A DNA stretch of 64,000 bases, taken from assembly GCF_900099975.1 (NCBI RefSeq), contig NZ_FNEI01000002.1, positions 62,001-126,000 of the forward strand, in the 5' to 3' direction. Shown here one piece after another: positions 1 to 64,000 of the stretch; position 1 is the first letter of the stretch, and the number at the start of each line of letters is the position of its first letter. The notes under the pieces are model-generated. The model saw only the letters and a list, made by a program, of their open reading frames with translations, did not search any database and was not told where the DNA came from. Both the position numbers and the translations under genes were made by a program. The DNA is from Arthrobacter cupressi (lineage in GTDB: Bacteria > Actinomycetota > Actinomycetes > Actinomycetales > Micrococcaceae).

Positions 1-586
1 CGTAGGCCTCGAGGAAGGCGATGGCTTCGCCGAGGACCTGGATGTTGACGGCCACGATCAGCTGGTTTGCAGCCTTGACGGTCTGGCCGGAGCCGGAGGG
101 GCCCACGTGGACGATGGTCTTGCCGACGGCGTTCAGGACGTCCTGGGCTGCGGCGAAGTCTTCAGCCGAGCCGCCCACCATGATGGACAGGACGGCGTCG
201 ATGGCGCCCTGCTCGCCACCGGAAACCGGGGCGTCCAGCGGGCGGATGCCGGCGGCCTTGGCGGCTTCGGCGAGGCGGACGGCGACGTCCGGGCGGATGG
301 AGGAAGCGTCGATCCACAGGGTGCCCTGCTTGGCGTTGGCGAACACGCCCTCTTCGCCGCTGACAACACCCTCAACATCGGGGGAGTCCGGCACCATGGT
401 GATGACGACGTCGGCGTCCTTCACGGCGTCGGCGATGCTGCTGGCACCCTTGCCGCCTTCGGAGACGAGCTTCTCGATCTTGTCCTGGCTGCGGTTGAAA
501 CCGGTGACGGTGTGGCCGGCCTTGACGAGGTTGATTGCCATGGGCAGGCCCATGATTCCGAGGCCGATGACTGCAACGTTACTCAT
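1..586 (-). CDS. glxR: 2-hydroxy-3-oxopropionate (tartronate semialdehyde) reductase, C-terminus cut by window edge
   Basis: Reduces tartronate semialdehyde to D-glycerate with NAD(P)H in cytosolic glyoxylate assimilation. About 195 codons are visible. The N-terminus reads MSNVAVIGLGIMGLPMA, a Rossmann GxGxMG loop. DAPVSGG near residue 120 is the substrate-binding signature of the beta-hydroxyacid dehydrogenase family, and the lysine in GSGQTVKAANQL is the conserved catalytic lysine. The start is the ATG complementary to 584-586, with AAAGGA a few bases upstream. The gene lies 61 bp downstream of hyi on the same strand and is probably co-transcribed with it. A 3-hydroxyisobutyrate dehydrogenase is the main alternative, but the hyi neighbour favours GlxR. 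Confidence 0.9.
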   Translation of the reverse strand, partial: MSNVAVIGLGIMGLPMAINLVKAGHTVTGFNRSQDKIEKLVSEGGKGASSIADAVKDADVVITMVPDSPDVEGVVSGEEGVFANAKQGTLWIDASSIRPDVAVRLAEAAKAAGIRPLDAPVSGGEQGAIDAVLSIMVGGSAEDFAAAQDVLNAVGKTIVHVGPSGSGQTVKAANQLIVAVNIQVLGEAIAFLEAY

Positions 587-647
587 TGTGGATCCTTTAC
601 TGGAAGTCTGTGTTAACTCGGGTGTGCTGGCGTGTGCTTAGGCCGCT

Positions 648-1451
648 CTAGCGGGCGTTGGAGCGTTCGCGGATGGCCCAGGCGAAGGCGGTCTCCTGCG
701 GCTCCTTGTATTCGAGGCCGATGTAGCCTTCGTAGCCGAGTTCGCGGCTGCGGGCGATCCATTCGCCGAGCGGGAGTTCGCCGGTGCCGGGGGCGCCGCG
801 GCCGGGGTTGTCGGCGATCTGGATGTGGCCGAAGTCCTTGGCGTGGTTCTCGATGACCGCGGCGACGTCGTCGCCGTTGACTGCCAGGTGGTAGAAGTCA
901 GCCAGCAGCTTGACGTTCCCGACGCCGGACTCCTCCTTCACGCGGGCGATCACCTTCAGTGCGTCTTCGGCCGTGAGGAGCGAGTACTTGGGTGCGCCGC
1001 TGACCGGTTCGAGGAGGACGGTGCCGCCGATGCGGGCTACGCCCTGGGCTGCCTTGGCGAGGTTTTCGGCGCCGACGGCGTCCTGCTCTTCGGCGGAGAC
1101 GCCGTCAACACGGTTGCCGTAGAGGGCGTTGAAGGCCTTGCAGCCGAGGCGTTCGCCGATGCCGGCGACAACGTCGATGTTGTCCTGGAATTCGGAGGAG
1201 CGGGCGGGCCAGGAGACCAGGCCGCGGTCGCCGCCGGGCATGTTGCCGGCGTTGAAGTTCAGGCCGGTGAGCTGTACGCCGGCGTCCTTGATGGCGTTTT
1301 CGAATTCGGTGACCTGGGCGTCGGTGGGGACGGAGGTCTCGAACGGCCACCAGAACTCGACGGCGTCAAAACCGGCTGCCTTTGCGGCGGCCGGGCGCTC
1401 GAGCAGGGGCAGCTCCGTCAGCAGGATGGAGCAGTTCACTGTGTACGTCAT
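648..1451 (-). CDS. hyi: Hydroxypyruvate isomerase
   Basis: Interconverts hydroxypyruvate and tartronate semialdehyde; a cytosolic TIM-barrel enzyme of 267 aa, the usual length for the family. The N-terminus TVNCSILLTELPLLERPAAA and the AVEFWWPF segment are typical of Hyi. LEPVSG and ADFYH supply the acidic and histidine metal-site residues of the xylose-isomerase-like barrel, and GLEYKEP closes it. The ATG at 1451 is preceded by GGAAGGA. It is the first gene after the tandem operators at 1513-1548 and is followed by glxR, so this looks like an inducible glyoxylate-utilisation operon. No gcl is visible; it could lie beyond the left edge. Confidence 0.92.
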   Translation of the reverse strand: MTYTVNCSILLTELPLLERPAAAKAAGFDAVEFWWPFETSVPTDAQVTEFENAIKDAGVQLTGLNFNAGNMPGGDRGLVSWPARSSEFQDNIDVVAGIGERLGCKAFNALYGNRVDGVSAEEQDAVGAENLAKAAQGVARIGGTVLLEPVSGAPKYSLLTAEDALKVIARVKEESGVGNVKLLADFYHLAVNGDDVAAVIENHAKDFGHIQIADNPGRGAPGTGELPLGEWIARSRELGYEGYIGLEYKEPQETAFAWAIRERSNAR

Positions 1452-1512
1452 CGTAGGTGTCCTTCCGAGGAGGGGCTTTGGACCGTGGTTCCGCTTGGCT
1501 TCTCTTGCTTGT

Positions 1513-1548
1513 TTCCGCTTTGTGGAATTTAGATTCTGCTTTATGAAA
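1513..1548. promoter_or_regulatory. Two tandem IclR-type operators upstream of hyi
   Basis: Two 15-bp imperfect palindromes lie in the hyi upstream region: TTCCGCTTTGTGGAA (1513-1527) and TTCTGCTTTATGAAA (1534-1548). Their starts are 21 bp apart, two helical turns. TTCC...GGAA palindromes with an odd spacer are the usual target shape of IclR-family regulators, which often control allantoin and glyoxylate genes in actinobacteria. The regulator itself is not in the window, and its identity is inferred. Confidence 0.6.
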
Positions 1549-2091
1549 AGTGTAGGGAAGGTGGGGCGGGGGAGTCAAGGGGAGGGGCGGGTTGGGATAC
1601 CAAAGGGGGCTGTGCGCGCTTGGTGGACCAGCCGCGGATGGGTTGCGGGGAACTGTGCTGTTCATTGAGGTTCGGGCGAATCTTGGTGGCAAGATCTTAC
1701 GGACTCGCTGTGATCTCGAAAGAAATGCAGCCGTCAGGGGGTCGTTTCGGTAAGGAGGGCCCTCAAGTCTGCGCCACCCCGGGTGGGCGCACCGTGGCCG
1801 GATCGTTTTCGTCGCCTTTCACCATCACTAGGAAAAACTGCATCTGCGCGAGCTTGGCAGCTGGCCCGAGCTAAGACGAAGCGCCCCTACGGTAAGATTT
1901 CTCCGGCTTGAATATGTTGATCGGCTTCGTTTGAGATCTCGGCGCCTGGCCATCAGAAATGACCGGTGGGAGGCAAGCGCCATTCCTCGCCAATAGGTCG
2001 AGATCGACTGCCGTGCCTTCCATGTCGGTGGCTTCTAATACGCTCGAGCCAGGTAACAATCGGACTATAGATTAAGGATCGGAGCCGTACG
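1549..2091. other. Gene-free stretch at the left border of the R-M island
   Basis: I find no convincing gene here. Short ORFs on both strands have no recognisable domain, no good ribosome site and no tRNA-like fold. Base composition drops from the hyi side toward the methyltransferase. A TATAGA at 2066-2071 could be the -10 of the methyltransferase promoter; I see no good -35. This is probably the junction of the inserted island. Confidence 0.4.
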
Positions 2092-3303
2092 TTGGGCCGT
2101 CAATCGCTTCCGTTGTCCCTGTACGATCGCCGACCTCCGTCGTCCGCGAAGCTGCTCTGGGCTGGCAAGAACCCCGGTGTATCAACATCGCTGTCGCCCA
2201 TCTCGTCGCCGGCCCGGGCGAAGTGGGACCTTAGGGGGCAGCTTGTACGTGGTGAACGAGCCGGAAGTCTCCTCATTCATGGCGACGCAGGCAAAGCCTT
2301 AGATGAACTGCTTGCCACGACGGGCGAGCAGTCGGTAGCTGGCGCGGTCAAGCTGTGCTACATAGACCCGCCCTACAATACGGGTGAACGATTCGCGCAT
2401 TACAGCGATCGCACTGACCGTGCCGAGTGGTTGACGGCGCTTCACGACCATCTTGTCACCGCGCGTCAACTTCTTGCGCCCGACGGTAGCCTGTGGCTTC
2501 ATCTGGACGACTCCGAGCAACATCGAGCTAGATGCGTCCTGGATGAAGTGTTTGGAGAGGATTGCTTTGTTGCGACCATTGTGTGGCAGAAGCGTACAAC
2601 TCGCGAGAACCGCAAGGCCTTCAGCTCGATGCATGACTACATCCATGTCTATGCACCTGCTGGCCCTAAGGCTTGGAAGAAGGTCCGAAACGGTTTGCCT
2701 GACGAAGGGGCGTTCAGCAACCCTGACGACGATCCTCGGGGGCCCTGGCGATCAATTCCGATGAGCGTGCAGGCCGGACATGCGACGTCCAGTCAGTTCT
2801 ACTCAGTCGTCACGCCCACAGGTGTCCACCACGCTCCGCCTCCGGGCCGGTGCTGGGCCTATACCGCGGATCGGCTGGCCGAGTTGGACGCGCAGGGCCG
2901 CGTCTACTGGCCTAGCGGTGGTAATGGGAAGCCGCGGCTCAAGCGATTTCAGAGCGAAGTGACCGGTTTGGCGCCATTCACGATCTGGCCTGCAGACGAG
3001 GTTGGCGACACTGGCAGCGCCAAGCGGAGCTTGTTGAGTGAGTTTCCTGACCGGCAGGCCTTCGACACGCCGAAGCCCCTGGGCTTGCTGGAACGGATCA
3101 TCGAAATAGCGACTGATCCCGGTGACGTAGTGCTTGATTACTACCTCGGCTCTGGTACGACGGCGGTTGCCTCACAACGGCTTGGTCGGCGATGGGTTGG
3201 CATCGAGCAGAGCCTACGAACTATCGAGGAGTTCGCGCTCCCGCGCTTGGGCGCGGCCTGGGACGCATTCCCTGGCGAAGGGTTCGCGTTCGCCCAAATC
3301 TGA
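2092..3303 (+). CDS. DNA methyltransferase, beta-class adenine-type (DPPY)
   Basis: Transfers a methyl group from S-adenosylmethionine to DNA, and is expected to protect one strand of an asymmetric target. In this 403-aa protein the catalytic motif IV DPPYNTG (residues 92-98) precedes the AdoMet motif I, VVLDYYLGSGTT (about 346-357). That is the beta-class order, and DPPY suggests N6-adenine. The start is TTG at 2092, preceded by an AGGATCGGAG ribosome site; no better start keeps the N-terminus. The nuclease gene follows after 55 bp on the same strand. Composition is less GC-rich than the flanks, which fits horizontal transfer. The target sequence cannot be read from the gene. Confidence 0.88.
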   Translation: MGRQSLPLSLYDRRPPSSAKLLWAGKNPGVSTSLSPISSPARAKWDLRGQLVRGERAGSLLIHGDAGKALDELLATTGEQSVAGAVKLCYIDPPYNTGERFAHYSDRTDRAEWLTALHDHLVTARQLLAPDGSLWLHLDDSEQHRARCVLDEVFGEDCFVATIVWQKRTTRENRKAFSSMHDYIHVYAPAGPKAWKKVRNGLPDEGAFSNPDDDPRGPWRSIPMSVQAGHATSSQFYSVVTPTGVHHAPPPGRCWAYTADRLAELDAQGRVYWPSGGNGKPRLKRFQSEVTGLAPFTIWPADEVGDTGSAKRSLLSEFPDRQAFDTPKPLGLLERIIEIATDPGDVVLDYYLGSGTTAVASQRLGRRWVGIEQSLRTIEEFALPRLGAAWDAFPGEGFAFAQI

Positions 3304-3358
3304 GTTCCTATCGTTTATCGTCGTTAGGATGGGGACGACAGGGATGGAACGGTGACTG

Positions 3359-4420
3359 GTGCTCAATTTTCAGATCGCGGGCTCTGTAGGAGGCTACCTT
3401 CTAGAGCACTTACTAATCGAGTCCATTGGAGCCAAACGCGGTGGTGGGATCTTTGCTTGGGCTAATTCCAATGGTGTCAGGAGCATGCTCGAAGATGATG
3501 CGTTCGACGAGTTTCTGCTTGCCGGTAATTTCAGGCTCTTCGTCGGCACGGACTCAATAACTGATCCGCCCGCGGTCGACAAGCTCGTTGAGATCTCAAC
3601 GAAACGGCCGCGGCTGGATGTACGAGCGTTCATGAGCCCAACGCCTTCGCTTTTCCACCCGAAGATGGCGTGGTTTGAGCATGATAAGTACCTAAGCCTC
3701 ATCGTGGGATCAGGCAACCTTACGATGGGCGGACTTAGGTCCAACTGGGAGGCATTTGTATCCCTGAAGCTGACCGGAGAAGACAAGCAGGATGCCTTGT
3801 CCCAGATCGAGGCTTTCCTCACTTCGGTCACTGACCACCTGCTGCCAATCACGGACCCGCGCGTGCGCGACAGGGCTGAGCAAAACACCGGCAACGAGCG
3901 TAGCTTGCGGACTACACACATCACCACCCCAGCTCGACCGACTGTCGTACCCTCCGTTGAGGAGGTGCTGGTCGCGGAGATCCCCAAGGCGGGTGACCGT
4001 TGGGCCCAGGCGAACTTTGATCTTGAGAATTACGAGGGATTCTTCGGGGCAAAGGTTGGTTCCCATCGTCGAATTTCGCTGCACCACGTGGACTCCAGTG
4101 GAACGGTCGGCGAGATGGAGAGCCGCCCGAGCGTCGAGGTCGTCAGCCAAAACTACCGGTTTGAGCTCGCCGCTGCACGTGGGCGTGCTTACCCCACAGC
4201 TGGGCCACCGATCGGGGTCTTCCTTCGTTTGGCAACTGGTGAGTTCCTCTACTCGTTGCTCCTGCCTGAAGACCCAGGTTACGCAGCCATCGATCAGCTG
4301 CTTGCTGCCAGCTGGCACGGGCGGCCGGACCGCAAGCGCCGTGTCCGCTTTAACGCGGTTCAGGTTCAGACGGCTTGGCCCGATTCGCCACTGTGGAATG
4401 TCGCTCTGCCCGCTCTCTAG
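3359..4420 (+). CDS. PLD-family restriction endonuclease, BfiI-like
   Basis: Predicted DNA-cleaving subunit of the island, 353 aa. The N-terminal half is a phospholipase-D-type nuclease domain with one catalytic set: H100 and K102 (FHPK), N120 (VGSGNLT) and E131 (SNWEAF). As I recall, the metal-independent type IIS enzyme BfiI uses H105, K107, N125 and E136, which is exactly the same spacing, and is 358 aa long. Residues about 200-353, beginning EVLVAEIPKAGDRWAQANF, would be the DNA-recognition domain (B3-like in BfiI). GTG at 3359 is essentially forced because an in-frame stop lies two codons upstream. Its stop overlaps the stop of the convergent second methyltransferase. The family assignment is strong; the cleavage specificity is unknown. 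Confidence 0.82.
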   Translation: MLNFQIAGSVGGYLLEHLLIESIGAKRGGGIFAWANSNGVRSMLEDDAFDEFLLAGNFRLFVGTDSITDPPAVDKLVEISTKRPRLDVRAFMSPTPSLFHPKMAWFEHDKYLSLIVGSGNLTMGGLRSNWEAFVSLKLTGEDKQDALSQIEAFLTSVTDHLLPITDPRVRDRAEQNTGNERSLRTTHITTPARPTVVPSVEEVLVAEIPKAGDRWAQANFDLENYEGFFGAKVGSHRRISLHHVDSSGTVGEMESRPSVEVVSQNYRFELAAARGRAYPTAGPPIGVFLRLATGEFLYSLLLPEDPGYAAIDQLLAASWHGRPDRKRRVRFNAVQVQTAWPDSPLWNVALPAL

Positions 4421-5739
4421 TTCGAGCCGACGATCAGCACTTCGGCACTGCTGAGCGCTTCCGCGCTCACTTCAACCCGGTTGAATCGGCTGTGGGAAGA
4501 GGACTCCATCGTAAGCAGGCGAACGTTTGCGAAGTAGTCGGACGCCAATGACATGAGACTGTCGATCGATACCAGCCGAGTCTCGGGCCTCGCCTTCGTC
4601 CCCTCGCTCATCGGTGAATAGGACAAGACCAGTGGCACGTCGAGGCGCTTCGCGTTTGCAAACAACTCTTGAAACGCCGGAACCACCTGGGTGCGGATAC
4701 TGAAGGGAGACTGGTGCCGATCCTCCCGATATAAGCCCCGGCTCGGCTGAGACGACCCTTGGGCGGGCGTGACGCCGGGGTCGTCGTCAATAGCGATTGT
4801 CTCGAGGACATGATAGAAGCGGCTGTAGTGGTCTCTTGTATATGGAGGATCTGCGTAGATAACGCCGACCTCAGGTCCGAGTGTTGCGAGGGTTGACTGA
4901 TAGTCCGCTTGGACTGCGCGGCACTCGTACAGTGCGGGAGGCAGTGAGGCGTATCTGGCAAGCCATGCATCAAACGCAGGAAGTGTCTCCAATCCCCGCC
5001 GGCGCGTGACCGGGGCGATCCAATTCCGCTTCAGCTTTCCGGCAGCTGTACGGGGCTGAACCGGCTGAGCAAAGTGACTTCCTACCGTAGAGACAAGGTC
5101 GCTGGCGACACCCAGCAAAGCCGCCAGTGCAGTCACGTCGCTAACATCACCCCAGATCGCCTTAAACGCGTTTCGGAGAGCATCCATTGCGGCAGCTTGG
5201 CGGTACGAGAAATACACTCCTCCGTAGTAGCGTGTGAGTGTTGCCGTTCGCTCGCGAAGGACTGCATGTGCTGATTCCTTGGCCGACTGGAGCTGCATCG
5301 AGCCCCGACCGGAGACGGCCAATGAACCGTTTTCGATAATGTCTGCCAAAGCTCCCGGATCTGTTTGAGCATTCGTCATTGCTCGCTCTTCAAGTCGCAA
5401 CAGATCTTGGATCTCTCGCTCCGTTGTGGTTAGCCAATCCTGAGCAGCTTCCTTGAGTGAGTCAACTTCGGCTGAGGTGAAAGCGCGAGGTTGCGTGAGT
5501 GCTTGTGCAAAGACTGTTGAATACGCCTGAATGTCCGAACAGATCACAGGCCTGCTCATTGCTAAACGTCGTGCAACCACCGCGGTCCCTGCAAAGAGGT
5601 CGCAGGCAGCGGTTCCGGGCGCCGCGACTTCAGACACGGCCGCTTCGATGGCATCGAGAAACCGGGACTTGTTCCCCATGTAGTGAACAGGCCGTATCTC
5701 GGCCACTGATGCTTGGGAGCCAAGGTTAATCTCGTTCAT
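4417..5739 (-). CDS. DNA adenine methyltransferase, alpha-class (Dam/D12-like)
   Basis: Second modification enzyme of the island, 440 aa. Motif X is YMGNK (20-24), motif I is CDLFAGT (46-52), and the catalytic motif is ADPPY (296-300) followed by TRDHYSRFYHVLE. The order and spacing are those of alpha-class N6-adenine methylases of the D12 group. It is convergent with the nuclease; the two stop codons share a single CTAG (4417-4420). The start MNEINLGSQ is at 5739. Two methyltransferases of different classes around one nuclease are what an asymmetric type IIS target requires, because each strand needs its own enzyme. Confidence 0.87.
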   Translation of the reverse strand: MNEINLGSQASVAEIRPVHYMGNKSRFLDAIEAAVSEVAAPGTAACDLFAGTAVVARRLAMSRPVICSDIQAYSTVFAQALTQPRAFTSAEVDSLKEAAQDWLTTTEREIQDLLRLEERAMTNAQTDPGALADIIENGSLAVSGRGSMQLQSAKESAHAVLRERTATLTRYYGGVYFSYRQAAAMDALRNAFKAIWGDVSDVTALAALLGVASDLVSTVGSHFAQPVQPRTAAGKLKRNWIAPVTRRRGLETLPAFDAWLARYASLPPALYECRAVQADYQSTLATLGPEVGVIYADPPYTRDHYSRFYHVLETIAIDDDPGVTPAQGSSQPSRGLYREDRHQSPFSIRTQVVPAFQELFANAKRLDVPLVLSYSPMSEGTKARPETRLVSIDSLMSLASDYFANVRLLTMESSSHSRFNRVEVSAEALSSAEVLIVGSN

Positions 5740-5998
5740 TAAGAGATTCTCTCAGCCTGAGCTGCCGGAACGGGAATCGGACGCATCTTGGCTGATTCAT
5801 TCCGCCACTGCCCGCCGGGAGCCGGGAGCCGGGAGCCAGGAGCCGAGCCGTTGGGGGCGTCGTGGAGTACTGGTTGGACAGCGTTGACAAGCTGACCAGG
5901 GCCTTCGCAAAGGCAACCCGGTTCCGCTCACGTCTCAACGGCGTCTCAAAGTTCCTGACGCCGCTGGTACTTATCTCCAAGCGACTATTCCAGTAGCT
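5740..5998. other. Right border of the R-M island, with possible gene remnant
   Basis: This gap holds a short heptamer repeat (5817-5849). After it, on the + strand, lies an open frame from about 5862 that ends with TAG at 5994-5996. The frame encodes a basic, protein-like tail (VEYWLDSVDKLTRAFAKATR, later ending LVLISKRLFQ) with no start codon or ribosome site. It may be the 3' remnant of a gene broken when the island inserted. I do not recognise the family. Confidence 0.3.
5817..5849. repeat. Heptanucleotide tandem repeat GGGAGCC
   Basis: Three exact copies of GGGAGCC (5817-5837) are followed by AGGAGCC and a partial GAGCC. It sits between the island methyltransferase and the LysR gene. 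Tandem arrays of this kind arise by slippage and often mark non-coding junctions. Confidence 0.8.
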
Positions 5999-6892
5999 CT
6001 ACCCGTGCCCACCAGCCCTCAGCCCCACCCCCACTGCCTCCACGAACGCATCCGTCTCCGTTGACCGCCGGCTCTTCAGCCACAGCGCCGAGGTCCGCCA
6101 GGCCAACGGATCGCCCACCAGCGGTCGCCACACGATCCCGGCAGGCAGCGGCGTCCACGGCTCCTCGTTGAAATGCACGCCGCGGCCGGCCAGGACCAGA
6201 CCGTGGGTGAAGTGCTGGTTGCGGGCGTGCACAATGGCCGCCGGCAGGTACCCCGAATCCCGGCACGTCTGCAGGAACGAGTCGTAGAGCGGCGGAGCCA
6301 TGTGCCGGGGAAAGATGATCAACGGGTTCCCTGCCAGCTCGCCCAGCGGCACCGCGTCCAACGCAGCCAAAGGATGCGAAGCATTCAGCACCACCCCCAG
6401 CGCGCGTGAAAACACCGGCCCCGACTCAAAACCCACCGCGTTCAAAGGGTGACGGACCACCGCAACGTCCAGTTCGCCGTCGCGCAGTCGCTCCACCTGT
6501 TCAACCGTGGTGAGCTCGTGCAGGTTCAGGAGCACGTCGGGGGCAATCGAGCTGAACGAAGACACCATCGCGGACAAAGCCACCGGGTTGGTATCCGGCG
6601 GCACCGCCACCTGCAGCACACCGGAGGCGCCGGGCCTGATCCGTCGGATCGACTCCTGCGCCATCGCCACGTTGTCCAGCACGGCCCGGGCATGCTCCAG
6701 CAGCAACGCCCCGGCTTCGGAAAGCTCCACGCCGGTCCGCCGCCGGTGGAACAACAGCACCCCCAGCTCTTTCTCCAGGTCCTTGATCCGCTGCGAAAGC
6801 GGCGGCTGCGCCATGTGCAGGCGCTGCGCCGCCCGGCCGAAATGCAGCTCCTCGCTGAGCACCACGAAGTACTTGAGATGGTGGAGATCCAT
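5999..6892 (-). CDS. LysR-family transcriptional regulator
   Basis: DNA-binding regulator of about 297 aa. The N-terminal winged helix reads LHHLKYFVVLSEELHFGRAA, then the recognition region (QPPLSQRIKDLEKELG), then a periplasmic-binding-like effector domain. The N-terminus is of the CatR/CbbR type, common for activators of aromatic and organic-acid catabolism. I chose the ATG at 6892; an in-frame ATG at 6904 would place the start inside the candidate operator and has no ribosome site. It is divergent from the crotonase/acyl-CoA ligase/transporter operon and most likely controls it. The inducer is unknown. Confidence 0.88.
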   Translation of the reverse strand: MDLHHLKYFVVLSEELHFGRAAQRLHMAQPPLSQRIKDLEKELGVLLFHRRRTGVELSEAGALLLEHARAVLDNVAMAQESIRRIRPGASGVLQVAVPPDTNPVALSAMVSSFSSIAPDVLLNLHELTTVEQVERLRDGELDVAVVRHPLNAVGFESGPVFSRALGVVLNASHPLAALDAVPLGELAGNPLIIFPRHMAPPLYDSFLQTCRDSGYLPAAIVHARNQHFTHGLVLAGRGVHFNEEPWTPLPAGIVWRPLVGDPLAWRTSALWLKSRRSTETDAFVEAVGVGLRAGGHG

Positions 6893-6902
6893 GCCCGGCA
6901 CC

Positions 6903-6917
6903 ATATCAGTTTGGTAT
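6903..6917. promoter_or_regulatory. Candidate LysR binding box between divergent genes
   Basis: ATATCAGTTTGGTAT is an imperfect inverted repeat (ATATC/GGTAT arms, 5-bp spacer), close to the T-N11-A pattern of LysR regulators. It lies between the LysR start and the crotonase start. The match is only moderate. Confidence 0.4.
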
Positions 6918-7003
6918 CACGGCGAGTGGATTTTGATGTTAGACGGGTCACATCGCCCGGTGCTCTGATGGGACACAAGAACAAGCAAGAACAAAGGAAC
7001 ACC

Positions 7004-7771
7004 ATGTCCCAGGACGTCCTCTTCGAACAGATCGGCCAGACCGCCGTCATCACCCTCAACCGCCCGGAAAAACTGAACGCCTGGACCGAATCCATGCGCA
7101 GCGAACTCATCGACCACCTGGAAGGCCTCAAGGGCAACGAGGACATCCGCGTGGTCATCCTCACCGGCACCGGCCGTGCCTTCTGCGCCGGCCAGGACCT
7201 CGCCGAAACCACCACCATGGACCCCGAAGACCACGCCGCCGCCGAGGCCTGGATCGACGGCTTCGACCGCCTCTACCGCGCCGTCCGCAACCTGGACCAG
7301 ATCACCATCGCGGCCGTCAACGGGGTGGCCGCCGGCTCCGGCTTCCAGTACGCCCTCCTCACCGACCTGCGCGTGGGCGATTCCACCGTCCGCATGGGCC
7401 AGCCCGAAGTCCTCTCCGGCATCCCCAGCATCACCGGCATCTGGGCCATGTGGAGCATCCTCGGCAAGTCCAAGACCTCCCAGTTCGTCCTCACCGGCGA
7501 GCTGGTGGACGCCGCGGAAGCGCAGCGTTTGGGCCTGCTCAACTACCTGGCCGACGACGGCGCCGTGCTGGAGTACGCGAAGGAGCTCGCCAACCGCTTG
7601 AGCCTCCTTCCTCCGGGTGCCATCCGCCTGACCAAGGGCCGCCTGCGCAGCCTGGAAGAGGACGAGCTCAGCGACGCCATGGCCGAAGCCAAGCGCGTGC
7701 ACCGCGAGGCCTACGGTACCGGCGAGCCGCAGCGCGAAATGGCCCGTTTCCTCGCCGGACGCAAGGGCTAA
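7004..7771 (+). CDS. Enoyl-CoA hydratase/isomerase (crotonase family)
   Basis: Cytosolic CoA-thioester enzyme of 255 aa, probably a hydratase acting on the acyl-CoA made by the next gene. The N-terminus has the crotonase signature VITLNRPEKLNAW. GTGRAFCAGQDL and AAVNGVAAGSGFQYALLTDL form the oxyanion hole and active-site helix. The open frame extends upstream to 6449, but the real start is the ATG at 7004 with AAAGGA at 6992-6997, because the upstream part runs antisense to the LysR gene. It is first in a three-gene operon. The exact reaction (hydration, isomerisation or ring opening) cannot be fixed from the sequence. Confidence 0.88.
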   Translation: MSQDVLFEQIGQTAVITLNRPEKLNAWTESMRSELIDHLEGLKGNEDIRVVILTGTGRAFCAGQDLAETTTMDPEDHAAAEAWIDGFDRLYRAVRNLDQITIAAVNGVAAGSGFQYALLTDLRVGDSTVRMGQPEVLSGIPSITGIWAMWSILGKSKTSQFVLTGELVDAAEAQRLGLLNYLADDGAVLEYAKELANRLSLLPPGAIRLTKGRLRSLEEDELSDAMAEAKRVHREAYGTGEPQREMARFLAGRKG

Positions 7772-7783
7772 GGCGCAAACACT

Positions 7784-9382
7784 ATGACCACCCAACTCAC
7801 CGAAGACCGTTACGCCGCCATGGTGAAGGGCCACCGCTGGGAGGTTCCGGAGCTCTACAACATGGCCTCCGACGTCGCCGACCGGCACCCGCGGGACAAG
7901 CGCGCCATCATCCTGGACTCCGCCGTCGAAGGCTGCCGCGAAGTCCTCTGGGGCGAGATCCAGGACCGCTCCCGGCAGATCGCCGCCACCCTGCACGCCG
8001 TGGGCGTCAGGAAAGGCGACCGCGTGGCGGTGCTCCTACCGCAGCGCGCGGACACGCCCGCCGCGTACCTGGGCGTGCTGCGCACCGGCGCCATCCTGGT
8101 GACGATGTCGCTGCTCTGGGCCGCCGAGCCCATCCGCTTCCGGCTGGAGGACAGCGGCGCCACCGTGATCATCGCCGAAGGCGCCGCGCGGCACCTTTTC
8201 GAGGGTTACCAGTGCCGCTTCATCGACATCGACAGCCCCGAGATCGCCGCAGCGTCCGCGGAATTCCAGGACGCGGAAACCAGGGCAGACGATCCCGCGC
8301 TGATCTTCTACACCTCCGGCACCACCGGCCGCGCCAAGGGAATCGTCCACGCCCACCGCACGCTCCTGGGCCACAACGAGTTCGAGTACTGCCACAGGAT
8401 CGGCGACGGCGACGTCTTCTACGGCGCGGGGGACTGGGCCTGGTCCATGGCCAAGCTCATGGGCCCGCTGCGGCTCGGCGCCACGCACCTGGTCTTCCGG
8501 CCCGCCGGCGGCTTCGACCCCGCAGCCATGCTGGCCAGCATGAGCCGCCACGGCGTGGACAGCGCCCTGGTCAATCCCACCTTCCTGCGGAAGATGCGCG
8601 AGGACGTGCCCGACGCCGGAACCCGCTTCCCGCTGTCCCTGCGGACGGTCTGTTCCTCCAACGAGCCGCTCACCGCTGAGCTCATTGATTGGTTCCGTGC
8701 GCAGTTCGGCGTGACCCTGCAGGACTACTACGGCTCCACCGAGTCCTACCCCTTGCTCGGCAACTTCCCGGACGTCCCGGTGAAGCCCGGATCCATGGGC
8801 CGCCCGCTGCCCGGCTGGGAGGTGAAGCTGCTGGACGACAACGAACAGGAAGTCCCGCGCGGCGAGGCCGGCGAAGTCTGCCTCCGCGCCCGCTCCAACC
8901 CGCAGTTCCCGCTGGGCTACTGGAACATGCCGGAGGCCTCGGATGCCGCGTTCGGCGGCGACTGGTACCACACCAAGGACCAGGCCTACGAGGACGAAGA
9001 CGGCTACTTCTGGTTCCTCGGCCGCACGGACGATGTCATCAAAACCTCCGGATACCGCGTGGGCCCCTACGAGATGGAAGCCGTGATCCGCGAACTCGAC
9101 GCCGTCCGCGACGTCTCCGTGACCGGCGTTCCGGACGAGCTGCGCGGCCAGTCCGTCAAGGCCTGGATCGAACTTGCGTCGGGGCACTCTTCCGGGCCTG
9201 AACTGGACCGGCAGATCGTGGACCACGTCAAGGAACACTTCTCCCGCTTCGCCTACCCCCGATTCATCGAATACCTTCCCGAGCTGCCAAAATCAGCAAC
9301 CGGAAAGGTCCAGCGCGCTCAACTCCGTGCACTCCCGCACCCCGTCCCTTCTTCTCCCCAACGCGAAGGACAAAACTCATGA
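7784..9382 (+). CDS. Acyl-CoA synthetase / CoA ligase (AMP-forming)
   Basis: Activates a carboxylic acid to its CoA thioester through an acyl-adenylate; 532 aa. The P-loop YTSGTTGRAKG (about residues 174-184), the YYGSTES motif, the hinge region WYHTKDQAYEDEDGYFWFLG and GRTDDVIKTSGYRVGPYE are all present. The C-terminal catalytic lysine lies in PKSATGKVQR. The sequence resembles medium-chain or aryl acyl-CoA ligases more than acetyl-CoA synthetase, but the acid is not clear. The gene starts 12 bp after the crotonase and its TGA overlaps the ATG of the transporter, so the three are co-translated. Confidence 0.9.
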   Translation: MTTQLTEDRYAAMVKGHRWEVPELYNMASDVADRHPRDKRAIILDSAVEGCREVLWGEIQDRSRQIAATLHAVGVRKGDRVAVLLPQRADTPAAYLGVLRTGAILVTMSLLWAAEPIRFRLEDSGATVIIAEGAARHLFEGYQCRFIDIDSPEIAAASAEFQDAETRADDPALIFYTSGTTGRAKGIVHAHRTLLGHNEFEYCHRIGDGDVFYGAGDWAWSMAKLMGPLRLGATHLVFRPAGGFDPAAMLASMSRHGVDSALVNPTFLRKMREDVPDAGTRFPLSLRTVCSSNEPLTAELIDWFRAQFGVTLQDYYGSTESYPLLGNFPDVPVKPGSMGRPLPGWEVKLLDDNEQEVPRGEAGEVCLRARSNPQFPLGYWNMPEASDAAFGGDWYHTKDQAYEDEDGYFWFLGRTDDVIKTSGYRVGPYEMEAVIRELDAVRDVSVTGVPDELRGQSVKAWIELASGHSSGPELDRQIVDHVKEHFSRFAYPRFIEYLPELPKSATGKVQRAQLRALPHPVPSSPQREGQNS

Positions 9383-10701
9383 ACACGCTCACCAGCAACC
9401 CCGTGGAAACGGACGCCTCACCGCGCCGCAGCCTCAAGCGCGTCGCCGCCGCGGCCGCCGTCGGGAACTTTGTGGAATGGTTCGATTCGGCCGCCTATGC
9501 GGTGATGTCCGTGACGATCGCCAAACTCTTCTTCCCGAGCTACTCGACGACGGCGGCCCTGCTGGCCGTGTGGGCGATCTTCGCCGGCGGGTTCATCGCC
9601 AGGCCGCTCGGGGCGGCGTTCTTCGGCCGGTACGGCGACCGGATCGGCCGGAACAAGATGCTGGGACTGTGCGTGTTGATCATGAGCGCGGCGACGTTCT
9701 GCATCGGCATCCTGCCGCCGTTCGCGGTGATCGGCGTCTGGGCTCCGATCCTTTTGTTCATCTTCCGCGCCGTGCAGGGCTTCACCACGGGCGGCGAATA
9801 CACCGGCTCCTCGGCGTTCATCGTCGAATACGCGCCGGCCGGGAAGCGGGCCACCTATGCGAGCGTCATTCCCGCCACCGTGGGCCTGGCCTCCGTGGCC
9901 GGTGCGCTGCTCGGAGCCGCGATCACGGCCACCCTCAGCGCCGAAGACCTGCAGTCCTGGGGCTGGCGCATCCCGTTCCTGCTGGCCGCGCCGCTGGGGC
10001 TGATCGGCCTGTACATCCGCTCCAAGGTGGACGACACCCCGGTGTTCCGCGGCCTGGAGAAGAAGGGCGAGGTGGCGAAGCGGCCGCTTGGCGACGCCGT
10101 CCGGATGTGTGCCCGGCAGATTTTCACGCTCTTCGGGTACAGCATCACCAACGCCGTGGCGTACTACCTGATGAGCAGCTACATGATCGCCTACATGACT
10201 TCGAGCCTGGGCTACACCAGCACCGATTCGATGATCACCAGCATGGTCACCATGCTCGTCTACACCGTCACCTGCCCGCTGGCCGCCCGCGCCAGTGACC
10301 GCTTCGGCCGCAAGACCATGCTCCTGTTCGCCTGCCTGGGCTTCGTGGTGATGACCATCCCGGCGTTCGCGATCATGCCGCTCGGCCTGGGCTGGGCAAT
10401 CGTGGGCACCAGCATCCTGGGCGCCCTGGTGGCGGTGATCGGCACCTCCAACGTTCCCGCTTTGGTGGAGATGTTCCCGTCCTCGGTCCGGGCTTCCGGT
10501 TCGGCGATCGGCTACACCCTGGCCTACGTGCTCTTCGGCGGAACGGCGCCGTTCGTGGCGACGGGCCTCGTGGCCGGCTTCGGTACTCCGCTGGCTCCCG
10601 CGTTCTACCTGATGGGCGTCGCGGTGGTGTCCGCCGTCGTCGTGATCCTGTTCTTCCGCGAGACGAAGAACCTGTCCCTATCACGGACGACGGTGCTGTA
10701 G
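9379..10701 (+). CDS. MFS transporter, metabolite:H+ symporter (MHS) family
   Basis: Twelve-helix inner-membrane transporter, 440 aa. The N-terminus VGNFVEWFDSAAYAV and the loop GRYGDRIGRNKML are hallmarks of the MHS branch (ProP, KgtP, shikimate and benzoate porters), which imports carboxylates with protons. It overlaps the ligase gene by 4 bp (ATGA). It presumably imports the acid that the ligase activates. Transcription ends at the hairpin at 10722-10765. Confidence 0.9.
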   Translation: MNTLTSNPVETDASPRRSLKRVAAAAAVGNFVEWFDSAAYAVMSVTIAKLFFPSYSTTAALLAVWAIFAGGFIARPLGAAFFGRYGDRIGRNKMLGLCVLIMSAATFCIGILPPFAVIGVWAPILLFIFRAVQGFTTGGEYTGSSAFIVEYAPAGKRATYASVIPATVGLASVAGALLGAAITATLSAEDLQSWGWRIPFLLAAPLGLIGLYIRSKVDDTPVFRGLEKKGEVAKRPLGDAVRMCARQIFTLFGYSITNAVAYYLMSSYMIAYMTSSLGYTSTDSMITSMVTMLVYTVTCPLAARASDRFGRKTMLLFACLGFVVMTIPAFAIMPLGLGWAIVGTSILGALVAVIGTSNVPALVEMFPSSVRASGSAIGYTLAYVLFGGTAPFVATGLVAGFGTPLAPAFYLMGVAVVSAVVVILFFRETKNLSLSRTTVL

Positions 10702-10721
10702 TTCGTTCTTGCCGCTACGCA

Positions 10722-10765
10722 AAAGGGACTGGCGCTACGGGAATTCCCGTAGCGCCAGTCCCTTT
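10722..10765. terminator. Bidirectional terminator between MHS transporter and GntR gene
   Basis: Perfect inverted repeat with 22-nt arms (10722-10743 and 10744-10765) meeting at GGGAATTCCC. AAA on one side and TTT on the other serve both directions. It lies in the 74-bp gap between convergent genes. Confidence 0.85.
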
Positions 10766-10775
10766 GTGCGTCGAT

Positions 10776-11453
10776 CTACGCCTCGGCCTGCGCCGCCAAC
10801 CCTGCGCGAATGCGGTCGCTTGCGTCTGTCAGTGACGCGTCGCTGATTGAGGCCGCGGCGACGGCGTCGTTCTTGCGGGCCGCGGCGAGCAGTTCTTCCT
10901 GGTAACGCCAGAGGGAATCGTCCCGGTCCTCAAGCCGGGCCTTCGCGCCGACAATCTTGTATGCCCGGCACTGCTGCCACAGGTCGCGGATCATCTTCAC
11001 GAGTACGGGATTTCCGGCGGCGCCGTAGAGGATCGAGAGCATTTCCTCGTCGTGGTCGAGGACAGCGACGACGCGCTCCTCGGTAATGGCGGTCCGCATG
11101 AGCTCGTACTGGGCCTGCATCCTGTCGCAGTCCTTGGCTGAGATGTGCTGGCTGCCCAGGCGTGCGGCCTCGGTTTCCAGCAGGCGGCGGACGTCGTAGA
11201 CGTGGGCCAGTTCCTTGAGGGAGAGGTTCTTTACCACGGCGCCCTTGTGGGGTTCGCGCTCGGCCAGGCCCGCTTCTTCCAGGCGTCGGATCGCTTCGCG
11301 GACCGGCATCACACTGGTGCCTACCTGCGCGGCAAGATCCCGGATCCGGAGGCGGGAGCCGGCGGGAAGATCTCCATTCAGGATCGCCTCATGGATCATG
11401 GCATACACCTGATCGGTCAGCAGTGTCGGCTCTACTCGCTTGGATATGACCAC
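10776..11453 (-). CDS. GntR-family regulator, FadR/FCD subfamily
   Basis: Repressor-type regulator of 225 aa. The winged helix (DQVYAMIHEAILNGDLPAGS, VGTSVMPVREAIRRLEEAGL) is followed by an all-helical FCD ligand domain with the metal-type residues YDVRRLLETEAA and LDHDEEM. FCD regulators usually sense short carboxylates. It is convergent with the acyl-CoA ligase operon, so it could act on that operon or on a target elsewhere; no operator is obvious in its own upstream region. Confidence 0.88.
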   Translation of the reverse strand: MVISKRVEPTLLTDQVYAMIHEAILNGDLPAGSRLRIRDLAAQVGTSVMPVREAIRRLEEAGLAEREPHKGAVVKNLSLKELAHVYDVRRLLETEAARLGSQHISAKDCDRMQAQYELMRTAITEERVVAVLDHDEEMLSILYGAAGNPVLVKMIRDLWQQCRAYKIVGAKARLEDRDDSLWRYQEELLAAARKNDAVAAASISDASLTDASDRIRAGLAAQAEA

Positions 11454-11659
11454 AGATCAAATATTACAGACAGGACTGGGCGGAGCTAGCCAACCCCGCC
11501 CCGATCTCACGCCGGGGTCATCCTCCTCTGGTTCCGGGTCCCATGACAAAAGCAAACCGGATGGTTTGTTTACGTTTGTCCATGAATTGGCATAACCTCG
11601 TGATGCCGTGCAGGGGCGCATTGCCTGTGCAGGGATGAAGTCAGATTTTGGGGGATGGC

Positions 11660-11926
11660 TTGGAATTGGCTAGGAAACTGAGATGGGCAAATGCCGCATT
11701 TGCGCTCATTGCGATGTTGGCACTCGGAGCGGTCTGCGGTGCCCAGGCTGGTGATGCTCCGGGCGTGCCGTTTGCCGGCCCGCCAATTGCGGCGAACGCC
11801 CAGCCTGTTTTCGAAAGCGGGTGTGGAAGTTTCGCCTCATTGCTGCTGATGCGCCTTGCCCAGCCGGAGGCTGACCAATACCTTGTTCCAGCGGTCCGGT
11901 GTTGGTTCCTTCAGCTACGCCTCTAG
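11660..11926 (+). pseudogene. Decayed tandem copy of the secreted-protein gene
   Basis: This stretch aligns with the intact gene at 12115-12579. It has a matching upstream region (TTGGCATAA, then a G-rich ribosome site), a signal peptide (ARKLRWANAAFALIAMLALG) and the ESGCGSFAS motif that matches GGCGSFAS around C59 of the intact protein. The ATG start is replaced by TTG. After the cysteine motif the frame is lost: the DNA still matches the segment encoding YGVGSIS, but in another frame, and a TAG follows at 11924-11926. The second cysteine and the C-terminal half are absent. A cut-off secreted peptide might still be made, but a dead duplicate is more likely. Confidence 0.7.
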
Positions 11927-12114
11927 ATGCCATTTTGCTTGGAGTTAGTTCCGCCTCTCAACAGGGGGCCTTTAGCTCGAAACGAGCACGCATTTCAAGT
12001 CAAGATGAAACCGGTCGGATGGTTTTGGTTTCTCCATGGATTGGCATAATCTCGAGTTGCCCGCAGGGGCACCTGCTCCGTCCAACGGGCGAAAATCAGA
12101 TATTGGGGGACTAC

Positions 12115-12579
12115 ATGAAAATGGTTAGGAATCTGAAAAAGGCGAGTGCCGCAATTGCACTCACTGCGCTTTTGGCAGTCGGTGTGGCTTCCGGCGCACA
12201 GGCCACCAGCGGTTCGGGGACGGCATATTTTGACAACGGCCAGCCCATAACTGCGAATATGTGGATCCAATCCGTTGCCAAAGGCGGGTGTGGAAGCTTC
12301 GCTTCGTCGGCGGTAATGAACGTTTCGCCGAACTGGATCCGGAACACTACTTCGTTTTACCAGTACGGTGTTGGCTCCATCAGCATCAAGGGCGTTAACG
12401 TTTCGGGCTCCGGAACGAGTAACCCCGCGACAATCCAGTGGACAAACAGCAACGGCGCCAGGGGGTCGTACCTGAGCGGGACTGTTTGCATGGGATGGGG
12501 ATCGTTCTACCTGGGTGCGGACGTAGCGGCAACTGCCTACTACTACGGCAACCTGCGAACTGCTTCCGCGCACGTCTAA
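12115..12579 (+). CDS. Small secreted protein with one cysteine pair, family unknown
   Basis: A 154-aa precursor. Residues 1-30 are a Sec signal peptide (MKMVRNLKK, hydrophobic core, ending ASGAQA), leaving about 124 residues. The mature part is rich in Gly, Ser, Thr and aromatic residues and has only two cysteines, C59 (GGCGSF) and C125 (SGTVCMGW), suggesting one disulfide and a beta-rich fold. The ATG at 12115 is preceded by GGGGGA. The gene heads a cassette with a lipoprotein and an ABC exporter. That layout resembles bacteriocin or secreted-toxin loci with dedicated MacB-like pumps, such as lactococcin 972 loci, but I see no sequence match to that peptide. Function unknown. Confidence 0.75.
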   Translation: MKMVRNLKKASAAIALTALLAVGVASGAQATSGSGTAYFDNGQPITANMWIQSVAKGGCGSFASSAVMNVSPNWIRNTTSFYQYGVGSISIKGVNVSGSGTSNPATIQWTNSNGARGSYLSGTVCMGWGSFYLGADVAATAYYYGNLRTASAHV

Positions 12580-12601
12580 CGAAGAGATCGGCACTGTAGC
12601 A

Positions 12602-14254
12602 GTGAAAACAAGTATGCGTGTTGGTCGTCGCAATTCGAACCGTGCACGGAGCCTCACACGTCTGTCGTTGCTGACCCTGACCGTGCTTGGCTTGGCTGCC
12701 TGCAGTGCCGGTCCTTTCGCGGAAGGCAACGATGTCTCCGCCATTAAGGAAGACCTGGTGAAGCTCCAAGGTGCAAACGGGCTCGTCAGGATGCCCGAAT
12801 CCGCGGGTCAGGAACGTGGAGACCTCTACACGACGGCACTCTATTCGGACGATCTGGGCCCGTCATTGCTAACAGCGGGCGATGCAAGGAAAGTTGTGGA
12901 TGATGACCTGGGCAAGCAGGACACGGCGGATCTATTGACCCTCTGGTCTGCGCTCAAAGTCCTCAAAGCAACGGGCGGAGAGTTGCCTGGGATCTTGGAA
13001 AAGAAGTTGGCAGACGCGGCCATCCCTCCCACGCAACAAGACGTGGGGGCAGAGATTGCCGCCCTCTGGTTTTGGATTGACCTCGGTAGGATGCGTGATT
13101 GGTCGGGTGGTCACCGGTCGGCGCCTGAGCGGGAAGTGGTCTCCCGGCTTAAGTCTGTCGACATAGCGTCCATCAAAGAGAAGCCCTACCTGTTATGGCG
13201 GCTCTTCGATTCATTTGCGGCACTCAAGGTTCAAGGACCTGAAGAATTGGAAGCGGCGCTGAAATCCGTGGATATTAAGAAGCTGCCATCCGACTATGAA
13301 TCCACCCTTGATTTCCAGGCTGCACTTGAAACAAGAATCAAATTCGACCGCGACCTGCTCGTTCCCAATGACGCGAAAGGCCACATCGTTCGAATACTCG
13401 AATCGGGCCAAGTCGATGATGATGCTCTGATCGACTCGATGCTGCGATCCATGGAATTGCTCGACGCCCGTGCCGAACGTCAGCGGATTGTCAAAGAAAA
13501 TGTCGTCTCAAGATTGGATGAAGGGAACGGACTGATTCGCTCGTCTGCCTTGGACAACGGATCAGTCCATGGAACGTACCTCGCTGCAAGACTCCTCGAC
13601 ACTGAATTCCCGGAAGTCGCAGGAGAACAAACCAGGATCCAGCTCGTGCGCGCAATTGAAGATCCCAGGGCAGATGTGATTACCCAACTCAAGGCCCTTG
13701 TCGCCCTGAAGCGCTCGGGATCTGACTCCTGGCGCAACTACTCCGCGGTCGTTCAACGGGGGAGGGTCGGAGTTGCCGGAAAGGTGACCCAAGCCAATTT
13801 GGGTGAATACCTCGAGCTGATCGATGTTTTGGCGCAGCTAGATCCCGACGTGAAGCTTGCCCGGCTCGAACCATTCGGCGCTGACCCCGCGGCAGAAGAA
13901 CCACTTTCCAAGGCACTGTTGGCCCTCACGAATTCGATGTACTTCTCTAACAGTGCGGAAGTGAGATCAATGTTTCCCGCTGTGCAGGCCAAGCTCCCAG
14001 AGCTGATCCGGGGACCCGGATCGAATGGCCTCAACTACTTCCGCGCACTCACGGCGATGACCAGCGCCAGTTTATCCGGCCTGGGCTCTGATGACTTCGA
14101 CGCCGCAGCGGAAGAGCTTCGGAAGCTTAAGGGGTGCAAGGAATTTCCGTCGCTATACCGCCTGGAGCCGGACCCAGATTCACAGTGCAGCCTATCGCTC
14201 TCGGCGGCCATGATCGCCGTTCCCGGTGCCTACAACCTCGGAGACAACAAATGA
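12602..14254 (+). CDS. Large lipoprotein with duplicated helical domain, function unknown
   Basis: Exported lipoprotein of 550 aa with start GTG 12602; an ATG at 12614 is an equal alternative. The lipobox is LAAC, with lipidated C34. The remainder is mostly predicted alpha-helix. Two related segments begin at N59 (NGLVRMPESAGQERGDLYTT) and N309 (NGLIRSSALDNGSVHGTYLA), 250 residues apart, with a third weaker match at N475 (NGLNYF). This pattern suggests two lobes of alpha/alpha repeats of the terpenoid-cyclase/prenyltransferase toroid kind, here probably a binding surface. It starts 22 bp after the secreted-protein gene, and its TGA overlaps the ATPase start. A self-protection or export-docking role is an inference. 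Confidence 0.7.
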   Translation: MKTSMRVGRRNSNRARSLTRLSLLTLTVLGLAACSAGPFAEGNDVSAIKEDLVKLQGANGLVRMPESAGQERGDLYTTALYSDDLGPSLLTAGDARKVVDDDLGKQDTADLLTLWSALKVLKATGGELPGILEKKLADAAIPPTQQDVGAEIAALWFWIDLGRMRDWSGGHRSAPEREVVSRLKSVDIASIKEKPYLLWRLFDSFAALKVQGPEELEAALKSVDIKKLPSDYESTLDFQAALETRIKFDRDLLVPNDAKGHIVRILESGQVDDDALIDSMLRSMELLDARAERQRIVKENVVSRLDEGNGLIRSSALDNGSVHGTYLAARLLDTEFPEVAGEQTRIQLVRAIEDPRADVITQLKALVALKRSGSDSWRNYSAVVQRGRVGVAGKVTQANLGEYLELIDVLAQLDPDVKLARLEPFGADPAAEEPLSKALLALTNSMYFSNSAEVRSMFPAVQAKLPELIRGPGSNGLNYFRALTAMTSASLSGLGSDDFDAAAEELRKLKGCKEFPSLYRLEPDPDSQCSLSLSAAMIAVPGAYNLGDNK

Positions 14255-14913
14255 CTTCGGTCCTACGTTTGGAAAACATTCACAAGTCGTTTGCTGACGA
14301 GGGCGGGCGGCGGCACCAAGTATTGGCCGGCGTCGACCTTCATGTCATGCAAGGGGAGATCGTCTGGCTCCGGGGCGAGTCCGGTTCAGGCAAGTCCACC
14401 ATCCTGAACATTTCAGGCCTGCTCTCCACGCCCGATGCTGGCAGGGTATGGATCAACGGACACGACCGCACCAAGGCATCCCCCCGTGCGGCCGCGACGG
14501 TGCGCTCCAAGGAAATCGGGATGGTCTTCCAGAGCAGCAACCTGCTGCCGGAACTTACCGCACTGGAAAACATCGTCCTTGCCAGCAGTCGGCAGTTGTC
14601 CAGAGAGGCCGTCATGCAACGGCTGGAACGCTTCGGCCTCGCGGCGGTGGCCGACCGGAAAGCCAAAAGGCTTTCGGGCGGACAGCAGCAGAGGGTCGCT
14701 TTCTGCCGAGCCCTCATCAATCAGCCTTCAGTCCTTCTTGCCGACGAGCCGAGCTCCGGCCTCGACGCAAGCAACACCGAGGCCATCCTCGAAGCGATGC
14801 GAAGCGGCGCCGAGAGCGGATGCGGAGTCCTGGTCGCCTCTCACGACGAGGTCTTCAAACACATTGCCCACCGTCAGCTTCCCATGAGCGAGGTACTCGT
14901 TGAACAGGTATAA
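14251..14913 (+). CDS. ABC transporter ATPase, MacB/LolD-like
   Basis: Cytosolic ATPase of 220 aa. Walker A is GESGSGKST (42-50), the Q-loop is VFQSSNLLP (92-100), the signature is LSGGQ (141-145), Walker B ends in D165-E166, and the switch histidine is H198. Length and signature match the LolD/MacB/FtsE group that pairs with FtsX-type permeases rather than with import permeases. The start at 14251 overlaps the lipoprotein stop (ATGA). It couples to the permease immediately downstream, probably for mechanotransmission or export of a cell-surface peptide. Confidence 0.9.
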   Translation: MTSVLRLENIHKSFADEGGRRHQVLAGVDLHVMQGEIVWLRGESGSGKSTILNISGLLSTPDAGRVWINGHDRTKASPRAAATVRSKEIGMVFQSSNLLPELTALENIVLASSRQLSREAVMQRLERFGLAAVADRKAKRLSGGQQQRVAFCRALINQPSVLLADEPSSGLDASNTEAILEAMRSGAESGCGVLVASHDEVFKHIAHRQLPMSEVLVEQV

Positions 14914-16114
14914 GGTATTCACCGGACGAGCGGTGCAGCTTTCACTCTCGAAACTGCGGCCGCTTGCGGTCCTGATGGCCCTTGGCATCGGTGCGTTCGT
15001 TTTTGCGGACAGCGTGGTGGGGGCGGGCATCAGTTCCTATTCCAACAACATCACCACCAACTCGGCCCTGAACTACGTTGAGGTGACGTCGGTGGGCCCG
15101 GATTCTGCCCGCGACATCACTGACAACTCGCTGGCCGAATTCGATCGGATCGAGCACGTCGCCGGTACGTCCGGCTGGGCGCAGATTGACCTGGCCATTG
15201 AGGAGCCCGAGAACTGGCCAACCCCGAACAATCCCGGCGCCTTCACGGGGACGCCGTTCATCAGTGGAATCACCCCGAAGCTGGTGGAGGGAAACCTTCC
15301 CGCAGGCGGACCGGGTGGGAAAGACATTCTCCTTCCTGACATGGGCCAAGGGCAGAGCTATGCGAAGTTCCTCGGCAAGGAAATCGCGTTCGTCTACACG
15401 AAGGAGATTGCTCCGGGCCACGGGGAACCTGCCGCGATCACCCTCCGGGTGGCGGGAATCTATGACAACTCTTCGCCGGGCACGGACGGCGCACAGGCGG
15501 CCTATGTCTCCGGTACCCTGCTCAAGTCCACGCTCTCCAACGCCAGGGATAGCGCCAAGGCAATCACCTTTCCCCGGGCCTATGTCCGCGTCGACTCTGC
15601 CGAGCAGGTGGTGAACGTACAGAACAAAATCCGCGAACTCGGCTATTCAGTCAATAGCGTTGCCGGGCAGATACGTTCGCTATCGGGCCTGTTTGCGCTC
15701 CTTCAGTTGGCCAGTTGGGTGATCGGCGGCGTCCTGGTGATTTTCTGCCTTGGGGTGGGCGTTTCGGTTGGGGGCAGTTGGATCAAGCAGCGTGCACGCG
15801 AGGTGGGCCTGCTCAAGGCAATCGGCTGGTCCGGCGGCTCGATCGCGGGTGTCTACATGGTTGAGCTGGCCGCCGTGGGGCTCATCATCGGCGTCGTCGG
15901 TGCGGCGCTCGGGACGGTGTCTTCGCTGCTTGGCACGGCCGTCTTCAATGGCCTCCAGCTTGAACTCCTGCCGGTTGCGGCCTGGGCGACGCCCAATTGG
16001 CTGCTTGTGGCCGGAGCGCTCCTCTGCGTGCCGCTGTTTCTCTGCGTCGGCGCGGTGGGGCACGTGGCGAGGCTCGCCCGCCTGGACGCGGATTCATCGC
16101 TAAGGGATCTCTGA
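14900..16114 (+). CDS. ABC transporter permease with FtsX domain
   Basis: Inner-membrane partner of the preceding ATPase, 404 aa. There is one N-terminal membrane helix (about 22-44), a large extracytoplasmic domain (about 45-255), then three C-terminal helices of an FtsX domain (LASWVIGGVLVIFCLGVGVS, VELAAVGLIIGVVGAALGTV, LLVAGALLCVPLFLCVGAV). This four-helix plan is the MacB topology. The TTG start at 14900 overlaps the ATPase by 14 bp and has GAGCGAGG upstream; an in-frame GTG lies 11 codons later. No outer-membrane partner is expected in a monoderm. The substrate is probably the secreted protein or its target compound. Confidence 0.88.
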   Translation: MNRYKVFTGRAVQLSLSKLRPLAVLMALGIGAFVFADSVVGAGISSYSNNITTNSALNYVEVTSVGPDSARDITDNSLAEFDRIEHVAGTSGWAQIDLAIEEPENWPTPNNPGAFTGTPFISGITPKLVEGNLPAGGPGGKDILLPDMGQGQSYAKFLGKEIAFVYTKEIAPGHGEPAAITLRVAGIYDNSSPGTDGAQAAYVSGTLLKSTLSNARDSAKAITFPRAYVRVDSAEQVVNVQNKIRELGYSVNSVAGQIRSLSGLFALLQLASWVIGGVLVIFCLGVGVSVGGSWIKQRAREVGLLKAIGWSGGSIAGVYMVELAAVGLIIGVVGAALGTVSSLLGTAVFNGLQLELLPVAAWATPNWLLVAGALLCVPLFLCVGAVGHVARLARLDADSSLRDL

Positions 16115-16160
16115 ACGGGATTCCCGTAGAGCCTGCCCCTAGACGCCCTCCTGAATTGGA

Positions 16161-16175
16161 GTTAGTCTAACTAAC
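16161..16175. promoter_or_regulatory. Palindromic operator of the TetR gene
   Basis: GTTAGTCTAACTAAC is a perfect inverted repeat (GTTAGT, CTA spacer, ACTAAC) directly abutting the first possible ATG of the TetR gene. The position suggests autorepression of the TetR/glycosyltransferase pair. Confidence 0.6.
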
Positions 16176-16778
16176 ATGAATTCAAGCGGGACGCAGAGCC
16201 GCTCGTATGACATGAGCAAACGGGCTTCCTCTGCGGCCGAAACCGGGCGCCGCATCCTCCAGGCGACCCTGGATCTGTTCATGGAAGGGCCGCTGGCCGG
16301 CGTCACCCTGGCCGCCGTCGCCGAGCGAGCGGGTGTCACCGTCCAAACCGTCATCCGGCGCTTCGGCGACCGCACCGCCCTGATCAACGCCACCGCCGAA
16401 TACTCCGCGGCGAACGTGGCCAGCCAGCGCGATGCCGCACCTGCCGGGGACGTCCGTGCCGCCGTCGGGAATTTGCTGGAGCACTACGAGACGACGGCGG
16501 CCCTCGCCCTGAAGCTGCTCGCCGAGGAAGACGCGTCCCCGGTCTTGACCCGGATCACCGAGGGCGGGCGGCAGTACCACCGGCAATGGTGCGCGCGGGT
16601 CTTCGCCCCGTTCCTGGAGGAGCTGCACGGGGCGGACCGCGACCGCCGGCTCGCCCAGTTCGTCGCCCTGTGCGACGTCTACACCTGGAAGCTCCTCCGC
16701 CTCGATGCGGGGCTGAGCCGCGACCAGGTCTGCGTTTCCCTGCTCGAGATGCTCGAGCCGTTCACCCGGAGACCCTGA
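16176..16778 (+). CDS. TetR-family regulator
   Basis: Repressor of up to 200 aa. The helix-turn-helix reads TGRRILQATLDLFMEG, then TLAAVAERAGVTVQTVIRRF, with a variable C-terminal ligand domain. The ATG at 16176 touches the palindrome at 16161-16175; the ATG at 16212 (MSKRASSAAETGRR) gives a more typical TetR N-terminus and may be the true start. The stop overlaps the glycosyltransferase start (TGATG), so both are in one transcript. Confidence 0.87.
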   Translation: MNSSGTQSRSYDMSKRASSAAETGRRILQATLDLFMEGPLAGVTLAAVAERAGVTVQTVIRRFGDRTALINATAEYSAANVASQRDAAPAGDVRAAVGNLLEHYETTAALALKLLAEEDASPVLTRITEGGRQYHRQWCARVFAPFLEELHGADRDRRLAQFVALCDVYTWKLLRLDAGLSRDQVCVSLLEMLEPFTRRP

Positions 16779-18043
16779 TGTCCACCGTCCTCGCCTACAC
16801 CTCACCCGCCATTGGCCACCTTTTCCCCTTGGTTCCGCTGCTGCTGGAGCTGAAGGCGAGGGGCCACGACGTCCATCTGCGCACGCTGCCCAGCCAGGTC
16901 GCCGCGATGCGCACGCTCGGCTTCCACGCCGCGCCCGTTGACCAGCGGCTGCTGGACTTGGAACACCGGGACTACCTGGCCACATCGGTCAAGTCAGCGC
17001 TGGCGTCCAGCGTGGACACCTTCACCTCGCGGGCCCGCTTCGACGCCCCGGACTTCAAAGCGGCCCTCGACGACGTCGGCCCGGACCTCCTGCTGCTGGA
17101 CATTAATGCGTGGGGCGCCGGCACCGTCGCGGAGAGTTCCGGACTTCCGTGGGCCACGGTGAGCCCCTTCATCCCGCCGCTTGAATCGAAGGGAACCCCG
17201 CCGTTCGGGCCGGGCCTCGCGCCGATGTCCGGACCGCTGGGGAGGGCGCGCGACGCCGTCGTCCGCCGCCTGGTGATTGCCGCCGTCGAGAAGGTAATGA
17301 TGCCCGGAATCAACAGCATGCGCGCTGACGCCAGCGGCGGCCGGCTCCCGCCCCTGCGCACCGCCGACGCCTTCTTCCGCCGGGCCCCGCTCATGCTCCT
17401 GACCACCGCGGAACCGTTCGAATACGCCCATACGGACTGGGGGCCGGAAGTCCGGATGATCGGCGCGCTCCCGTGGGAGCCCGCGGAGGAGCGGCCCGCA
17501 TGGCTCGACGAGATCGACAAACCGGCCGTCCTGGTGACGACATCGTCCGAATATCAAGCCGACGAGAAACTCGTGCGCACCGCCTTGCAAGGCCTGGCCG
17601 AGGAGCCGTTCACCGTCGTTGCCACGCTGCCAGCGTCCGGTTCGGAGGGGATTGGTTCCGTGCCGGCGAACGCCAGGGTGGAACGCTTCATCCCGCACGG
17701 ACCCGTGCTGGAACGGGCCGCGGTGGCGGTGACGCACGGCGGCATGGGGGCCACCCAGAAGGCGCTCGCCAAGGGCGTGCCCGTGGTGGTGGTCCCGTTC
17801 GGCCGCGACCAGAACGAGGTGGCGGCGCGGGTGGTGGCCGCCGACGCCGGTGTGCGGCTCCGGCCCGCGAAGCTCACCCCGGAATCGCTCCGCGCCGCGG
17901 TCCGCGAGGCCATCGGCAAGGCCGACGGCGCCCGCCGGGTCGCGGCCGGATACGTCGCCGCCGGGGGAGCCGCCGCAGGCGTGGATGCCCTGGAGGGCTT
18001 GCTCCCCGCCTGGCACAAGGGCCAGGCCGGGGCCGCGCAGTAG
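16778..18043 (+). CDS. Glycosyltransferase, GT1/UGT (MGT-like) family
   Basis: Cytosolic sugar transferase of 421 aa, transferring a sugar from a nucleotide donor to a small lipophilic acceptor. The N-terminal Rossmann fold begins STVLAYTSPAIGHLFPLVPL. The donor-binding region includes VERFIPHGPVLERAAVAVTH, GGMGATQKALAKGVPVV and PFGRDQNEVAARV, the plant/macrolide UGT signature. The reading frame opens upstream at 16586, but the ATG at 16778, with GGAG nearby and coupled to the TetR stop, is the better start. Control by the TetR neighbour suggests drug inactivation or tailoring of a natural product. Confidence 0.88.
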   Translation: MSTVLAYTSPAIGHLFPLVPLLLELKARGHDVHLRTLPSQVAAMRTLGFHAAPVDQRLLDLEHRDYLATSVKSALASSVDTFTSRARFDAPDFKAALDDVGPDLLLLDINAWGAGTVAESSGLPWATVSPFIPPLESKGTPPFGPGLAPMSGPLGRARDAVVRRLVIAAVEKVMMPGINSMRADASGGRLPPLRTADAFFRRAPLMLLTTAEPFEYAHTDWGPEVRMIGALPWEPAEERPAWLDEIDKPAVLVTTSSEYQADEKLVRTALQGLAEEPFTVVATLPASGSEGIGSVPANARVERFIPHGPVLERAAVAVTHGGMGATQKALAKGVPVVVVPFGRDQNEVAARVVAADAGVRLRPAKLTPESLRAAVREAIGKADGARRVAAGYVAAGGAAAGVDALEGLLPAWHKGQAGAAQ

Positions 18044-18115
18044 GCTCCCGAAGCGGGGACAAGGCTGTGTTGCCGCGCGGATGCGGGTTCCGCCGGCAAC
18101 GTGCAGTATGGGTGC

Positions 18116-18946
18116 ATGGCCCAGGTACCGGACATACCTCCGCAGTTTTACGGCGAGCTCATAGAGACGAGCGCCCGCATCGTCACCTGGAATGTGTGGG
18201 GGCTCTATGGTCCTTGGCAGGAGCGGGAAGCGGCCATTCTTGCCACCCTGGAAAGCGCCCGGCCCGACATCCTTGTGCTGACCGAATCCTGGGCAAGAGG
18301 CGCGGACAGCCAGTGCAGGAGATTGGCTGACCGGCTCGGCATGCCCCACCACGCCTTCAACGGCGTCACCGCGCAGGAAGACGAAGCGGCACTCTCCGGT
18401 GTCGCCGTGATGTCACGATGGCCCATCAGCTCCACCGAGGGACACACCTTCGGCAGTTTGCGGGTTCAGAGCGCCCGGATCGACGGGCCCAGGGGCCGGA
18501 TCCAGGTTCATGGTGCCGTGATGGATGCGTGGTGGCTCGATGAAAGCCAGGACCGCCAGGATGCCGTGCGCGCATTCTGCGCCCATGCGCACGCCTCCCA
18601 GTACGAGCGGACCCCGCTGGTGGTGGCCGGGGATTTCAATGCGGATCCGGACAGCGAGGAGATGCGCCTGCTGACCGGCCGGGCCGCCGCGCCCGTCAAG
18701 GGCCTCTCGTTCTACGACGCGTGGGAGGTGGCCGGCGGAGGAGGCCGGGGCTTTACGTGGTCCAATGCGAACCCGTGGGCCGTGCAGTTGCTGTGGCCGG
18801 ACCGCCGGATCGATTACATCCTCACGGCCGCACCGCGGCGCGGCGGCGCGGGCCACCCGCTCGCAGCCGCCCTGCTCGGCACCGCGCCGGTGGGAGGCAT
18901 CTACCCCTCCGACCACTACGCATTGCAGGCCGACATCCGCTACTGA
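18116..18946 (+). CDS. Endonuclease/exonuclease/phosphatase family protein
   Basis: Metal-dependent phosphodiesterase fold, about 276 aa. Conserved blocks are VTWNVWG (N), VLTESW (metal-binding E), VAGDFNADP (DxN), RRIDYIL and PSDHYAL (catalytic D-H pair). All active-site residues of the exonuclease III/DNase I superfamily are present. I prefer the ATG at 18116; a GTG at 18101 is in frame. There is no signal peptide. The substrate (DNA, RNA, phosphoinositide or other) is unknown. It stands alone, with no operon partner. Confidence 0.8.
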   Translation: MAQVPDIPPQFYGELIETSARIVTWNVWGLYGPWQEREAAILATLESARPDILVLTESWARGADSQCRRLADRLGMPHHAFNGVTAQEDEAALSGVAVMSRWPISSTEGHTFGSLRVQSARIDGPRGRIQVHGAVMDAWWLDESQDRQDAVRAFCAHAHASQYERTPLVVAGDFNADPDSEEMRLLTGRAAAPVKGLSFYDAWEVAGGGGRGFTWSNANPWAVQLLWPDRRIDYILTAAPRRGGAGHPLAAALLGTAPVGGIYPSDHYALQADIRY

Positions 18947-19077
18947 CACTGCCGCGCCGTGGGTTTGGCGGCGGCTGGCTTTGTGCCAATTGCCTCGGTG
19001 CCGGGCCTGTGGCGCCCCTCGCCGCGGAGGTGCTAGCGTTTTCGGTGATCGTGATCTTTCGGCAGGAGGTGAGACCC

Positions 19078-19137
19078 ATGTACGCAGTATCCGCAATGGG
19101 TGCTCCCCTGCAGTCCACGATCGCGCGGCTGGGCTAG
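19078..19137 (+). CDS. Possible 19-codon small ORF with strong ribosome site
   Basis: ATG at 19078 is preceded by AGGAGGTGAG at ideal spacing, the strongest ribosome site in the neighbourhood. It reads MYAVSAMGAPLQSTIARLG and stops at 19135-19137. It ends 47 bp before the patatin gene. It could be a leader peptide or small protein coupled to that gene; I recognise no family. Confidence 0.4.
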   Translation: MYAVSAMGAPLQSTIARLG

Positions 19138-19184
19138 CCGCCTCCGGGAGCGCCACCCAAGGCAATTCGCGAAAGGCGACTCCC

Positions 19185-20135
19185 ATGAACACAACACCTT
19201 CTTCCTCCCTGCCGTCCGCGCGGACACGGACGCTGCCGACCCGGGCCCTGGTCCTTGGCGGCGGCGGTTCCACCGGCAATGCCTGGCTGATCGGCGTCGT
19301 CGCCGGCCTCTTCGATGGCGGGCTGGACGTGACCGGCGCCGATCTGATCATCGGCACCTCGGCCGGATCGACGGCCGCAGCCCAGATCACCGGCGCCAGT
19401 CCGGCGCAACTCCTTGCCGACATCCTGGCCGCCCCGCCCCACCAGCGGCCAGCCCCGGCCCGGCAGCAGCCCGCATCACCCGGGAGTGACGGGCGCCCCC
19501 GCCCGGGACAGGTGAGCGAGCATCTGGAAAGGACCGACCGGATCATCGCCGCCGCCGGGGATGCGGCTGACATGCGCCGCAGAATGGGGGCCTCGGCACT
19601 TGAGCTGCCGCCGTCGTCGGACGCGTCTGCCCAGGCGAGGTGGCGGGCCACCGTCGCGTCGCGGCTGCCCAGCCAGGACTGGCCGGCACAGCCGGTGCGC
19701 CTCACGGCGGTCAATGCCGGGACGGGCGAACCGGTGGTGTTCGACCGCCACAGCGGCGTGGACCTGGCGGATGCCGTGGCGGCGAGCTGTTCCAGTGGCT
19801 TCGCTTATGGCATCGGAGGCAGCAGCTACATCGACGGCGGTTACCGGTCCAACGCCGAGAACGCCGACCTCGCGGCGGGGTATGCGCGGGTCCTGGTGCT
19901 GTCCCCGTTTGGCGGCAGGACCCGGACCCCGGCGGAGTGGGGCATGGACCTGGCAACGCAGGTGGACGGGCTGCGCGCGGGCGGAAGCCGCGTGGAAACG
20001 ATCTTCCCGGACAGCGGTTCCGAGCACCTGTTCGGCGTCAACGCGATGGATCTGTCGCTGCGTCCGTCTGCCGCCCGGGCCGGGTACGGGCAGGGCAGAA
20101 TGCTTGCCGGAAAGCTCAATGAATTCTGGTGCTGA
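19185..20135 (+). CDS. Patatin-like phospholipase
   Basis: Serine acyl hydrolase of 316 aa. The oxyanion loop is VLGGGGSTGN, the nucleophile elbow is GTSAGS (GxSxG), and the second dyad residue lies in YIDGGY (DG/A motif). The order and spacing fit patatin lipases. The open frame extends upstream to 18765, but the ATG at 19185 with GAAAGGCG upstream is the start, because the upstream part overlaps the previous gene. It probably acts on membrane lipids or acyl esters in the cytosol; there is no signal peptide. Confidence 0.87.
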   Translation: MNTTPSSSLPSARTRTLPTRALVLGGGGSTGNAWLIGVVAGLFDGGLDVTGADLIIGTSAGSTAAAQITGASPAQLLADILAAPPHQRPAPARQQPASPGSDGRPRPGQVSEHLERTDRIIAAAGDAADMRRRMGASALELPPSSDASAQARWRATVASRLPSQDWPAQPVRLTAVNAGTGEPVVFDRHSGVDLADAVAASCSSGFAYGIGGSSYIDGGYRSNAENADLAAGYARVLVLSPFGGRTRTPAEWGMDLATQVDGLRAGGSRVETIFPDSGSEHLFGVNAMDLSLRPSAARAGYGQGRMLAGKLNEFWC

Positions 20136-20227
20136 CGGTTTGGGAAAACACGGAATTCATTACGTTCCGAGTAGTTACGTAATTGCCGGGCAAATGATCG
20201 CTATGATGCAAATCGCCGTGATTTCTA

Positions 20228-20256
20228 TTGTTCGCCTGTACTGGCGGGCGTACGGT
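20228..20256 (+). promoter_or_regulatory. Promoter of the choice-of-anchor P gene
   Basis: TTGTTC (20228-20233), 17-bp spacer, TACGGT (20251-20256), about 45 bp before the start codon. The surrounding 140 bp are AT-rich for this genome and carry no gene. Confidence 0.45.
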
Positions 20257-20301
20257 GCTATTACCGCGAAAAATTGACTCGTGCTATCTCTGGGGGAATT
20301 C

Positions 20302-21573
20302 ATGAAACGTACACTGGCCGCGCTGGCCGGCGCCTTCGCGCTTGTGGTTGCGGGGCCTCTGGCCCCGTCGACGGCGGCGACTCCGAGTATTACACCCGCT
20401 CAGGTCACCACCGGATTTTCGGGAATCGCATACGGTTCCTACATTTTCAATTCTGACAAGACCCTTACGTCGGGTCCCACGGCTAATTCATCGATTGGCT
20501 GCACCGGTCTCACGGGGTTGACTTCCAGCAACAGCACCGCAGCTTTGAATGTGCCTGCAGTGGGTGCCGTGGGTGCCGCCGCAACGAGCGTCAGGACGCT
20601 GGAAACGGCGACCGGCAAACGCATCGAAAGCCGGTCTGTTGTGGGCAGCGCCAATCTGCTGGGCGGACTTATCACGGCCGGGACCATTTCGTCCGTGAGC
20701 ATCGCGGACAAGAACACCGCCGGTGCTTTTTCGGGTATCAACCAGACCAACATTGCCAACCTGAAAGTCCTGGGTCTGTCCGTGGCGGCCAACCCGGCTC
20801 CCAATACGGTGATTGACCTCAATGTTCCGCTCCTGGGTTCCCTTGGCAAAATTACGCTGAATGGCCAGGAAAAGAAGCTGGTCAACGGTACTTTCCAGGT
20901 ATCGACGACGGCGCTGCGGGTCGAGGTCCTCAAGGCTGGAATCGCGGGCGTGAAGGCCGGGACGGACATCCGCCTCGGTGTCAGCCTCGCCAAGCTGACG
21001 CCGCCGCAGCTTGGCTACGCCACCGGCGCAGGGTTTACCACCAAGGCCATCCTGGCCACCGGGCTGCTCGGTTCGGGTCCCACCGCCTATGCCGCCCTCA
21101 GCTGCGGCGCCGGGACCCAAACGGTGAACTTGGCCGGAGCCACCGTTCCGGGTCTTGCAACGGTGGGCGCCTCCACGACGACCACCACCACCGTAGTCAG
21201 CCCCGCCGTCAAGGGAACCGTGACGAACTCCCTCGCCGGGCTCAACGTCCTGAGCGGCGTCATCCAGGCTGATGCCATCAAGGCAGAGACCAGCGCAAGC
21301 CGTGCCACCGCGGGCGGCCTGGTCACCCTGACCGACACCTCCACGTTCACCAACCTGAGGATCACCGGCCTGCCGGCGATCAATGCCTCAGTGGCCCCGA
21401 ACACCGTGGTCCAGGTGCCGGGCTTGGGCAAGGTTACTTTGCACAAGGTGACCAAGACCTCCGCGGCAATCATGGTCACGATGGTCGAAATTGTCCTGAA
21501 CCAGTCGATCGGCGGACTGCCGACCGGATCGACCATCCAGATCGGCTATTCAGGCACGGCCATTAGGAACTAG
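20302..21573 (+). CDS. Choice-of-anchor P family exported protein
   Basis: Surface or secreted protein of 423 aa. The signal peptide MKRTLAALAGAFALVVAGPL ends near STAA, and the ATG at 20302 follows GGGGGAA. The mature part holds two copies of one domain. The first contains LLGGLITAGTISSVSI and ANPAPNTVIDLNVPLLGSLG; the second contains VLSGVIQADAIKAET and SVAPNTVVQVPGLGKVTLHK. This is the choice-of-anchor P family as I know it, whose members in other genomes carry varied C-terminal anchors. Here there is no LPxTG and no C-terminal helix, so the protein is probably released or held non-covalently. Function unknown. Confidence 0.75.
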   Translation: MKRTLAALAGAFALVVAGPLAPSTAATPSITPAQVTTGFSGIAYGSYIFNSDKTLTSGPTANSSIGCTGLTGLTSSNSTAALNVPAVGAVGAAATSVRTLETATGKRIESRSVVGSANLLGGLITAGTISSVSIADKNTAGAFSGINQTNIANLKVLGLSVAANPAPNTVIDLNVPLLGSLGKITLNGQEKKLVNGTFQVSTTALRVEVLKAGIAGVKAGTDIRLGVSLAKLTPPQLGYATGAGFTTKAILATGLLGSGPTAYAALSCGAGTQTVNLAGATVPGLATVGASTTTTTTVVSPAVKGTVTNSLAGLNVLSGVIQADAIKAETSASRATAGGLVTLTDTSTFTNLRITGLPAINASVAPNTVVQVPGLGKVTLHKVTKTSAAIMVTMVEIVLNQSIGGLPTGSTIQIGYSGTAIRN

Positions 21574-21593
21574 GCGCCCAAAGTCTGGGGGGA

Positions 21594-21630
21594 GGGGTGC
21601 CGCCGCGCAATCCGCGGCGGCACCCCTTTT
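21594..21630 (+). terminator. Rho-independent terminator after choice-of-anchor P gene
   Basis: 14-bp perfect stem (21594-21607 with 21613-21626), 5-nt loop, then TTTT. It lies 20 bp after the stop codon. Confidence 0.85.
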
Positions 21631-21648
21631 GCTTTCCCCCGCACCAAC

Positions 21649-21688
21649 GCCTCCGGCCGCGCAGCTCACCAGCTGCGCGGCCGGAGGC
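21649..21688. terminator. Strong hairpin downstream of the RpiR-type gene
   Basis: 18-bp perfect stem (21649-21666 with 21671-21688) and a 4-nt loop CACC. It sits between convergent genes just past the stop of the minus-strand regulator. There is no T-run, so it may act as an mRNA end stabiliser as much as a terminator. Confidence 0.65.
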
Positions 21689-21698
21689 GCTTAACGCG

Positions 21699-22577
21699 TC
21701 AGGAGCTCGACCGCGGGTGCATGATCTTCATCAGTTCCCACGACCGTTCGGCCGCGCCGATGTTCTGCGTGGAACGCTCTCGGTCCAGCGAAGCGAGCTC
21801 GACGGCGATCGCCTGCACCGCGGCGACCGCGCCGGTGAGCGAGGGGAAGAACCCCGCGCCCTCGGTAGGCACCACGATCCGCTGCGTGGCGTGCTCCGCA
21901 ACCGGCGAACCGGCACTGTCCGTGATGGAGGCGATCGGCGTGCCCACCGTGCGGGCGGCCTCAATGGCGCGCAGGGTGCTGTCGTACACCCGCCACAGGC
22001 TGATGACGATCACCAGATCCTCCGGAGTCAGCCGCGCGACGGCGTTGCTTAGCGCCGCGACATCCGCATCCAGGAGCCGCACGTCGTGGCCGGCGATGAT
22101 CGCGTTGTGCTCCAGCGCCTTGCCCGGAATGGCGTAGCTGCCGGCGGCGATGATGAAGGTCCGCCGTGCACCGGCGATGGCCTGGGCGATCGCGTGCACG
22201 GTGTCCGGGTCCAGGGTGCGTTCGAGGTGGGCGAGGTTGGTGCGGTCCGTGGACACCGCCGCTTGGGCCGGGCTGCTGATGTGGCCGTTGTGCTGGGCCG
22301 CCACTTCCACCGCGCTCAGGGATGCCAGGAAGCGGGAGCGGAGCTCGAACTGGAAGTCCGCCCAGCCCTTGAACCCCAGTGTCTGGGCGGTCCGTGTCAC
22401 AGTGGACGCGTTCGACGCCGCCGCGGCTGCGATGTCGCTCACCGAGCCATAGGAGGCCAGCCGCGGCTGCGAGCGGAGGATGCCGATCACCTGCAACTGC
22501 CGGGCCGCGAGCTTGCGTCCCTGGACACGGCTGTCCAGCCATTCGGTCAGCGTTGAGGAGTTAATTTCCTGGTTCAC
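21699..22577 (-). CDS. MurR/RpiR-family regulator with SIS domain
   Basis: Regulator of 292 aa. The N-terminal HTH_6 domain (about 1-80, VSDIAAAAASNASTVTRTAQ) is followed by a SIS sugar-isomerase-like domain (about 125-260) that in this family binds phosphosugars or other small ligands; VIVISLWRVYDSTLRAIEAA and ITDSAGSP are typical. It is divergent from the MFS/GAF/amidohydrolase operon, and the shared gap carries a promoter with an inverted repeat at the start site, so it most likely represses that operon. Confidence 0.87.
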   Translation of the reverse strand: MNQEINSSTLTEWLDSRVQGRKLAARQLQVIGILRSQPRLASYGSVSDIAAAAASNASTVTRTAQTLGFKGWADFQFELRSRFLASLSAVEVAAQHNGHISSPAQAAVSTDRTNLAHLERTLDPDTVHAIAQAIAGARRTFIIAAGSYAIPGKALEHNAIIAGHDVRLLDADVAALSNAVARLTPEDLVIVISLWRVYDSTLRAIEAARTVGTPIASITDSAGSPVAEHATQRIVVPTEGAGFFPSLTGAVAAVQAIAVELASLDRERSTQNIGAAERSWELMKIMHPRSSS

Positions 22578-22580
22578 CTA

Positions 22581-22634
22581 TTGACCTGCCTCACACTTGC
22601 CCGTACCTTCGATACATCTGCACAGACTTGTGCA
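22581..22634 (+). promoter_or_regulatory. Promoter and operator of the MFS/GAF/amidohydrolase operon
   Basis: TTGACC (22581-22586), 17-bp spacer, TACCTT (22604-22609). Just downstream, at the expected start point, is the inverted repeat TGCACA-GACT-TGTGCA (22619-22634). A further half-site, TGTACAA, follows about 12 bp later. Repression by the divergent RpiR-type protein is inferred from position. Confidence 0.6.
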
Positions 22635-22678
22635 AATTCTCCAAAATGTACAACTTCGCCCACTTTGGCAGGAATCTC

Positions 22679-24070
22679 ATGTCCCTCACCGCACGTCTGG
22701 ACCGGTTGTCACTCAGTCGACCACACTACAAGCTTCTCCTCATCGGAGGCCTCGGATACTCGTTCGACGGCATGGATGGGGCAGTCGTGGCGTTCCTCTT
22801 GCCGCGCATCAAGGAACTGTGGGGCCTCAGCAACGCCAGCCTCGGCCTGGTCGGCTCCGCTGCTCCGCTTGGCTTCTTCTTCGGGGCCATTCTGGCCGGC
22901 TGGTTGGGGGACCGCTTCGGCCGCAAGAAGGTCATGCTGTGGGCCCTGGCGTTCTACTGCGCCATGTCCGTGGTGGCCGCGATGGCGCCGAACTTCGAGG
23001 TGTTCCTGGTGGCGCGCGTTCTGGCCGGCCTGGGCGCCGGTGCCGAGAGCGTGATCATTGCCCCGTTCCTGTCCGAGTTCATCCCGCCCAAGCGCCGCGG
23101 CTGGTTCATCGGCACCCTGGCAGGCTTCTTCTCCTTCGGCTTCGTGGGAGCCGCCCTGATCGGCCGCTTCGTGGTTCCGCTGGGCGACGACGGCTGGCGC
23201 TGGGCGCAGGTCATCACTGCCGTGCCCATCCTGCTGCTGCTCTGGTGGCGCCGCAGCCTGCCCGAATCGCCCCGCTACCTGCTCAGCCAAGGCCGCACGG
23301 CCGAGGCCGAACGCGTCGTGTCCGACTTCGAAGCCAGCGTTGTCAAGGCCACCCGGAAGCCGCTCGCCCCGCTGGAACCGGCCGAAGAAGAAATCGCCCG
23401 GCACCAGCAGAAGGTCACCCTCTGGAACGCCCTGAAATTCATGTGGTCCAAGGCCCTGCGCCGCCGCACCGCAGTGATCTGGCTGATCTGGTTCGTGATC
23501 ACCTTCTCCTACTACGGCTTCTTCTCCTGGATCCCCACCCTGCTGGTGGGCCGGGGCATCACCGTGACCAAGAGCTTCGAATACTCGATCATCATCTACC
23601 TGGCCCAGATCCCCGGCTACTTCTCCGCCGCCTGGCTCTGCGACCGGATCGACCGCAAGAACACCATCGCCCTGTATCTGGCCGGCTCCGCCCTGAGCGC
23701 CTTCTGGCTCAGCCAGTCCAACGACTCCGGCATGATCCTCGTGGCCGCCGCAACGCTCTCCTTCTTCCTGAATGGAACGTACGCCGGCGTCTACGCCTAT
23801 ACCCCGGAACTGTTCCCCACCTGGATGCGCGCCACCGGCGTCGGCATGGCCAGTGCGGTGGGCCGCATCGGCAGCATCCTGGCACCGTCCATCATCGGCA
23901 TCTTCTCTGCGGCACTCGGCTTCGGCGGGGTGTTCACCATGACCACAGTGGTCCTCACCATCGGTGTGCTGGGCGTGGTGATCTTCGGAGCGTCCACCGC
24001 GGGTAAGTCCCTGGAAGACATCAACGCCCGCGCCGAACACGAATCCGTACGCGAAGGAAGCCTGAAATGA
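22679..24070 (+). CDS. MFS transporter (sugar/organic-acid porter type)
   Basis: Twelve-helix inner-membrane transporter, 463 aa. The loop GWLGDRFGRKKVMLW between helices 2 and 3 and the PESPRYLLSQGR block after helix 6 are typical of the sugar-porter and aromatic-acid symporter branches. The start is the ATG at 22679 with AGGA upstream; an open frame from 22628 is less likely because it would include the operator region. It overlaps the GAF gene by 4 bp. The substrate is probably a compound hydrolysed by the amidohydrolase two genes on. Confidence 0.88.
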   Translation: MSLTARLDRLSLSRPHYKLLLIGGLGYSFDGMDGAVVAFLLPRIKELWGLSNASLGLVGSAAPLGFFFGAILAGWLGDRFGRKKVMLWALAFYCAMSVVAAMAPNFEVFLVARVLAGLGAGAESVIIAPFLSEFIPPKRRGWFIGTLAGFFSFGFVGAALIGRFVVPLGDDGWRWAQVITAVPILLLLWWRRSLPESPRYLLSQGRTAEAERVVSDFEASVVKATRKPLAPLEPAEEEIARHQQKVTLWNALKFMWSKALRRRTAVIWLIWFVITFSYYGFFSWIPTLLVGRGITVTKSFEYSIIIYLAQIPGYFSAAWLCDRIDRKNTIALYLAGSALSAFWLSQSNDSGMILVAAATLSFFLNGTYAGVYAYTPELFPTWMRATGVGMASAVGRIGSILAPSIIGIFSAALGFGGVFTMTTVVLTIGVLGVVIFGASTAGKSLEDINARAEHESVREGSLK

Positions 24071-24537
24071 CCGCCGCCTTCCAGGACGCCTTCGACTCCC
24101 TGAAGCGGAATCCCGGCGTCATCCTGTTCACCGCCCTGCAATGGAACGCCGAACGCTCGGCCCTCCGGCGCGTCTTCACCAGCCACCCCGAGGAGTACCC
24201 GCTCGGCGTCGAAAAGACAGTGGAAATCTCCCCGGGCTGGCTCGGCACGGTCATCGCGGACAAGCGGCCTTTCCTGGCAGCCGACCTAGCCGGACTCGCC
24301 GAAGTCTTCACCGACGTCGAACTCATCCGGTCCCTGGGCTGCGGTGCCGTCATCAACCTTCCCGTCCTGAAGGACGGCGACGTGGTTGGTGTCCTCGCGC
24401 TGCTCGACGCCGAGGGCTGCTACTCGCAGCAGAGCGTGGAAACCGCGACGGCGGTGCTCGCCGCCAGCGCGGAAGAACTCGCCGCCGCCTTCACCCACGA
24501 ACCGTCAACCATCCGGAAGGATTCCCTTCTCCCATGA
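24067..24537 (+). CDS. Small stand-alone GAF-domain protein
   Basis: 156 aa, almost entirely one GAF fold (about 30-145): GWLGTVIADKRPFLAADL, then INLPVLKDGDVVGVLALLDA. There is no attached kinase, cyclase or DNA-binding domain. The gene overlaps both neighbours by 4 bp (ATGA at each junction), so it is translated with a transporter and a hydrolase. A cytosolic ligand-sensing or small-molecule-binding role is likely; an fRMsr-type reductase is less likely because no cysteine pattern of that enzyme is present. Confidence 0.75.
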   Translation: MTAAFQDAFDSLKRNPGVILFTALQWNAERSALRRVFTSHPEEYPLGVEKTVEISPGWLGTVIADKRPFLAADLAGLAEVFTDVELIRSLGCGAVINLPVLKDGDVVGVLALLDAEGCYSQQSVETATAVLAASAEELAAAFTHEPSTIRKDSLLP

Positions 24538-25757
24538 GCACCACAGCCCTTGTCATCCGCAATGCCAGCGTCCTGGACGTCCACGCGGGTACTTACTCGA
24601 TTGCCGACGTCGTGAGCGTCGACGGCAAGATCCGCACCGTCGGGCTCGACGCCGAGGCTCCCGCGGGTGCCCGGACCATCGACGGGACCGGCAAGTTCGT
24701 CATTCCCGGCCTGATCGATGCGCACGTCCACGTGGTGGCATCCAGCGCCGACTTCCGCTCCTTGACCTGGACCCCGGCGTCGTACGTCTACGCGCAGACC
24801 GCCAGGATCATGGGGGAGATGCTCCGCCGCGGCTTCACCACCGTCCGCGATTTGTCCGGCGCCGACTTCGGCCTGGCCCTGGCCCAGAGCGAAGGGCTGC
24901 TGGAGGGCCCCAAGCTGCATTTCTGCGGCAAGGCCCTCAGCCAGACCGGCGGCCACGGCGACATGCGCCTGCCCGGTGAAGACCACGATCCCAACGGCCG
25001 TGGCTGCTGCGGGATCGGGCGCGTGGCCGACGGCGTGGATGCCGTCCGTGCCGCCGCCCGCGACGAACTGCGCAAGGGCGCCCACCACATCAAGATCATG
25101 GCCTCCGGCGGGGTGTCCTCTCCCACGGACCGCATCGACTCCACCCAGTACTCGATGGAGGAGATGCGGGCCGCCGTCGAGGAAGCCGAAGCCGCCAACC
25201 GGTACGTCGCCGCCCACGCCTACACCGCCCGCGCCATCAACCGCGCGCTCGAGGCAGGCGTCCGCTCGATCGAGCACGGCAACCTGCTCGACGACGAAAG
25301 CCTGCGCCTCTTCCTTGAGAAGGACGCCTTCCTGGTGCCGACGCTGGTCACCTACTGGGCGCTGAAGGAGGAAGGCAAGGAATTCGGCCTCACCGAAGAG
25401 ATGTGGGCCAAGGTGGACTCCGTGCTGAGCAGCGGCCTGGAAGCGATCGCGCGCGCCCATGAAGCCGGCGTGAAACTCGTCTTCGGCTCGGACCTGCTGG
25501 GCGGCATGCACCGCCACCAGAACGAACAGTTCCGGCTGCTCGGCAAGGTCCAGCCCGCCATCGACGCCATCCGTTCGGCAACCACGACGGCGGCCCTGCT
25601 GCTGGGGCGCGAAGGCGAGCTGGGCGTCGTCGCACCCGGAGCGGATGCCGACCTGCTGGTCCTGGACGCCGACCCGGTGGCGGACATCGCCGTGCTCGCC
25701 GACATCAGCGAACACCTGGAGTACCTCATCCAGGACGGCGCGGTGGTTTCGCGGTAG
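24534..25757 (+). CDS. Metal-dependent amidohydrolase (imidazolonepropionase/prolidase-like)
   Basis: Cytosolic TIM-barrel hydrolase of 407 aa. Metal residues are visible as DAHVH, the lysine in HHIKIMASGG (probably carbamylated), a histidine in VAAHAYT, another in SIEHGN, and the aspartate in FGSDLLGG. This residue set matches the binuclear Met-dependent hydrolase A group, whose studied members include Xaa-Pro dipeptidases and other amide hydrolases. The ATG at 24534 overlaps the GAF stop. Substrate unknown; the transporter in the operon probably brings it in. Confidence 0.85.
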   Translation: MSTTALVIRNASVLDVHAGTYSIADVVSVDGKIRTVGLDAEAPAGARTIDGTGKFVIPGLIDAHVHVVASSADFRSLTWTPASYVYAQTARIMGEMLRRGFTTVRDLSGADFGLALAQSEGLLEGPKLHFCGKALSQTGGHGDMRLPGEDHDPNGRGCCGIGRVADGVDAVRAAARDELRKGAHHIKIMASGGVSSPTDRIDSTQYSMEEMRAAVEEAEAANRYVAAHAYTARAINRALEAGVRSIEHGNLLDDESLRLFLEKDAFLVPTLVTYWALKEEGKEFGLTEEMWAKVDSVLSSGLEAIARAHEAGVKLVFGSDLLGGMHRHQNEQFRLLGKVQPAIDAIRSATTTAALLLGREGELGVVAPGADADLLVLDADPVADIAVLADISEHLEYLIQDGAVVSR

Positions 25758-25773
25758 GGCTTAGGGTGTGTCA

Positions 25774-25805
25774 CCGGCCGCGCGGGCGATTGCTTGCGCG
25801 GCCGG
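25774..25805 (+). terminator. Hairpin after the amidohydrolase gene
   Basis: 10-bp perfect stem CCGGCCGCGC/GCGCGGCCGG (25774-25783 with 25796-25805), 12-nt loop, 16 bp after the stop. No clear T-run. Confidence 0.6.
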
Positions 25806-25827
25806 GCTCAATGGAATGATGAGCGTC

Positions 25828-26685
25828 ATGACTCAAAGGATTGCCTACCAAGGAGAGCCCGGAGCGAACTCGGACCTCGCCTGCAGGGAAATGTTCCCCC
25901 ACGCCGAAAGCGTGCCCTGCGCTAGCTTCGAGGATGCGTTTGAACTGCTGTCCACGGGGGCCGTGGAGCTGGGGATGATCCCGATTGAGAATTCCATCGC
26001 CGGCCGGGTGGCGGACATCCACGCCCTGCTCCCGCAATCCAAGCTCCAGATTGTCGGGGAGTATTTCCTCCCCATCCGGTTCGACCTGATGGGCATCCCC
26101 GGCTCCACCCTTGAGGAAGCCATCGAGGTGCACAGCCACATCCACGCACTGGGCCAATGCCGCCGGATCATCCGGGATGCGGGGCTGAAACCGGTCATCG
26201 CCGGGGACACCGCCGGGTCCGCGAGGGAAGTGCGCGACTGGAACGATCCACGCAAACTGTCCCTCGCTCCGCCGCTCGCCGCAGAACTGTACGGACTGGA
26301 GGTCCTGGCCTCCGGCGTCGAGGACGATCCCAGCAACACCACCCGCTTCGTGGTCCTCACGCAGGAGCGGCCGCTTCCCACGAAGAAGGAATTGCCAGGT
26401 CCGGCGATCACGAGTTTTGTCTTCCGCGTCCGCAACGTTCCCTCCGCCCTCTACAAGGCACTGGGAGGGTTCGCCACCAACGGCGTGAACATGACCCGGC
26501 TGGAAAGCTACATGGTAGGGAATGAATTCGCCGCCACCATGTTCATGACCGACGTCGAGGGGCACCCGGAAGATCCCCGGCTCCGCCGCGCACTGGAGGA
26601 ACTCGAGTTCTTCACCACGGAGGTGCGGATCCTCGGCGTGTATGCCGCCGATGCCTACCGCGCGAGGCACGCGGACGCTTCCTGA
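25828..26685 (+). CDS. pheA: Prephenate dehydratase
   Basis: Converts prephenate to phenylpyruvate in phenylalanine synthesis; cytosolic, 285 aa. The catalytic domain begins RIAYQGEPGANSDLACREMF and contains the essential TRF motif in SNTTRFVVL (near residue 175). A C-terminal ACT domain (ITSFVFRVRNVPSALYKALG, NMTRLESYM) should bind phenylalanine for feedback control. Starts at 25816, 25819 and 25828 are all in frame; I chose 25828 because MTQRIAYQG is the usual N-terminus, but no ribosome site decides it. It stands alone, as is common in Micrococcaceae. Confidence 0.92.
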   Translation: MTQRIAYQGEPGANSDLACREMFPHAESVPCASFEDAFELLSTGAVELGMIPIENSIAGRVADIHALLPQSKLQIVGEYFLPIRFDLMGIPGSTLEEAIEVHSHIHALGQCRRIIRDAGLKPVIAGDTAGSAREVRDWNDPRKLSLAPPLAAELYGLEVLASGVEDDPSNTTRFVVLTQERPLPTKKELPGPAITSFVFRVRNVPSALYKALGGFATNGVNMTRLESYMVGNEFAATMFMTDVEGHPEDPRLRRALEELEFFTTEVRILGVYAADAYRARHADAS

Positions 26686-26698
26686 ACGGCGGGGTTTC

Positions 26699-27475
26699 CT
26701 AGAAAGGCAAGTTGAGAATCGCGGCAACGAAAAGGCACGCGGCTACCAGAACCCAGGCCGCGCGTATCAGTGCCGCCCGCTGGACTTTCTGCTGGAGGGC
26801 AAGGAACCGAGCGTGCAGTGCGCCGGGATCATTCGCGGGTTGAGGGTTCCGATGCCATGTCCGTGGATTGGCGGCGACCGTTGCGATCCGTTCGGTCTCC
26901 GACCTGGACAGCAGCTGTGGCCGTCGCCGTAGCCAGCGCACGAGCTGCTGGGTGGAGAGGACGACGACGTCGGCGGGCCGCTCCTTGATTGTCAGGTTTT
27001 TCGCGCCGAAGATCACCAGAACGCCCGTCGCTGAGACGGGCATGCCGAGCGCTGAGCTGAGCAGCTTGGAAGCCCGTTGCGCCTCGTATGCGGAGTTCGG
27101 AATATGCCGGGTTCTCGAGCCGGAAACCATGAGGGTCCGGCTGGCCACCCAGACGGAGTGGCCCGAATGGTTCTTGGTATTGAGAGTGAAGATACCGCCG
27201 GGGCCGATTACTACATGATCGATGTCTGAGGAGCCCACGCCGACGGGGACCGCATGGAGGACAGTCCATTCCGGGCCCAAACCAGAAAGGACCTTCCCCA
27301 CCGCGATTTCGGCTGTTGCGCCCTGGTACCAAGGTTTAGCCTCGGTCGTTAGCGGGTTGACCCCCAGTATTCGGCCGATTGCCGCTTGAGCCGGAACGGC
27401 TTCCTGGAGCGCCATGACCTGATTGATAACGGCTTGACCCGGGATATGGCGACGCAGTTGTGAATTGTCGGACAT
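26699..27475 (-). CDS. NERD-domain (nuclease-related) membrane-anchored protein
   Basis: 258 aa. The NERD domain spans about 50-160: GATAEIAV (E56), SSDIDHVVIGPGGIF (D84/D86) and TLNTKNHSG (K101) supply the acidic and lysine residues of a PD-(D/E)XK-like site. A single C-terminal helix (about 238-256) anchors it in the membrane. NERD proteins are widespread and poorly understood; DNA processing is presumed from the fold. Its stop lies 13 bp from the convergent pheA stop. The next upstream gene is also a PD-(D/E)XK-like protein on the same strand, but I see no evidence of a joint function. Confidence 0.82.
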   Translation of the reverse strand: MSDNSQLRRHIPGQAVINQVMALQEAVPAQAAIGRILGVNPLTTEAKPWYQGATAEIAVGKVLSGLGPEWTVLHAVPVGVGSSDIDHVVIGPGGIFTLNTKNHSGHSVWVASRTLMVSGSRTRHIPNSAYEAQRASKLLSSALGMPVSATGVLVIFGAKNLTIKERPADVVVLSTQQLVRWLRRRPQLLSRSETERIATVAANPRTWHRNPQPANDPGALHARFLALQQKVQRAALIRAAWVLVAACLFVAAILNLPF

Positions 27476-27530
27476 GGTGCACTCCGGTTGCGGAGGCTAC
27501 GGGGCGGTCATGGCGGCCCCGTAGCGTTCC

Positions 27531-28622
27531 TTAGAGATAGCTCTTTACGCTGGCACGGAGAACTTCGGTGTGCTCATAGATCTCTTCGAGGGAGTTGATG
27601 GGCACCCGGGTTTCTTCTTTATTTGCGTCGAAGAGGCCGATGTATTTTTGCGCACGGTTGAAATGAAGGCGCGCGATCGGCTTGCGGTTGTTGTCGTCGA
27701 GAAGGACGGCGAAATAGGACTTTGCATCGCGCTGGACGACCCGCGCCGGTTTCACCTCGCTGCACACAATTGCTCGTACGATCTGGTAGCCCTCGATTTC
27801 CTCGAGCGTTGTTTCGATGCCATCCGCTTCCGCGAGATCTGCCTCGACCGCCGGTGCACTGGTGACCTCAGGGGCTACCACAGTCGCGTCTGAAACCACA
27901 AACGACTGGGCCCCTAACGCCTTCTTGAGCCGCTCATTCACTTGATCGTTGAGAAACTGTTTTGCGGCCTTGGCTACAAGGACTGTGAACTGTTCCCGTA
28001 CCCTCTGCGTGTATGGGCCCGTGTAGACCCGTGCCGTCAGGAACTTCACCCACTCATCTTCTGGGTCCTTGAACTGTGCGGCCAGGGTTCGCTTGAGTTC
28101 CCCGATGAATTTGAGCTCTCCTGCCGCGCTAATGATTGAATCGAGGTCGAAAACTTCCTTCGAGAGCTTCTGGAGCTCCGGGATAAGGGACTCGTCGATG
28201 TCGTTCAGGTCCAACACCAGGAAAGGCTTGGCATCCATCCGGTTAGGGGCGTCGAGGTCGGTGAAGAATTGATAGATTTCGCCGTTGGTCAGGATGGCGA
28301 TGCGGGCGTTAGTAACAGCGAAGTACCGGAACAGCTGTGAAGCATGCTCGATCCGTACGGGGCCGACCGATTTCTTGCATTCGATGAGGATTTGGACTTC
28401 GCCGTCCTTCACGATTGCGTAGTCGATCTTCTCACCCTTCTTGATTCCAACGTCGGCAGTGAACTCCGGAACCACTTCCAGCGGGTTGAATACGTCATAG
28501 CCCAGGATTGAGGAGATGAACGGCATGACGAAAGCGTTCTTTGTTGCTTCTTCGGTCTCGATGGCTCCCCGTTGCTGGCGCACCTTTGCAGCCAAGGACG
28601 TGAGTCGTTCTGCGAATTCCAT
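27531..28622 (-). CDS. Stand-alone HsdR N-terminal-type nuclease domain protein
   Basis: 363 aa. Residues about 20-130 match the type I restriction enzyme R-subunit N-terminal domain: TKNAFVMPFISSILGYDVFN, then the nuclease residues D67 (KIDYAIV) and E81-C-K83 (LIECKK), and FRYFAVTNARIAILTNG. The rest is mostly helical with a C-terminal beta segment and no helicase motor. No hsdM or hsdS lies nearby, so it is not a classical type I system. Such orphans are common in genomes and their role is unsettled. Confidence 0.78.
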   Translation of the reverse strand: MEFAERLTSLAAKVRQQRGAIETEEATKNAFVMPFISSILGYDVFNPLEVVPEFTADVGIKKGEKIDYAIVKDGEVQILIECKKSVGPVRIEHASQLFRYFAVTNARIAILTNGEIYQFFTDLDAPNRMDAKPFLVLDLNDIDESLIPELQKLSKEVFDLDSIISAAGELKFIGELKRTLAAQFKDPEDEWVKFLTARVYTGPYTQRVREQFTVLVAKAAKQFLNDQVNERLKKALGAQSFVVSDATVVAPEVTSAPAVEADLAEADGIETTLEEIEGYQIVRAIVCSEVKPARVVQRDAKSYFAVLLDDNNRKPIARLHFNRAQKYIGLFDANKEETRVPINSLEEIYEHTEVLRASVKSYL

Positions 28623-28731
28623 TTAGCCCCCTACGGTTGATGCTCGATCGAACTCACAGTAGCCGAGGCATCAGACAAAACGGGAGACTAACGGGGCTAA
28701 TTTCCAAAGCAGTGAACGCAGGCCGAAATTC

Positions 28732-29313
28732 CTAGGCCGCCGCTTTCTGATCCACCGCTGCGGCCCGCTTCACCCTCGCAAGGACCTCGGCAGGCGGGGC
28801 TCCGGCGTCGATCTCTGCGAAGCCCGGGTATTCGGGCAGCGAACGGTACGCCGCGCGGAAGGCCGACAGGTCCTCCAATGATTCCTCATCCGTGCCCCTG
28901 GCCTGGATGCGCTGATGGGCCAGTTCGGGGTCGACGTCGAAATGGGCGACGACGTCCGGAGCAGGGAGAGCCTCGAGAAGGCGGGGGAGCAGCCAGCCAC
29001 GGGGGAGCCCATTGGCCTCGCGCAGTGCCAACTGGCAATGCAGGTGCCGGTCCATCACCACCAGGCCCTGGAAGCGCCGGGCCCGTGCATGAGAGATCAG
29101 CACGTTGGTGACCCGGATGGAAGTTTCCACCGTATCGGCCAGCCGTGGTGGCAACTGGACACCGAACCTGGCGCTGAGCAGCGACATCCTGCGCCTGCCG
29201 GCATGGTTGCTGAGCACCAGGACGTCTGTGCCTTCTTCCTCGGCCGATTCACGCAAGGCGCGGGCCGCCGTCGACTTTCCTGCGCCGTCGATTCCTGTCA
29301 GGACAATGAGCAT
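28732..29313 (-). CDS. Thymidylate-kinase-like P-loop nucleotide kinase
   Basis: 193 aa. Walker A is GIDGAGKST at residues 7-15, and the DRH motif (MDRHLHCQLALREANGLPRG) is the substrate-site signature of the dTMP kinase family. The lid region is short. The size is near the usual 200-210 aa, but the sequence is divergent, so it may act on another nucleotide or be a salvage paralogue rather than the essential Tmk. No operon partner is evident. Confidence 0.78.
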   Translation of the reverse strand: MLIVLTGIDGAGKSTAARALRESAEEEGTDVLVLSNHAGRRRMSLLSARFGVQLPPRLADTVETSIRVTNVLISHARARRFQGLVVMDRHLHCQLALREANGLPRGWLLPRLLEALPAPDVVAHFDVDPELAHQRIQARGTDEESLEDLSAFRAAYRSLPEYPGFAEIDAGAPPAEVLARVKRAAAVDQKAAA

Positions 29314-29389
29314 GTGGCCTCCCCTCGTCCTCTATTCAACGAGGCGGGTTGCCGGATTGTCCCGGATTCGCGCCAAGGTGAGACACAGC

Positions 29390-29866
29390 TCACGGCCTGA
29401 TCGTGAGCGGAACGACGGGAATGACGCAGGAAGTCCTGGCGATGCCGTCCCCGGTTTTCTGCCGGCTCAGGCGGTTGTTCTTCCCGGTGTCATCGCACCA
29501 GTCGAGTCCGTACGGCACGGCGGTGACGCCGGCTCTGCCGGGTTTCAGCCCGGCCGGGACTTTGAACGTGAAGGCAAATCCGCCGTCGTTGTTCATTGGT
29601 CCTGTCTTCTTGAAGACCTCGGTGCCGGCGGCGTCGGTGACGGAAACTTCAATCCTGGCGTCCATCCCGTAGCTGGGGTTGCACGTGGCATCCGGGGCGG
29701 AAACCGTGATTGTTTCGCCGGGCCGGGCAGTTGTGGGTTGCACTGAATACTTCGGCGGAAAGCACGGCGGTGGATTGACGGGATACCTGGAGCAAGAGCC
29801 GAGGGCGCCGCACACCGCCACTACAACCAGACACTGAACAACCGCCATGCCGATTCGACGCCCCAT
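29390..29866 (-). CDS. Small lipoprotein, function unknown
   Basis: 158 aa. The signal peptide ends in the lipobox LGSC (C25), so the protein is membrane-anchored on the outside. The mature part looks like a beta-sandwich (PTTARPGETITVSAPDATC, GFAFTFKVPAGLKPGRAGVT) with four further cysteines, probably two disulfides. The Ig-like motif suggests ligand or surface binding. A shorter start (MAVVQC) is possible. No operon. Confidence 0.65.
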   Translation of the reverse strand: MGRRIGMAVVQCLVVVAVCGALGSCSRYPVNPPPCFPPKYSVQPTTARPGETITVSAPDATCNPSYGMDARIEVSVTDAAGTEVFKKTGPMNNDGGFAFTFKVPAGLKPGRAGVTAVPYGLDWCDDTGKNNRLSRQKTGDGIARTSCVIPVVPLTIRP

Positions 29867-29954
29867 TTATTGATCTTCGCGTCCTGTGCGAAATTGCTTC
29901 AAGGGCGCCTTGCTTGCAATTCGGCGGCAATTCCATTTCGGAATCAGATGACCG

Positions 29955-30003
29955 TGGGATCCCGAAGGCTTGAAAGCGGCTTCGGGATCCCAGGGCCCCT
30001 TTT
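29955..30003 (+). terminator. Hairpin with T-run upstream of the MFS operon promoter
   Basis: 13-bp perfect stem TGGGATCCCGAAG/CTTCGGGATCCCA (29955-29967 with 29980-29992), 12-nt loop, then a C-rich stretch and TTTT. It lies between divergent genes and just before a promoter at 30006-30034, so it probably insulates that promoter; an attenuator role is possible if transcription starts earlier. A small repeat, ATTCCATTTCGGAAT (29930-29944), lies just upstream. Confidence 0.55.
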
Positions 30004-30005
30004 CC

Positions 30006-30034
30006 TTGACGGGCAATTCGGCTGGGCCTAATTT
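30006..30034 (+). promoter_or_regulatory. Promoter of the MFS/racemase-like/DUF6282 operon
   Basis: TTGACG (30006-30011), 17-bp spacer, TAATTT (30029-30034), followed about 45 bp later by a GGAGGAGC ribosome site and the start codon. Confidence 0.6.
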
Positions 30035-30086
30035 TCTTCGTGTAATGAAATTTATCTCTCGCATGTTGGAATATGGAGGAGCAATC

Positions 30087-31451
30087 ATGCCCCAAGCTGA
30101 CTCTGCGCCGATTCCTGAATCCACTCTTGAAGAGCGGAACAGAACATTCAGGCGAATTGTCTTCCGGATACTTCCTTTCGCCACCATCGTGTACATCCTG
30201 GCTTGGCTCGACCGCGTCAACGTGGGCTTTGCGAAACTGACGATGCTGGACGATTTGGGCTGGAGCGACGCGATCTACGGCGCCGGCGCCGGAATCTTCT
30301 TCCTGGGCTACTTCCTGTTCGAAGTGCCCAGCAACCTGCTGCTGCAGAAAATCGGTGCACCCAAAACCATCATGAGGATCGCCATCGGTTGGGGCGTTGT
30401 GTCGGTCCTCATGGCATTTTGCACGGAGCCATGGCATTTCTACGTGCTCCGATTCCTGCAGGGCGCGTTCGAAGCCGGATTGCACCCCGGCCTGATCCTG
30501 TTTCTCACCTTCTGGCTGCCGGCACATCGCCGGGCGCGCTCGATCGCGATCTTCATGTCCGCCTCGCCGATCGCATTGTTGATGGGCAGTCCGCTGGCCG
30601 CGCTCATCATGACCCGGACCGACGGCGCCATGGGGATGGCGGACTGGCAATGGCTCTTTATCATCGAAGGCTTCCCCTCCATCGTCCTCGGCATCCTCGC
30701 CGTCTTCGTCATGACCGACAAGCCCGCCAACGCCAAGTGGCTCAGCGCCAAGGAACGCGAACACGTCTCTTACGAACTGGACCTGGAATCAGCCGCCGAA
30801 AGCGGCCGCGAGCACAAATTCAGTGCGGCCCTGCGCACCCGCACAGTATGGGTCCTGATCCTGACGCTGTTTTGCATCATCTGCGGTAACGCCACGCTCT
30901 CCTTCTATGGACCCAGCCTCATGTCCGCGGCCGGCTTCACGGACCTCACCACCATCGGGTGGATCATGTCCGGGATCTTCGTCTTCGGGTGGGGCGGCAT
31001 GATCCTCAACGGCTGGCTTTCCGACCGACGGCGCGAAGCACGATGGCACGCGGCCACCGCTGCGGGCGTCGGCGCACTGGGGCTCGTCCTGGCTGCCGTC
31101 GCGCAGGATGCAGGAAGTGCCGTCGGGGTGATCCTGGCTTTGGCCCTTTCCGCAGCGGGCACCATGGGTTCCATCCCGGTGTTCTGGAGCCTGCCTCCGC
31201 GGTTCATGTCGGGTACAGCGCTCGCGGCGGGCCTGGCGCTCATCAACTCCATCGCGAATCTGGCCGGCTATTTTGCGCCCCAGTTCCTCGGGGCCATCAA
31301 GACCGGCACGGGTTCGTATTCCTCGGGGCTGTTCATCATCGCGGCCGTGGAGTTCGTTGCGGTGGCCCTGATCCTTGCCTTTATCCGCAAGGACACGACG
31401 GCGGCGCCTGCCGAAGTGGAAAGCGGAACTGAGTCGCGGGTGCCGTCGTGA
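30087..31451 (+). CDS. MFS transporter, anion:cation symporter (ACS) family
   Basis: 454 aa, twelve helices. The N-terminal ILAWLDRVNVGFAKLTMLDD and the helix-2 region YGAGAGIFFLGYFLFEVPSN are the signature of the ACS group (phthalate, tartrate, glucarate and allantoate porters). GGAGGAGC at 30075-30082 fixes the ATG at 30087. Its stop overlaps the GTG of the racemase-like gene. It should import the organic anion or amide handled by the two enzymes that follow. Confidence 0.9.
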   Translation: MPQADSAPIPESTLEERNRTFRRIVFRILPFATIVYILAWLDRVNVGFAKLTMLDDLGWSDAIYGAGAGIFFLGYFLFEVPSNLLLQKIGAPKTIMRIAIGWGVVSVLMAFCTEPWHFYVLRFLQGAFEAGLHPGLILFLTFWLPAHRRARSIAIFMSASPIALLMGSPLAALIMTRTDGAMGMADWQWLFIIEGFPSIVLGILAVFVMTDKPANAKWLSAKEREHVSYELDLESAAESGREHKFSAALRTRTVWVLILTLFCIICGNATLSFYGPSLMSAAGFTDLTTIGWIMSGIFVFGWGGMILNGWLSDRRREARWHAATAAGVGALGLVLAAVAQDAGSAVGVILALALSAAGTMGSIPVFWSLPPRFMSGTALAAGLALINSIANLAGYFAPQFLGAIKTGTGSYSSGLFIIAAVEFVAVALILAFIRKDTTAAPAEVESGTESRVPS

Positions 31452-32128
31452 CCGCGACGCTGCCCCTGCTCCTGATCAATCCGAACACCAACGGGGCGAC
31501 CACCCGCCGCATGGTTGCGATTGCCGGTTCGGCCATGCCGGATGGTCAGACGGTGGAGGGTGCCACGGCCCGGTGGGGAGCTCCGCTTATCGACGACGAC
31601 GCCAAACTCGCTGCCAGCGCTGACGCCGCCTTGGAACTGGCCGCGTCCATGGAGCTTTCGCGGTACTCGGGCGTGATTGTGGCGGCTTTCGGGGACCCGG
31701 GCCTGGAGGCCCTGAAAGCCGCCTCACCGGTGCCGGTCACCGGCATTGCGGAGGCCGGAATGATCGAAGCGGCTGCCGGAGGCCGCAGGTTCTCCATCGT
31801 GACGACCACTCCGCAACTGGCTAAGGCGATCCACTGCAAGGTTGTTGACTACGGCTTCGGTGACCTTTTCGCAGGGTTGCAGCTGACGGAGGGAGAACCT
31901 GCGGAACTCATGCGGGACCCGGAACAGCTGGAAGCGCGGCTGGCGCTCGCCTGCGAAACCGCCGTGTCCGACGACGGCGCCGAAGCGGTCGTCATAGGCG
32001 GCGGTCCGCTTGCTGTAGCCGCAGCTTCCCTCAGCAGGCTGTTCACCGTACCGATTGTGGAGCCCGTTCCCGCGGCTGCGCGGCTCGCACTTACGCGGGC
32101 GGCGATGGCCGGCGTCGACTCCCAATAA
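31448..32128 (+). CDS. Asp/Glu/hydantoin racemase-family protein lacking both catalytic cysteines
   Basis: 226 aa with start GTG 31448, coupled to the transporter stop. The fold is clear: LLLINPNTNGATTRRM, GVIVAAFGDPGLEALK, GIAEAGM, FSIVTTTPQ. Racemases of this family use two cysteines, one before FGDPG and one in a GCAG motif. Here those positions are A80 (AAFGDPG) and G185 (VIGGGPLA); the only cysteines, C130 and C169, lie elsewhere. Racemisation by the usual two-base mechanism is therefore unlikely. It may be a lyase, a decarboxylase-like enzyme or a binding protein. It lies 30 bp before the DUF6282 gene. Confidence 0.85.
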   Translation: MTATLPLLLINPNTNGATTRRMVAIAGSAMPDGQTVEGATARWGAPLIDDDAKLAASADAALELAASMELSRYSGVIVAAFGDPGLEALKAASPVPVTGIAEAGMIEAAAGGRRFSIVTTTPQLAKAIHCKVVDYGFGDLFAGLQLTEGEPAELMRDPEQLEARLALACETAVSDDGAEAVVIGGGPLAVAAASLSRLFTVPIVEPVPAAARLALTRAAMAGVDSQ

Positions 32129-32158
32129 ACCTTTACCCACGACAAAGGAGACGCTGTC

Positions 32159-33223
32159 TTGACACTTACTACTGATGCCCGTTCAACCACGCTGGCCGAG
32201 TTTTCCGAACTTCCGCGGGAGACCTTCGCCGAGCGTTCCATGGAACTCCCGGACGAACTGATCCGGGGAACCAGCGACCTCCACATTCACAGCGGTCCCT
32301 GGCTTAAGTCCTGCCCGGGCCGGCTGGATCCGTTCCGCATCGCCGAGCAGGCAAAGGCCGCAGGGATGAAGTCCCTCGTTTTTTACGACCACACCCTGGG
32401 CGTCAGCACCGGGACGGCCCAGCTCACGAAGTACCAGGTCCCCGGAATCGAGGTGTTCGGGGGAATTATCCTGACCAGCGTCCTTGGCGGGATGAATCCG
32501 CGGGCCGTGAAGACAGCCCTCCACTACGGGGCCGGTGCGCGGTTCGTGCATTTCGGGGCGCACTGCACCCACCACATGGTGATCCACGAGGGCAGCTTTG
32601 TTGACGGCAAGCTCGTGCGCTTTGTTGACCAGTACCCCAAGTTCGCCAAGGACGAGCTCCCACGGGCCATCCGGATCCCGTTGGAAGGACCCGTTTCCGA
32701 TGACCTGGGCGAGATCCTGGAACTCATAGCGGAACGGCCGGAGGTGCACCTGAATACGGGCCACGTGTCCGTGGACGAAGCGTTCCGGTTGGTCGACCTC
32801 GCCGTCGAGTTCGGGATCCGGAAGATCGTTGTGGCACATCCCTGCCGGGCCCGCATGACGGTGGCCCAGCAAAAGGCGCTGGTGGAGAAGGGCGCCCTTC
32901 TCGAAGGGGCCGTGTCGGACTGGATGTTCCACCGCGGTCTCCGGCGGACCAACTACTACGTCGAGCCGGAGCTTGCCGACGAAATTGCCGGTATCGCCAG
33001 CACGCCCGAGCTCAGCGGCGGTGTGGTCCCGTGGGCAAAGCAGATCCGCGAGATCGGGCTGGAGCACTTTGTCCTGGGCACGGATTACGGCATCCGTTCG
33101 GGGCCGACGCCCTTGGAGGGCCAGCGGACCCTCATCAGCACCTTGCTGGATCTTGAGTTCACGCCGGAGGAAATCCACCTGCTGGTCAAGACCAATGCGG
33201 AGCGGCTGCTGGACATCGAATGA
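32159..33223 (+). CDS. DUF6282-family predicted metal-dependent hydrolase
   Basis: 354 aa. SDLHIHSGPW (about 39-48) is the HxH metal motif of amidohydrolase-type barrels. GAHCTHHMVIHEG, LNTGHVSVDE, VVAHPCRAR and VLGTDYGIRSGP carry further histidines and the aspartate expected at the site. The start is TTG 32159, fixed by AAAGGAG at 32144-32150. I know this family only as DUF6282, with no established reaction. It is co-transcribed with the ACS transporter and the cysteine-less racemase homologue, pointing to breakdown of an imported carboxylate or amide. Confidence 0.78.
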   Translation: MTLTTDARSTTLAEFSELPRETFAERSMELPDELIRGTSDLHIHSGPWLKSCPGRLDPFRIAEQAKAAGMKSLVFYDHTLGVSTGTAQLTKYQVPGIEVFGGIILTSVLGGMNPRAVKTALHYGAGARFVHFGAHCTHHMVIHEGSFVDGKLVRFVDQYPKFAKDELPRAIRIPLEGPVSDDLGEILELIAERPEVHLNTGHVSVDEAFRLVDLAVEFGIRKIVVAHPCRARMTVAQQKALVEKGALLEGAVSDWMFHRGLRRTNYYVEPELADEIAGIASTPELSGGVVPWAKQIREIGLEHFVLGTDYGIRSGPTPLEGQRTLISTLLDLEFTPEEIHLLVKTNAERLLDIE

Positions 33224-33355
33224 CCGCAAGCCGCGTGGCCGCATTGCCAGCCGGGCAGTGCGGCCACACGGCACGCAAGGGGACGGCCGGCACCGGGCCT
33301 CCGGCTCCGGAGTGCAACCGGGACGTATTGACAAGCCGCCGTCGCTATCGCTTTC

Positions 33356-33369
33356 CTTGGTATACCAAG
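33356..33369. promoter_or_regulatory. GntR-type palindromic operator
   Basis: CTTGGTATACCAAG is a perfect 14-bp palindrome 27 bp before the GntR start. TTGGTATACCAA-type sites are typical of FadR/FCD-family GntR proteins. A TTGACA lies upstream at 33328-33333. Autoregulation is likely. Confidence 0.65.
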
Positions 33370-33395
33370 TATTGGGGACCGGCGGATTGGACACC

Positions 33396-34085
33396 ATGTT
33401 TTCTGCAGATGAACCCAACAACAAGCAGCAGCCCCTCCGCGAGACCGTCCGGGAAACCATCCGCCGGAGGATCTTCGAGGGCCACTATGCCCCGGGCACC
33501 CGGTTGGTGGAGCGGGATCTTGCCGCGGAGTTCTATGTTTCAAGGCTTCCCGTCCGCGAGGCCTTGCGGATGCTCAGGCAGGAAGGGCTCCTCAGTGATC
33601 CCGGGTCCCGCGGGGCAGAGGTGAACCCGCTGAGCGCCAAGGACGTCGAGGATCTCTTTGAGATGCGGGAGCTCCTGGAAGTCTTCGCCTGCCGCCTCGC
33701 GGCCACCCGCGCATCGTCCGGGGACCTCAAGAAACTGCGGGATCTCCTCGACCACTCCGCCCGGTGCGAGGCCCGGGGCGCCAAGATGGCCGGCTATCAC
33801 GCCAACATCGAATTCCACGAGGAAATCATCAGGATCGCGAACAACAATTTCCTGCGGTCGTCGCTGGACCCGCTCCAAGGGCGCATGCACTGGCTGTTCC
33901 GGCACGCGAGCGACCTTGCCGACCTCATCAGGGAACACCGGGAATTGTATGAAGCAATTGCCAGCGGAGATCCCGCACGCGCTGCTGCCCAGGCGGCATC
34001 CCATGTCGGCAAGTACCGTGACGAACTGATGCGCTCCCGCGGCCTCATGGCCCGGAACTCCGCCAGGGTCACGCCACCGACGTGA
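33396..34085 (+). CDS. GntR-family regulator, FadR/FCD subfamily
   Basis: 229 aa. The winged helix reads RETVRETIRRRIFEGHYAPG, then FYVSRLPVREALRMLRQEGL; the FCD domain carries LFEMRELLEVFACRL and an NIEFHEEIIRIANN metal-type motif. The open frame extends upstream to 32973, but the ATG at 33396, after the promoter and palindrome, is the sensible start. It follows the transporter/racemase-like/DUF6282 genes on the same strand and probably controls them. Its end overlaps the convergent membrane-protein gene by 17 bp. Confidence 0.87.
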   Translation: MFSADEPNNKQQPLRETVRETIRRRIFEGHYAPGTRLVERDLAAEFYVSRLPVREALRMLRQEGLLSDPGSRGAEVNPLSAKDVEDLFEMRELLEVFACRLAATRASSGDLKKLRDLLDHSARCEARGAKMAGYHANIEFHEEIIRIANNNFLRSSLDPLQGRMHWLFRHASDLADLIREHRELYEAIASGDPARAAAQAASHVGKYRDELMRSRGLMARNSARVTPPT

Positions 34086-35004
34086 CCTTCCGCCTCCGCA
34101 AGACCTCCAGGGCAACGGTGCCCGCCAGCCCGATGGCGAGGGCCACCAGCACGCTGAGGCCCCCGCCGCCGGCCGGGCCGAGGGTCGCCGCCAGGATCTG
34201 CCGGCTCATCAGGAGCATTTCCGCCAGGTCGCCCGGCCGGATCCTGGTACCGAGGACGTAGTCGACGGAGATGAAGAGGGCGGGGACCACCCAGAGCAGC
34301 GCGAGGTCCGCCACCCACACCAGGACCCGGACAGGCGGCCGGAAGCCGCACCACGCGAGGGCCAGGCCCACCAGCACAGCGGGCAGCCAGCGAATGAGCC
34401 CGAAGAAGGCCGGCGTCAGCTGGCCGAGGCTGGCTGTGTCCGCCGCCCACGCGGAGACCCAATTCCCGAACGGCACCGCCATCAGGCCAACCCCAAGCGC
34501 CACTACGGCAGGGGACGTCGCGGAAAGGAGCAGGCAGGCAACAAGCCCGGCAATAATCGCGGCGATAACCCCTGCCAGCAGCCCGCCGAAGTAGAGGTCC
34601 GATGCGGCGTCACCGTCAACGAGGCCGTTCCTGAGCACCGCGAAGGCCTGAATGGTCGCAAAAAGCTGCACCAGCAGGACGCCCGCGGCCGCGCACCAGG
34701 CGAGCGGCCGTCGTCGGGCAGGAGGCCACCGGCGCGGCGGGAAAAGAAGCCGCACAGCGACGCCAGCCACCGCGCCGCCGACCGCCAGGAGGGTCACCAG
34801 CGTCACCAGTTTGTACTGGCTCAACGGCAGCAGGGACAACGGCATGGCTTCCGGCGGCACCTCGGCGGCCCACAGGTTTTGCAGCGGCAGGCGCGGACCG
34901 CTGACCAGCCATGGCGCCAGCCCGATCAGTCCGCACAGGACACCGGCCAGCAGCGCGACGCCGAGGTCTTTGCCGCGTGTTGCATGAATCGCCGTATGGC
35001 TCAT
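34069..35004 (-). CDS. Polytopic membrane protein, function unknown
   Basis: 311 aa, about eight hydrophobic helices, for example ALLAGVLCGLIGLAPWLVSG, YKLVTLVTLLAVGGAVAGVA, LAGVIAAIIAGLVACLLLSA and VLVALAIGLAGTVALEVL. No conserved motif that I recognise. I chose the ATG at 35004 (MSHTAIHATRG) with a G-rich stretch upstream; the open frame continues further but overlaps the penicillin-binding-protein gene. It follows that gene on the same strand after 56 bp, so it may share its transcript. Confidence 0.65.
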   Translation of the reverse strand: MSHTAIHATRGKDLGVALLAGVLCGLIGLAPWLVSGPRLPLQNLWAAEVPPEAMPLSLLPLSQYKLVTLVTLLAVGGAVAGVAVRLLFPPRRWPPARRRPLAWCAAAGVLLVQLFATIQAFAVLRNGLVDGDAASDLYFGGLLAGVIAAIIAGLVACLLLSATSPAVVALGVGLMAVPFGNWVSAWAADTASLGQLTPAFFGLIRWLPAVLVGLALAWCGFRPPVRVLVWVADLALLWVVPALFISVDYVLGTRIRPGDLAEMLLMSRQILAATLGPAGGGGLSVLVALAIGLAGTVALEVLRRRKVTSVA

Positions 35005-35060
35005 GGAACGTACCCCCAATGTTTTGTTCCGAGCCAGGAGACTAGCACGCCCCTCAGGTG

Positions 35061-37373
35061 TTAGCGCTTGGGCGGTTTCGGGGTGGGTTTGGTTTCGGGG
35101 GCGGGTGCCGGCGTGGGGGAAGGCGGGGGTGACGACTCCGGCACCGGGGAGGAGGGCAGGGCTGGCGCCTTCCGTTCCGGTTCCGGCGCCGGGCCTACCT
35201 TGCTGGGCCGCGGGCCCGGGCCGCGCATCATGGACTCCGGCGGGTTCGGGAACGCGCCGCCGGGGTACATCCGCACGACGCTCACCATGTAGTTCGCCCA
35301 TTGCGGGCCGGCGATCATGTAGCCGTCCAGCACGCGGTAGAACTTGCCGTTGATGGTGACGTTCCGGCCCTCCCGTTTCTGGCCCTTGGAGGTGTCACCA
35401 AAGAACGACGCCGTTGCGAGCCCGCGCGTGTAGCCCACCACCCAGGTGGCGCCGTTGGTGTTGGACGTGCCGGTCTTCGCGGCGGTGGGCATGATGTCGT
35501 GGACCTTCGGATGGATGTACCAGCCCGAGCCCTGGATCAGGACATCCTGGAGCACTGCGTTGACGCCGCGGGCGACCTCCGGTTTCACGGCGTCCCGGCA
35601 CGTGGCGCGGTCGGCGGCCAGGTGCCGCCCGTTCGGCGCGACCACCGAGACCAAGGCGATCGGCGTGCAGTAGCGGCCATCGTTGGCGAAGGTGGCATAG
35701 GCGTTGGCCAGGTCAAGCGGCGAGACGCCGATCGCCCCGAGCAGGTTGCCGATCTGGTGCATGTCGATCTGCGCCCGGTCCAGGCCGCTGTGCAGGCCTA
35801 CGGCATCCACCATCTTCTGGATGCCGCAGAAGTCGAGCTGGGCCGCGGTGGCGAAGGTAGCCGTGTTGATCGAGTTGAAGAGGCCGTAATTGATCGGCAT
35901 CGGCCGGTAGTAGCCGGGGTCGTTGTTCTGCAGGTCGTCGTCGGCACCCAGATTGGCGGCCTTCTGCGCGGAACTGTAACCGCCCAGCACCCGCCGGCCG
36001 CAGCTGGAACGCCACGGGAACCCCACGGGGTAGACCCGCCGTGACGCGTCCACGATCGCGTTCAGCGGCTTGCCCTCATTCAGCCACTCCGCGAACGTGA
36101 ACGGTTTCATGGTGGAGCCGGGCTGGAAGCCGCCCGCGCCGCTGAGGTCATAGCCGTTCGCGTCCCGGGCATCGACATTGAAATTCAGCTGGGTATCGAA
36201 CTTCCCCGGCGCCGGAAGGAACACGGTGTTCTGCGCCATCGCCAGAATCCGTCCCGTGCCCGGCTGCACCGTGACCAGCGCCGCGCCCCATTTGTCCGGG
36301 TTGGCGCCGGCGGACAGGTTGACCTGCTTCTGGGCCGCGGCCTGCAGCCGGCTGTCCAGCGTGGTGGTGATGGTCAGCCCGCCCCGGTACAGCAGCTTCT
36401 CGCGGTCATCGAACGTGGCGCCGTAGGCCTTGTTGTTCAGGATCAGGTGGGACACATAATCGCAGAAGTACGGTGCCATCGCGGCCCCGGCACAGCCTTG
36501 CCGGGCCGGTGTCACCTTCAGCTTCAGCGGAGTGGAGGTGGCGGCGTCGTAGGCTTTCTGCCCGATCATGCCCTGGTCGAGCATCTTGGACAGCACCACG
36601 TTCCGCCGCTGCACCGCGCCCTGCGGATTCACGAGCGGGTTGTAGTAGCTGGGGCTGTTCACAAGCCCGGCCAGCAGGGCGGCCTGGGGCAGGGTGAGGT
36701 TCTTGGCGGACGTGCTGAAGAACAGCCGGGCCGCGGCCTCGATGCCGTAGGCGTCCCGGTTGAAGAAGACGATGTTCAGGTAGCCCTCGAGCACCTGCTC
36801 CTTCGTGTACTTCTTCTCCAGTTCCAGGGCCAGTTTGATCTCGCGCAGCTTATCCAGCATGGTCTTCTGGTTGCCGAGGACGATCTCGTCGGTCCGGCCG
36901 GAGGCGAGGCGCTGCTCGTTGAGCACGTTGGCCACGTACTGCTGCGTGATAGTCGAGGCGCCCTGCCGGTCGCCGCCGCCCAGGTTGACCCGGACCGCCC
37001 GGATGATGCCCTGAGGATCCACGCCTGCGTGCTCGTAGAAGCGGTTGTCTTCCACGGCGATCACCGCGTTGCGGACATAGGGCGAGATATTCTCCAGCTT
37101 GACCGGCACCCGGTTCTCGGCGAAGAACGTGGCGATCAGCTTGCCGTCCACGCTCAGCACTTTGCTCGATTGCGACGGCGGACCCACGGTCAGTTCGGCC
37201 GGCAAGCCGTTGAAATAGGAGACGGAACCGCCCACGGCGAACCCGGTGGCCGCGACGACCGGCACCACGAGACTGGCGGACAGGACCCCGGCGATCACGC
37301 TCAGGACGAAGTATCCGAAGACCCTTCCCAGGGTCGTCGCCACACTGAACCTTGGACCATTCCTCATCGTCAT
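35061..37373 (-). CDS. Class A penicillin-binding protein (transglycosylase/transpeptidase)
   Basis: Bifunctional peptidoglycan synthase, 770 aa, anchored by an N-terminal helix (about 18-48). The GT51 domain has the catalytic E108 in VEDNRFYEHAGVDP and the QGASTITQQYVAN block (about 137-149). The transpeptidase domain has the nucleophile S420 in GSTMK, S501-I-N503 and K633-T-G. The tail beyond about 715 is Pro/Pro-Lys-rich, as is usual in actinobacterial PBP1 proteins. The start MTMRNG is at 37373. It polymerises and cross-links lipid II outside the membrane. It is divergent from the DUF2637 gene. Confidence 0.93.
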   Translation of the reverse strand: MTMRNGPRFSVATTLGRVFGYFVLSVIAGVLSASLVVPVVAATGFAVGGSVSYFNGLPAELTVGPPSQSSKVLSVDGKLIATFFAENRVPVKLENISPYVRNAVIAVEDNRFYEHAGVDPQGIIRAVRVNLGGGDRQGASTITQQYVANVLNEQRLASGRTDEIVLGNQKTMLDKLREIKLALELEKKYTKEQVLEGYLNIVFFNRDAYGIEAAARLFFSTSAKNLTLPQAALLAGLVNSPSYYNPLVNPQGAVQRRNVVLSKMLDQGMIGQKAYDAATSTPLKLKVTPARQGCAGAAMAPYFCDYVSHLILNNKAYGATFDDREKLLYRGGLTITTTLDSRLQAAAQKQVNLSAGANPDKWGAALVTVQPGTGRILAMAQNTVFLPAPGKFDTQLNFNVDARDANGYDLSGAGGFQPGSTMKPFTFAEWLNEGKPLNAIVDASRRVYPVGFPWRSSCGRRVLGGYSSAQKAANLGADDDLQNNDPGYYRPMPINYGLFNSINTATFATAAQLDFCGIQKMVDAVGLHSGLDRAQIDMHQIGNLLGAIGVSPLDLANAYATFANDGRYCTPIALVSVVAPNGRHLAADRATCRDAVKPEVARGVNAVLQDVLIQGSGWYIHPKVHDIMPTAAKTGTSNTNGATWVVGYTRGLATASFFGDTSKGQKREGRNVTINGKFYRVLDGYMIAGPQWANYMVSVVRMYPGGAFPNPPESMMRGPGPRPSKVGPAPEPERKAPALPSSPVPESSPPPSPTPAPAPETKPTPKPPKR

Positions 37374-37512
37374 GCCCCAGACCCATCCCAGCCAATGGCC
37401 TGTCCGGCTTCCCTTCTACCGGCTTAACGCCAGACTACGCCCGGAATCCTCGGTGAGGGGAGAGGGCACGGCGGTGCCCTTGGACAGCGGAATCCGAGGG
37501 CGGTTCCGGCCG

Positions 37513-37518
37513 GTAAAA
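37513..37518 (+). promoter_or_regulatory. -10 element of a probable leaderless promoter
   Basis: TAAAAT ends 7 bp before the GTG start of the DUF2637 gene. There is no ribosome site between them, so transcription probably starts at or next to the start codon. Confidence 0.5.
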
Positions 37519-37525
37519 TCATCCG

Positions 37526-38329
37526 GTGAACACCAGGATCCCCAACGAGCCGCACAAGGCCGTACTTCTCACCGCGGTCGGCACCACCGTGGTGATCGCC
37601 GTCGGCGCCTTCATTCTGTCCTTCGCGGCGCTGACGGACCTTGCGCAGCGCTCCGGTATTGAGGCCCACCTGGCCTGGATCTGGCCCATCATCGTGGACG
37701 GCATGATCGTGGCCTCCACGGTGGCGATTGTGGCCCTCAACGGGCACAGCCGCCGGGCCATGGTCTACCCGTGGACGCTGCTGTTCTTCGGCGCGATTGT
37801 CTCCACCGCCGCCAACTCCGTCCACGCCATCCTGACCGTGGACGCGATCCGCTCCGGCATCCCGCCGATCGTCTCGGCCCTGGTGGCTGCGATGCCGCCC
37901 GTGGTTCTTCTGGCCATCACCCACCTCACGGTGCACATGTACCAGAAGCGCGCGGAGGTGGCCGAACTGCACCGCGAGCAGGCCGAGCTGGATCAGTCGG
38001 AGCTTGCCCAGGCGGAGTGGGAGCGGGCCGCGCTCGAGGAGGCGTACCGCGCGCCGGAATACCGTGCGCCTGAACACCACGCGCCGCCGGCGCCCCCGTA
38101 CGCCCCGCCTGCGCCAAGGTCGGGTCCGGTGACCGCTGCGATTCCCGTGCAGGCCCCCGCGCGGCGGGAGGACGACGTCGTGCCGGCGCTTTACGAGGAA
38201 ATGGTCCAGGCGCTGGAACCGGTGGAGCAGCCGTCCGCGGACGGCGCCGGCGTCCGCTTCTCGGATGAGGAACTGAGCCAGGAAGACCTGCCCGACGACG
38301 ACCCCCGGCTGAGCGCGGCGAAGGGCTAG
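37526..38329 (+). CDS. DUF2637-family membrane protein
   Basis: 267 aa. Four helices lie in the first 130 residues (VLLTAVGTTVVIAVGAFILS, HLAWIWPIIVDGMIVASTVA, WTLLFFGAIVSTAANSVHAI, IVSALVAAMPPVVLLAITHL), followed by a charged coiled-coil stretch (AELHREQAELDQSELAQAEW) and an acidic, proline-rich tail. This is the DUF2637 layout, an actinobacterial family found on chromosomes and conjugative elements. Function unsettled. GTG start at 37526, probably leaderless. Confidence 0.82.
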   Translation: MNTRIPNEPHKAVLLTAVGTTVVIAVGAFILSFAALTDLAQRSGIEAHLAWIWPIIVDGMIVASTVAIVALNGHSRRAMVYPWTLLFFGAIVSTAANSVHAILTVDAIRSGIPPIVSALVAAMPPVVLLAITHLTVHMYQKRAEVAELHREQAELDQSELAQAEWERAALEEAYRAPEYRAPEHHAPPAPPYAPPAPRSGPVTAAIPVQAPARREDDVVPALYEEMVQALEPVEQPSADGAGVRFSDEELSQEDLPDDDPRLSAAKG

Positions 38330-38344
38330 TACAGCTAGTCCACT

Positions 38345-38371
38345 AAAGGCCGCACCTGAGGTGTGGCCTTT
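38345..38371 (+). terminator. Terminator after DUF2637 gene
   Basis: AAAGGCCGCAC (38345-38355) pairs with GTGTGGCCTTT (38361-38371), allowing one G-U pair, with a 5-nt loop and a short T-run in the stem end. It starts 16 bp after the stop. Confidence 0.7.
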
Positions 38372-38528
38372 GCCCTCAGCGGAGTGAGCGCAGGGGGACT
38401 TGGAATATCCGATGCCCCAGCATCCCTTTTCCTTCCGGTTCAGGTAATCTTGATTTAGTAAGGGTACTTAGTTTATGGCCAGTCTGCTTTGGCTTCGACC
38501 GCGGACCGGCAGGGAAGGAGTGGAGAAC

Positions 38529-38738
38529 ATGAGAATCGGTGCATCCATTGTCCTGATAGCCCTCGGGGCCATCCTCGCATTCGCCCTCGCTCCGGGACTG
38601 ATTCCGTTCATTGATCAGATGCTGGTCGGCTATATCCTCATGGCCGTCGGCGTGCTGGGCCTGATCGTATCGATCATCATGGCCTTCTCGGCGCACCGGC
38701 ACACGGTCGTCGAACACGGTCCGGATACCGTCACCTAG
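38529..38738 (+). CDS. DUF6458-family small membrane protein
   Basis: 69 aa, two helices (ASIVLIALGAILAFALAPGL and VGYILMAVGVLGLIVSIIMA) separated by a short turn. The ATG at 38529 follows GGAGTGGAGA; the longer open frame from 38475 lacks a ribosome site. It is a common small integral membrane protein of Actinobacteria with no known function. A second tiny membrane protein follows 100 bp later. Confidence 0.75.
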   Translation: MRIGASIVLIALGAILAFALAPGLIPFIDQMLVGYILMAVGVLGLIVSIIMAFSAHRHTVVEHGPDTVT

Positions 38739-38839
38739 GGCAGCTGCGGTCACCGGCGGTTCGGAGTCATGGCGCGTGTTCAACTCGTTTCTCCGCCGCC
38801 GGAGAAAGCCCGTTTTCGCCACAACGCGAAAGGAAAGAA

Positions 38840-38998
38840 ATGATCATCCTCGGACTTATTCTGCTGATTGCCGGCTGGCTACTCAACATCGGCATCCTCA
38901 GCACCATCGGCTGGATTTTGCTGGCCGTCGGCCTCATCCTGCTTATTCTCGGCGCGCTCAATCGCCCCGTCTTCGGTGGGCGCCGGTACTGGTACTAG
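38840..38998 (+). CDS. DUF6131-family tiny membrane protein
   Basis: 52 aa, reading MIILGLILLIAGWLLNIGIL and ending in a basic, aromatic tail (NRPVFGGRRYWY). Two short hydrophobic helices make up nearly all of it. AAAGGAAAG at 38829-38837 gives an excellent ribosome site for the ATG at 38840. I recognise the pattern as the actinobacterial DUF6131 type; function unknown. Confidence 0.75.
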   Translation: MIILGLILLIAGWLLNIGILSTIGWILLAVGLILLILGALNRPVFGGRRYWY

Positions 38999-39092
38999 CC
39001 AGGACGCCCGCACGTGGGCCGACGAACATAGTGGAAACACCCGCTCCCAAGGTCCAGCCACCCTCGCCGCGACGGTGATCCTCGCGGAACGC

Positions 39093-39129
39093 ACGACGCC
39101 GGCCCAACGCGTGGAGGGGCCGGCGTCGT
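39093..39129. terminator. Hairpin downstream of the VOC gene
   Basis: 12-bp perfect stem ACGACGCCGGCC/GGCCGGCGTCGT (39093-39104 with 39118-39129). On the + strand it is followed by TCCGTTCTT. It lies between convergent genes and may serve both. Confidence 0.65.
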
Positions 39130-39165
39130 CCGTTCTTGCAGGGAACGTCCGTTCTTGCAGGGAAC
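39128..39165. repeat. Exact 19-bp tandem duplication
   Basis: GTCCGTTCTTGCAGGGAAC occurs twice, back to back (39128-39146 and 39147-39165). The second copy ends at the first base of the VOC stop codon. It looks like a recent slippage event in the 3' region. Confidence 0.9.
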
Positions 39166-39569
39166 TAGGACTTCTGGTTGAAGCGGACGTGGTTGCCTGA
39201 GGGGTCGCGGAAGGCGCAGTCGCGCGGACCCCACGGCTGGTCGATCGGCTCCTGGAGCACCTCGGCGCCGGCGGCACGGAGGTGTTCGAAGGTGGCGTCG
39301 ACGTTGTCGGTCCGGAACACGATGACCGGCAGCACGCCCTTCGTCAGGAGCACCTGGAGGGCGTCGCCGTCGTCCTTGGAACGGCCGGCGTGCGGTTCGG
39401 ACAGCACGAGTTCCAGGTCCGGCTGGGAGGCGCTGCCGAGGGTGACCCAGCGCTGCCCGTCGGAGCCGACATCGTTGCGCACTTCGAGGCCGAGGGCGTC
39501 GCGGTAGAAGGCGAGCGATTCGTCGAGGTCGTTGACAGTGATCTGTGAGTACTGAAGTGAAATGTTCAT
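39165..39569 (-). CDS. VOC-family (glyoxalase/bleomycin-resistance fold) protein
   Basis: 134 aa, a two-module beta-alpha-beta-beta-beta fold. The N-terminal module is QYSQITVNDLDESLAFYRDA; the second module ends RDCAFRDPSGNHVRFNQKS, where the DPSGN turn is typical. Metal-ligand positions suggest a lyase, dioxygenase or drug-binding role, but the substrate is unknown. It lies 21 bp downstream of the AraC-type regulator on the same strand; such VOC/AraC pairs are common in Actinobacteria and are probably co-regulated. Confidence 0.83.
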   Translation of the reverse strand: MNISLQYSQITVNDLDESLAFYRDALGLEVRNDVGSDGQRWVTLGSASQPDLELVLSEPHAGRSKDDGDALQVLLTKGVLPVIVFRTDNVDATFEHLRAAGAEVLQEPIDQPWGPRDCAFRDPSGNHVRFNQKS

Positions 39570-39590
39570 GCCTCAAACGTAGGGCGGCGT

Positions 39591-40016
39591 TCAGGCGGTC
39601 GCTTCTTCAATCCTGCTCGGCTTGCGGTCCGGCTTGGTGCGCTGCCGGGCGATGCAGGACGGCATCGCTTTGACTGCTTCGTGTTCCCGGTCCCGGTAGG
39701 CGCTGGGGGTCATGCCGACCACCTCGGTGAAGCGGGAACTGAAGGAACCCAGGGAGGTACAGCCCACCTCCATGCAGGCGTCGGTGACGGTGCTGCCGGC
39801 GCGCAGCAGGGCCATGGCCCGCTCGATCCTGCGGGTCATGAGGTAGTTGTAGGGCGTCTCTCCGTAGGCGGCCTTGAACTGGCGCGAGAAATGCGCCGGC
39901 GACATCAGCGCCCCGGCGGCCATGGTGGGCACGTCCAGCGGGCGGGCGTATTCGCGGTCGATCAGGTCCCGCGCCCGGCGCAGAAAGGCCAGGTTGGCCA
40001 GTTCCTGGGGAGTCAT
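39591..40016 (-). CDS. AraC-family regulator, DNA-binding domain only
   Basis: 141 aa, almost entirely the two-helix-turn-helix AraC domain: RARDLIDREYARPLDVPTMA, then FSRQFKAAYGETPYNYLMTR, then EVGCTSLGSFSSRFTEVVGM. There is no N-terminal sensor domain. This short form is usual for regulators encoded beside VOC genes. The protein probably controls its own small operon with the VOC gene. Confidence 0.87.
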   Translation of the reverse strand: MTPQELANLAFLRRARDLIDREYARPLDVPTMAAGALMSPAHFSRQFKAAYGETPYNYLMTRRIERAMALLRAGSTVTDACMEVGCTSLGSFSSRFTEVVGMTPSAYRDREHEAVKAMPSCIARQRTKPDRKPSRIEEATA

Positions 40017-40041
40017 GCGGCAAGTCTAGCCCCGGCGGAGG

Positions 40042-40098
40042 CCAACGCGGGGTCACTGACGGCCCCCGGAACATGGGCCGTCAGTGACACCGCGTTGG
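40042..40098. terminator. Long hairpin between the FAD-oxidase and AraC genes
   Basis: Stem of 9 + 14 bp with one G/A mismatch: CCAACGCGG (40042-40050) with CCGCGTTGG (40090-40098), and GTCACTGACGGCCC (40052-40065) with GGGCCGTCAGTGAC (40075-40088). It ends transcription of the polyamine-type operon, whose last stop is at 40114. No T-run. Confidence 0.7.
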
Positions 40099-40113
40099 TG
40101 GTGTACGGCGGGG

Positions 40114-41433
40114 TCAGCCGAGCAGGGCGCGGGTGTGGTCGTTGAGGAACACACCGCGGGGATCGAACTCCCTGCGGACCTCGAGGAAGGTGTCCAGCCC
40201 GGGGTAGAGCCGTTCCAGGCGGCTCCGGCTCATGAAGTGAATCTTCCCCCAATGCGCACGGGGCTCGAATTCCTGCAGGAGGGCGTCGGCGTCGCGGAAG
40301 AAGGCCCAGTAGTCCGTGCCAGGCTCGGTGGTGAGGGTGATGACCGTGGTGTCCCTGCCCTGGAACTGGGACAGGTAGCCCTCGTCCGCCTTCACCCACC
40401 GGACCTCCACCGGGTACTGCTGCTCCGGATGCCGGGTGCGGATGAGGTCCTGGATGGCCTCAGTGGCGGCCAGCCCGTGCTCCACGGGGACGAAGTATTC
40501 CAGCTCGTGGAACGGCGTGGTGAAGCCGCCCGGGTAAATTCGGTAGGAGCGGTCCAGGCGCTTGCCTTCGACGCCGGAGATCCCGCTTTCGTCTTTCAGC
40601 TCAACCACGTTGTACCGCTTCGTGTAGCTCCGGTTGGCCATGCGCTCGCCGGGTGCGCCGGGCAGGTCCAGGAGTTCCGCGGACCCTTCCCCGGGGCACC
40701 AGAGGAAGGAGTAGTGGCGGTTGCCCGCGATGTCCGCGTCCCAGCCGGCCACGGTTTCGTCCCACTCGGGGTACGTGATTTCCTCCTGCAGGTAGTACGC
40801 GTCCTCGACGGCGAGCTCCACCTCCAGGAAAATCCCCAGCGTCCCCAGGGCGACCTGTGCCGCCCGGAGTTCCCGCAGCTGGCCTTCGCCGATTTCGACG
40901 ATCTCCCCGTGGCCGTCGATGAGCCGGACCCAGCGCAGGGCCGAGGAGAAGCTGCCCAGCCCGATCCCCGAACCGTGCGTGCTGGTGGACAGTGCCCCGG
41001 CGATCTGCTGCTTGTCGATGTCGCCCTGGTTGGCCAGGGCCAGGCCCTGCTCCCAGAGCGGGTCCCCGAAGGCGTTGATGGTGGTGCCGGCCCGGGCCCG
41101 TGCACGGCGGCGTCCCGGGTCGGTTCCGGTGATCCCGGCCAGGGCGGACATATCCATCAGCACCCCGCCGGTCTGGACCAGCGGGGAGGAAGAGTGCCCG
41201 GACCCGACCGCGCGCACCGGGAGTCCTTCCTTGATGGCGAAGCGCACCGCGTCCAGGGCCTCCTGCTCGGTGGTGGGGCGCACGGTGAATGCCGGCGTGG
41301 CGTGCTGGTTCCCTCCCCAGTTGCTCCACGGCACATCCGTGCCGAACGGGACCGGCGGGAAGGCCGCGTCTGCCAGGCCGCGGCCGGTGGCGTTGCTCAT
41401 TGTCAGGCTCCGATCAGTTGCTTCAACGCTCAT
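40114..41433 (-). CDS. FAD-dependent lactone/alditol oxidase (ALO family)
   Basis: 439 aa. The FAD-binding PCMH domain has TVRPTTEQEALDAVRFA, then AVGSGHSSSP, whose histidine is the usual covalent FAD attachment site, and SALSTSTHGSG. The C-terminal ALO domain ends with RAHWGKIHFM, the HWGK motif of aldonolactone and alditol oxidases. The ATG at 41433 overlaps the aldehyde-dehydrogenase stop. An oxidase of sugar alcohols or lactones in an operon with a ureohydrolase and an amine-type aldehyde dehydrogenase is unexpected, so its substrate may be another small hydroxy compound. Confidence 0.85.
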   Translation of the reverse strand: MSVEATDRSLTMSNATGRGLADAAFPPVPFGTDVPWSNWGGNQHATPAFTVRPTTEQEALDAVRFAIKEGLPVRAVGSGHSSSPLVQTGGVLMDMSALAGITGTDPGRRRARARAGTTINAFGDPLWEQGLALANQGDIDKQQIAGALSTSTHGSGIGLGSFSSALRWVRLIDGHGEIVEIGEGQLRELRAAQVALGTLGIFLEVELAVEDAYYLQEEITYPEWDETVAGWDADIAGNRHYSFLWCPGEGSAELLDLPGAPGERMANRSYTKRYNVVELKDESGISGVEGKRLDRSYRIYPGGFTTPFHELEYFVPVEHGLAATEAIQDLIRTRHPEQQYPVEVRWVKADEGYLSQFQGRDTTVITLTTEPGTDYWAFFRDADALLQEFEPRAHWGKIHFMSRSRLERLYPGLDTFLEVRREFDPRGVFLNDHTRALLG

Positions 41434-42941
41434 GCGCCGTGGTTGACCATGACGTGCTTGGTCCGTGAGTAGTCGTCCAGGGCGTACAGGGAAAGGTCCC
41501 TGCCGTAGCCGGATCCCTTGAACCCGCCCCACGGAACTTCGTTGGCCAGGACCAGGTGGGCGTTCACCCACACGGTACCGAAGTCCAGCTGCTTGGGGAC
41601 GCTGAACGAAAGCCCCGAGTCCTTGGTCCACACGGAGGCGGAGAGCCCGTACGGGGTTTCGTTCGCCCGCTTCACGGCTTCCTCCGTGGACGCGAAGGAT
41701 TCCACGGTGACCACGGGGCCGAAGATTTCGTGGCTGGCGATCGGTGCACCGGTGGGAACATCGGCGATCACCGTCGGTTCGATGAAGTATCCCGGTCCAT
41801 CCAGCGCCGAGCCTCCGACGACGGTCCGCAGCCCGGCGGCCTTCGCCTCCGCGAGTGCCTCCTTGACCCGCTCGAAATGCTGGCGGGAGATCATCGGGCC
41901 GATCTCGACGTCGTCCCCTGCGTCCGGCGCGCCGAGCACCAGGGTGCCGACCTCCTCGGCAAGGAGCCGGGTGAATTCCTCGGCGACGGATTCGTGGACC
42001 AGGACGCGGCAGGCCGCACCGCAGTCCTGGCCGGCGTTCCAGTACCCGGCGTTCCGCACCCCGGCGGCCGCGGTGGCGAGGTCGGCGTCGGGGAAGACCA
42101 CCACGGGCGCCTTGCCGCCGAGCTCCAGGTGGACGCGCTTGACGGAGCGGGCCGCTGTCCCGGCCACCGCCTGCCCGCTGGCCACGCTGCCGGTCAGGGC
42201 CACGAGGGCGATGTCCGGGTGCTCGGAGAGCCGCTGCCCCACGGTGCGGCCCTGTCCGGTGACGACGTTGAGGATGCCGTCCGGGATCTGCCCGGCCACC
42301 AGTTCGGCGAGCTTCAGGGTGGACAGCGGGGTCTGCTCCGAGGGCTTGAGGACCACGCTGTTGCCCGCGGCCAGGATCGGGGCGAGCTTCCAGGCCGCCA
42401 TCAGCAGGGGGTAATTCCACGGGGTGATGACTCCCACTACGCCCACGGGTTCGCGCAGGATCACCGAGGTGTGGCCGGGGGCGTAGTCGCCGCCCGCCAG
42501 GGAGGTCAGGGTGCGGCAGGCGCCGGCCATGAAACGGAAGGTGTCGATGGTGCTGGAGACGTCGTCCTCCGCGACCGCTCCGGGCTTGCCGGTGTTGGCG
42601 GCCTCGAGGCGCTCGAAGACGGCCCGGTTGGCCTCGATGATGTCCGCGATCCGGTGCAGGACTTCCGAGCGTTCCCGCGGGGTGGTGCCACCCCAGGACG
42701 CCTGGGCGGCGACGGCGGCAGCAACGGCGGTGTCGACGTCGGCGGCCGTGCCGGCGGCAACCGAGGCGAGGACTGCGCCGGTGGACGGGTTGAAGACATC
42801 GAGCAGGTCGGCGGAGGCGCCCGGGACGAAGGCGCCGTTGATGAAGTGTCCCGATGGCGGCAGTTCAGGGGCGCTGGTCTGTCCGGGGGCGCGACGGACG
42901 ATGAAGGCAGCGCGCGGCAGGGCGGTCTCGGTGGTGGTCAT
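41430..42941 (-). CDS. Aldehyde dehydrogenase (aminobutyraldehyde/betaine-aldehyde type)
   Basis: 503 aa, NAD(P)-dependent. N176 (TPWNYP), E273 (HLELGGK) and the catalytic C307 (GQDCGAAC) are all present. The sequence is closest in feel to the gamma-aminobutyraldehyde/betaine aldehyde group. With an agmatinase-like enzyme in the same operon, a role in oxidising 4-amino- or 4-guanidinobutyraldehyde is plausible. It is third in a four-gene operon and overlaps the oxidase gene. Confidence 0.88.
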   Translation of the reverse strand: MTTTETALPRAAFIVRRAPGQTSAPELPPSGHFINGAFVPGASADLLDVFNPSTGAVLASVAAGTAADVDTAVAAAVAAQASWGGTTPRERSEVLHRIADIIEANRAVFERLEAANTGKPGAVAEDDVSSTIDTFRFMAGACRTLTSLAGGDYAPGHTSVILREPVGVVGVITPWNYPLLMAAWKLAPILAAGNSVVLKPSEQTPLSTLKLAELVAGQIPDGILNVVTGQGRTVGQRLSEHPDIALVALTGSVASGQAVAGTAARSVKRVHLELGGKAPVVVFPDADLATAAAGVRNAGYWNAGQDCGAACRVLVHESVAEEFTRLLAEEVGTLVLGAPDAGDDVEIGPMISRQHFERVKEALAEAKAAGLRTVVGGSALDGPGYFIEPTVIADVPTGAPIASHEIFGPVVTVESFASTEEAVKRANETPYGLSASVWTKDSGLSFSVPKQLDFGTVWVNAHLVLANEVPWGGFKGSGYGRDLSLYALDDYSRTKHVMVNHGA

Positions 42942-42975
42942 GGCAGTGGTTCCAATCTTTCGGAGTGGTCGTGGG

Positions 42976-43030
42976 GCTGGTGGGCGCCGGCTCAGGCGGC
43001 GTCGCGGTTCAGGCCGCGTCGCCCACCAGC
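42976..43030. other. Hairpin and imperfect tandem repeat at the 3' end of the NCS1 gene
   Basis: GCTGGTGGGCG (42976-42986) pairs with CGCCCACCAGC (43020-43030). Inside the loop, TCAGGCGGCGTCGCGG is followed by a near copy, TCAGGCCGCGTCGC. The structure spans the NCS1 stop codon and the 67-bp gap before the aldehyde dehydrogenase. It may reduce read-through or protect an mRNA end. Confidence 0.55.
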
Positions 43031-44475
43031 GCGGGGGTGGGGGAGTCTGCGGGTTCCGAGCTTTTGCCCAGGGTCCGGGCGACGCGGGCCGCGGCGTAGT
43101 ACAGGGGCGCCACGACGATCAGCCCGACGATCCAGGAGAGGTCCACGCCGCCCATCGCGGCGGCGACCGGGCCGGTGTAGACGGCGGTGGCGGTGAACGG
43201 AATCTGGATGAGGGCGCCGGCGATGTAGGAACCGATGGCGACCCAGTTGAACCGCCCGTACACGCCGCCGTCGCGCCTGAAGAAGTCGTCCACGCGGTAG
43301 TGGCCGTGCCGCAGCAGGTAGTAGTCCACCAGGTTGATGGCCGTCCACGGCACCAGGACGTACATCAGGAAGGACAGGAAGTTGGTGTAGAAGAGGATGA
43401 AGTTGTCCCGGGCGAACAGGGCCACGGACACCGCCACGGCGAAGAGGATGATGGCGGCCACGCTGCGGGTCTTGGCCTTGGGCATCCAGTCCGGTTTGAA
43501 GGTCTGGCCGACGGTGAGGCTGCACAGGACGCCGCAGTAGAGGTTCATGGCGTTCGAGGCGGCCACCCCGAGGCAGAAGATGCCGATGATCACCGCCGTG
43601 AGGGGCTGGAGCTGCGAGCCGAGGTCTCCGACGATATCGGCGCCGGCGGGGTCTCCGGAGAGGGTGAGTGCCACCGAGCCCACGAGGGCGCCGAGCACCA
43701 TCGGGAAGAGCGTGCCCAGCACGCAGCCGGAGTAGGACGCCCAGAACGCCGGCCGCGAACCGGTGCCCTGTGGCAGGTAGCGGGAGTAGTCGGAAACGTA
43801 GGGTGCGTAGGCCAGCTGCCAGAGGGCCGAGACGGAGACGGTGCCCATGAAGCCGGCCCAGTTGAAGCTTCCTTGCTCCAGGAGCCCGGCGGGCAGGCCG
43901 TTGACGAAGAGGACCCAGATGAACGCCACCACCAGGGCGATGCCGGCCACGATGCTGAGGAATTTCGCGTAGGCGTGGATGATCCGGTAGCCGAAGATCG
44001 TGGCGATGACGCTCACCACGCCGAGGATCACGATCCCGGAGTCCACGCCGATCCCGGGGTAGACCGCGGCCATCGCTTCGCCGCCGAAGACGAGGTTGGC
44101 GGCGAAGAAGCCGGCGTACATGATCACCACGATGAAAACGATCAGCAGGGCGCCGAAGGAGCCGAACTGCCCCCGCGTCTGGATCATCTGGGCGACGCCC
44201 AACTGCGGCCCCTGGGCGGAATGCAGGGCCATGAAGATGCCGCCGATGAGGTTGCCGAGGATGATCCCGACGACGGCGGTGGTGAAGTCGAGCCCGAAGA
44301 CAGTGGTGGCGAGTCCGCCGGTCACGATCGTCATGATCATGATGTTGGAGCCGAACCAGATGGTGAACAGGTCGCGGGGCTTGCCGTGCCGTTCGTTCAG
44401 CGGGATGGGCTGGATGGTCTTGTCCTCCAGCCGGGGCACCTCCTTGACGGCCTGCGGGCCGATTGCGGTGCTCAT
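43009..44475 (-). CDS. NCS1-family permease (nucleobase/allantoin/hydantoin type)
   Basis: 488 aa, about twelve helices. The N-terminus DLFTIWFGSNIMIMTIVTGG and the LIGGIFMALHSAQGPQLGVA block are typical of NCS1 cation symporters. Known substrates are purines, cytosine, allantoin, hydantoins and thiamine. Here the agmatinase-like enzyme directly upstream, with ATGA overlap, suggests a guanidino or ureido compound. Confidence 0.88.
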   Translation of the reverse strand: MSTAIGPQAVKEVPRLEDKTIQPIPLNERHGKPRDLFTIWFGSNIMIMTIVTGGLATTVFGLDFTTAVVGIILGNLIGGIFMALHSAQGPQLGVAQMIQTRGQFGSFGALLIVFIVVIMYAGFFAANLVFGGEAMAAVYPGIGVDSGIVILGVVSVIATIFGYRIIHAYAKFLSIVAGIALVVAFIWVLFVNGLPAGLLEQGSFNWAGFMGTVSVSALWQLAYAPYVSDYSRYLPQGTGSRPAFWASYSGCVLGTLFPMVLGALVGSVALTLSGDPAGADIVGDLGSQLQPLTAVIIGIFCLGVAASNAMNLYCGVLCSLTVGQTFKPDWMPKAKTRSVAAIILFAVAVSVALFARDNFILFYTNFLSFLMYVLVPWTAINLVDYYLLRHGHYRVDDFFRRDGGVYGRFNWVAIGSYIAGALIQIPFTATAVYTGPVAAAMGGVDLSWIVGLIVVAPLYYAAARVARTLGKSSEPADSPTPALVGDAA

Positions 44476-45467
44476 GATGCGCTCCGGGCGGCCAGTGACA
44501 GCTCGTTGGTGTCCTCGCGGCTTCCCTTCACCATCAGGCCGAGCAGGTCGAAGACGAGGGTGGCCGCCGCCACCGAAGTGATGTCCGCGTGGTCGTAGGC
44601 CGGGGCGACCTCGACGACGTCGGCGCCCACGATGTTGATTCCCTCCAGCCCACGGAGCAGGGCGAGCAGTTCGCGGGAGTGAAGCCCGCCCATTTCGGGG
44701 GTGCCGGTGCCGGGGGCGTAGGACGGGTCGAGGACGTCGATGTCGATCGACACGTACACGGGGGTGTCGCCCAGGCGTTCCTTCACCTGTTCGATCGCCG
44801 CGGGCACTCCGAGGGTGTCCAGGTCCGAGCAGCGGATGATCTGGAAACCGAACTCATGGTCGCGGAGGAAATCGTTGCGGTCATAGACCGGGCCGCGGAT
44901 GCCCACGTGCATGGAGCGGTCCTGGACCAGCAGGCCCTCTTCGAAGGCGCGGCGGAAGATGGTGCCGTGGGTGACGGGCTGGTCGAAGTACGTGTCCCAG
45001 GTGTCCAGGTGCGCGTCGAAGTGCAGCAGCGCCACGGGCCCGTGGACGGTGTTCAAGGCCCGCAGCATGGGCAGGGCGATGGTGTGGTCCCCGCCGATGG
45101 AGATCAGCCGCTTGCCTTCGCCGAGGAGCGGCAGGGCCTGCTCCTCGATTTCGCGGACGGCCCGGGTGATGTCGTACGGCGTGCAGACGATGTCTCCGGC
45201 GTCCACCACCTGGACCTCCCGCACGGGTTCCACGTCGAGTTCAACGTGGTAGCCGGGGCGCAGGAGGCGCGAGGCCTCGCGGACGGCCGCCGGACCGAAG
45301 CGGGCGCCCGGACGGAAGGAGGTGCCGCCGTCGAACGGGACGCCGACCACTGCGATGTCGTAGTCGGGAACGCGGTCGATCTGCGGGAGCCGGGCGAAAG
45401 TGCCAAGCCCCGCGAAGCGTGGAACCTTGGTGGCGTCGACGGGGCCAACGGGCTGGTGGACAGTCAT
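44472..45467 (-). CDS. Agmatinase/guanidinobutyrase-type ureohydrolase
   Basis: 331 aa. It releases urea from a guanidino compound with two Mn ions. The metal motifs are SIGGDHTIA, HFDAHLDTWD and SIDIDVLDPSYAPGTGTPE, the complete arginase-superfamily set. The ATG at 45467 (MTVHQPVGPVD) gives a normal family length; the open frame extends a further 38 codons without a ribosome site. It is first in the operon. Agmatinase, guanidinobutyrase and guanidinopropionase cannot be told apart from motifs alone; the aldehyde dehydrogenase and permease fit the guanidinobutyrate branch. Confidence 0.88.
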   Translation of the reverse strand: MTVHQPVGPVDATKVPRFAGLGTFARLPQIDRVPDYDIAVVGVPFDGGTSFRPGARFGPAAVREASRLLRPGYHVELDVEPVREVQVVDAGDIVCTPYDITRAVREIEEQALPLLGEGKRLISIGGDHTIALPMLRALNTVHGPVALLHFDAHLDTWDTYFDQPVTHGTIFRRAFEEGLLVQDRSMHVGIRGPVYDRNDFLRDHEFGFQIIRCSDLDTLGVPAAIEQVKERLGDTPVYVSIDIDVLDPSYAPGTGTPEMGGLHSRELLALLRGLEGINIVGADVVEVAPAYDHADITSVAAATLVFDLLGLMVKGSREDTNELSLAARSAS

Positions 45468-45558
45468 GGGGGAGAATCCTTCACGTTGCGCTGGGGGCCT
45501 GCTGCCTCTGCAGGTCCTTCCATCATTAGTGATCGGCGTCACGTGGCCTATCGAGCGA

Positions 45559-45588
45559 TTGACTACAAATAACAGGGGCACCTATACA
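45559..45588 (+). promoter_or_regulatory. Promoter of the PucR-type regulator gene
   Basis: TTGACT (45559-45564), 18-bp spacer, TATACA (45583-45588), which overlaps the palindrome ACATATGT (45586-45593). The start codon is 66 bp further on. The divergent ureohydrolase promoter must lie in the same 186-bp gap. Confidence 0.6.
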
Positions 45589-45653
45589 TATGTCTAAGAG
45601 CGCCGGAATTCCGGGCCGGTGAAGGGCATGCAGACAAGGAACGGAGCCTGACC

Positions 45654-47147
45654 ATGGCCATGACGGTGGCGGAACTGCTCGCCGAGCCGCAACTGGGGTT
45701 GCGCCTGCTGGCGGGCGCCGGCGGCATGGGAAACCGCATCACTTGGGCCCACACCTCGGACCTGCCGCGGCTCTGGGAATGGACCACGGGCGGCGAAATC
45801 ATGATGACCAACGGCATGTCCATTCCGGCCGACGCCGAGGGGCAGGTCGAGCTCGCACGGGAGCTGGTGAAGGCGGGCGCGAGCGCGCTGGCGGTCGGCG
45901 AAAAGATGCACGCCCCGGAGCTCCGTCCCGAACTGATCGAGGCCTGCGATTCCCTGCCCCTTCCGCTCATCAACATTCCCTACCCGCTGCCGTTCATCGC
46001 CATCGCCCGGACGGTGGCGGAGGCCTCCCTGATCGAGGAGTCGCGCCGGCTGCGGCAGACCGCCAGGATCTATGACCTGTTGCGGTTGGCGGGGGCGGAC
46101 GATCACGGGCGGCGCCTGCTGCAGGGCCTGGCCGCTGAACTTGGCTCCAGGCTTTTCGTCATCGACCGGCGGTGCCTGGACCCCTGGCACCCGGACTGGG
46201 AGAAGCTGCCCGGGGAACTGTCCGGCTGGCTCGCCGGGAAGGTGGGGAAGGCGCCAGGCACGGTGAAGAATTTCCAATGGCTGCGGATGGGGGAGCAGCA
46301 CGTGCTGATGATGGACATTCCCACCCATGCGAACGCCCTGCTGCTGGTCCTGCCGGACACCGAGCAGCATCCCGACGCGGTGGTCCTGCTCCATGCGGCC
46401 ACGGTCCTGGGCCTCGAACTGTCCCGCACGGTGCTGGCGCTCGAAGGCCAGCGACGGCTGGGATCCGAGTTCCTCCTGCAGGCCTTCGACGGGCGCTACG
46501 GTGTGGCCGAACTTGAACGCCGGCTGGGCGAGTTCGGCATCCCCGCGCAAGACTTCGTGGTGGTGTCCATGTCCGGGGAAAACGGGGACCTGGCCAACGT
46601 CCACGTGGACCTGTGGGGACATGGATTCGCCTCCGCATGCCTGAACCGGGCCGGCCGCCTGCACCTCCTTGTTTCGAAGGAATGCCCGGCGGAACTGATG
46701 CGGCACGTGGTCAGCGGCTCCGTCCGGATCGGGGTGAGCGCGCCGGCCGGGGTGTCCGGGATCCAGACAGCACTGCAGGAATCGCTGTGGTCGCTCGGCA
46801 CCGCGGAGAACAGCGCCCGGCAACTGGTGCGGTATCCCGAAGGGCCGTCCTGGTTGGGCCTGACGAGCCATGAGGAGGGCGCCGCGCTCGTCCAGCGACT
46901 GCTGGGGCCGGTCATTGACTACGAGCGCGGCCGTGAACCGGACCTGATGCACACCCTGAAGGTCTACCTGGACACCCAGCGCTCCTGGCAGAAGACGGCG
47001 GCCGTGCTTTTCACGCACCGCCAGACCGTGATCTACCGGATCCGGAAGATCGGCGAGCTGACGGGGCTGGACATGGGCGAAACGTCCACCCTCGCCCAGC
47101 TGTGGTTTGCCCTGCAGATCCACGAAGCCATGGATTTCCCCACCTGA
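45654..47147 (+). CDS. PucR-family transcriptional regulator
   Basis: 497 aa. The N-terminal PucR ligand domain (about 5-120, TVAELLAEPQLGLRLLAGAG) is followed by a central GGDEF-like regulatory region and a C-terminal HTH_30 (TLKVYLDTQRSWQKTAAVLF, THRQTVIYRIRKIGELTG). PucR-type proteins activate purine, GABA and amine catabolism. It is divergent from the ureohydrolase/NCS1/aldehyde dehydrogenase/oxidase operon and is its likely activator. The start at 45654 follows GGAACGGAG. Confidence 0.9.
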   Translation: MAMTVAELLAEPQLGLRLLAGAGGMGNRITWAHTSDLPRLWEWTTGGEIMMTNGMSIPADAEGQVELARELVKAGASALAVGEKMHAPELRPELIEACDSLPLPLINIPYPLPFIAIARTVAEASLIEESRRLRQTARIYDLLRLAGADDHGRRLLQGLAAELGSRLFVIDRRCLDPWHPDWEKLPGELSGWLAGKVGKAPGTVKNFQWLRMGEQHVLMMDIPTHANALLLVLPDTEQHPDAVVLLHAATVLGLELSRTVLALEGQRRLGSEFLLQAFDGRYGVAELERRLGEFGIPAQDFVVVSMSGENGDLANVHVDLWGHGFASACLNRAGRLHLLVSKECPAELMRHVVSGSVRIGVSAPAGVSGIQTALQESLWSLGTAENSARQLVRYPEGPSWLGLTSHEEGAALVQRLLGPVIDYERGREPDLMHTLKVYLDTQRSWQKTAAVLFTHRQTVIYRIRKIGELTGLDMGETSTLAQLWFALQIHEAMDFPT

Positions 47148-47214
47148 CCCCGCGACGCAGCCGGGGGTGGCGCCTAGAGTGTTAGCGACACCATCCCTTT
47201 CAGAGGAGTGCGCG

Positions 47215-48087
47215 ATGAGAATTGCTGTCACTGGCGGAAGCGGCAAGCTTGGCCGGAACGTGGTCCGGGGCCTGAAGAAGGACGGCCACGAGGTGTTGAA
47301 CCTGGATCGGGAAGGCCGGAAGGGGCCCGGGTACGTGAACGTTGACCTGCGCAACTACGGTCAGGTCCTCGATGCCATCCTTGGCCTGGATGACCGGCAC
47401 AGCGGATTCGACGCGGTGGTGCACTTGGCGGCCATCCCCGCCCCGGGATTGGCGCCGGACGCCGCAACTTTCGAAAACAACATGCTCTCCACCTACAACG
47501 TCTTCCAGGCCGCGCGACGGGCGGGAATCAAGAAGATCGTCTATGCCTCCAGCGAGACCGTCCTTGGCCTGCCCTTTGACATCGCACCGCCGTATATCCC
47601 GGTGGACGAGGAATACCCGGCCCGGCCCGAGAGCACGTACTCGCTGGTCAAGCACCTCGAAGAGCAGATGGCCATCCAGTTCACGCGCTGGGACCCCGAA
47701 CTGAGCATCGTGGCCCTGCGCTTCTCCAACGTGATGGACCCCGAGGATTATGAGGCGTTCCGGTCCTTCGACGCCGATGCCAGGCTCCGGAAGTGGAACC
47801 TGTGGGGCTACATCGACGCCCGTGACGGGGCACAGGTGGTGGCCCGCGCCCTCGAGAACGGGCAGCCGGGATTCGAGGCGTTCATCATCGCTGCCTCGGA
47901 CACGGTCATGGAGAGATCAAGCGCGGAACTGGCCGCCGAAGTCTTTCCCGGCGTCGAGGTGGTCAAGGAACTGGACCGGCACGAAACCCTGTTGTCCATC
48001 GACAAGGCACGCCGGCTGCTGGGCTACGAGCCCGAGCACAGCTGGCGCGACTACCACTCGAACCGGACCACGCCCACTGAAGACTGA
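47215..48087 (+). CDS. NAD(P)-dependent epimerase/dehydratase (extended SDR)
   Basis: 290 aa, Rossmann fold. The nucleotide loop is TGGSGKLG (6-13), D30-region LNLDREG favours NAD, and the catalytic Y-x3-K is in STYSLVKHLEE, with an upstream serine in YASSETV. The family includes UDP-glucose 4-epimerases and uronate dehydrogenases; the short length points to a uronate-dehydrogenase-like or other sugar oxidoreductase. GAGGAG precedes the ATG at 47215. The aldo-keto reductase follows after 18 bp, so the two are one operon. Confidence 0.83.
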   Translation: MRIAVTGGSGKLGRNVVRGLKKDGHEVLNLDREGRKGPGYVNVDLRNYGQVLDAILGLDDRHSGFDAVVHLAAIPAPGLAPDAATFENNMLSTYNVFQAARRAGIKKIVYASSETVLGLPFDIAPPYIPVDEEYPARPESTYSLVKHLEEQMAIQFTRWDPELSIVALRFSNVMDPEDYEAFRSFDADARLRKWNLWGYIDARDGAQVVARALENGQPGFEAFIIAASDTVMERSSAELAAEVFPGVEVVKELDRHETLLSIDKARRLLGYEPEHSWRDYHSNRTTPTED

Positions 48088-48105
48088 AACGAACTAAGGA
48101 GCAGC

Positions 48106-49137
48106 ATGGAATACCGCACACTGGGCAGCAGCGGTGCTGTCGTGTCCGCTTACGCGCTGGGAACCATGACCTTCGGGGCCGAGGCGAGCGAAGAGACGTC
48201 CCACCTCATCCTGGACGACTACCTCGACGCCGGCGGCAACCTCCTGGACACCGCCGATGTCTACAGCCAGGGCGCGTCCGAGGAAATCATCGGCCGTTGG
48301 TTGGGCAGCCGGAGCGGCGCGCGGGATCGGGTGGTGCTCGCCACCAAGGGACGTTTTCCGATGGGACAAGGCCCCAATGACCTCGGCACGTCACGCCGGC
48401 ATTTGGGCAAGGCACTGGACGACTCCCTGCGGCGCCTGGGTGTTGAGCAGATCGACCTGTACCAAATGCACGCCTGGGACCCCATCACCCCGCTGGAAGA
48501 GACCCTGCGCTTCCTGCACGACTCCGTCTGCAACGGAAAGATCGCCTACTACGGCTTCTCCAATTTCCTCGGCTGGCAGCTGACGAAGGCCGTCCACCTG
48601 GCGAAGGCACACGGCTGGAACCTTCCGGTCACCCTGCAGCCCCAGTACAACCTGCTGGTGCGGGACATTGAACTGGAGATTGTTCCCGCGGCGCTCGACG
48701 CTGGCATCGGCCTCCTGCCGTGGTCGCCGCTGGGCGGTGGCTGGCTTTCGGGCAAGTACAGGCGCGATGTGGACCCGACCGGGGCTACCCGGCTGGGGGA
48801 GAACCCGAAGCGCGGCATGGAAGCCTGGGAAGCCCGGAACGCGGACGAACACACCTGGCGGGTCCTCGACGCGGTCGAGGCGACAGCATCGTTGCACTCC
48901 GTCAGCCAGTCACAAGTTGCCCTCGCATGGCTGGCCGGCAGGCCGGCGGTGACATCCGTGATCCTGGGCGCACGGACACGCGATCAGCTGGCGGACAATC
49001 TGGCGGCGGCCGATCTTGAGCTGACAACCGAGGACATCGAGCGGCTGAACGGGGCGAGCAACCCCAGGCTCGGGGTGTATCCGTACGGGCCGAACGCGCA
49101 GGAACAACGCAGCCGCAAGATCGCCGGCGGCCGCTGA
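48106..49137 (+). CDS. Aldo/keto reductase
   Basis: 343 aa, TIM barrel, NADPH-dependent. The catalytic tetrad is visible: D and Y in LLDTADVYSQG, K in VLATKG, H in LYQMHAWD. The cofactor region includes LLPWSPLGGGWLSGKY and the C-terminal VILGARTRDQLADNL. Aryl-alcohol and sugar dehydrogenase types share these blocks. It is co-transcribed with the SDR gene, suggesting two steps of one carbonyl or sugar conversion. Confidence 0.9.
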   Translation: MEYRTLGSSGAVVSAYALGTMTFGAEASEETSHLILDDYLDAGGNLLDTADVYSQGASEEIIGRWLGSRSGARDRVVLATKGRFPMGQGPNDLGTSRRHLGKALDDSLRRLGVEQIDLYQMHAWDPITPLEETLRFLHDSVCNGKIAYYGFSNFLGWQLTKAVHLAKAHGWNLPVTLQPQYNLLVRDIELEIVPAALDAGIGLLPWSPLGGGWLSGKYRRDVDPTGATRLGENPKRGMEAWEARNADEHTWRVLDAVEATASLHSVSQSQVALAWLAGRPAVTSVILGARTRDQLADNLAAADLELTTEDIERLNGASNPRLGVYPYGPNAQEQRSRKIAGGR

Positions 49138-49145
49138 AGGCCGGA

Positions 49146-49184
49146 AGCTGCAAGGGGCCCGGTGCTACCCGGCCCCTTGCAGCT
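49146..49184. terminator. Bidirectional terminator between aldo/keto reductase and amidase genes
   Basis: 14-bp perfect stem AGCTGCAAGGGGCC/GGCCCCTTGCAGCT (49146-49159 with 49171-49184) in the 51-bp gap between convergent genes. Confidence 0.75.
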
Positions 49185-49188
49185 CAGC

Positions 49189-50901
49189 TCAGCCCAGCCG
49201 CGGTGTCCGCTGCGGCTCAGTGCGGCGGGAGCCGGTGGCTTCGAAAGCCGCCGCGAGGGCCAGCAGCGCGGTGTCGTCGTAGGCGCGGCCTGCGAAGGTC
49301 AGGCCCACGGGCATGCCGATGTCGGCCATCGTTCCCATCGGCACGGTGACCGTGGGAATCCCCAGGTGGCGGGGCACCAGGTTGCCGTTGGCCACCCAGA
49401 CGCCGTTGCGCCAGCCGAGGTCCGCGGAGGCCGGGTTCACGTCCATGTCCGCCGGTCCGACGTCGGCGGCGGCCGGGAAGATCACGGCGTCAAGGCCCAG
49501 CCCGTCCATCCATTCTTCGAGGTCCAGTTTGCGGGTCAGCTCCAGGCCCCGCACACCGGCGGCCAGTTCCGGGATCTCCGTCATCGGCTGCTCCGGGTTG
49601 GAGCGGATGTGGGCGGGGTAGCCGGAAATGTTGTCGTCGAACCCGTCGTAACGGTCCGGCAGGGCACCGTCCGGATGCGGGAAGATCGCCGCGCCGTCCA
49701 CCTGCGCCAGCGAATCCAGGGCCGGGTCGCCGTTGGCCGCCAGGAAGTCATTCCAGGACCAAGCGGACAGGTCCACGATTTCGCGGTGCAGGTACTCCGG
49801 GCTGACCAGTCCGCGGGTGGCGATGGTGGGTGCGCCCGGCCGGTCGCCCTCGTAGTTGCTCACCACGGGGAAGTCCACCAACACCACCTCGGCACCGGCG
49901 GCCTCCAGGTCACGCCGCGCGGCTTCCCAGAGATCGATCACGGAGGCACGGGTCTCGATCCGCTGCCCGGTAGGTCCGCCGATTCCCGCAGCTCCCTCGG
50001 TTCCGGCCTCGGCGTCGGCGTTCACATACATCCGCGGCACCCCGAAACGCTTGCCCCGCAAAGCCGCCCGGCCGCCGTCGGGATCTGCCGGAGCGAGCGC
50101 CGGGTAGGATTCCGGCCGCACCTCGGAGGCCTTCGGGATTTCCACCCACGGCTGCACGCGCCAGAAGTCGCCGCGCGCCTCGGCGTCGTCCGCCACGATC
50201 ACGTCCAGCAACTCCAGCAGGTCCGCCATGGAGCGGGTGTGCGGGACCACCACGTCCATCGTGGGGACCAGCGGCCAGTTGCCGCGCACCGAGATCACGC
50301 CGCGGGAGGGCGTGTATGCGCACAGGGCATTGTTCGACGCCGGTGCGCGGCCGCTTGACCACGTCTCCTCGCCCAGGCCGAAGGCACCGAAGCTGGCCGC
50401 CGTCGCGGTGCCAGAGCCGTTGGAGGAACCGGAGCCGAAGGCCGCCGTCAGGAAGTCGGCGTTGTACGGGCTCTCGGCCCGGCCGTAAACTCCGCGCTGC
50501 ATGCCGCCGTTGGCCATGGGCGGCATGTTGGTCAGGCCGATCAGCACGGCGCCGGCGTCGCGCAGGCGTTCGATGGTGAAGGCGTCCCGCTGCGCCACGA
50601 GGTCCTTGAACGCCGGCGACCCGGCGGCGGCGGTGAGGCCCTTGGCCAGGTATGAGTCCTTGGCGGTGTAGGGGATGCCCTCCAAGTGACCCCGGCTCTC
50701 GCCGCGGGCGCGGCGCTCGTCCGAGGCGATGGCATCGGCGCGGGCGTCCGGGTTCATGACCACCATGGCGTTGAGTTCGCCGTCGTAGGCCGCGATGCGT
50801 TCCAGGTACGCGTCCAGGAGTTCAAGCGAGGTGGTTTCGCCGGATTCCAGGGCAGCGCGAAGCCGGGCGATGGACGCCTCGACGACGTCGAAGCGGGCCA
50901 T
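49189..50901 (-). CDS. Amidase (amidase-signature family)
   Basis: 570 aa, cytosolic. The Ser-cisSer-Lys triad is visible: K in PYTAKDSYLA, and the two serines in GSSNGSGTATAASFGAFGLG. The protein is longer than GatA by an extended C-terminal region (LDLEEWMDGLGLDAVIFPAA). Its TAATG coupling to the agmatine deiminase suggests that it hydrolyses N-carbamoylputrescine or a related ureido product, a job done elsewhere by a nitrilase-family enzyme. That role is an inference. Confidence 0.87.
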   Translation of the reverse strand: MARFDVVEASIARLRAALESGETTSLELLDAYLERIAAYDGELNAMVVMNPDARADAIASDERRARGESRGHLEGIPYTAKDSYLAKGLTAAAGSPAFKDLVAQRDAFTIERLRDAGAVLIGLTNMPPMANGGMQRGVYGRAESPYNADFLTAAFGSGSSNGSGTATAASFGAFGLGEETWSSGRAPASNNALCAYTPSRGVISVRGNWPLVPTMDVVVPHTRSMADLLELLDVIVADDAEARGDFWRVQPWVEIPKASEVRPESYPALAPADPDGGRAALRGKRFGVPRMYVNADAEAGTEGAAGIGGPTGQRIETRASVIDLWEAARRDLEAAGAEVVLVDFPVVSNYEGDRPGAPTIATRGLVSPEYLHREIVDLSAWSWNDFLAANGDPALDSLAQVDGAAIFPHPDGALPDRYDGFDDNISGYPAHIRSNPEQPMTEIPELAAGVRGLELTRKLDLEEWMDGLGLDAVIFPAAADVGPADMDVNPASADLGWRNGVWVANGNLVPRHLGIPTVTVPMGTMADIGMPVGLTFAGRAYDDTALLALAAAFEATGSRRTEPQRTPRLG

Positions 50902-51953
50902 TACGCCACACCTCCCTTCGGGGCGGGCAGGGCAGGCTGCTGCTGGGTGATGCAGTGGATGCCGCCGCCGCGGGCCAGGATGGGCCGGGCGTCCACGGTG
51001 ACCACGCGGCGCCCCGGGTAGGCCTCGGCCAGGATCTCGGCGGCGAGGGCGTCGGCGCGTTCTTCGCCGTAGCCGCAGGCGATGACGCCGCCGTTGACCA
51101 CCAGGTGGTTGACGTAGCTCCAGTCCACGAAACCGTCCTCGTCGCGGAGGGTCTCCGGGGCGGGCAGCTGGACGATCTCAAAAGGCTTGCCCGCGGCGTC
51201 CGTCTGGGTTTCCAGGAAGGCGTGCAGGCTGCGGCTGACCTCGTAGTCCGGGTGCTCCGGGTTGCCCTGGGAGTGCAGCAGGATGCGCCCGGGGGCCGGC
51301 AGGGTGGCCACCATGTCGATGTGGCCGCGGGTGCCCATGTCCTCGTAGTCCCGGGTGAGGCCGCGCGGAACCCAGATGACCTTGGTTGCGCCGATGGTGC
51401 GGGCCAATTCGGCCTCCACCCGGGCCTTGTCCGCGTAGGGGTTCCGGCTCGGGTCGAGCTGCACGGTTTCGGTGACGAGCACGGTGCCTTCGCCGTCCAC
51501 GTGGATGGCGCCGCCTTCGTTGACCAGCAGGGAGCTCACCAGCTCGGAGCCGGACTGCTCGGCGACGAAGCGCGCCATGCCGGCGCTCTTTTCCCATTCG
51601 GCCCACTGCGGGGCGCCCCAGCCGTTGAAGACCCAGTCGACGGCGCCAAGCACGCCGGGGCGCTCGTCGTCGAGCACGAAGGTGGGTCCGACGTCGCGCA
51701 TCCAGAACTCGTCAAGGGGTGCCTGAAGCTGTTCGATGCCGCTGCCGAGCATGCGGGCGGCGCGTTCGCGCTCGCTGGGGTCCACCACCATGGTGACGGG
51801 TTCGAATTCGGCGACCGCGTGCGCGACGGCCGTCCAGGCAGCGTACGCTTCCTCGGCCGACGCGGCATCGTCGCCGAGCGTCAGGCCGGTGCGGGGGAAC
51901 GCCATCCAGGTGCGTTCGTGGGGTGCGGTTTCGGCCGGCATTTTCCAAGCCAT
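50901..51953 (-). CDS. Agmatine deiminase family protein
   Basis: 350 aa, five-bladed beta-propeller fold, converting agmatine to N-carbamoylputrescine and ammonia. The nucleophile is C334 in GGGIHCITQQQP. FWMRDVGPTFV, NEGGAIHVDGEG and GHIDMVATL carry the conserved Asp and His residues. AGGAG precedes the ATG at 51953; the open frame extends another 12 codons into a repeat-rich region. It is first in a two-gene operon with an amidase and lies opposite a TetR-type gene. Confidence 0.9.
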   Translation of the reverse strand: MAWKMPAETAPHERTWMAFPRTGLTLGDDAASAEEAYAAWTAVAHAVAEFEPVTMVVDPSERERAARMLGSGIEQLQAPLDEFWMRDVGPTFVLDDERPGVLGAVDWVFNGWGAPQWAEWEKSAGMARFVAEQSGSELVSSLLVNEGGAIHVDGEGTVLVTETVQLDPSRNPYADKARVEAELARTIGATKVIWVPRGLTRDYEDMGTRGHIDMVATLPAPGRILLHSQGNPEHPDYEVSRSLHAFLETQTDAAGKPFEIVQLPAPETLRDEDGFVDWSYVNHLVVNGGVIACGYGEERADALAAEILAEAYPGRRVVTVDARPILARGGGIHCITQQQPALPAPKGGVA

Positions 51954-52010
51954 GAAGACTCCTCTGTGCTGCAAGCTTCTCTGCTGCAAGCTCGTTGATT
52001 GCGAAGCTTG

Positions 52011-52026
52011 TTGATCATGCGATCAA
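52011..52026. promoter_or_regulatory. Palindromic operator between agmatine deiminase and TetR genes
   Basis: TTGATC-ATGC-GATCAA is a perfect inverted repeat (52011-52016 with 52021-52026). A degenerate copy of the left part (AAGCTCGTTGATT versus AAGCTTGTTGATC) lies just upstream. The central position between divergent starts makes it the likely target of the TetR protein. Confidence 0.65.
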
Positions 52027-52056
52027 TAATGCTGAAAAGTTACTTTAGACTGGTCT

Positions 52057-52707
52057 GTGATGTCAAGCACCACGCAGAAGCGCGCCACCCGGAAGTCCCC
52101 GGCCGAGCGCGCCGCCGAAATCACCGAAGCCGCCCGCGGAATCGCCCTGGAGCAGGGCCTCTCCGCCATCACGCTGCGCAATGTCGCCTCCCGGGTGGGG
52201 GTGGCATCGGGCCTCGTTGCGCACTACCAGCCGAACGTCGATGCCCTCGTGGCCGGGACGTTCACGGCGATCGTGGCGGCTGAAACCGAGGAGGTGGCGG
52301 GCATGCTCGCGGCCCTTCCGGGGCCGGTGGAGCGCCTGGCTTTCCTGCTCGGCACCCTCATGGACGGCAGCCGGCTCGACGTCACCGCCGTGTGGGTGGA
52401 GGCCTGGACCCTCGGCCGCCGGAACGAAGCCCTCGCCGGGTGCGTCCGCGAACAGATGGACGCCTGGCAGGCCGTGCTGCAGCGCGTGGTGGAGGACGGC
52501 GTGGCCGGCGGCCACTTTGACACCGGCGATCTTGAAGCAGGAGGCGCCGCCTCGCTCGCCTGGCAGATCCTGGGCATGATCGACGGCCTCACCGCCCAGT
52601 CCCTGGTGCGCTGGGGCGGGGTCAGCGACCGCGGCACGCACCTGGCCCGCGCCGTCGAAGGCATGGTGGGCGCCGTCCGGGGTTCGCTTCAGCCGTCAGC
52701 CGGCTGA
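52057..52707 (+). CDS. TetR-family regulator (BetI-like)
   Basis: 216 aa. The helix-turn-helix is RAAEITEAARGIALEQGLSA, then TLRNVASRVGVASGLVAHYQ; the C-terminal domain resembles the BetI/TetR_C_6 group. Start is GTG 52057 or ATG 52060. No ribosome site precedes either, and a TAGACT lies 5 bp upstream of the GTG, so a leaderless message is possible. It is divergent from the agmatine deiminase/amidase operon and is its likely repressor. Confidence 0.88.
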   Translation: MMSSTTQKRATRKSPAERAAEITEAARGIALEQGLSAITLRNVASRVGVASGLVAHYQPNVDALVAGTFTAIVAAETEEVAGMLAALPGPVERLAFLLGTLMDGSRLDVTAVWVEAWTLGRRNEALAGCVREQMDAWQAVLQRVVEDGVAGGHFDTGDLEAGGAASLAWQILGMIDGLTAQSLVRWGGVSDRGTHLARAVEGMVGAVRGSLQPSAG

Positions 52708-52726
52708 ACCAGCCCAACTATTGGGC

Positions 52727-52752
52727 ACCCGCCCCGCTTGGCAAGGCGGGTT
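52727..52752 (+). terminator. Terminator after the TetR gene
   Basis: ACCCGCC (52727-52733) pairs with GGCGGGT (52745-52751), followed by TT. It sits between convergent TetR and LacI genes. Confidence 0.55.
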
Positions 52753-52784
52753 TCCGGGCAGGGCGCGCCAAGAAATGGGCTGCT

Positions 52785-53771
52785 TCAGCCGGCCAGCTGC
52801 ACGCTCGCGCCGTCGAACCAGCGGTGCACCGGCCCGGCGCCGGGATCGCGGACGACGGCGTCCAGCAGCTCAATGGCCGCCGCACCGTACTCGCGGGGCG
52901 CGAGGTCGATGGCACTGATGAGCGGATTGCCGGTTTCCAGTGCCGCGGCGCCTGCGAAGGAGGCGATGTCCAGATCCTTGCCCACCGTGAGGCCGCGGCT
53001 TTCGAGGACGAGCTGGCTCTGCGCCGCATGCCCCTGCGCCCCGCAGACCAGCGCGTCGGCGTGTCCGGCATCCACGGCGGAGGCGACCGCGGAGACGAGG
53101 TCGCGCGGGGTGGCGTTGCCCTCCACCTCGTGGACCCGCGGCTCGATGCCGTGGCGCCGGCACCAATCCAGGTAGGTGTTGAGGGTGTCCACCGCCCAGG
53201 AGGAGGAAATCGCATCGTCGACGGCGAGCAGCGCCGGGCGCTTGCGGCCGCGGCTGAGCAGGTGGTCCAGGACCTGGAGCTGCAGCTCGGTGTGATGGGC
53301 TTCCAGGGTGCCGAGGACGCGCTCCTCGCCCGGCCCGGTGTAGCGTCCGACGGACACCGTGGGGATCCCGTCGTCGAGCAGGGCCGCCACCAGGGGTTCG
53401 CCGGGGGAGGGGTCGATTGCGATTACGCCGTCCACGTGGAAGGCCCGCTGCGGGGTGAGGCCGCGCGCGAAGAGGGTCACGTCATAGTCGGCGGCGGCCG
53501 CGCCCTCGGTGACCCCGAAGGCGAAGTCCATGTAGAAAGCCAGGCTGCGGGCGATGGGCGGGATGTACAGGCCGATGGTCCCCACCCGGCTGACCCGCAG
53601 GCTGCGCGCCGCACGGTTGGCCACGTAGCCCAGGCGGTCAGCCGTCTCGCGGATCAGGGCCCGTTTCTCCTCGGAGATCCTGCCGCTTCCGCCCAAGGCG
53701 CTGGAGACGGTGGTCTTCGAAAGCCCGAGCTCGCGCGCGATGTCCATGATGGTTGCCCGGGTTCTCGCCAT
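52785..53771 (-). CDS. LacI-family repressor
   Basis: 328 aa. The N-terminal helix-turn-helix is TIMDIARELGLSKTTVSSAL with the hinge helix RAARSLRVSR, and the periplasmic-binding-like ligand domain spans about 60-325. The ligand is not deducible from sequence. It is divergent from the sodium symporter/amidohydrolase operon, whose promoter carries a 24-bp palindrome, so it is the probable repressor of that operon. Confidence 0.92.
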   Translation of the reverse strand: MARTRATIMDIARELGLSKTTVSSALGGSGRISEEKRALIRETADRLGYVANRAARSLRVSRVGTIGLYIPPIARSLAFYMDFAFGVTEGAAAADYDVTLFARGLTPQRAFHVDGVIAIDPSPGEPLVAALLDDGIPTVSVGRYTGPGEERVLGTLEAHHTELQLQVLDHLLSRGRKRPALLAVDDAISSSWAVDTLNTYLDWCRRHGIEPRVHEVEGNATPRDLVSAVASAVDAGHADALVCGAQGHAAQSQLVLESRGLTVGKDLDIASFAGAAALETGNPLISAIDLAPREYGAAAIELLDAVVRDPGAGPVHRWFDGASVQLAG

Positions 53772-53841
53772 GCCCTCATCCTAAATGCGCCCGGCGCCGG
53801 ACGGCGGCCTCCAGCAGCCCGCCTGGTGTTTCCGCGGTCTC

Positions 53842-53897
53842 TTGACAACCGCGCTGTGACGTCCCACACTTTTATTTGCGGGAACGTTCCCGCAAAT
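53842..53897 (+). promoter_or_regulatory. LacI-controlled promoter with 24-bp perfect palindrome
   Basis: TTGACA (53842-53847), 17-bp spacer, weak -10 CACACT (53865-53870). The palindrome ATTTGCGGGAAC plus its reverse complement spans 53874-53897, centred between 53885 and 53886, covering the expected start point. Steric repression by the divergent LacI protein is the natural reading. Confidence 0.75.
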
Positions 53898-53975
53898 CCG
53901 CAAAAACACCCCAATCTCCAAAACCCAGACCCGCCCGCCTCCGGCCAACGACGCCCCGGAAGAATGGATTTCCCC

Positions 53976-54224
53976 ATGTCCCTGTCCGCCCCAGCTCCGG
54001 ACTACCTGAACCCGCCCGGCCGCAAGAGCACCCCGGAACGCCGGGCCCGCCTCCGTCGGGCGATCTTCGCCTTTGACGTGCTCATCCTGCTCGCCCCGCC
54101 CATGCATTGGTTCTTCAGCGGCGGCCAGTCCGCCTTCTGGTACTTCCTGGCGTCCAATGCCTTGGTGACCCTGTCCCTCTTCGCCCTCTGGAAGACCATC
54201 GGCACGGAAGAGGTGACGGCATGA
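53976..54224 (+). CDS. Small membrane subunit preceding a sodium:solute symporter
   Basis: 82 aa. There is a basic N-terminus (GRKSTPERRARLRR), then two helices (AIFAFDVLILLAPPMHWFF and FWYFLASNALVTLSLFALWK). Short two-helix proteins directly before SSS-family genes are recurrent (DUF3311/DUF4212-like) and behave as small subunits. Start 53976 (MSLSAPAP); 53964 is also in frame. Its TGA overlaps the ATG of the symporter. The subunit role is inferred from context. Confidence 0.7.
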   Translation: MSLSAPAPDYLNPPGRKSTPERRARLRRAIFAFDVLILLAPPMHWFFSGGQSAFWYFLASNALVTLSLFALWKTIGTEEVTA

Positions 54225-55726
54225 ACATGGCCATCGGCTACGGCGCCATCCTCGCCTTCACCGTGCTCGTGGTCGTGGTCATGAACCGCGCCCGCCGTGG
54301 CGACGCCACCATGAGCGACTACGCCACCGGCGGTCGTTCCTTCAGCTCCTGGTTCGGCACCATGGCCTTCCTCAACACTTGGCTGGCCGGTACTGTGTTC
54401 GTGGCCTTCGCCGGGCTGACCGCCAGCGGGGGAGTGATCGGCATGTACTCGCTGTCCTACTCGCTGCTCAGCGTGGTGCTGATGTTCTTCCTCGGCACCC
54501 CTGTGAACAAGTGGGGCCGCACCCACGACCTCCGCACCCAGGCAGACCTGCTCGGCCTGCGCTACAACTCCCGCTCCGTGCGCGTCATCGCCGCAATCAT
54601 CGGCGTGCTGGCCTCCGTTCCCTGGGTGGTGCTCGGCATGCAGTCCCTGGGCCTGGTGTTCTCCACGCTCTCCTTCGGGCAGGTCTCCCCGTACCTGGCC
54701 GTGGTGATCGGCGTGCTGTTCATCGCCGCCCGGCAGATCTGGACCGTCAAGCTGGGCACCCGCGGCCTGATTATCAGCGACATGGTGCAGGGCCTCTTCG
54801 CCTACGGCATCGGCTTCCTGGTGATCGTGGGCATGCTGGTGTGGCTGATCAACAACGGCCACGGCTTCGGCGCCATGGCCCCTGCCCTGCTCGAACTGCC
54901 CGGCCCCGGCAGCCCCGCCGGACCGCTCTACGTGTTCTCCCTGATCTTCACCGGCATGATGGGCGCCTGGTGCTGGCCCGACTTGTTCGTGCGCATGTTC
55001 AGCGTGCGCACCCCGCGCACCGTGCAGAAGTCCGCGGTGCAGGCCGCTCCGCTGATGTTCATCTTCTCCGCCGCGCTCACCACCGTGTCCCTGCTCGCCT
55101 CCAGCGTCCCCGGCGTCTCCGAGGCGCCGGATACGGTCTGGTTCATCATGGCCGGCATCGGCGGTGCGGGCCTGGTGGCCGTGGCCGGGGTGTGCGTGGT
55201 GGCCGCGACCATGGGCAACGTGGGCGCCAACCTCCAGGCCCTCGGCACCCAGATCGCCAACGACATCGTCGGCGCCCGCAGCCACCACCGGGTGGAATCC
55301 GCCAAGGGCGCCAAGATCGCCGTCGCCGCCGTCACCCTGGTCTCCGCGGCCGTGGCACTGTTCACGGCCCACCAGGTGTCCGGCCTGATCGCCATCGCCT
55401 TCGTGTCCTACCAGGCCATCTGCCAGCTGGCCCCGACCCTGCTCCTGGGCATCTTCTGGCGCCGGGGCACAGCCGCCGCGGCCAACGCGGCCATGGTCTC
55501 CGGCATCCTGGTGGCCGCGGTCCTGGAAATCATGTACCCCAGCCCGCTGTCCATCCCGTGGCTCGGAGGGCTCACCTCCGGCGTGGCCGGGTTGATCGTG
55601 AACCTCGCCGTGTACCTGGCGGTCTCGCTCCTGAAACCGGCGACGGCGGCAGAACAGCACCGCGTGGACGCTCTCTTCGATGACCTCAAGACCAAGACGC
55701 CCGTCAGCCAAGGAGCACCCTCGTGA
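54221..55726 (+). CDS. Sodium:solute symporter (SSS family)
   Basis: 501 aa, about thirteen helices. YATGGRSFSSWFGTMAFLNT near the N-terminus and QADLLGLRYNSRSVRVIAAI are typical of SSS transporters. Substrates in the family include sugars, amino acids, nucleosides and carboxylates. It is coupled at both ends to its neighbours (ATGA with the small subunit, GTGA with the amidohydrolase), so import and hydrolysis are linked under the LacI repressor. Confidence 0.9.
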   Translation: MNMAIGYGAILAFTVLVVVVMNRARRGDATMSDYATGGRSFSSWFGTMAFLNTWLAGTVFVAFAGLTASGGVIGMYSLSYSLLSVVLMFFLGTPVNKWGRTHDLRTQADLLGLRYNSRSVRVIAAIIGVLASVPWVVLGMQSLGLVFSTLSFGQVSPYLAVVIGVLFIAARQIWTVKLGTRGLIISDMVQGLFAYGIGFLVIVGMLVWLINNGHGFGAMAPALLELPGPGSPAGPLYVFSLIFTGMMGAWCWPDLFVRMFSVRTPRTVQKSAVQAAPLMFIFSAALTTVSLLASSVPGVSEAPDTVWFIMAGIGGAGLVAVAGVCVVAATMGNVGANLQALGTQIANDIVGARSHHRVESAKGAKIAVAAVTLVSAAVALFTAHQVSGLIAIAFVSYQAICQLAPTLLLGIFWRRGTAAAANAAMVSGILVAAVLEIMYPSPLSIPWLGGLTSGVAGLIVNLAVYLAVSLLKPATAAEQHRVDALFDDLKTKTPVSQGAPS

Positions 55727-57342
55727 CGACACCGGCGGACACCCTGATCCTCGCCGCCCGCATCCACACCCTCGACCCCGAAACGTTTGACCCGGCAGCG
55801 CCGGCGGCCACCGCCGTCGCCGTCAAGGACGGCCGGATCGCCGCCGTCGGGAGTCCCGCCGACCTGGAGGCGTACCGCGGCCCGGACACCACAGTGCTGG
55901 ACTACGGGGACGCCACGATCGTGCCCGGCCTCAACGACAGCCACACCCACGTGGTCTTCGGCCTTGAACTGGCCCGCGGCGCGCAGCTGACGGACCTCGG
56001 TTTCGCCGAGGTGCAACGGATCGTGGGAGGGGCCGCGCGCACCACCGGGCCCGGCGAGTGGGTGACCGGCTGGGGATTGGACCCCAACCTGTTCACGGAT
56101 ACCGGCTTCAACGGCCGCCTGTTCGACGACGCCACCGGCCAGGTGCCGATGTTCCTGCGGATGCGGGACGGCCACTCGGCCGTGGTCAACTCCGCGGCGC
56201 TCGCCGCCGCCGGGATCACCGGGCCGGTGGACTTCCCGGACGAGTCCGCGGTGGGCGTCGACGGCGACGGCCGGCCCACCGGGTACCTCGTCGAGTTCAG
56301 CGCCATGGACCTGGCCACGAAAGTCATGCCGCAGGAGGACCTGGCCGGCCGTGCCCGAAGGCTCGGCGAACTGCTCAAGGCGATGGCCGCCGTCGGGATC
56401 ACCTCCACGCACGTGATGGACTTCGTGGACGGGTCCGCTGAACTGCTCACCCGGCTGGAGGCCGACGGCGAGCTGCCGCTGCGGCTGCGCTTCTCGCCCA
56501 TGGCCAACGCCGGGGCATCGCTGGCCGAGCTCGAGGACATCGCGGCGTTGCAGGGCACCGGCGGGCGGCGCTGGGTGGTGGAGGGCGTGAAGTTCTTCAT
56601 TGACGGCACCATCGACAACGGCTCCGCCTGGCTGGAACACCCGGACGTCTACGGCGAGAACACGGAGTCCGTGTGGACGGACCCGGCGGATTTCCAGAAG
56701 GCGCTGCGCTTCTTCGTGGAGCGCGGCATCCCTACTGCCACCCACGCCATCGGGGACCAGGGCGTGCGCTACGTGCTGGAAGCCCTCGAGGCCGCAGGCG
56801 AGGCCCGGAAGCTCGCGGCGCACCGGATCGAGCACATCGAGACCATCCCGGACGAACTGGTGGAACGCTTCGCCGAGCTCGGGGTGGCGGCCAGCATGCA
56901 GCCCATCCACGGCACCCACCACACGAAGGCGGACCGCAGCGACAACTGGTCGGTGCGGCTCGGCGAGGAGCGTGCTGCCCGCGGCTGGCGCTGCCGGGAC
57001 CTGCGCGAGGCCGGGGTCACCGTGGCGCTCGGTTCGGACTGGCCCATCACGCCCTACGACCCGCGCGCCATGATGGCCGATTCCATCCTGCGCCGCCCCG
57101 TGGAGCGTCCGGGCACCGCCCCCGTGCAGCCTGAACAGGCGCTCACTCCCCTCATGGCATTGGAGGGCTACACCACCCACGCGGCCGCGGCGGCCGGGCT
57201 CAGCGCGGTGGCCGGGTCCATCACGGTGGGCAAGCGGGCCGACTTCACGGTCTTCGCCCGCGACCCCCTGGCCGTGGGTCCGGAGGAGCTGGCCCGCACC
57301 GCGGTGGTGGCGACACTCCTGGACGGGGTGCCGGTGGGCTGA
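55723..57342 (+). CDS. Amidohydrolase 3 (YtcJ-like) family protein
   Basis: 539 aa, composite beta-sandwich plus TIM barrel. The metal motif is NDSHTHV (about residues 67-73); further ligands appear in TATHAIGDQ, HRIEHIE and GSDWPITP. YtcJ-type enzymes hydrolyse N-formyl and N-acyl compounds and imidazolidinones among others; the reaction here is unknown. GTG start at 55723 overlaps the symporter stop. It is last in the LacI-controlled operon. Confidence 0.87.
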   Translation: MTTPADTLILAARIHTLDPETFDPAAPAATAVAVKDGRIAAVGSPADLEAYRGPDTTVLDYGDATIVPGLNDSHTHVVFGLELARGAQLTDLGFAEVQRIVGGAARTTGPGEWVTGWGLDPNLFTDTGFNGRLFDDATGQVPMFLRMRDGHSAVVNSAALAAAGITGPVDFPDESAVGVDGDGRPTGYLVEFSAMDLATKVMPQEDLAGRARRLGELLKAMAAVGITSTHVMDFVDGSAELLTRLEADGELPLRLRFSPMANAGASLAELEDIAALQGTGGRRWVVEGVKFFIDGTIDNGSAWLEHPDVYGENTESVWTDPADFQKALRFFVERGIPTATHAIGDQGVRYVLEALEAAGEARKLAAHRIEHIETIPDELVERFAELGVAASMQPIHGTHHTKADRSDNWSVRLGEERAARGWRCRDLREAGVTVALGSDWPITPYDPRAMMADSILRRPVERPGTAPVQPEQALTPLMALEGYTTHAAAAAGLSAVAGSITVGKRADFTVFARDPLAVGPEELARTAVVATLLDGVPVG

Positions 57343-57365
57343 CGGCAGCGTGCCATCATGGCCCC

Positions 57366-57698
57366 ATGACCTTTGCGAATGTGGGAACCCTGGGAACCAA
57401 GGCCGGCCAACGTGACGCGCTCGTGGAAATCCTGCTCCGGCCCAAGCCTGAGCTGCGGGATGTCGGGTGCCTGCTGTACGAGGTAGGAATCAACGAGGAC
57501 GTCCCGGATACCGTGTTTGTCTGCGAGCTCTGGGAGTCCGCCGAAGCGCACCAGGACTCCCTGAAACTGGAGGGCGTCCAGGCCGCGATCAGCGAGGCGG
57601 CGCCGCTGCTCTCCGGAGACAACGGCGGCCACCGCTTTACCGTGCTGGGCTCGCCGCTCCGCACGGACGGCACGCGCCAGTCGCGGCATTCTCTCTAG
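57366..57698 (+). CDS. Antibiotic-biosynthesis-monooxygenase (ABM) fold protein
   Basis: 110 aa, a dimeric ferredoxin-like fold: VGTLGTKAGQRDALVEILLR, LLYEVGINEDVPDTVFVCEL, WESAEAHQDSLKLEGVQAAI. These are the core beta-alpha-beta strands of the ABM domain, including the usual W-E-S. Members act as cofactor-free monooxygenases or simply bind small molecules. It lies 23 bp after the amidohydrolase and may share its transcript, which ends at the terminator 57713-57751. Confidence 0.8.
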   Translation: MTFANVGTLGTKAGQRDALVEILLRPKPELRDVGCLLYEVGINEDVPDTVFVCELWESAEAHQDSLKLEGVQAAISEAAPLLSGDNGGHRFTVLGSPLRTDGTRQSRHSL

Positions 57699-57712
57699 CA
57701 TCACACAACTGA

Positions 57713-57751
57713 AGAGAACGACGGCGGGCCCCTCCCGCCGTCGTTCTCTTT
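57713..57751 (+). terminator. Strong Rho-independent terminator
   Basis: 17-bp perfect stem (57713-57729 with 57735-57751), 5-nt loop CCCCT, ending in TTTT. It closes the LacI-controlled operon and the ABM gene. Confidence 0.88.
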
Positions 57752-57811
57752 TCGTCAGGTTCCGGTTCAGACCGTCCGTACCCGCCGTGGGCCGGCTGGT
57801 CGCGGTTCTGG

Positions 57812-59098
57812 CTAGTCGCGGGCCGGAGTAGCAGCCGGGGCCGCGTGCAGCACCGAGTGGAAGTGGCTTCGGGACATTTCGCCGAACTCGTAGGCCGTCT
57901 CGGCGTGTTCGGAGAGGTCCACGCCGACGGTCTCGGCCTCGTGGCTGACGCGGAAGCCGAGGGTCTTGTTGATGGCCAGGCCGATGGCCGCGGTCATGCC
58001 CACCGAGACCACCAGGGTGATCACCACTGCGGTGGTCTGTGCGATCAGCTGCTGGAGGCCGCCGCCGTAGAAGAGGCCGCCGCCCACGCCGTCCACGGGC
58101 AGGGCGATGAAGCCAAGGGCGAGGGTACCGATCAGGCCGGCGCCCAGGTGAACGCCCACCACGTCGAGGGAGTCATCGAAGCCGAACTTGTATTTCAGGT
58201 CCACGAACACGGCGCAGGCCGCACCCGCCACCAAGCCGAGACCCAGGGCGGCGGCCGGGCTGATGTTGGCGCAGGACGGGGTGATGGCCACCAGGCCGGC
58301 AACGACGCCGGACGCGGCACCCAGGGAGGTGGGGTGGCCGTGGCGGACCTTCTCAGTGACCAGCCAGCCGATCATCGCGGCGGCCGGTGCCAGCATGGTG
58401 TTGACCCAGATCAGGCCTGCCTGCTCGGCGGTGGTGGCGGCGCCGCCGTTGAAGCCGAACCAGCCGAACCACAGCAGGGCCGCGCCGAGCATGATGAAGG
58501 GGATGTTGTGCGGGCGGTGGTTGGGGTCCTTGCCGAAGCCGTGGCGCTTGCCCAGGATCAGGGCCAGGACGAATGCCGCGGCACCCGAGCTGATCTCCAC
58601 GACCGTGCCGCCGGCGAAGTCGATGACCTGGCCGAACACCTGGGTGAGTGCGCCGCCGGCACTCATCAGCCCGCCGCCCCACACCATGTAGGCGAGCGGG
58701 CAGTAGACCAGGGTGACCCACACCGGAACGAAGACCGCCCAGGAGCTGAACTTGGCACGGTCCGCGATCGCGCCGCTGATCAGGGCGACGGTGATGATCG
58801 CGAAGGTGGCGCTGTAGCCCACCTTGATGAGGTCGGGGGAGTCGATGAGGTTGCTCAGGCCGAAGTGGGCGAAAGGGTTGCCGAACAGGCCGAGGAAGCC
58901 CTCGCCGCCAATCATCGAATAGCCCCAAAGCGCCCAGATCGCGCCGACGATCGCGGCCGAGAGGAAACTCATCATGATCATGTTCAGGGAGGACTTGGCA
59001 CGCGTCATGCCGCCGTAGAAGAGGCCAAGTGCCGGGGTCATCATGAGAGTGAGGGCTGCCGCCACCATCATCCAAATCTGTTCCGCAGTGATGTGCAC
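57812..59098 (-). CDS. amt: Ammonium transporter
   Basis: 428 aa, eleven helices with an outside N-terminus. MTPALGLFYGGMTRAKSSLN and the DFAGGTVVEISSGAAAFVLA signature are diagnostic of Amt/Mep/Rh channels. The pore histidine pair is represented by LDVVGVHLGAGL and the first histidine segment; SHFHSVLH at the tail is cytoplasmic. It conducts ammonium into the cell. Usually amt is followed by glnK; here nothing suitable follows on the same strand within 57.8 kb, so this is a lone amt. Confidence 0.93.
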   Translation of the reverse strand: MHITAEQIWMMVAAALTLMMTPALGLFYGGMTRAKSSLNMIMMSFLSAAIVGAIWALWGYSMIGGEGFLGLFGNPFAHFGLSNLIDSPDLIKVGYSATFAIITVALISGAIADRAKFSSWAVFVPVWVTLVYCPLAYMVWGGGLMSAGGALTQVFGQVIDFAGGTVVEISSGAAAFVLALILGKRHGFGKDPNHRPHNIPFIMLGAALLWFGWFGFNGGAATTAEQAGLIWVNTMLAPAAAMIGWLVTEKVRHGHPTSLGAASGVVAGLVAITPSCANISPAAALGLGLVAGAACAVFVDLKYKFGFDDSLDVVGVHLGAGLIGTLALGFIALPVDGVGGGLFYGGGLQQLIAQTTAVVITLVVSVGMTAAIGLAINKTLGFRVSHEAETVGVDLSEHAETAYEFGEMSRSHFHSVLHAAPAATPARD

Positions 59099-59182
59099 GT
59101 GCGTGTCCCTTCTCCGTCAGAAGTCCGTCCCGGGGAGGCTGCTGCTCCCGTTTGTTCCCCGGATCAATGGTTCAGGGCTCGT

Positions 59183-59273
59183 GTTTCAGGAAATGTTGGA
59201 AAAAATTGCGGCCAAGTTACAGAATTCCGGGTTAGGTGAAGACCGCGTGTCGGCGATGTTTCAGCCATGTTTC
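59183..59273. promoter_or_regulatory. GAAAC half-sites upstream of amt, possible nitrogen-regulator box
   Basis: On the amt strand two GAAAC copies are separated by 6 bp (complement of 59258-59273) and a third lies at 59183-59187. GlnR boxes of actinobacteria use GTnAC and GaAAC half-sites with a 6-bp gap; the match here is only to the second half-site type. The rest of the 295-bp gap holds no gene. Confidence 0.3.
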
Positions 59274-59393
59274 AGCGTCCGTTTTCGCCGTGCTCCAGCG
59301 GCCCGCATGGTGTGACGTTTCCTCTGTGTAAACCCCGGCTCACCGGCCCTGCCGCCTCTGGCGCAGCGTCCGGGACGGGAGCAAACTTGCTGT

Positions 59394-60131
59394 GTGAAGC
59401 CGTTCCTGTTGCTTGCCTCCCGTGCCGAAGACGTTGCCGCGGAGGAGGAATACCGCTCCTACCTGCGCTTCGGCGGACTGGAAGAGTCGGAGCTCAGGCG
59501 CATCCGGCTCGAAGCCGGCCCGTTGCCGGACCTGGAGCTGTCCGACTATTCGGGCGTGATTGTGGGTGGCAGCCCCTTCACCTCCAGCGATCCCCCGGAG
59601 CACAAAAGCGAAACGCAGCACCGAGTGGAACGCGAACTCGCCGGGTTGCTGGACCGCATCGTGGCGCAGGACTTCCCGTTCTTGGGGGCCTGCTACGGGG
59701 TTGGCACGCTGGGCCGGCACCAGGGCGCCCTCATCGACCGCACCTACGGGGAAACCCTGGGCGGGGTGACCATCAAGCTGACGGCCGACGGCCTGCAGGA
59801 TCCGCTGCTGACCGGTATGGACGAGCGCTTCGACGCGTTCGTCGGCCACAAGGAGGCCTGCACCGTGTTGCCCGGCAATGCTGTCCTGCTGGCCGGTTCG
59901 GCTGCGTGCCCGGTGCAGATGTTCCGGATCAAGCAGAACCTCTACGCCACCCAGTTCCATCCGGAGCTCGACGCCGACGGGCTCGCCCTGCGGATCAACA
60001 CCTACCGGTACGCGGGCTACTTTCCGCCGGACGACGCAGGGCGGCTCATCATCGAGGCCCACAAACACACAGTCACCGAGCCGATGAAGCTGCTGCGGAA
60101 TTTCGTGAGCCGCTACGCGAGGCTGCAATAG
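59394..60131 (+). CDS. Class I glutamine amidotransferase (GMP-synthase-like)
   Basis: 245 aa. The nucleophile cysteine is in FLGACYGVGTLG, and the partner His and Glu are in TQFHPELDADG, so the triad is complete. Stand-alone proteins of this family often hydrolyse gamma-glutamyl amides (PuuD-like) or serve unknown partners. Start GTG 59394 with CGGGAG upstream. It stands alone, though it is near the polyamine genes in the wider window. Confidence 0.85.
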   Translation: MKPFLLLASRAEDVAAEEEYRSYLRFGGLEESELRRIRLEAGPLPDLELSDYSGVIVGGSPFTSSDPPEHKSETQHRVERELAGLLDRIVAQDFPFLGACYGVGTLGRHQGALIDRTYGETLGGVTIKLTADGLQDPLLTGMDERFDAFVGHKEACTVLPGNAVLLAGSAACPVQMFRIKQNLYATQFHPELDADGLALRINTYRYAGYFPPDDAGRLIIEAHKHTVTEPMKLLRNFVSRYARLQ

Positions 60132-60168
60132 CCCGGAAGGCAGTGATAACTTGCCCGGCCACGACGGA

Positions 60169-60203
60169 GCCGGCCGTGCAGTCAGGCTGACTGCACGGCC
60201 GGC
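60169..60203 (+). terminator. Hairpin after the amidotransferase gene
   Basis: 17-bp arms GCCGGCCGTGCAGTCAG/CTGACTGCACGGCCGGC around a single base (60169-60185 with 60187-60203), 38 bp after the stop. No strong T-run. Confidence 0.7.
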
Positions 60204-60414
60204 GTCGATCTGTGTTTCCAGTCGATCTACGTCTTCAGGTGGCTATCTTGCTCCCTTCCGCATGGGGTCGGGCCAATTGCCGATGAATGCATTGAGGCGA
60301 TGGCTGCGGTCGTGAACGTCGATATGGTCTCTCATGGCTTCTCTCTCGACTGAGGCCTGTCCCTGCGCGATGTGGCGCAGGTGGTCGGTGCCTGCCTGGG
60401 CAGGGACGGCCTGC
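60204..60414. other. Intergenic region without a supported gene
   Basis: Only short overlapping ORFs are present on both strands. A minus-strand ORF (60243-60671) overlaps the proline-rich gene out of frame, with no ribosome site or domain. Confidence 0.5.
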
Positions 60415-61407
60415 TCAGTCTGGAGAAGACCCCGGATCGAACGATGGTCCGGCTGCGGGAATCTGGGGGCCGTCATGGACGGCCGTGGTTCCCGTTGGTG
60501 GTGCCAGTGCCCGTTGATCAGGAAGATCCGCGGCACCATGGGCTGAACCGCCCTGTGGTCCGTTCGCTGCCCCGGCTTGGACCGGGGGCGCGGATGGAGG
60601 GAGCGGTTTGCCCGGCGGCGCACCCGCTGGAGGCGGTATTTCTGCGGTCGCCAACAACGCAGCGGGCACAAGGACCAGCATCTGCGGGATGAAACCGGGG
60701 CTCGAACCTGTGGTCGTTACCGGTGCGGCCTGGGCCTTTGGCGGAACCGCGATGGTACGGCGGAAAGCCGTGGCGGCAGCAAGCGCCGGTGGTCTGGCGC
60801 TGGACGCGGCGGCCTCGGAGCCGGGAGCCAGGGCCGGCGGCCTGGGTACAGCCAGCGTCGGCACCGGCAGCGTCGGTCCGTTCCCGACGGCGCGGTCAAT
60901 CACGGGCGTCACGGCATCAATCACCTCGACGACAGGTGTTACGACGGCACCCGGCAGCTCATTGATGACTGCTTTCGGGATCCCGGTGAGGGGCGGGGGC
61001 AGCGAAACGGCAGGAGAGGGAATGGTGGGGACGGCCGGTAACGAGGACACGGCCGGAGGAACGGTGATGTCCGGCACCAGCTCCGGAGCAGGCACCAGGT
61101 CCGGGGTCGGAGCCAGGGCCGGAAGCAGGTCCAGGTCCGGAGCCGGCGAAACAGCCGGCAACGGAATGGTGGGGACGCCGGATATTGAGGGTTCCGCTGG
61201 AACCGGGGGCAAGAGATCACTGGCCTGCGACGGGCCGGCGAGCCACACCAGCCATATTAAAGCGCCAAGAAGGGCGGGAAGAGCGGAGCGAAGCAGGGAA
61301 ATGCCGCTGTGCCCCAAGTACCTGGCCAAGACGCTCACCTCCCCGGCACGGCGTTTGGACGCTAGGTTACGCCGGTAGTCGTCGGCGTTCCATAGGAACA
61401 GAGTCAC
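60415..61407 (-). CDS. Proline-rich exported protein, function unknown
   Basis: 330 aa. One hydrophobic helix (about 40-60, LPALLGALIWLVWLAGPSQA) works as a signal peptide or anchor. The rest is low-complexity Pro/Ala/Val with repeated P-x-P units (VPTIPLPAVSPAPDLDLLPA) and a Pro/Gly tail. There is no catalytic motif and no LPxTG. GTG start 61407; a GTG 23 codons later (VLARYLGH) next to GGGGAG is a possible alternative. Composition suggests a wall-spanning or surface spacer protein. Confidence 0.6.
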   Translation of the reverse strand: MTLFLWNADDYRRNLASKRRAGEVSVLARYLGHSGISLLRSALPALLGALIWLVWLAGPSQASDLLPPVPAEPSISGVPTIPLPAVSPAPDLDLLPALAPTPDLVPAPELVPDITVPPAVSSLPAVPTIPSPAVSLPPPLTGIPKAVINELPGAVVTPVVEVIDAVTPVIDRAVGNGPTLPVPTLAVPRPPALAPGSEAAASSARPPALAAATAFRRTIAVPPKAQAAPVTTTGSSPGFIPQMLVLVPAALLATAEIPPPAGAPPGKPLPPSAPPVQAGAANGPQGGSAHGAADLPDQRALAPPTGTTAVHDGPQIPAAGPSFDPGSSPD

Positions 61408-61452
61408 GCCTTGTGATGAGCTGCCGGCAACGATTCAGGCTGCCGGGAAGCC

Positions 61453-61487
61453 CGGCCCCGCACCCGGTAGCGGCGGATGCGGGGCCG
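61453..61487 (-). terminator. Hairpin after the SulP-carbonic anhydrase gene
   Basis: 10-bp stem (61453-61462 with 61478-61487) just beyond the stop at 61494. Confidence 0.5.
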
Positions 61488-61493
61488 CGCCAC

Positions 61494-63809
61494 TCAGTGG
61501 ACCGCCATGCTGGGGTCCAGCTGTTCGATGCCCTCCGGCGTCACGAGCACCACGCGGGCCGTGCGGATGTCGTAGAAGAGGCCGGTGGCCTGCAGCCGGC
61601 CGGCGGCCAGGGCGGGCCCGGTGACCGGATGCTCCCCGAGCTTGCGGAGCTGGACGGCCACGTTCACCATGCTGAGCGCGTCGAGGCGGCTGTACCCGGC
61701 GGCCTCGGCGGCCAGCGCCACGGGATGTCCCGCGATCAGTTCCCGGTAGCTCGGGCGTGCGTGGTCGAGCCAGGCATCGAACCCAGCACCCATCGCGGCA
61801 TTCCCCGGGCCTTCGGCGTCGGCCAGCACGGCCTTCATGGCGCCGCAGTTGGAATGGCCGCAGACCACCACGGAGTCGACCGACAGCCCCTTGACCGCGA
61901 AGGACAACGCCGAATCGATCGAGGCGTCATGGTGGTCGCTGCACACCACGTTGCCGATGTTCCGCAGCGTCAGCAGATCGCCGGGGCCGCTGCTGGTCAT
62001 CAGGTTCGGATTGATTCGGGAATCGACGCAGGCGACAAAGAGCGTGTCCGGGGCCTGCTGTTCCGCCAGGTCCTGCACCAGGGGCTGGACCTTGTCCGCG
62101 TACCGCCGGTGGTACTTGTCGATCCCCAGAAGGATGGAGCGCAGCGGCGGCTGCCCGTCGTCGGACGTCCTGCCCGGCAGGACGGCGGGCGTCACGTCGT
62201 CGTGCCAGGAATTCCTGGGCGGAAGCGGGAATTCGCGCGGGTCCTGGCGCTGCGGTGTGCGGTCCGCGGCGTCCCGGAGTGCGGTGGAGCCGTGCTCCTC
62301 GAGGGCGACGAAGGCCCCCGACGCCCGGTGCTGCTCCTGCCATGCGAGCAGGGCTTCCCGGAAGGCGTGGTCGAGGTAGTCGGCGTTGACTTCCACGACC
62401 GCGTTCTGCCCTTCCGGCACGGAATGGAGGACGCGGTTGAGCCGGGGGAGTGCGAGGAAGCTGCAGGATCCGGCGATTGTGATGCGCCAGGGGAGGGTCC
62501 CGGCCGGCGGCCGGTGGGCGTGGATCTGGGGCCGGAGCACCCGCCAAAGCACGCAAAGCGCGGCGAGGGCGAGCCCGATGATGACCCCGTCGAGGAGGTT
62601 GAGGAATACGACGCAGCCCAGGGTGACTACGTAGACCAGGAGGTCCCCGGTGTGGTGGCTGGTCCTGATGTCGGCCACCTTGATGAGCTTGGCCCCGATC
62701 ACCAGGAGCAGCCCGGCGAGGACGGAGAGCGGGATGAGCTGGATCAGGCCGGCGAACAGCACCGAAAACACCAGGACCCAGATTCCGTGCAGGACGGCGG
62801 AGGCCCGGCTTGCCGCGCCCGCCTCCACGTTGGTGGCGCTGCGGACGATCACGCCGGTCACCGGGAGCCCGCCGAGCATGCCGGAGACCACGTTCGCCGA
62901 GCCCTGCCCGATGAGTTCGCGGTTGAAGTTGGTCCGCGGACCCGAGTGCATCTTGTCGACCGCGACTGCGGAGAGCAGGGACTCGATGCTCGCGATCAGC
63001 GCCACGGTGACTACGGCCATGGCGGCCGCGCTCCACTTGCCGTCCGGCAGGGCGGGGAGGGCGACGGCGTCGAACAGTGAACCGCTGAAGCTGATCCGCT
63101 CGACGGCCGGCGCAACCGCCACGGACAACGCGGTGATGAGGACGACGGCGGCGAGCGGCCCGGGAACCTTCCGGACGGCGGCGGGCAGGAACTTCCAGCC
63201 GAGCAGAACGGCGACGACGGCGAGCCCCAGCAGGGCCGAGTGCAGTTCGAGGTTGGTGATCGCCACGGGCAGGGCAGTGAGGTTTTCGACGGCGGACCCG
63301 GCAGCACGGCCGCCGAAGAGCACGTGTAGCTGCTGCAGGATGATCGTGATGCCGATGCCGGCCAGCATGGCCTTCACCACCACGGGGGACACGGCAAGTG
63401 CCGCGCGTCCCACCCGGCTGACACCCAGCAGGAACTGCACGACGCCGGCCGCGGCGGTGATCGCGCACGTTACCTGCCAGCCGAATTCCGCCACGAGCCC
63501 GGCGACGACGACGGTGAGCCCGGCCGCGGGGCCGCTCACCTGCAGCACGGAGCCGCCCAGGCTGCCGGCCACGATGCCGCCGACCGCTGCGGCGATCAGC
63601 CCCGCCATGACGGGGGCACCCGAGGCGGCGGCGATCCCCAGGGACAGGGGAAGGGCCACCAGGAAAACGACCAGGGATGCAGGAAAATCGGCACCCAGGG
63701 AACTCAGCCAGGAGGGCCTGCGCCCCCGGCCCCCGGCGGTGCCGGGTTTCTGCTGCGGCGGGCTGTGGGCGTCGTTGGCGACGGCGGCGGTCTCTGATGA
63801 ATGTGGCAT
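61494..63809 (-). CDS. SulP-family anion transporter fused to a beta-carbonic anhydrase
   Basis: 771 aa, two enzymes in one chain. Residues about 35-430 form the SulP transporter (GADFPASLVVFLVALPLSLG, SGPAAGLTVVVAGL, MLGGLPVTGVIVRSATNVEA). A STAS-like segment follows (about 450-530, TIAGSCSFLALPRLNRVL). From about 565 to the end is a beta-carbonic anhydrase with zinc ligands C594, H652 and C655 and the D596-R598 dyad (ACVDSRINP, CGHSNCGAM). It probably imports bicarbonate and interconverts it with CO2 at the inner membrane face. The ATG at 63809 follows AAGGAAAA. Confidence 0.93.
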   Translation of the reverse strand: MPHSSETAAVANDAHSPPQQKPGTAGGRGRRPSWLSSLGADFPASLVVFLVALPLSLGIAAASGAPVMAGLIAAAVGGIVAGSLGGSVLQVSGPAAGLTVVVAGLVAEFGWQVTCAITAAAGVVQFLLGVSRVGRAALAVSPVVVKAMLAGIGITIILQQLHVLFGGRAAGSAVENLTALPVAITNLELHSALLGLAVVAVLLGWKFLPAAVRKVPGPLAAVVLITALSVAVAPAVERISFSGSLFDAVALPALPDGKWSAAAMAVVTVALIASIESLLSAVAVDKMHSGPRTNFNRELIGQGSANVVSGMLGGLPVTGVIVRSATNVEAGAASRASAVLHGIWVLVFSVLFAGLIQLIPLSVLAGLLLVIGAKLIKVADIRTSHHTGDLLVYVVTLGCVVFLNLLDGVIIGLALAALCVLWRVLRPQIHAHRPPAGTLPWRITIAGSCSFLALPRLNRVLHSVPEGQNAVVEVNADYLDHAFREALLAWQEQHRASGAFVALEEHGSTALRDAADRTPQRQDPREFPLPPRNSWHDDVTPAVLPGRTSDDGQPPLRSILLGIDKYHRRYADKVQPLVQDLAEQQAPDTLFVACVDSRINPNLMTSSGPGDLLTLRNIGNVVCSDHHDASIDSALSFAVKGLSVDSVVVCGHSNCGAMKAVLADAEGPGNAAMGAGFDAWLDHARPSYRELIAGHPVALAAEAAGYSRLDALSMVNVAVQLRKLGEHPVTGPALAAGRLQATGLFYDIRTARVVLVTPEGIEQLDPSMAVH

Positions 63810-63940
63810 GGTTTTCCTTGGTTCGGGAATAGTTGCCCATTAACTCAAGGAAATTTACGGCGTTAGTAACAACATTCTGTGACGCTTATAACAAAATCTG
63901 TAAATAACTGACTTCGCACAATGAAAAAGAGGAACTTTCA

Positions 63941-63983
63941 GCCGGGCGGCTGCGTTGGTGAGGTTGCGCGTGCGCCGCCCGGC
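63941..63983. repeat. Inverted repeat at the right window edge
   Basis: GCCGGGCGGC (63941-63950) pairs with GCCGCCCGGC (63974-63983) around a 23-base loop. It may be a terminator for a gene outside the window. An ATG at 63921 opens a frame that runs off the edge but lacks a ribosome site. Confidence 0.45.
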
Positions 63984-64000
63984 CGGAAGTCAGGCGCGGG

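What the first reader, a model, noticed from the sequence alone, without database searches (positions are those of the whole stretch)
11660..16114. Secreted disulfide protein, duplicated-domain lipoprotein and MacB-like ABC pump: possible undescribed secreted-effector system
Four tightly packed genes encode a 124-residue exported protein with one cysteine pair, a 550-aa lipoprotein, an FtsE/LolD-type ATPase and a FtsX permease; the last three overlap. The layout matches toxin/bacteriocin-plus-immunity pump loci, yet neither the secreted protein nor the lipoprotein belongs to a family I recognise. The lipoprotein could be the surface receptor, immunity factor or exporter adaptor.
Basis: partly seen in the sequence, partly recalled or inferred. 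Interest (0 to 1): 0.74.

Follow-up and report, generated by a model that had tools for sequence, protein, structure and literature searches.

The report
Putative new bacteriocin and immunity cassette
A compact four-gene unit, found in a few soil Arthrobacter and in distant form on a Priestia plasmid, makes a small secreted protein of no known family next to a surface lipoprotein and a membrane pump, and looks like a weapon with its own antidote, though no activity has been shown.

Summary
The first two proteins match no library family over its cut-off. In the Arthrobacter group, 7 of 7 loci with an intact secreted gene and readable downstream DNA keep all four genes, in at least three genomic contexts. 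A Priestia filamentosa plasmid has the same order and a homologous, cysteine-free secreted protein. Two decayed copies lost the signal region of the secreted gene together with lipoprotein/ABC parts. Best reading (about 50%): a Sec-exported antibacterial protein with lipoprotein-plus-type VII ABC self-protection, working like lactococcin 972 or SDP/YknWXYZ; the sequence tests for lactococcin 972 membership failed. Toxicity, immunity and target are not shown, and both structure models are too weak to assign a fold. The surveys miss relatives as remote as Priestia's, so "rare" holds for close relatives only.

The parts
11663..11926 (+). broken duplicate of the secreted-protein gene, with a copy of its upstream region from about 11554
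   Evidence: 47% identity to residues 2-71, E 1.4e-8; nucleotide similarity 11554-11748 and 11814-11915 in two pieces; the open frame runs to a stop at 11926
12115..12579 (+). secreted protein, 154-aa precursor, about 124 aa mature, Cys59/Cys125, mostly strands in a low-confidence model
   Evidence: found in 8 of 121 genomes of the genus, own genome included; Priestia homologue P0006
12602..14254 (+). 550-aa lipoprotein, predicted helical, no known family; Cys34, Cys512 and Cys529 invariant in 6 sequences
14251..14913 (+). LolD/FtsE/MacB-type ABC ATPase, 220 aa
   Evidence: GESGSGKST and LSGGQQQR seen in the sequence (motif names recalled)
14900..16114 (+). FtsX/MacB-type permease, 404 aa, four hydrophobic stretches with a large domain after the first
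   Evidence: PF02687 36.8 bits (cut-off 25.5), MacB_PCD 24.6 (cut-off 27); YtrF 1.3e-8; hydropathy

Best explanation
A mobile four-gene antagonism cassette. The small, probably beta-rich protein is exported by the Sec pathway and acts on neighbouring Gram-positive cells at a conserved surface or cell-wall target (inferred). The membrane-anchored helical lipoprotein captures the protein on the producer's own surface (inferred) and works with the ATPase and four-TM permease, a type VII (MacB-like) mechanotransmission ABC pair, to pull it off the membrane or its target, giving self-protection (inferred from the architecture). Shown: the genes, the Sec-type signal and lipobox by sequence, the ABC class, the fixed gene set in different contexts, the distant Bacillota version and two cases of joint decay. 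Not shown: toxicity, immunity, target, or any contact between the parts.
For: The nucleotide block shared with the window starts at 12115 and ends at 16110-16115 for L009, L011, L012, L041 and L043, and starts at 12091 for L013, while flanks differ between the window, L013 and the L009 group. The distribution is patchy: 8 of 121 genomes of the genus (own included, one decayed, one cut by a contig end); for the lipoprotein 2 of 295 family genomes, the own genome and a 24% match with no ABC pair among the ORFs around it. In L014 an internal deletion removes about residues 16-37, the signal region, and another joins lipoprotein residue 271 to ATPase residue 141; in L044 only similarity to residues 83-154 of the secreted protein and 1-154 of the lipoprotein remains in a 12-kb stretch. 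The same gene order stands on a Priestia plasmid with a homologous secreted protein (0 of 5000 shuffles reach the score; hhalign E 1e-6, probability 91%, 139 columns). The ATPases resemble that of the lactococcin 972 set (0 of 300 shuffles reach the score), as many ATPases would. Known parallels: Sec-secreted lactococcin 972-like bacteriocins with presumed immunity/transport genes (passages of PMC4055356 and PMC11796350) and MacB-type YknXYZ protecting against SDP (passages of PMC5985334 and PMC4887032). A Sec signal makes an ABC exporter unnecessary (inference).
Against: No toxin domain and no activity data. The secreted protein is the most conserved part, unlike rapidly diversifying toxins. 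No locus with only the protection genes was seen, as might be expected among resistant relatives; but the class-wide permease search used a strict E of 1e-30 and no genus-wide search with lipoprotein or permease was made. L014 keeps an open permease without the rest. Joint decay is also what loss of any unused operon looks like. The model of the secreted protein is poor (pLDDT 46.7). The second proteins of Arthrobacter and Priestia cannot be aligned.
Confidence: 0.5

Rival explanations
1. Export or surface-assembly system: the lipoprotein and ABC pair mature, release or place the small protein on the cell surface, where it has a structural, adhesive or inhibitor role with no killing.
For: Fixed gene set and strong purifying selection on the secreted protein; LolCDE, of the same ABC class, handles extracytoplasmic lipoproteins (passages of PMC5985334).
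Against: Patchy presence, different contexts, a plasmid home in Priestia and joint decay suggest a dispensable accessory trait; the Sec-type signal suffices for export.
Confidence: 0.25
2. Sensing system: the small protein is a diffusible signal, and the lipoprotein with the type VII ABC pair is its receptor, coupled to a regulator elsewhere.
For: BceAB-type relatives act as sensors (passages of PMC5985334); a highly conserved ligand fits a signal.
Against: No regulator is part of the shared block, which ends with the permease.
Confidence: 0.12
3. Resistance module plus bystander: lipoprotein and ABC pair resist an external cell-wall antibiotic and the small protein is a co-regulated accessory.
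For: The permease and ATPase belong to a class that includes antibiotic-resistance transporters (passages of PMC5985334).
Against: The secreted gene is first in the set and present in every intact cassette seen, including the distant Priestia one.
Confidence: 0.13

Closest known systems
Lactococcin 972 family (Lcn972, streptococcin B) with its membrane protein and ATPase
   Same: Small secreted protein first, then a membrane protein and a LolD-like ATPase on one strand; on plasmid pBL1 as the distant relative is on a Priestia plasmid.
   Different: The secreted protein matches no lactococcin 972 profile and has no significant similarity to Lcn972 (shuffle p 0.1; Priestia 0.25), nor the permease to its membrane protein (p 0.61; Priestia 0.15); that protein has eight hydrophobic stretches against four here; no separate lipoprotein is listed in the pBL1 set (incomplete gene table).
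SDP toxin and YknWXYZ (MacB-type protection pump)
   Same: MacB-type permease with separate ATPase and an extracellular membrane-anchored partner; protection from a secreted toxin is the published role (passages).
   Different: The partner here is a helical lipoprotein with no adaptor (MFP) domain hit; no library hit of the secreted protein points to SdpC; no YknW counterpart lies in the shared block.
LanI lipoprotein plus LanFEG immunity of lantibiotics (recalled; abstract starts in a listing only)
   Same: Lipoprotein plus ABC transporter as two-layer immunity in Gram-positive producers.
   Different: The ABC pair here is of the FtsX/MacB class; no lanthipeptide modification gene is in the shared four-gene block.

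Membership tests
Lactococcin 972 bacteriocin family | secreted protein matches the family profile or Lcn972 itself | tested here: not met
   No lactococcin 972 model among the Pfam or NCBIfam hits of P0001 or P0006 at E up to 10; the few hits to other models are under their cut-offs. Against Lcn972 from pBL1 shuffle p 0.1 and 0.25. PF09683 over cut-off in 0 of 1 own genome
Lactococcin 972 bacteriocin family | associated integral membrane protein like that of pBL1 | tested here: not met
   Permease against the pBL1 protein: 196 of 300 shuffles reach the score; different hydropathy layout
Lactococcin 972 bacteriocin family | ATPase over the L_ocin_972_ABC (TIGR03608) cut-off | tested here: not met
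   151.9 bits against 254.85; Priestia 194.4
Lactococcin 972 bacteriocin family | Sec-type signal on the secreted protein | tested here: met
   hydrophobic stretch 7-25, AQA at 28-30 in the sequence; no signal-peptide program was available
Lactococcin 972 bacteriocin family | beta-sandwich fold | tested here: inconclusive
   Model is mostly strands after the signal helix but pLDDT 46.7
Lactococcin 972 bacteriocin family | lipid II binding and septum inhibition | not testable with these tools
   needs purified protein
Type VII (MacB-like) ABC transporter | FtsX domain; one TM, extracellular domain, three TMs | tested here: met
   PF02687 36.8 bits (cut-off 25.5); hydrophobic stretches 18-37, 261-296, 312-349, 359-377
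Type VII (MacB-like) ABC transporter | MacB periplasmic core domain over cut-off | tested here: inconclusive
   24.6 bits against cut-off 27
Type VII (MacB-like) ABC transporter | separate LolD/FtsE-type ATPase | tested here: met
MacA/YknX adaptor (membrane fusion protein) | adaptor domain in the extracellular partner | tested here: not met
   No Pfam family for P0002 at E up to 10; helical model
Prenyltransferase-like alpha-alpha toroid | PF00432 match | tested here: inconclusive
   Priestia P0007 2.8e-5, 24.1 bits against cut-off 26.5; Arthrobacter P0002 no hit
Bacterial lipoprotein | lipobox cysteine conserved | tested here: met
   Cys34 in LAAC/LPAC/LTAC/LSAC, invariant in 6 of 6

The most novel reading that the evidence does not exclude
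A previously undescribed class of protein bacteriocin spread across two phyla, in which self-protection uses a surface-anchored helical receptor that hands the toxin to a MacB-type mechanotransmission ABC pair, in place of the usual adaptor protein.
Probability: 0.33. Interest if true: 0.7.

Novelty: new variant of a known kind. Interest (0 to 1): 0.5.

Why it matters
If right, it adds a protein bacteriocin family in a soil genus where the passages I read report only a predicted AS-48-like circular bacteriocin (PMC10456417), and gives a compact, non-pathogen system to ask how type VII ABC transporters protect cells from extracellular proteins. The passages read call the role of the equivalent genes experimentally unverified in lactococcin 972 loci (PMC11796350). 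The strongly conserved secreted protein points to a conserved target.

Tried and rejected
Lactococcin 972 membership: rejected on sequence. Solved structures by sequence: nothing credible for either new protein (2 hits at E 0.47-0.61 for the secreted profile, 3 at E 1-1.7 for the lipoprotein profile). Fold of the secreted protein: AlphaFold2 with five near-identical rows failed, so no fold search was made with it. Fold of the lipoprotein: pLDDT 56.4, blocks 91-420 at 54-88; Foldseek against PDB gave 0 matches at E 0.001 or less, best 4.0e-3, helical proteins by their titles as I read them. Plasmids, phages, viral contigs: no homologue other than pBEH6 itself (P0001 and the lipoproteins were not searched in phages). 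Wider actinobacteria: in 394 class genomes only the own genome for lipoprotein, secreted protein and permease (the permease at E 1e-30 only); in 396 phylum genomes 4 with the mixed profile, of which the three besides the own are marginal (E 0.0036-0.0099): two are broken by stops and the third lies in a 457-aa protein with no cassette gene in its 2.8-kb locus. Positive controls failed: the Arthrobacter profiles do not find the Priestia secreted protein or 598-aa protein in their own record, and P0001 alone did not find it among plasmids, so these negatives exclude only close relatives. Homology of the lipoprotein with the Priestia 598-aa protein: not shown (265 of 2000 shuffles reach the score). 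Anti-phage role: nothing for the secreted protein or lipoprotein in PADLOC; hits of ATPase and permease are generic in my reading. Promoter scan: 2 found against 1.4 expected, both on the - strand; terminator scan 8 against 4.6; the gap after the secreted gene folds no better than shuffles (z 0.56): uninformative. Empty-site search with the window's GntR neighbour: only a 35% homologue in 1 of 2 genomes. Literature: by title and abstract start no paper on this cassette appears in the listings (6 of 6 shown; 20 of 160; 12 of 330; 12 of 102; 12 of 196; 8 of 2,721), so most hits were not seen; two papers that name both Arthrobacter and lactococcin 972 were looked at by passages and do not describe it there. 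The library holds open-licence PMC papers only.
Full report
What is there. On the + strand stand a 154-aa precursor (12115-12579), a 550-aa lipoprotein (12602-14254), a 220-aa ATPase (14251-14913) and a 404-aa permease (14900-16114). The spacings are 22, -4 and -14 bases, so one transcript is likely (inference).

Families. Pfam, NCBIfam, PHROGs and PADLOC hold no credible match for the secreted protein or the lipoprotein (the only listed ones are NCBIfam hits of 12.8 and 12.7 bits against cut-offs of 171 and 290), nor do solved structures by sequence. The ATPase is nearest to LolD, DevA, FtsE and the lactococcin 972 group, all below their cut-offs. The permease has an FtsX domain over cut-off, a MacB core domain just under it, and the permease YtrF as the one solved relative at E 0.01 or less.

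Conservation. A scan of genome contigs (one genome for each of 84,980 species) with six peptide patterns of the lipoprotein gave 6 loci, L009-L014; a profile search of the genus with the secreted protein gave 8 of 121 genomes, the own included. Eleven contigs were thus examined, the window included: 7 hold all four genes in order (window, L009, L011, L012, L013, L041, L043); 2 are cut by contig ends (L010 shows the last three genes, L042 only the first); 2 are decayed (L014, L044). I did not test whether L010 and L042 belong to one genome. The nucleotide block shared with the window runs from 12115 to 16110-16115 for L009, L011, L012, L041 and L043, and from 12091 for L013. L014 also shares a separate stretch, window 9044-10701, with the window. 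Flanks differ between the window, L013 and the L009 group. L009, L011, L012, L041 and L043 share flanking DNA, L042 the upstream and L014 the downstream side of it; the neighbours there include hydroxypyruvate isomerase and 2-hydroxy-3-oxopropionate reductase genes (names from my reading of the ORFs, not from a profile search).

Rates. Against the window, amino-acid identity is 87-91% for the secreted protein (4 loci), 62-68% for the lipoprotein, 77-79% for the ATPase and 79-81% for the permease (5 loci each); dN/dS is 0.017-0.042, 0.10-0.15, 0.05-0.10 and 0.06-0.08. Synonymous changes are near saturation (dS 1.6-3.2), so the ratios are rough. Two further pairs were tabulated. In L009-L011 the secreted protein is lowest but by less (0.075 against 0.091 for the permease). 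In L009-L013 its ratio (0.071) is slightly above those of ATPase (0.064) and permease (0.061), although its dN is the lowest there too (0.078 against 0.106-0.195). 107 of 124 mature positions and 18 of 30 signal positions are invariant in five sequences; 275 of 550 in six lipoproteins.

A distant relative. Searching plasmids with the permease gave 1 of 72,556 records: Priestia filamentosa pBEH6 (Bacillota). There the order is a 151-aa secreted protein, a 598-aa protein with an N-terminal hydrophobic stretch, ATPase and permease, then a 345-aa protein that looks like a lipoprotein. The secreted proteins are homologous in my judgement: Smith-Waterman 123 against a maximum of 91 in 5000 shuffles, hhalign E 1e-6 over 139 columns with 35% identity and probability 91%, BLASTP 31% over 118 columns with a single-pair E of only 0.004, plus the shared gene order by which the pair was chosen. 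The permeases align over 398 columns at 23%, single-pair E 1e-18. The two second genes do not align. The Priestia one has a sub-threshold prenyltransferase-toroid hit, and the Arthrobacter one is predicted helical, so they may be analogous or a remote pair; I leave this open. The Priestia protein has no cysteine.

Joint decay. In L014 the secreted gene has an internal deletion of about residues 16-37, most of the hydrophobic signal, and a second deletion joins lipoprotein residue 271 to ATPase residue 141, while the permease stays open. In L044 only a similarity to residues 83-154 of the secreted protein and to residues 1-154 of the lipoprotein remains; no ATPase or permease match lies in the 12-kb stretch. 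Both cases lost an exportable product together with parts of the putative protection module. Two cases are few, and loss of an unused operon would look the same.

How it most likely works. With a Sec-type signal the ABC pair is not needed to export the small protein. MacB-class ABC pairs are described as working on the outer side of the membrane by mechanotransmission (passages of PMC5985334), and such a pair, YknYZ with its adaptor YknX, is reported to protect Bacillus from the SDP toxin (passages of PMC4887032). Lcn972-like bacteriocins are beta-sandwich, thought to be Sec-secreted, and followed by presumed immunity and transport genes (passages of PMC11796350; PMC4055356). By this analogy I read the set as toxin first, then receptor lipoprotein and extruding pump as self-protection. 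Every functional step is inference.

Known or new. It works like the lactococcin 972 and SDP/YknWXYZ systems in this reading, but fails the sequence tests for membership in the former and lacks a hit to the adaptor domain that marks the latter's partner. I call it a new variant of a known kind, with a secreted-protein family in two phyla that the libraries searched do not hold. The literature listings (mostly capped) and passages show no description of it; subscription papers were not searched.

Limits. Negative surveys cover close relatives only, because the Arthrobacter profiles miss the Priestia proteins in their own record. The permease was surveyed at a strict threshold and no genus-wide search was made with lipoprotein or permease, so loci with the protection genes alone could have been missed. 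Structure prediction was limited by few, similar sequences.

Noticed in passing
L025:8682-9566 (strand -): In a 2.2-Mb genome of another genus of the same family, a lone 294-aa lipoprotein-like protein resembles the C-terminal part of the cassette lipoprotein (24% identity, E 5.9e-10); by my reading of the ORFs it sits among helicase and kinase genes without an ABC pair. Pfam gave only a sub-threshold hit.
   Followed up: partly
L026:5833-6870 and L026:992-1510: The Priestia set is flanked by a 345-aa lipoprotein-like protein after the permease and a DUF4825 protein (PF16107, 3.3e-11) before the secreted gene; neither lies in the block shared by the Arthrobacter cassettes.
   Followed up: partly
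L013:2500-4037: The cassette of Pseudarthrobacter sp. HLT1-5 lies near an AfsA-type hotdog protein (PF03756, 4.5e-32) and a TetR regulator, a gamma-butyrolactone-signal-like pair (role recalled); whether it controls the cassette is unknown.
   Followed up: no
window 20281-21573: A 430-aa protein with an export-like N-terminus and, by eye, two similar halves; no Pfam match at E 0.01.
   Followed up: no
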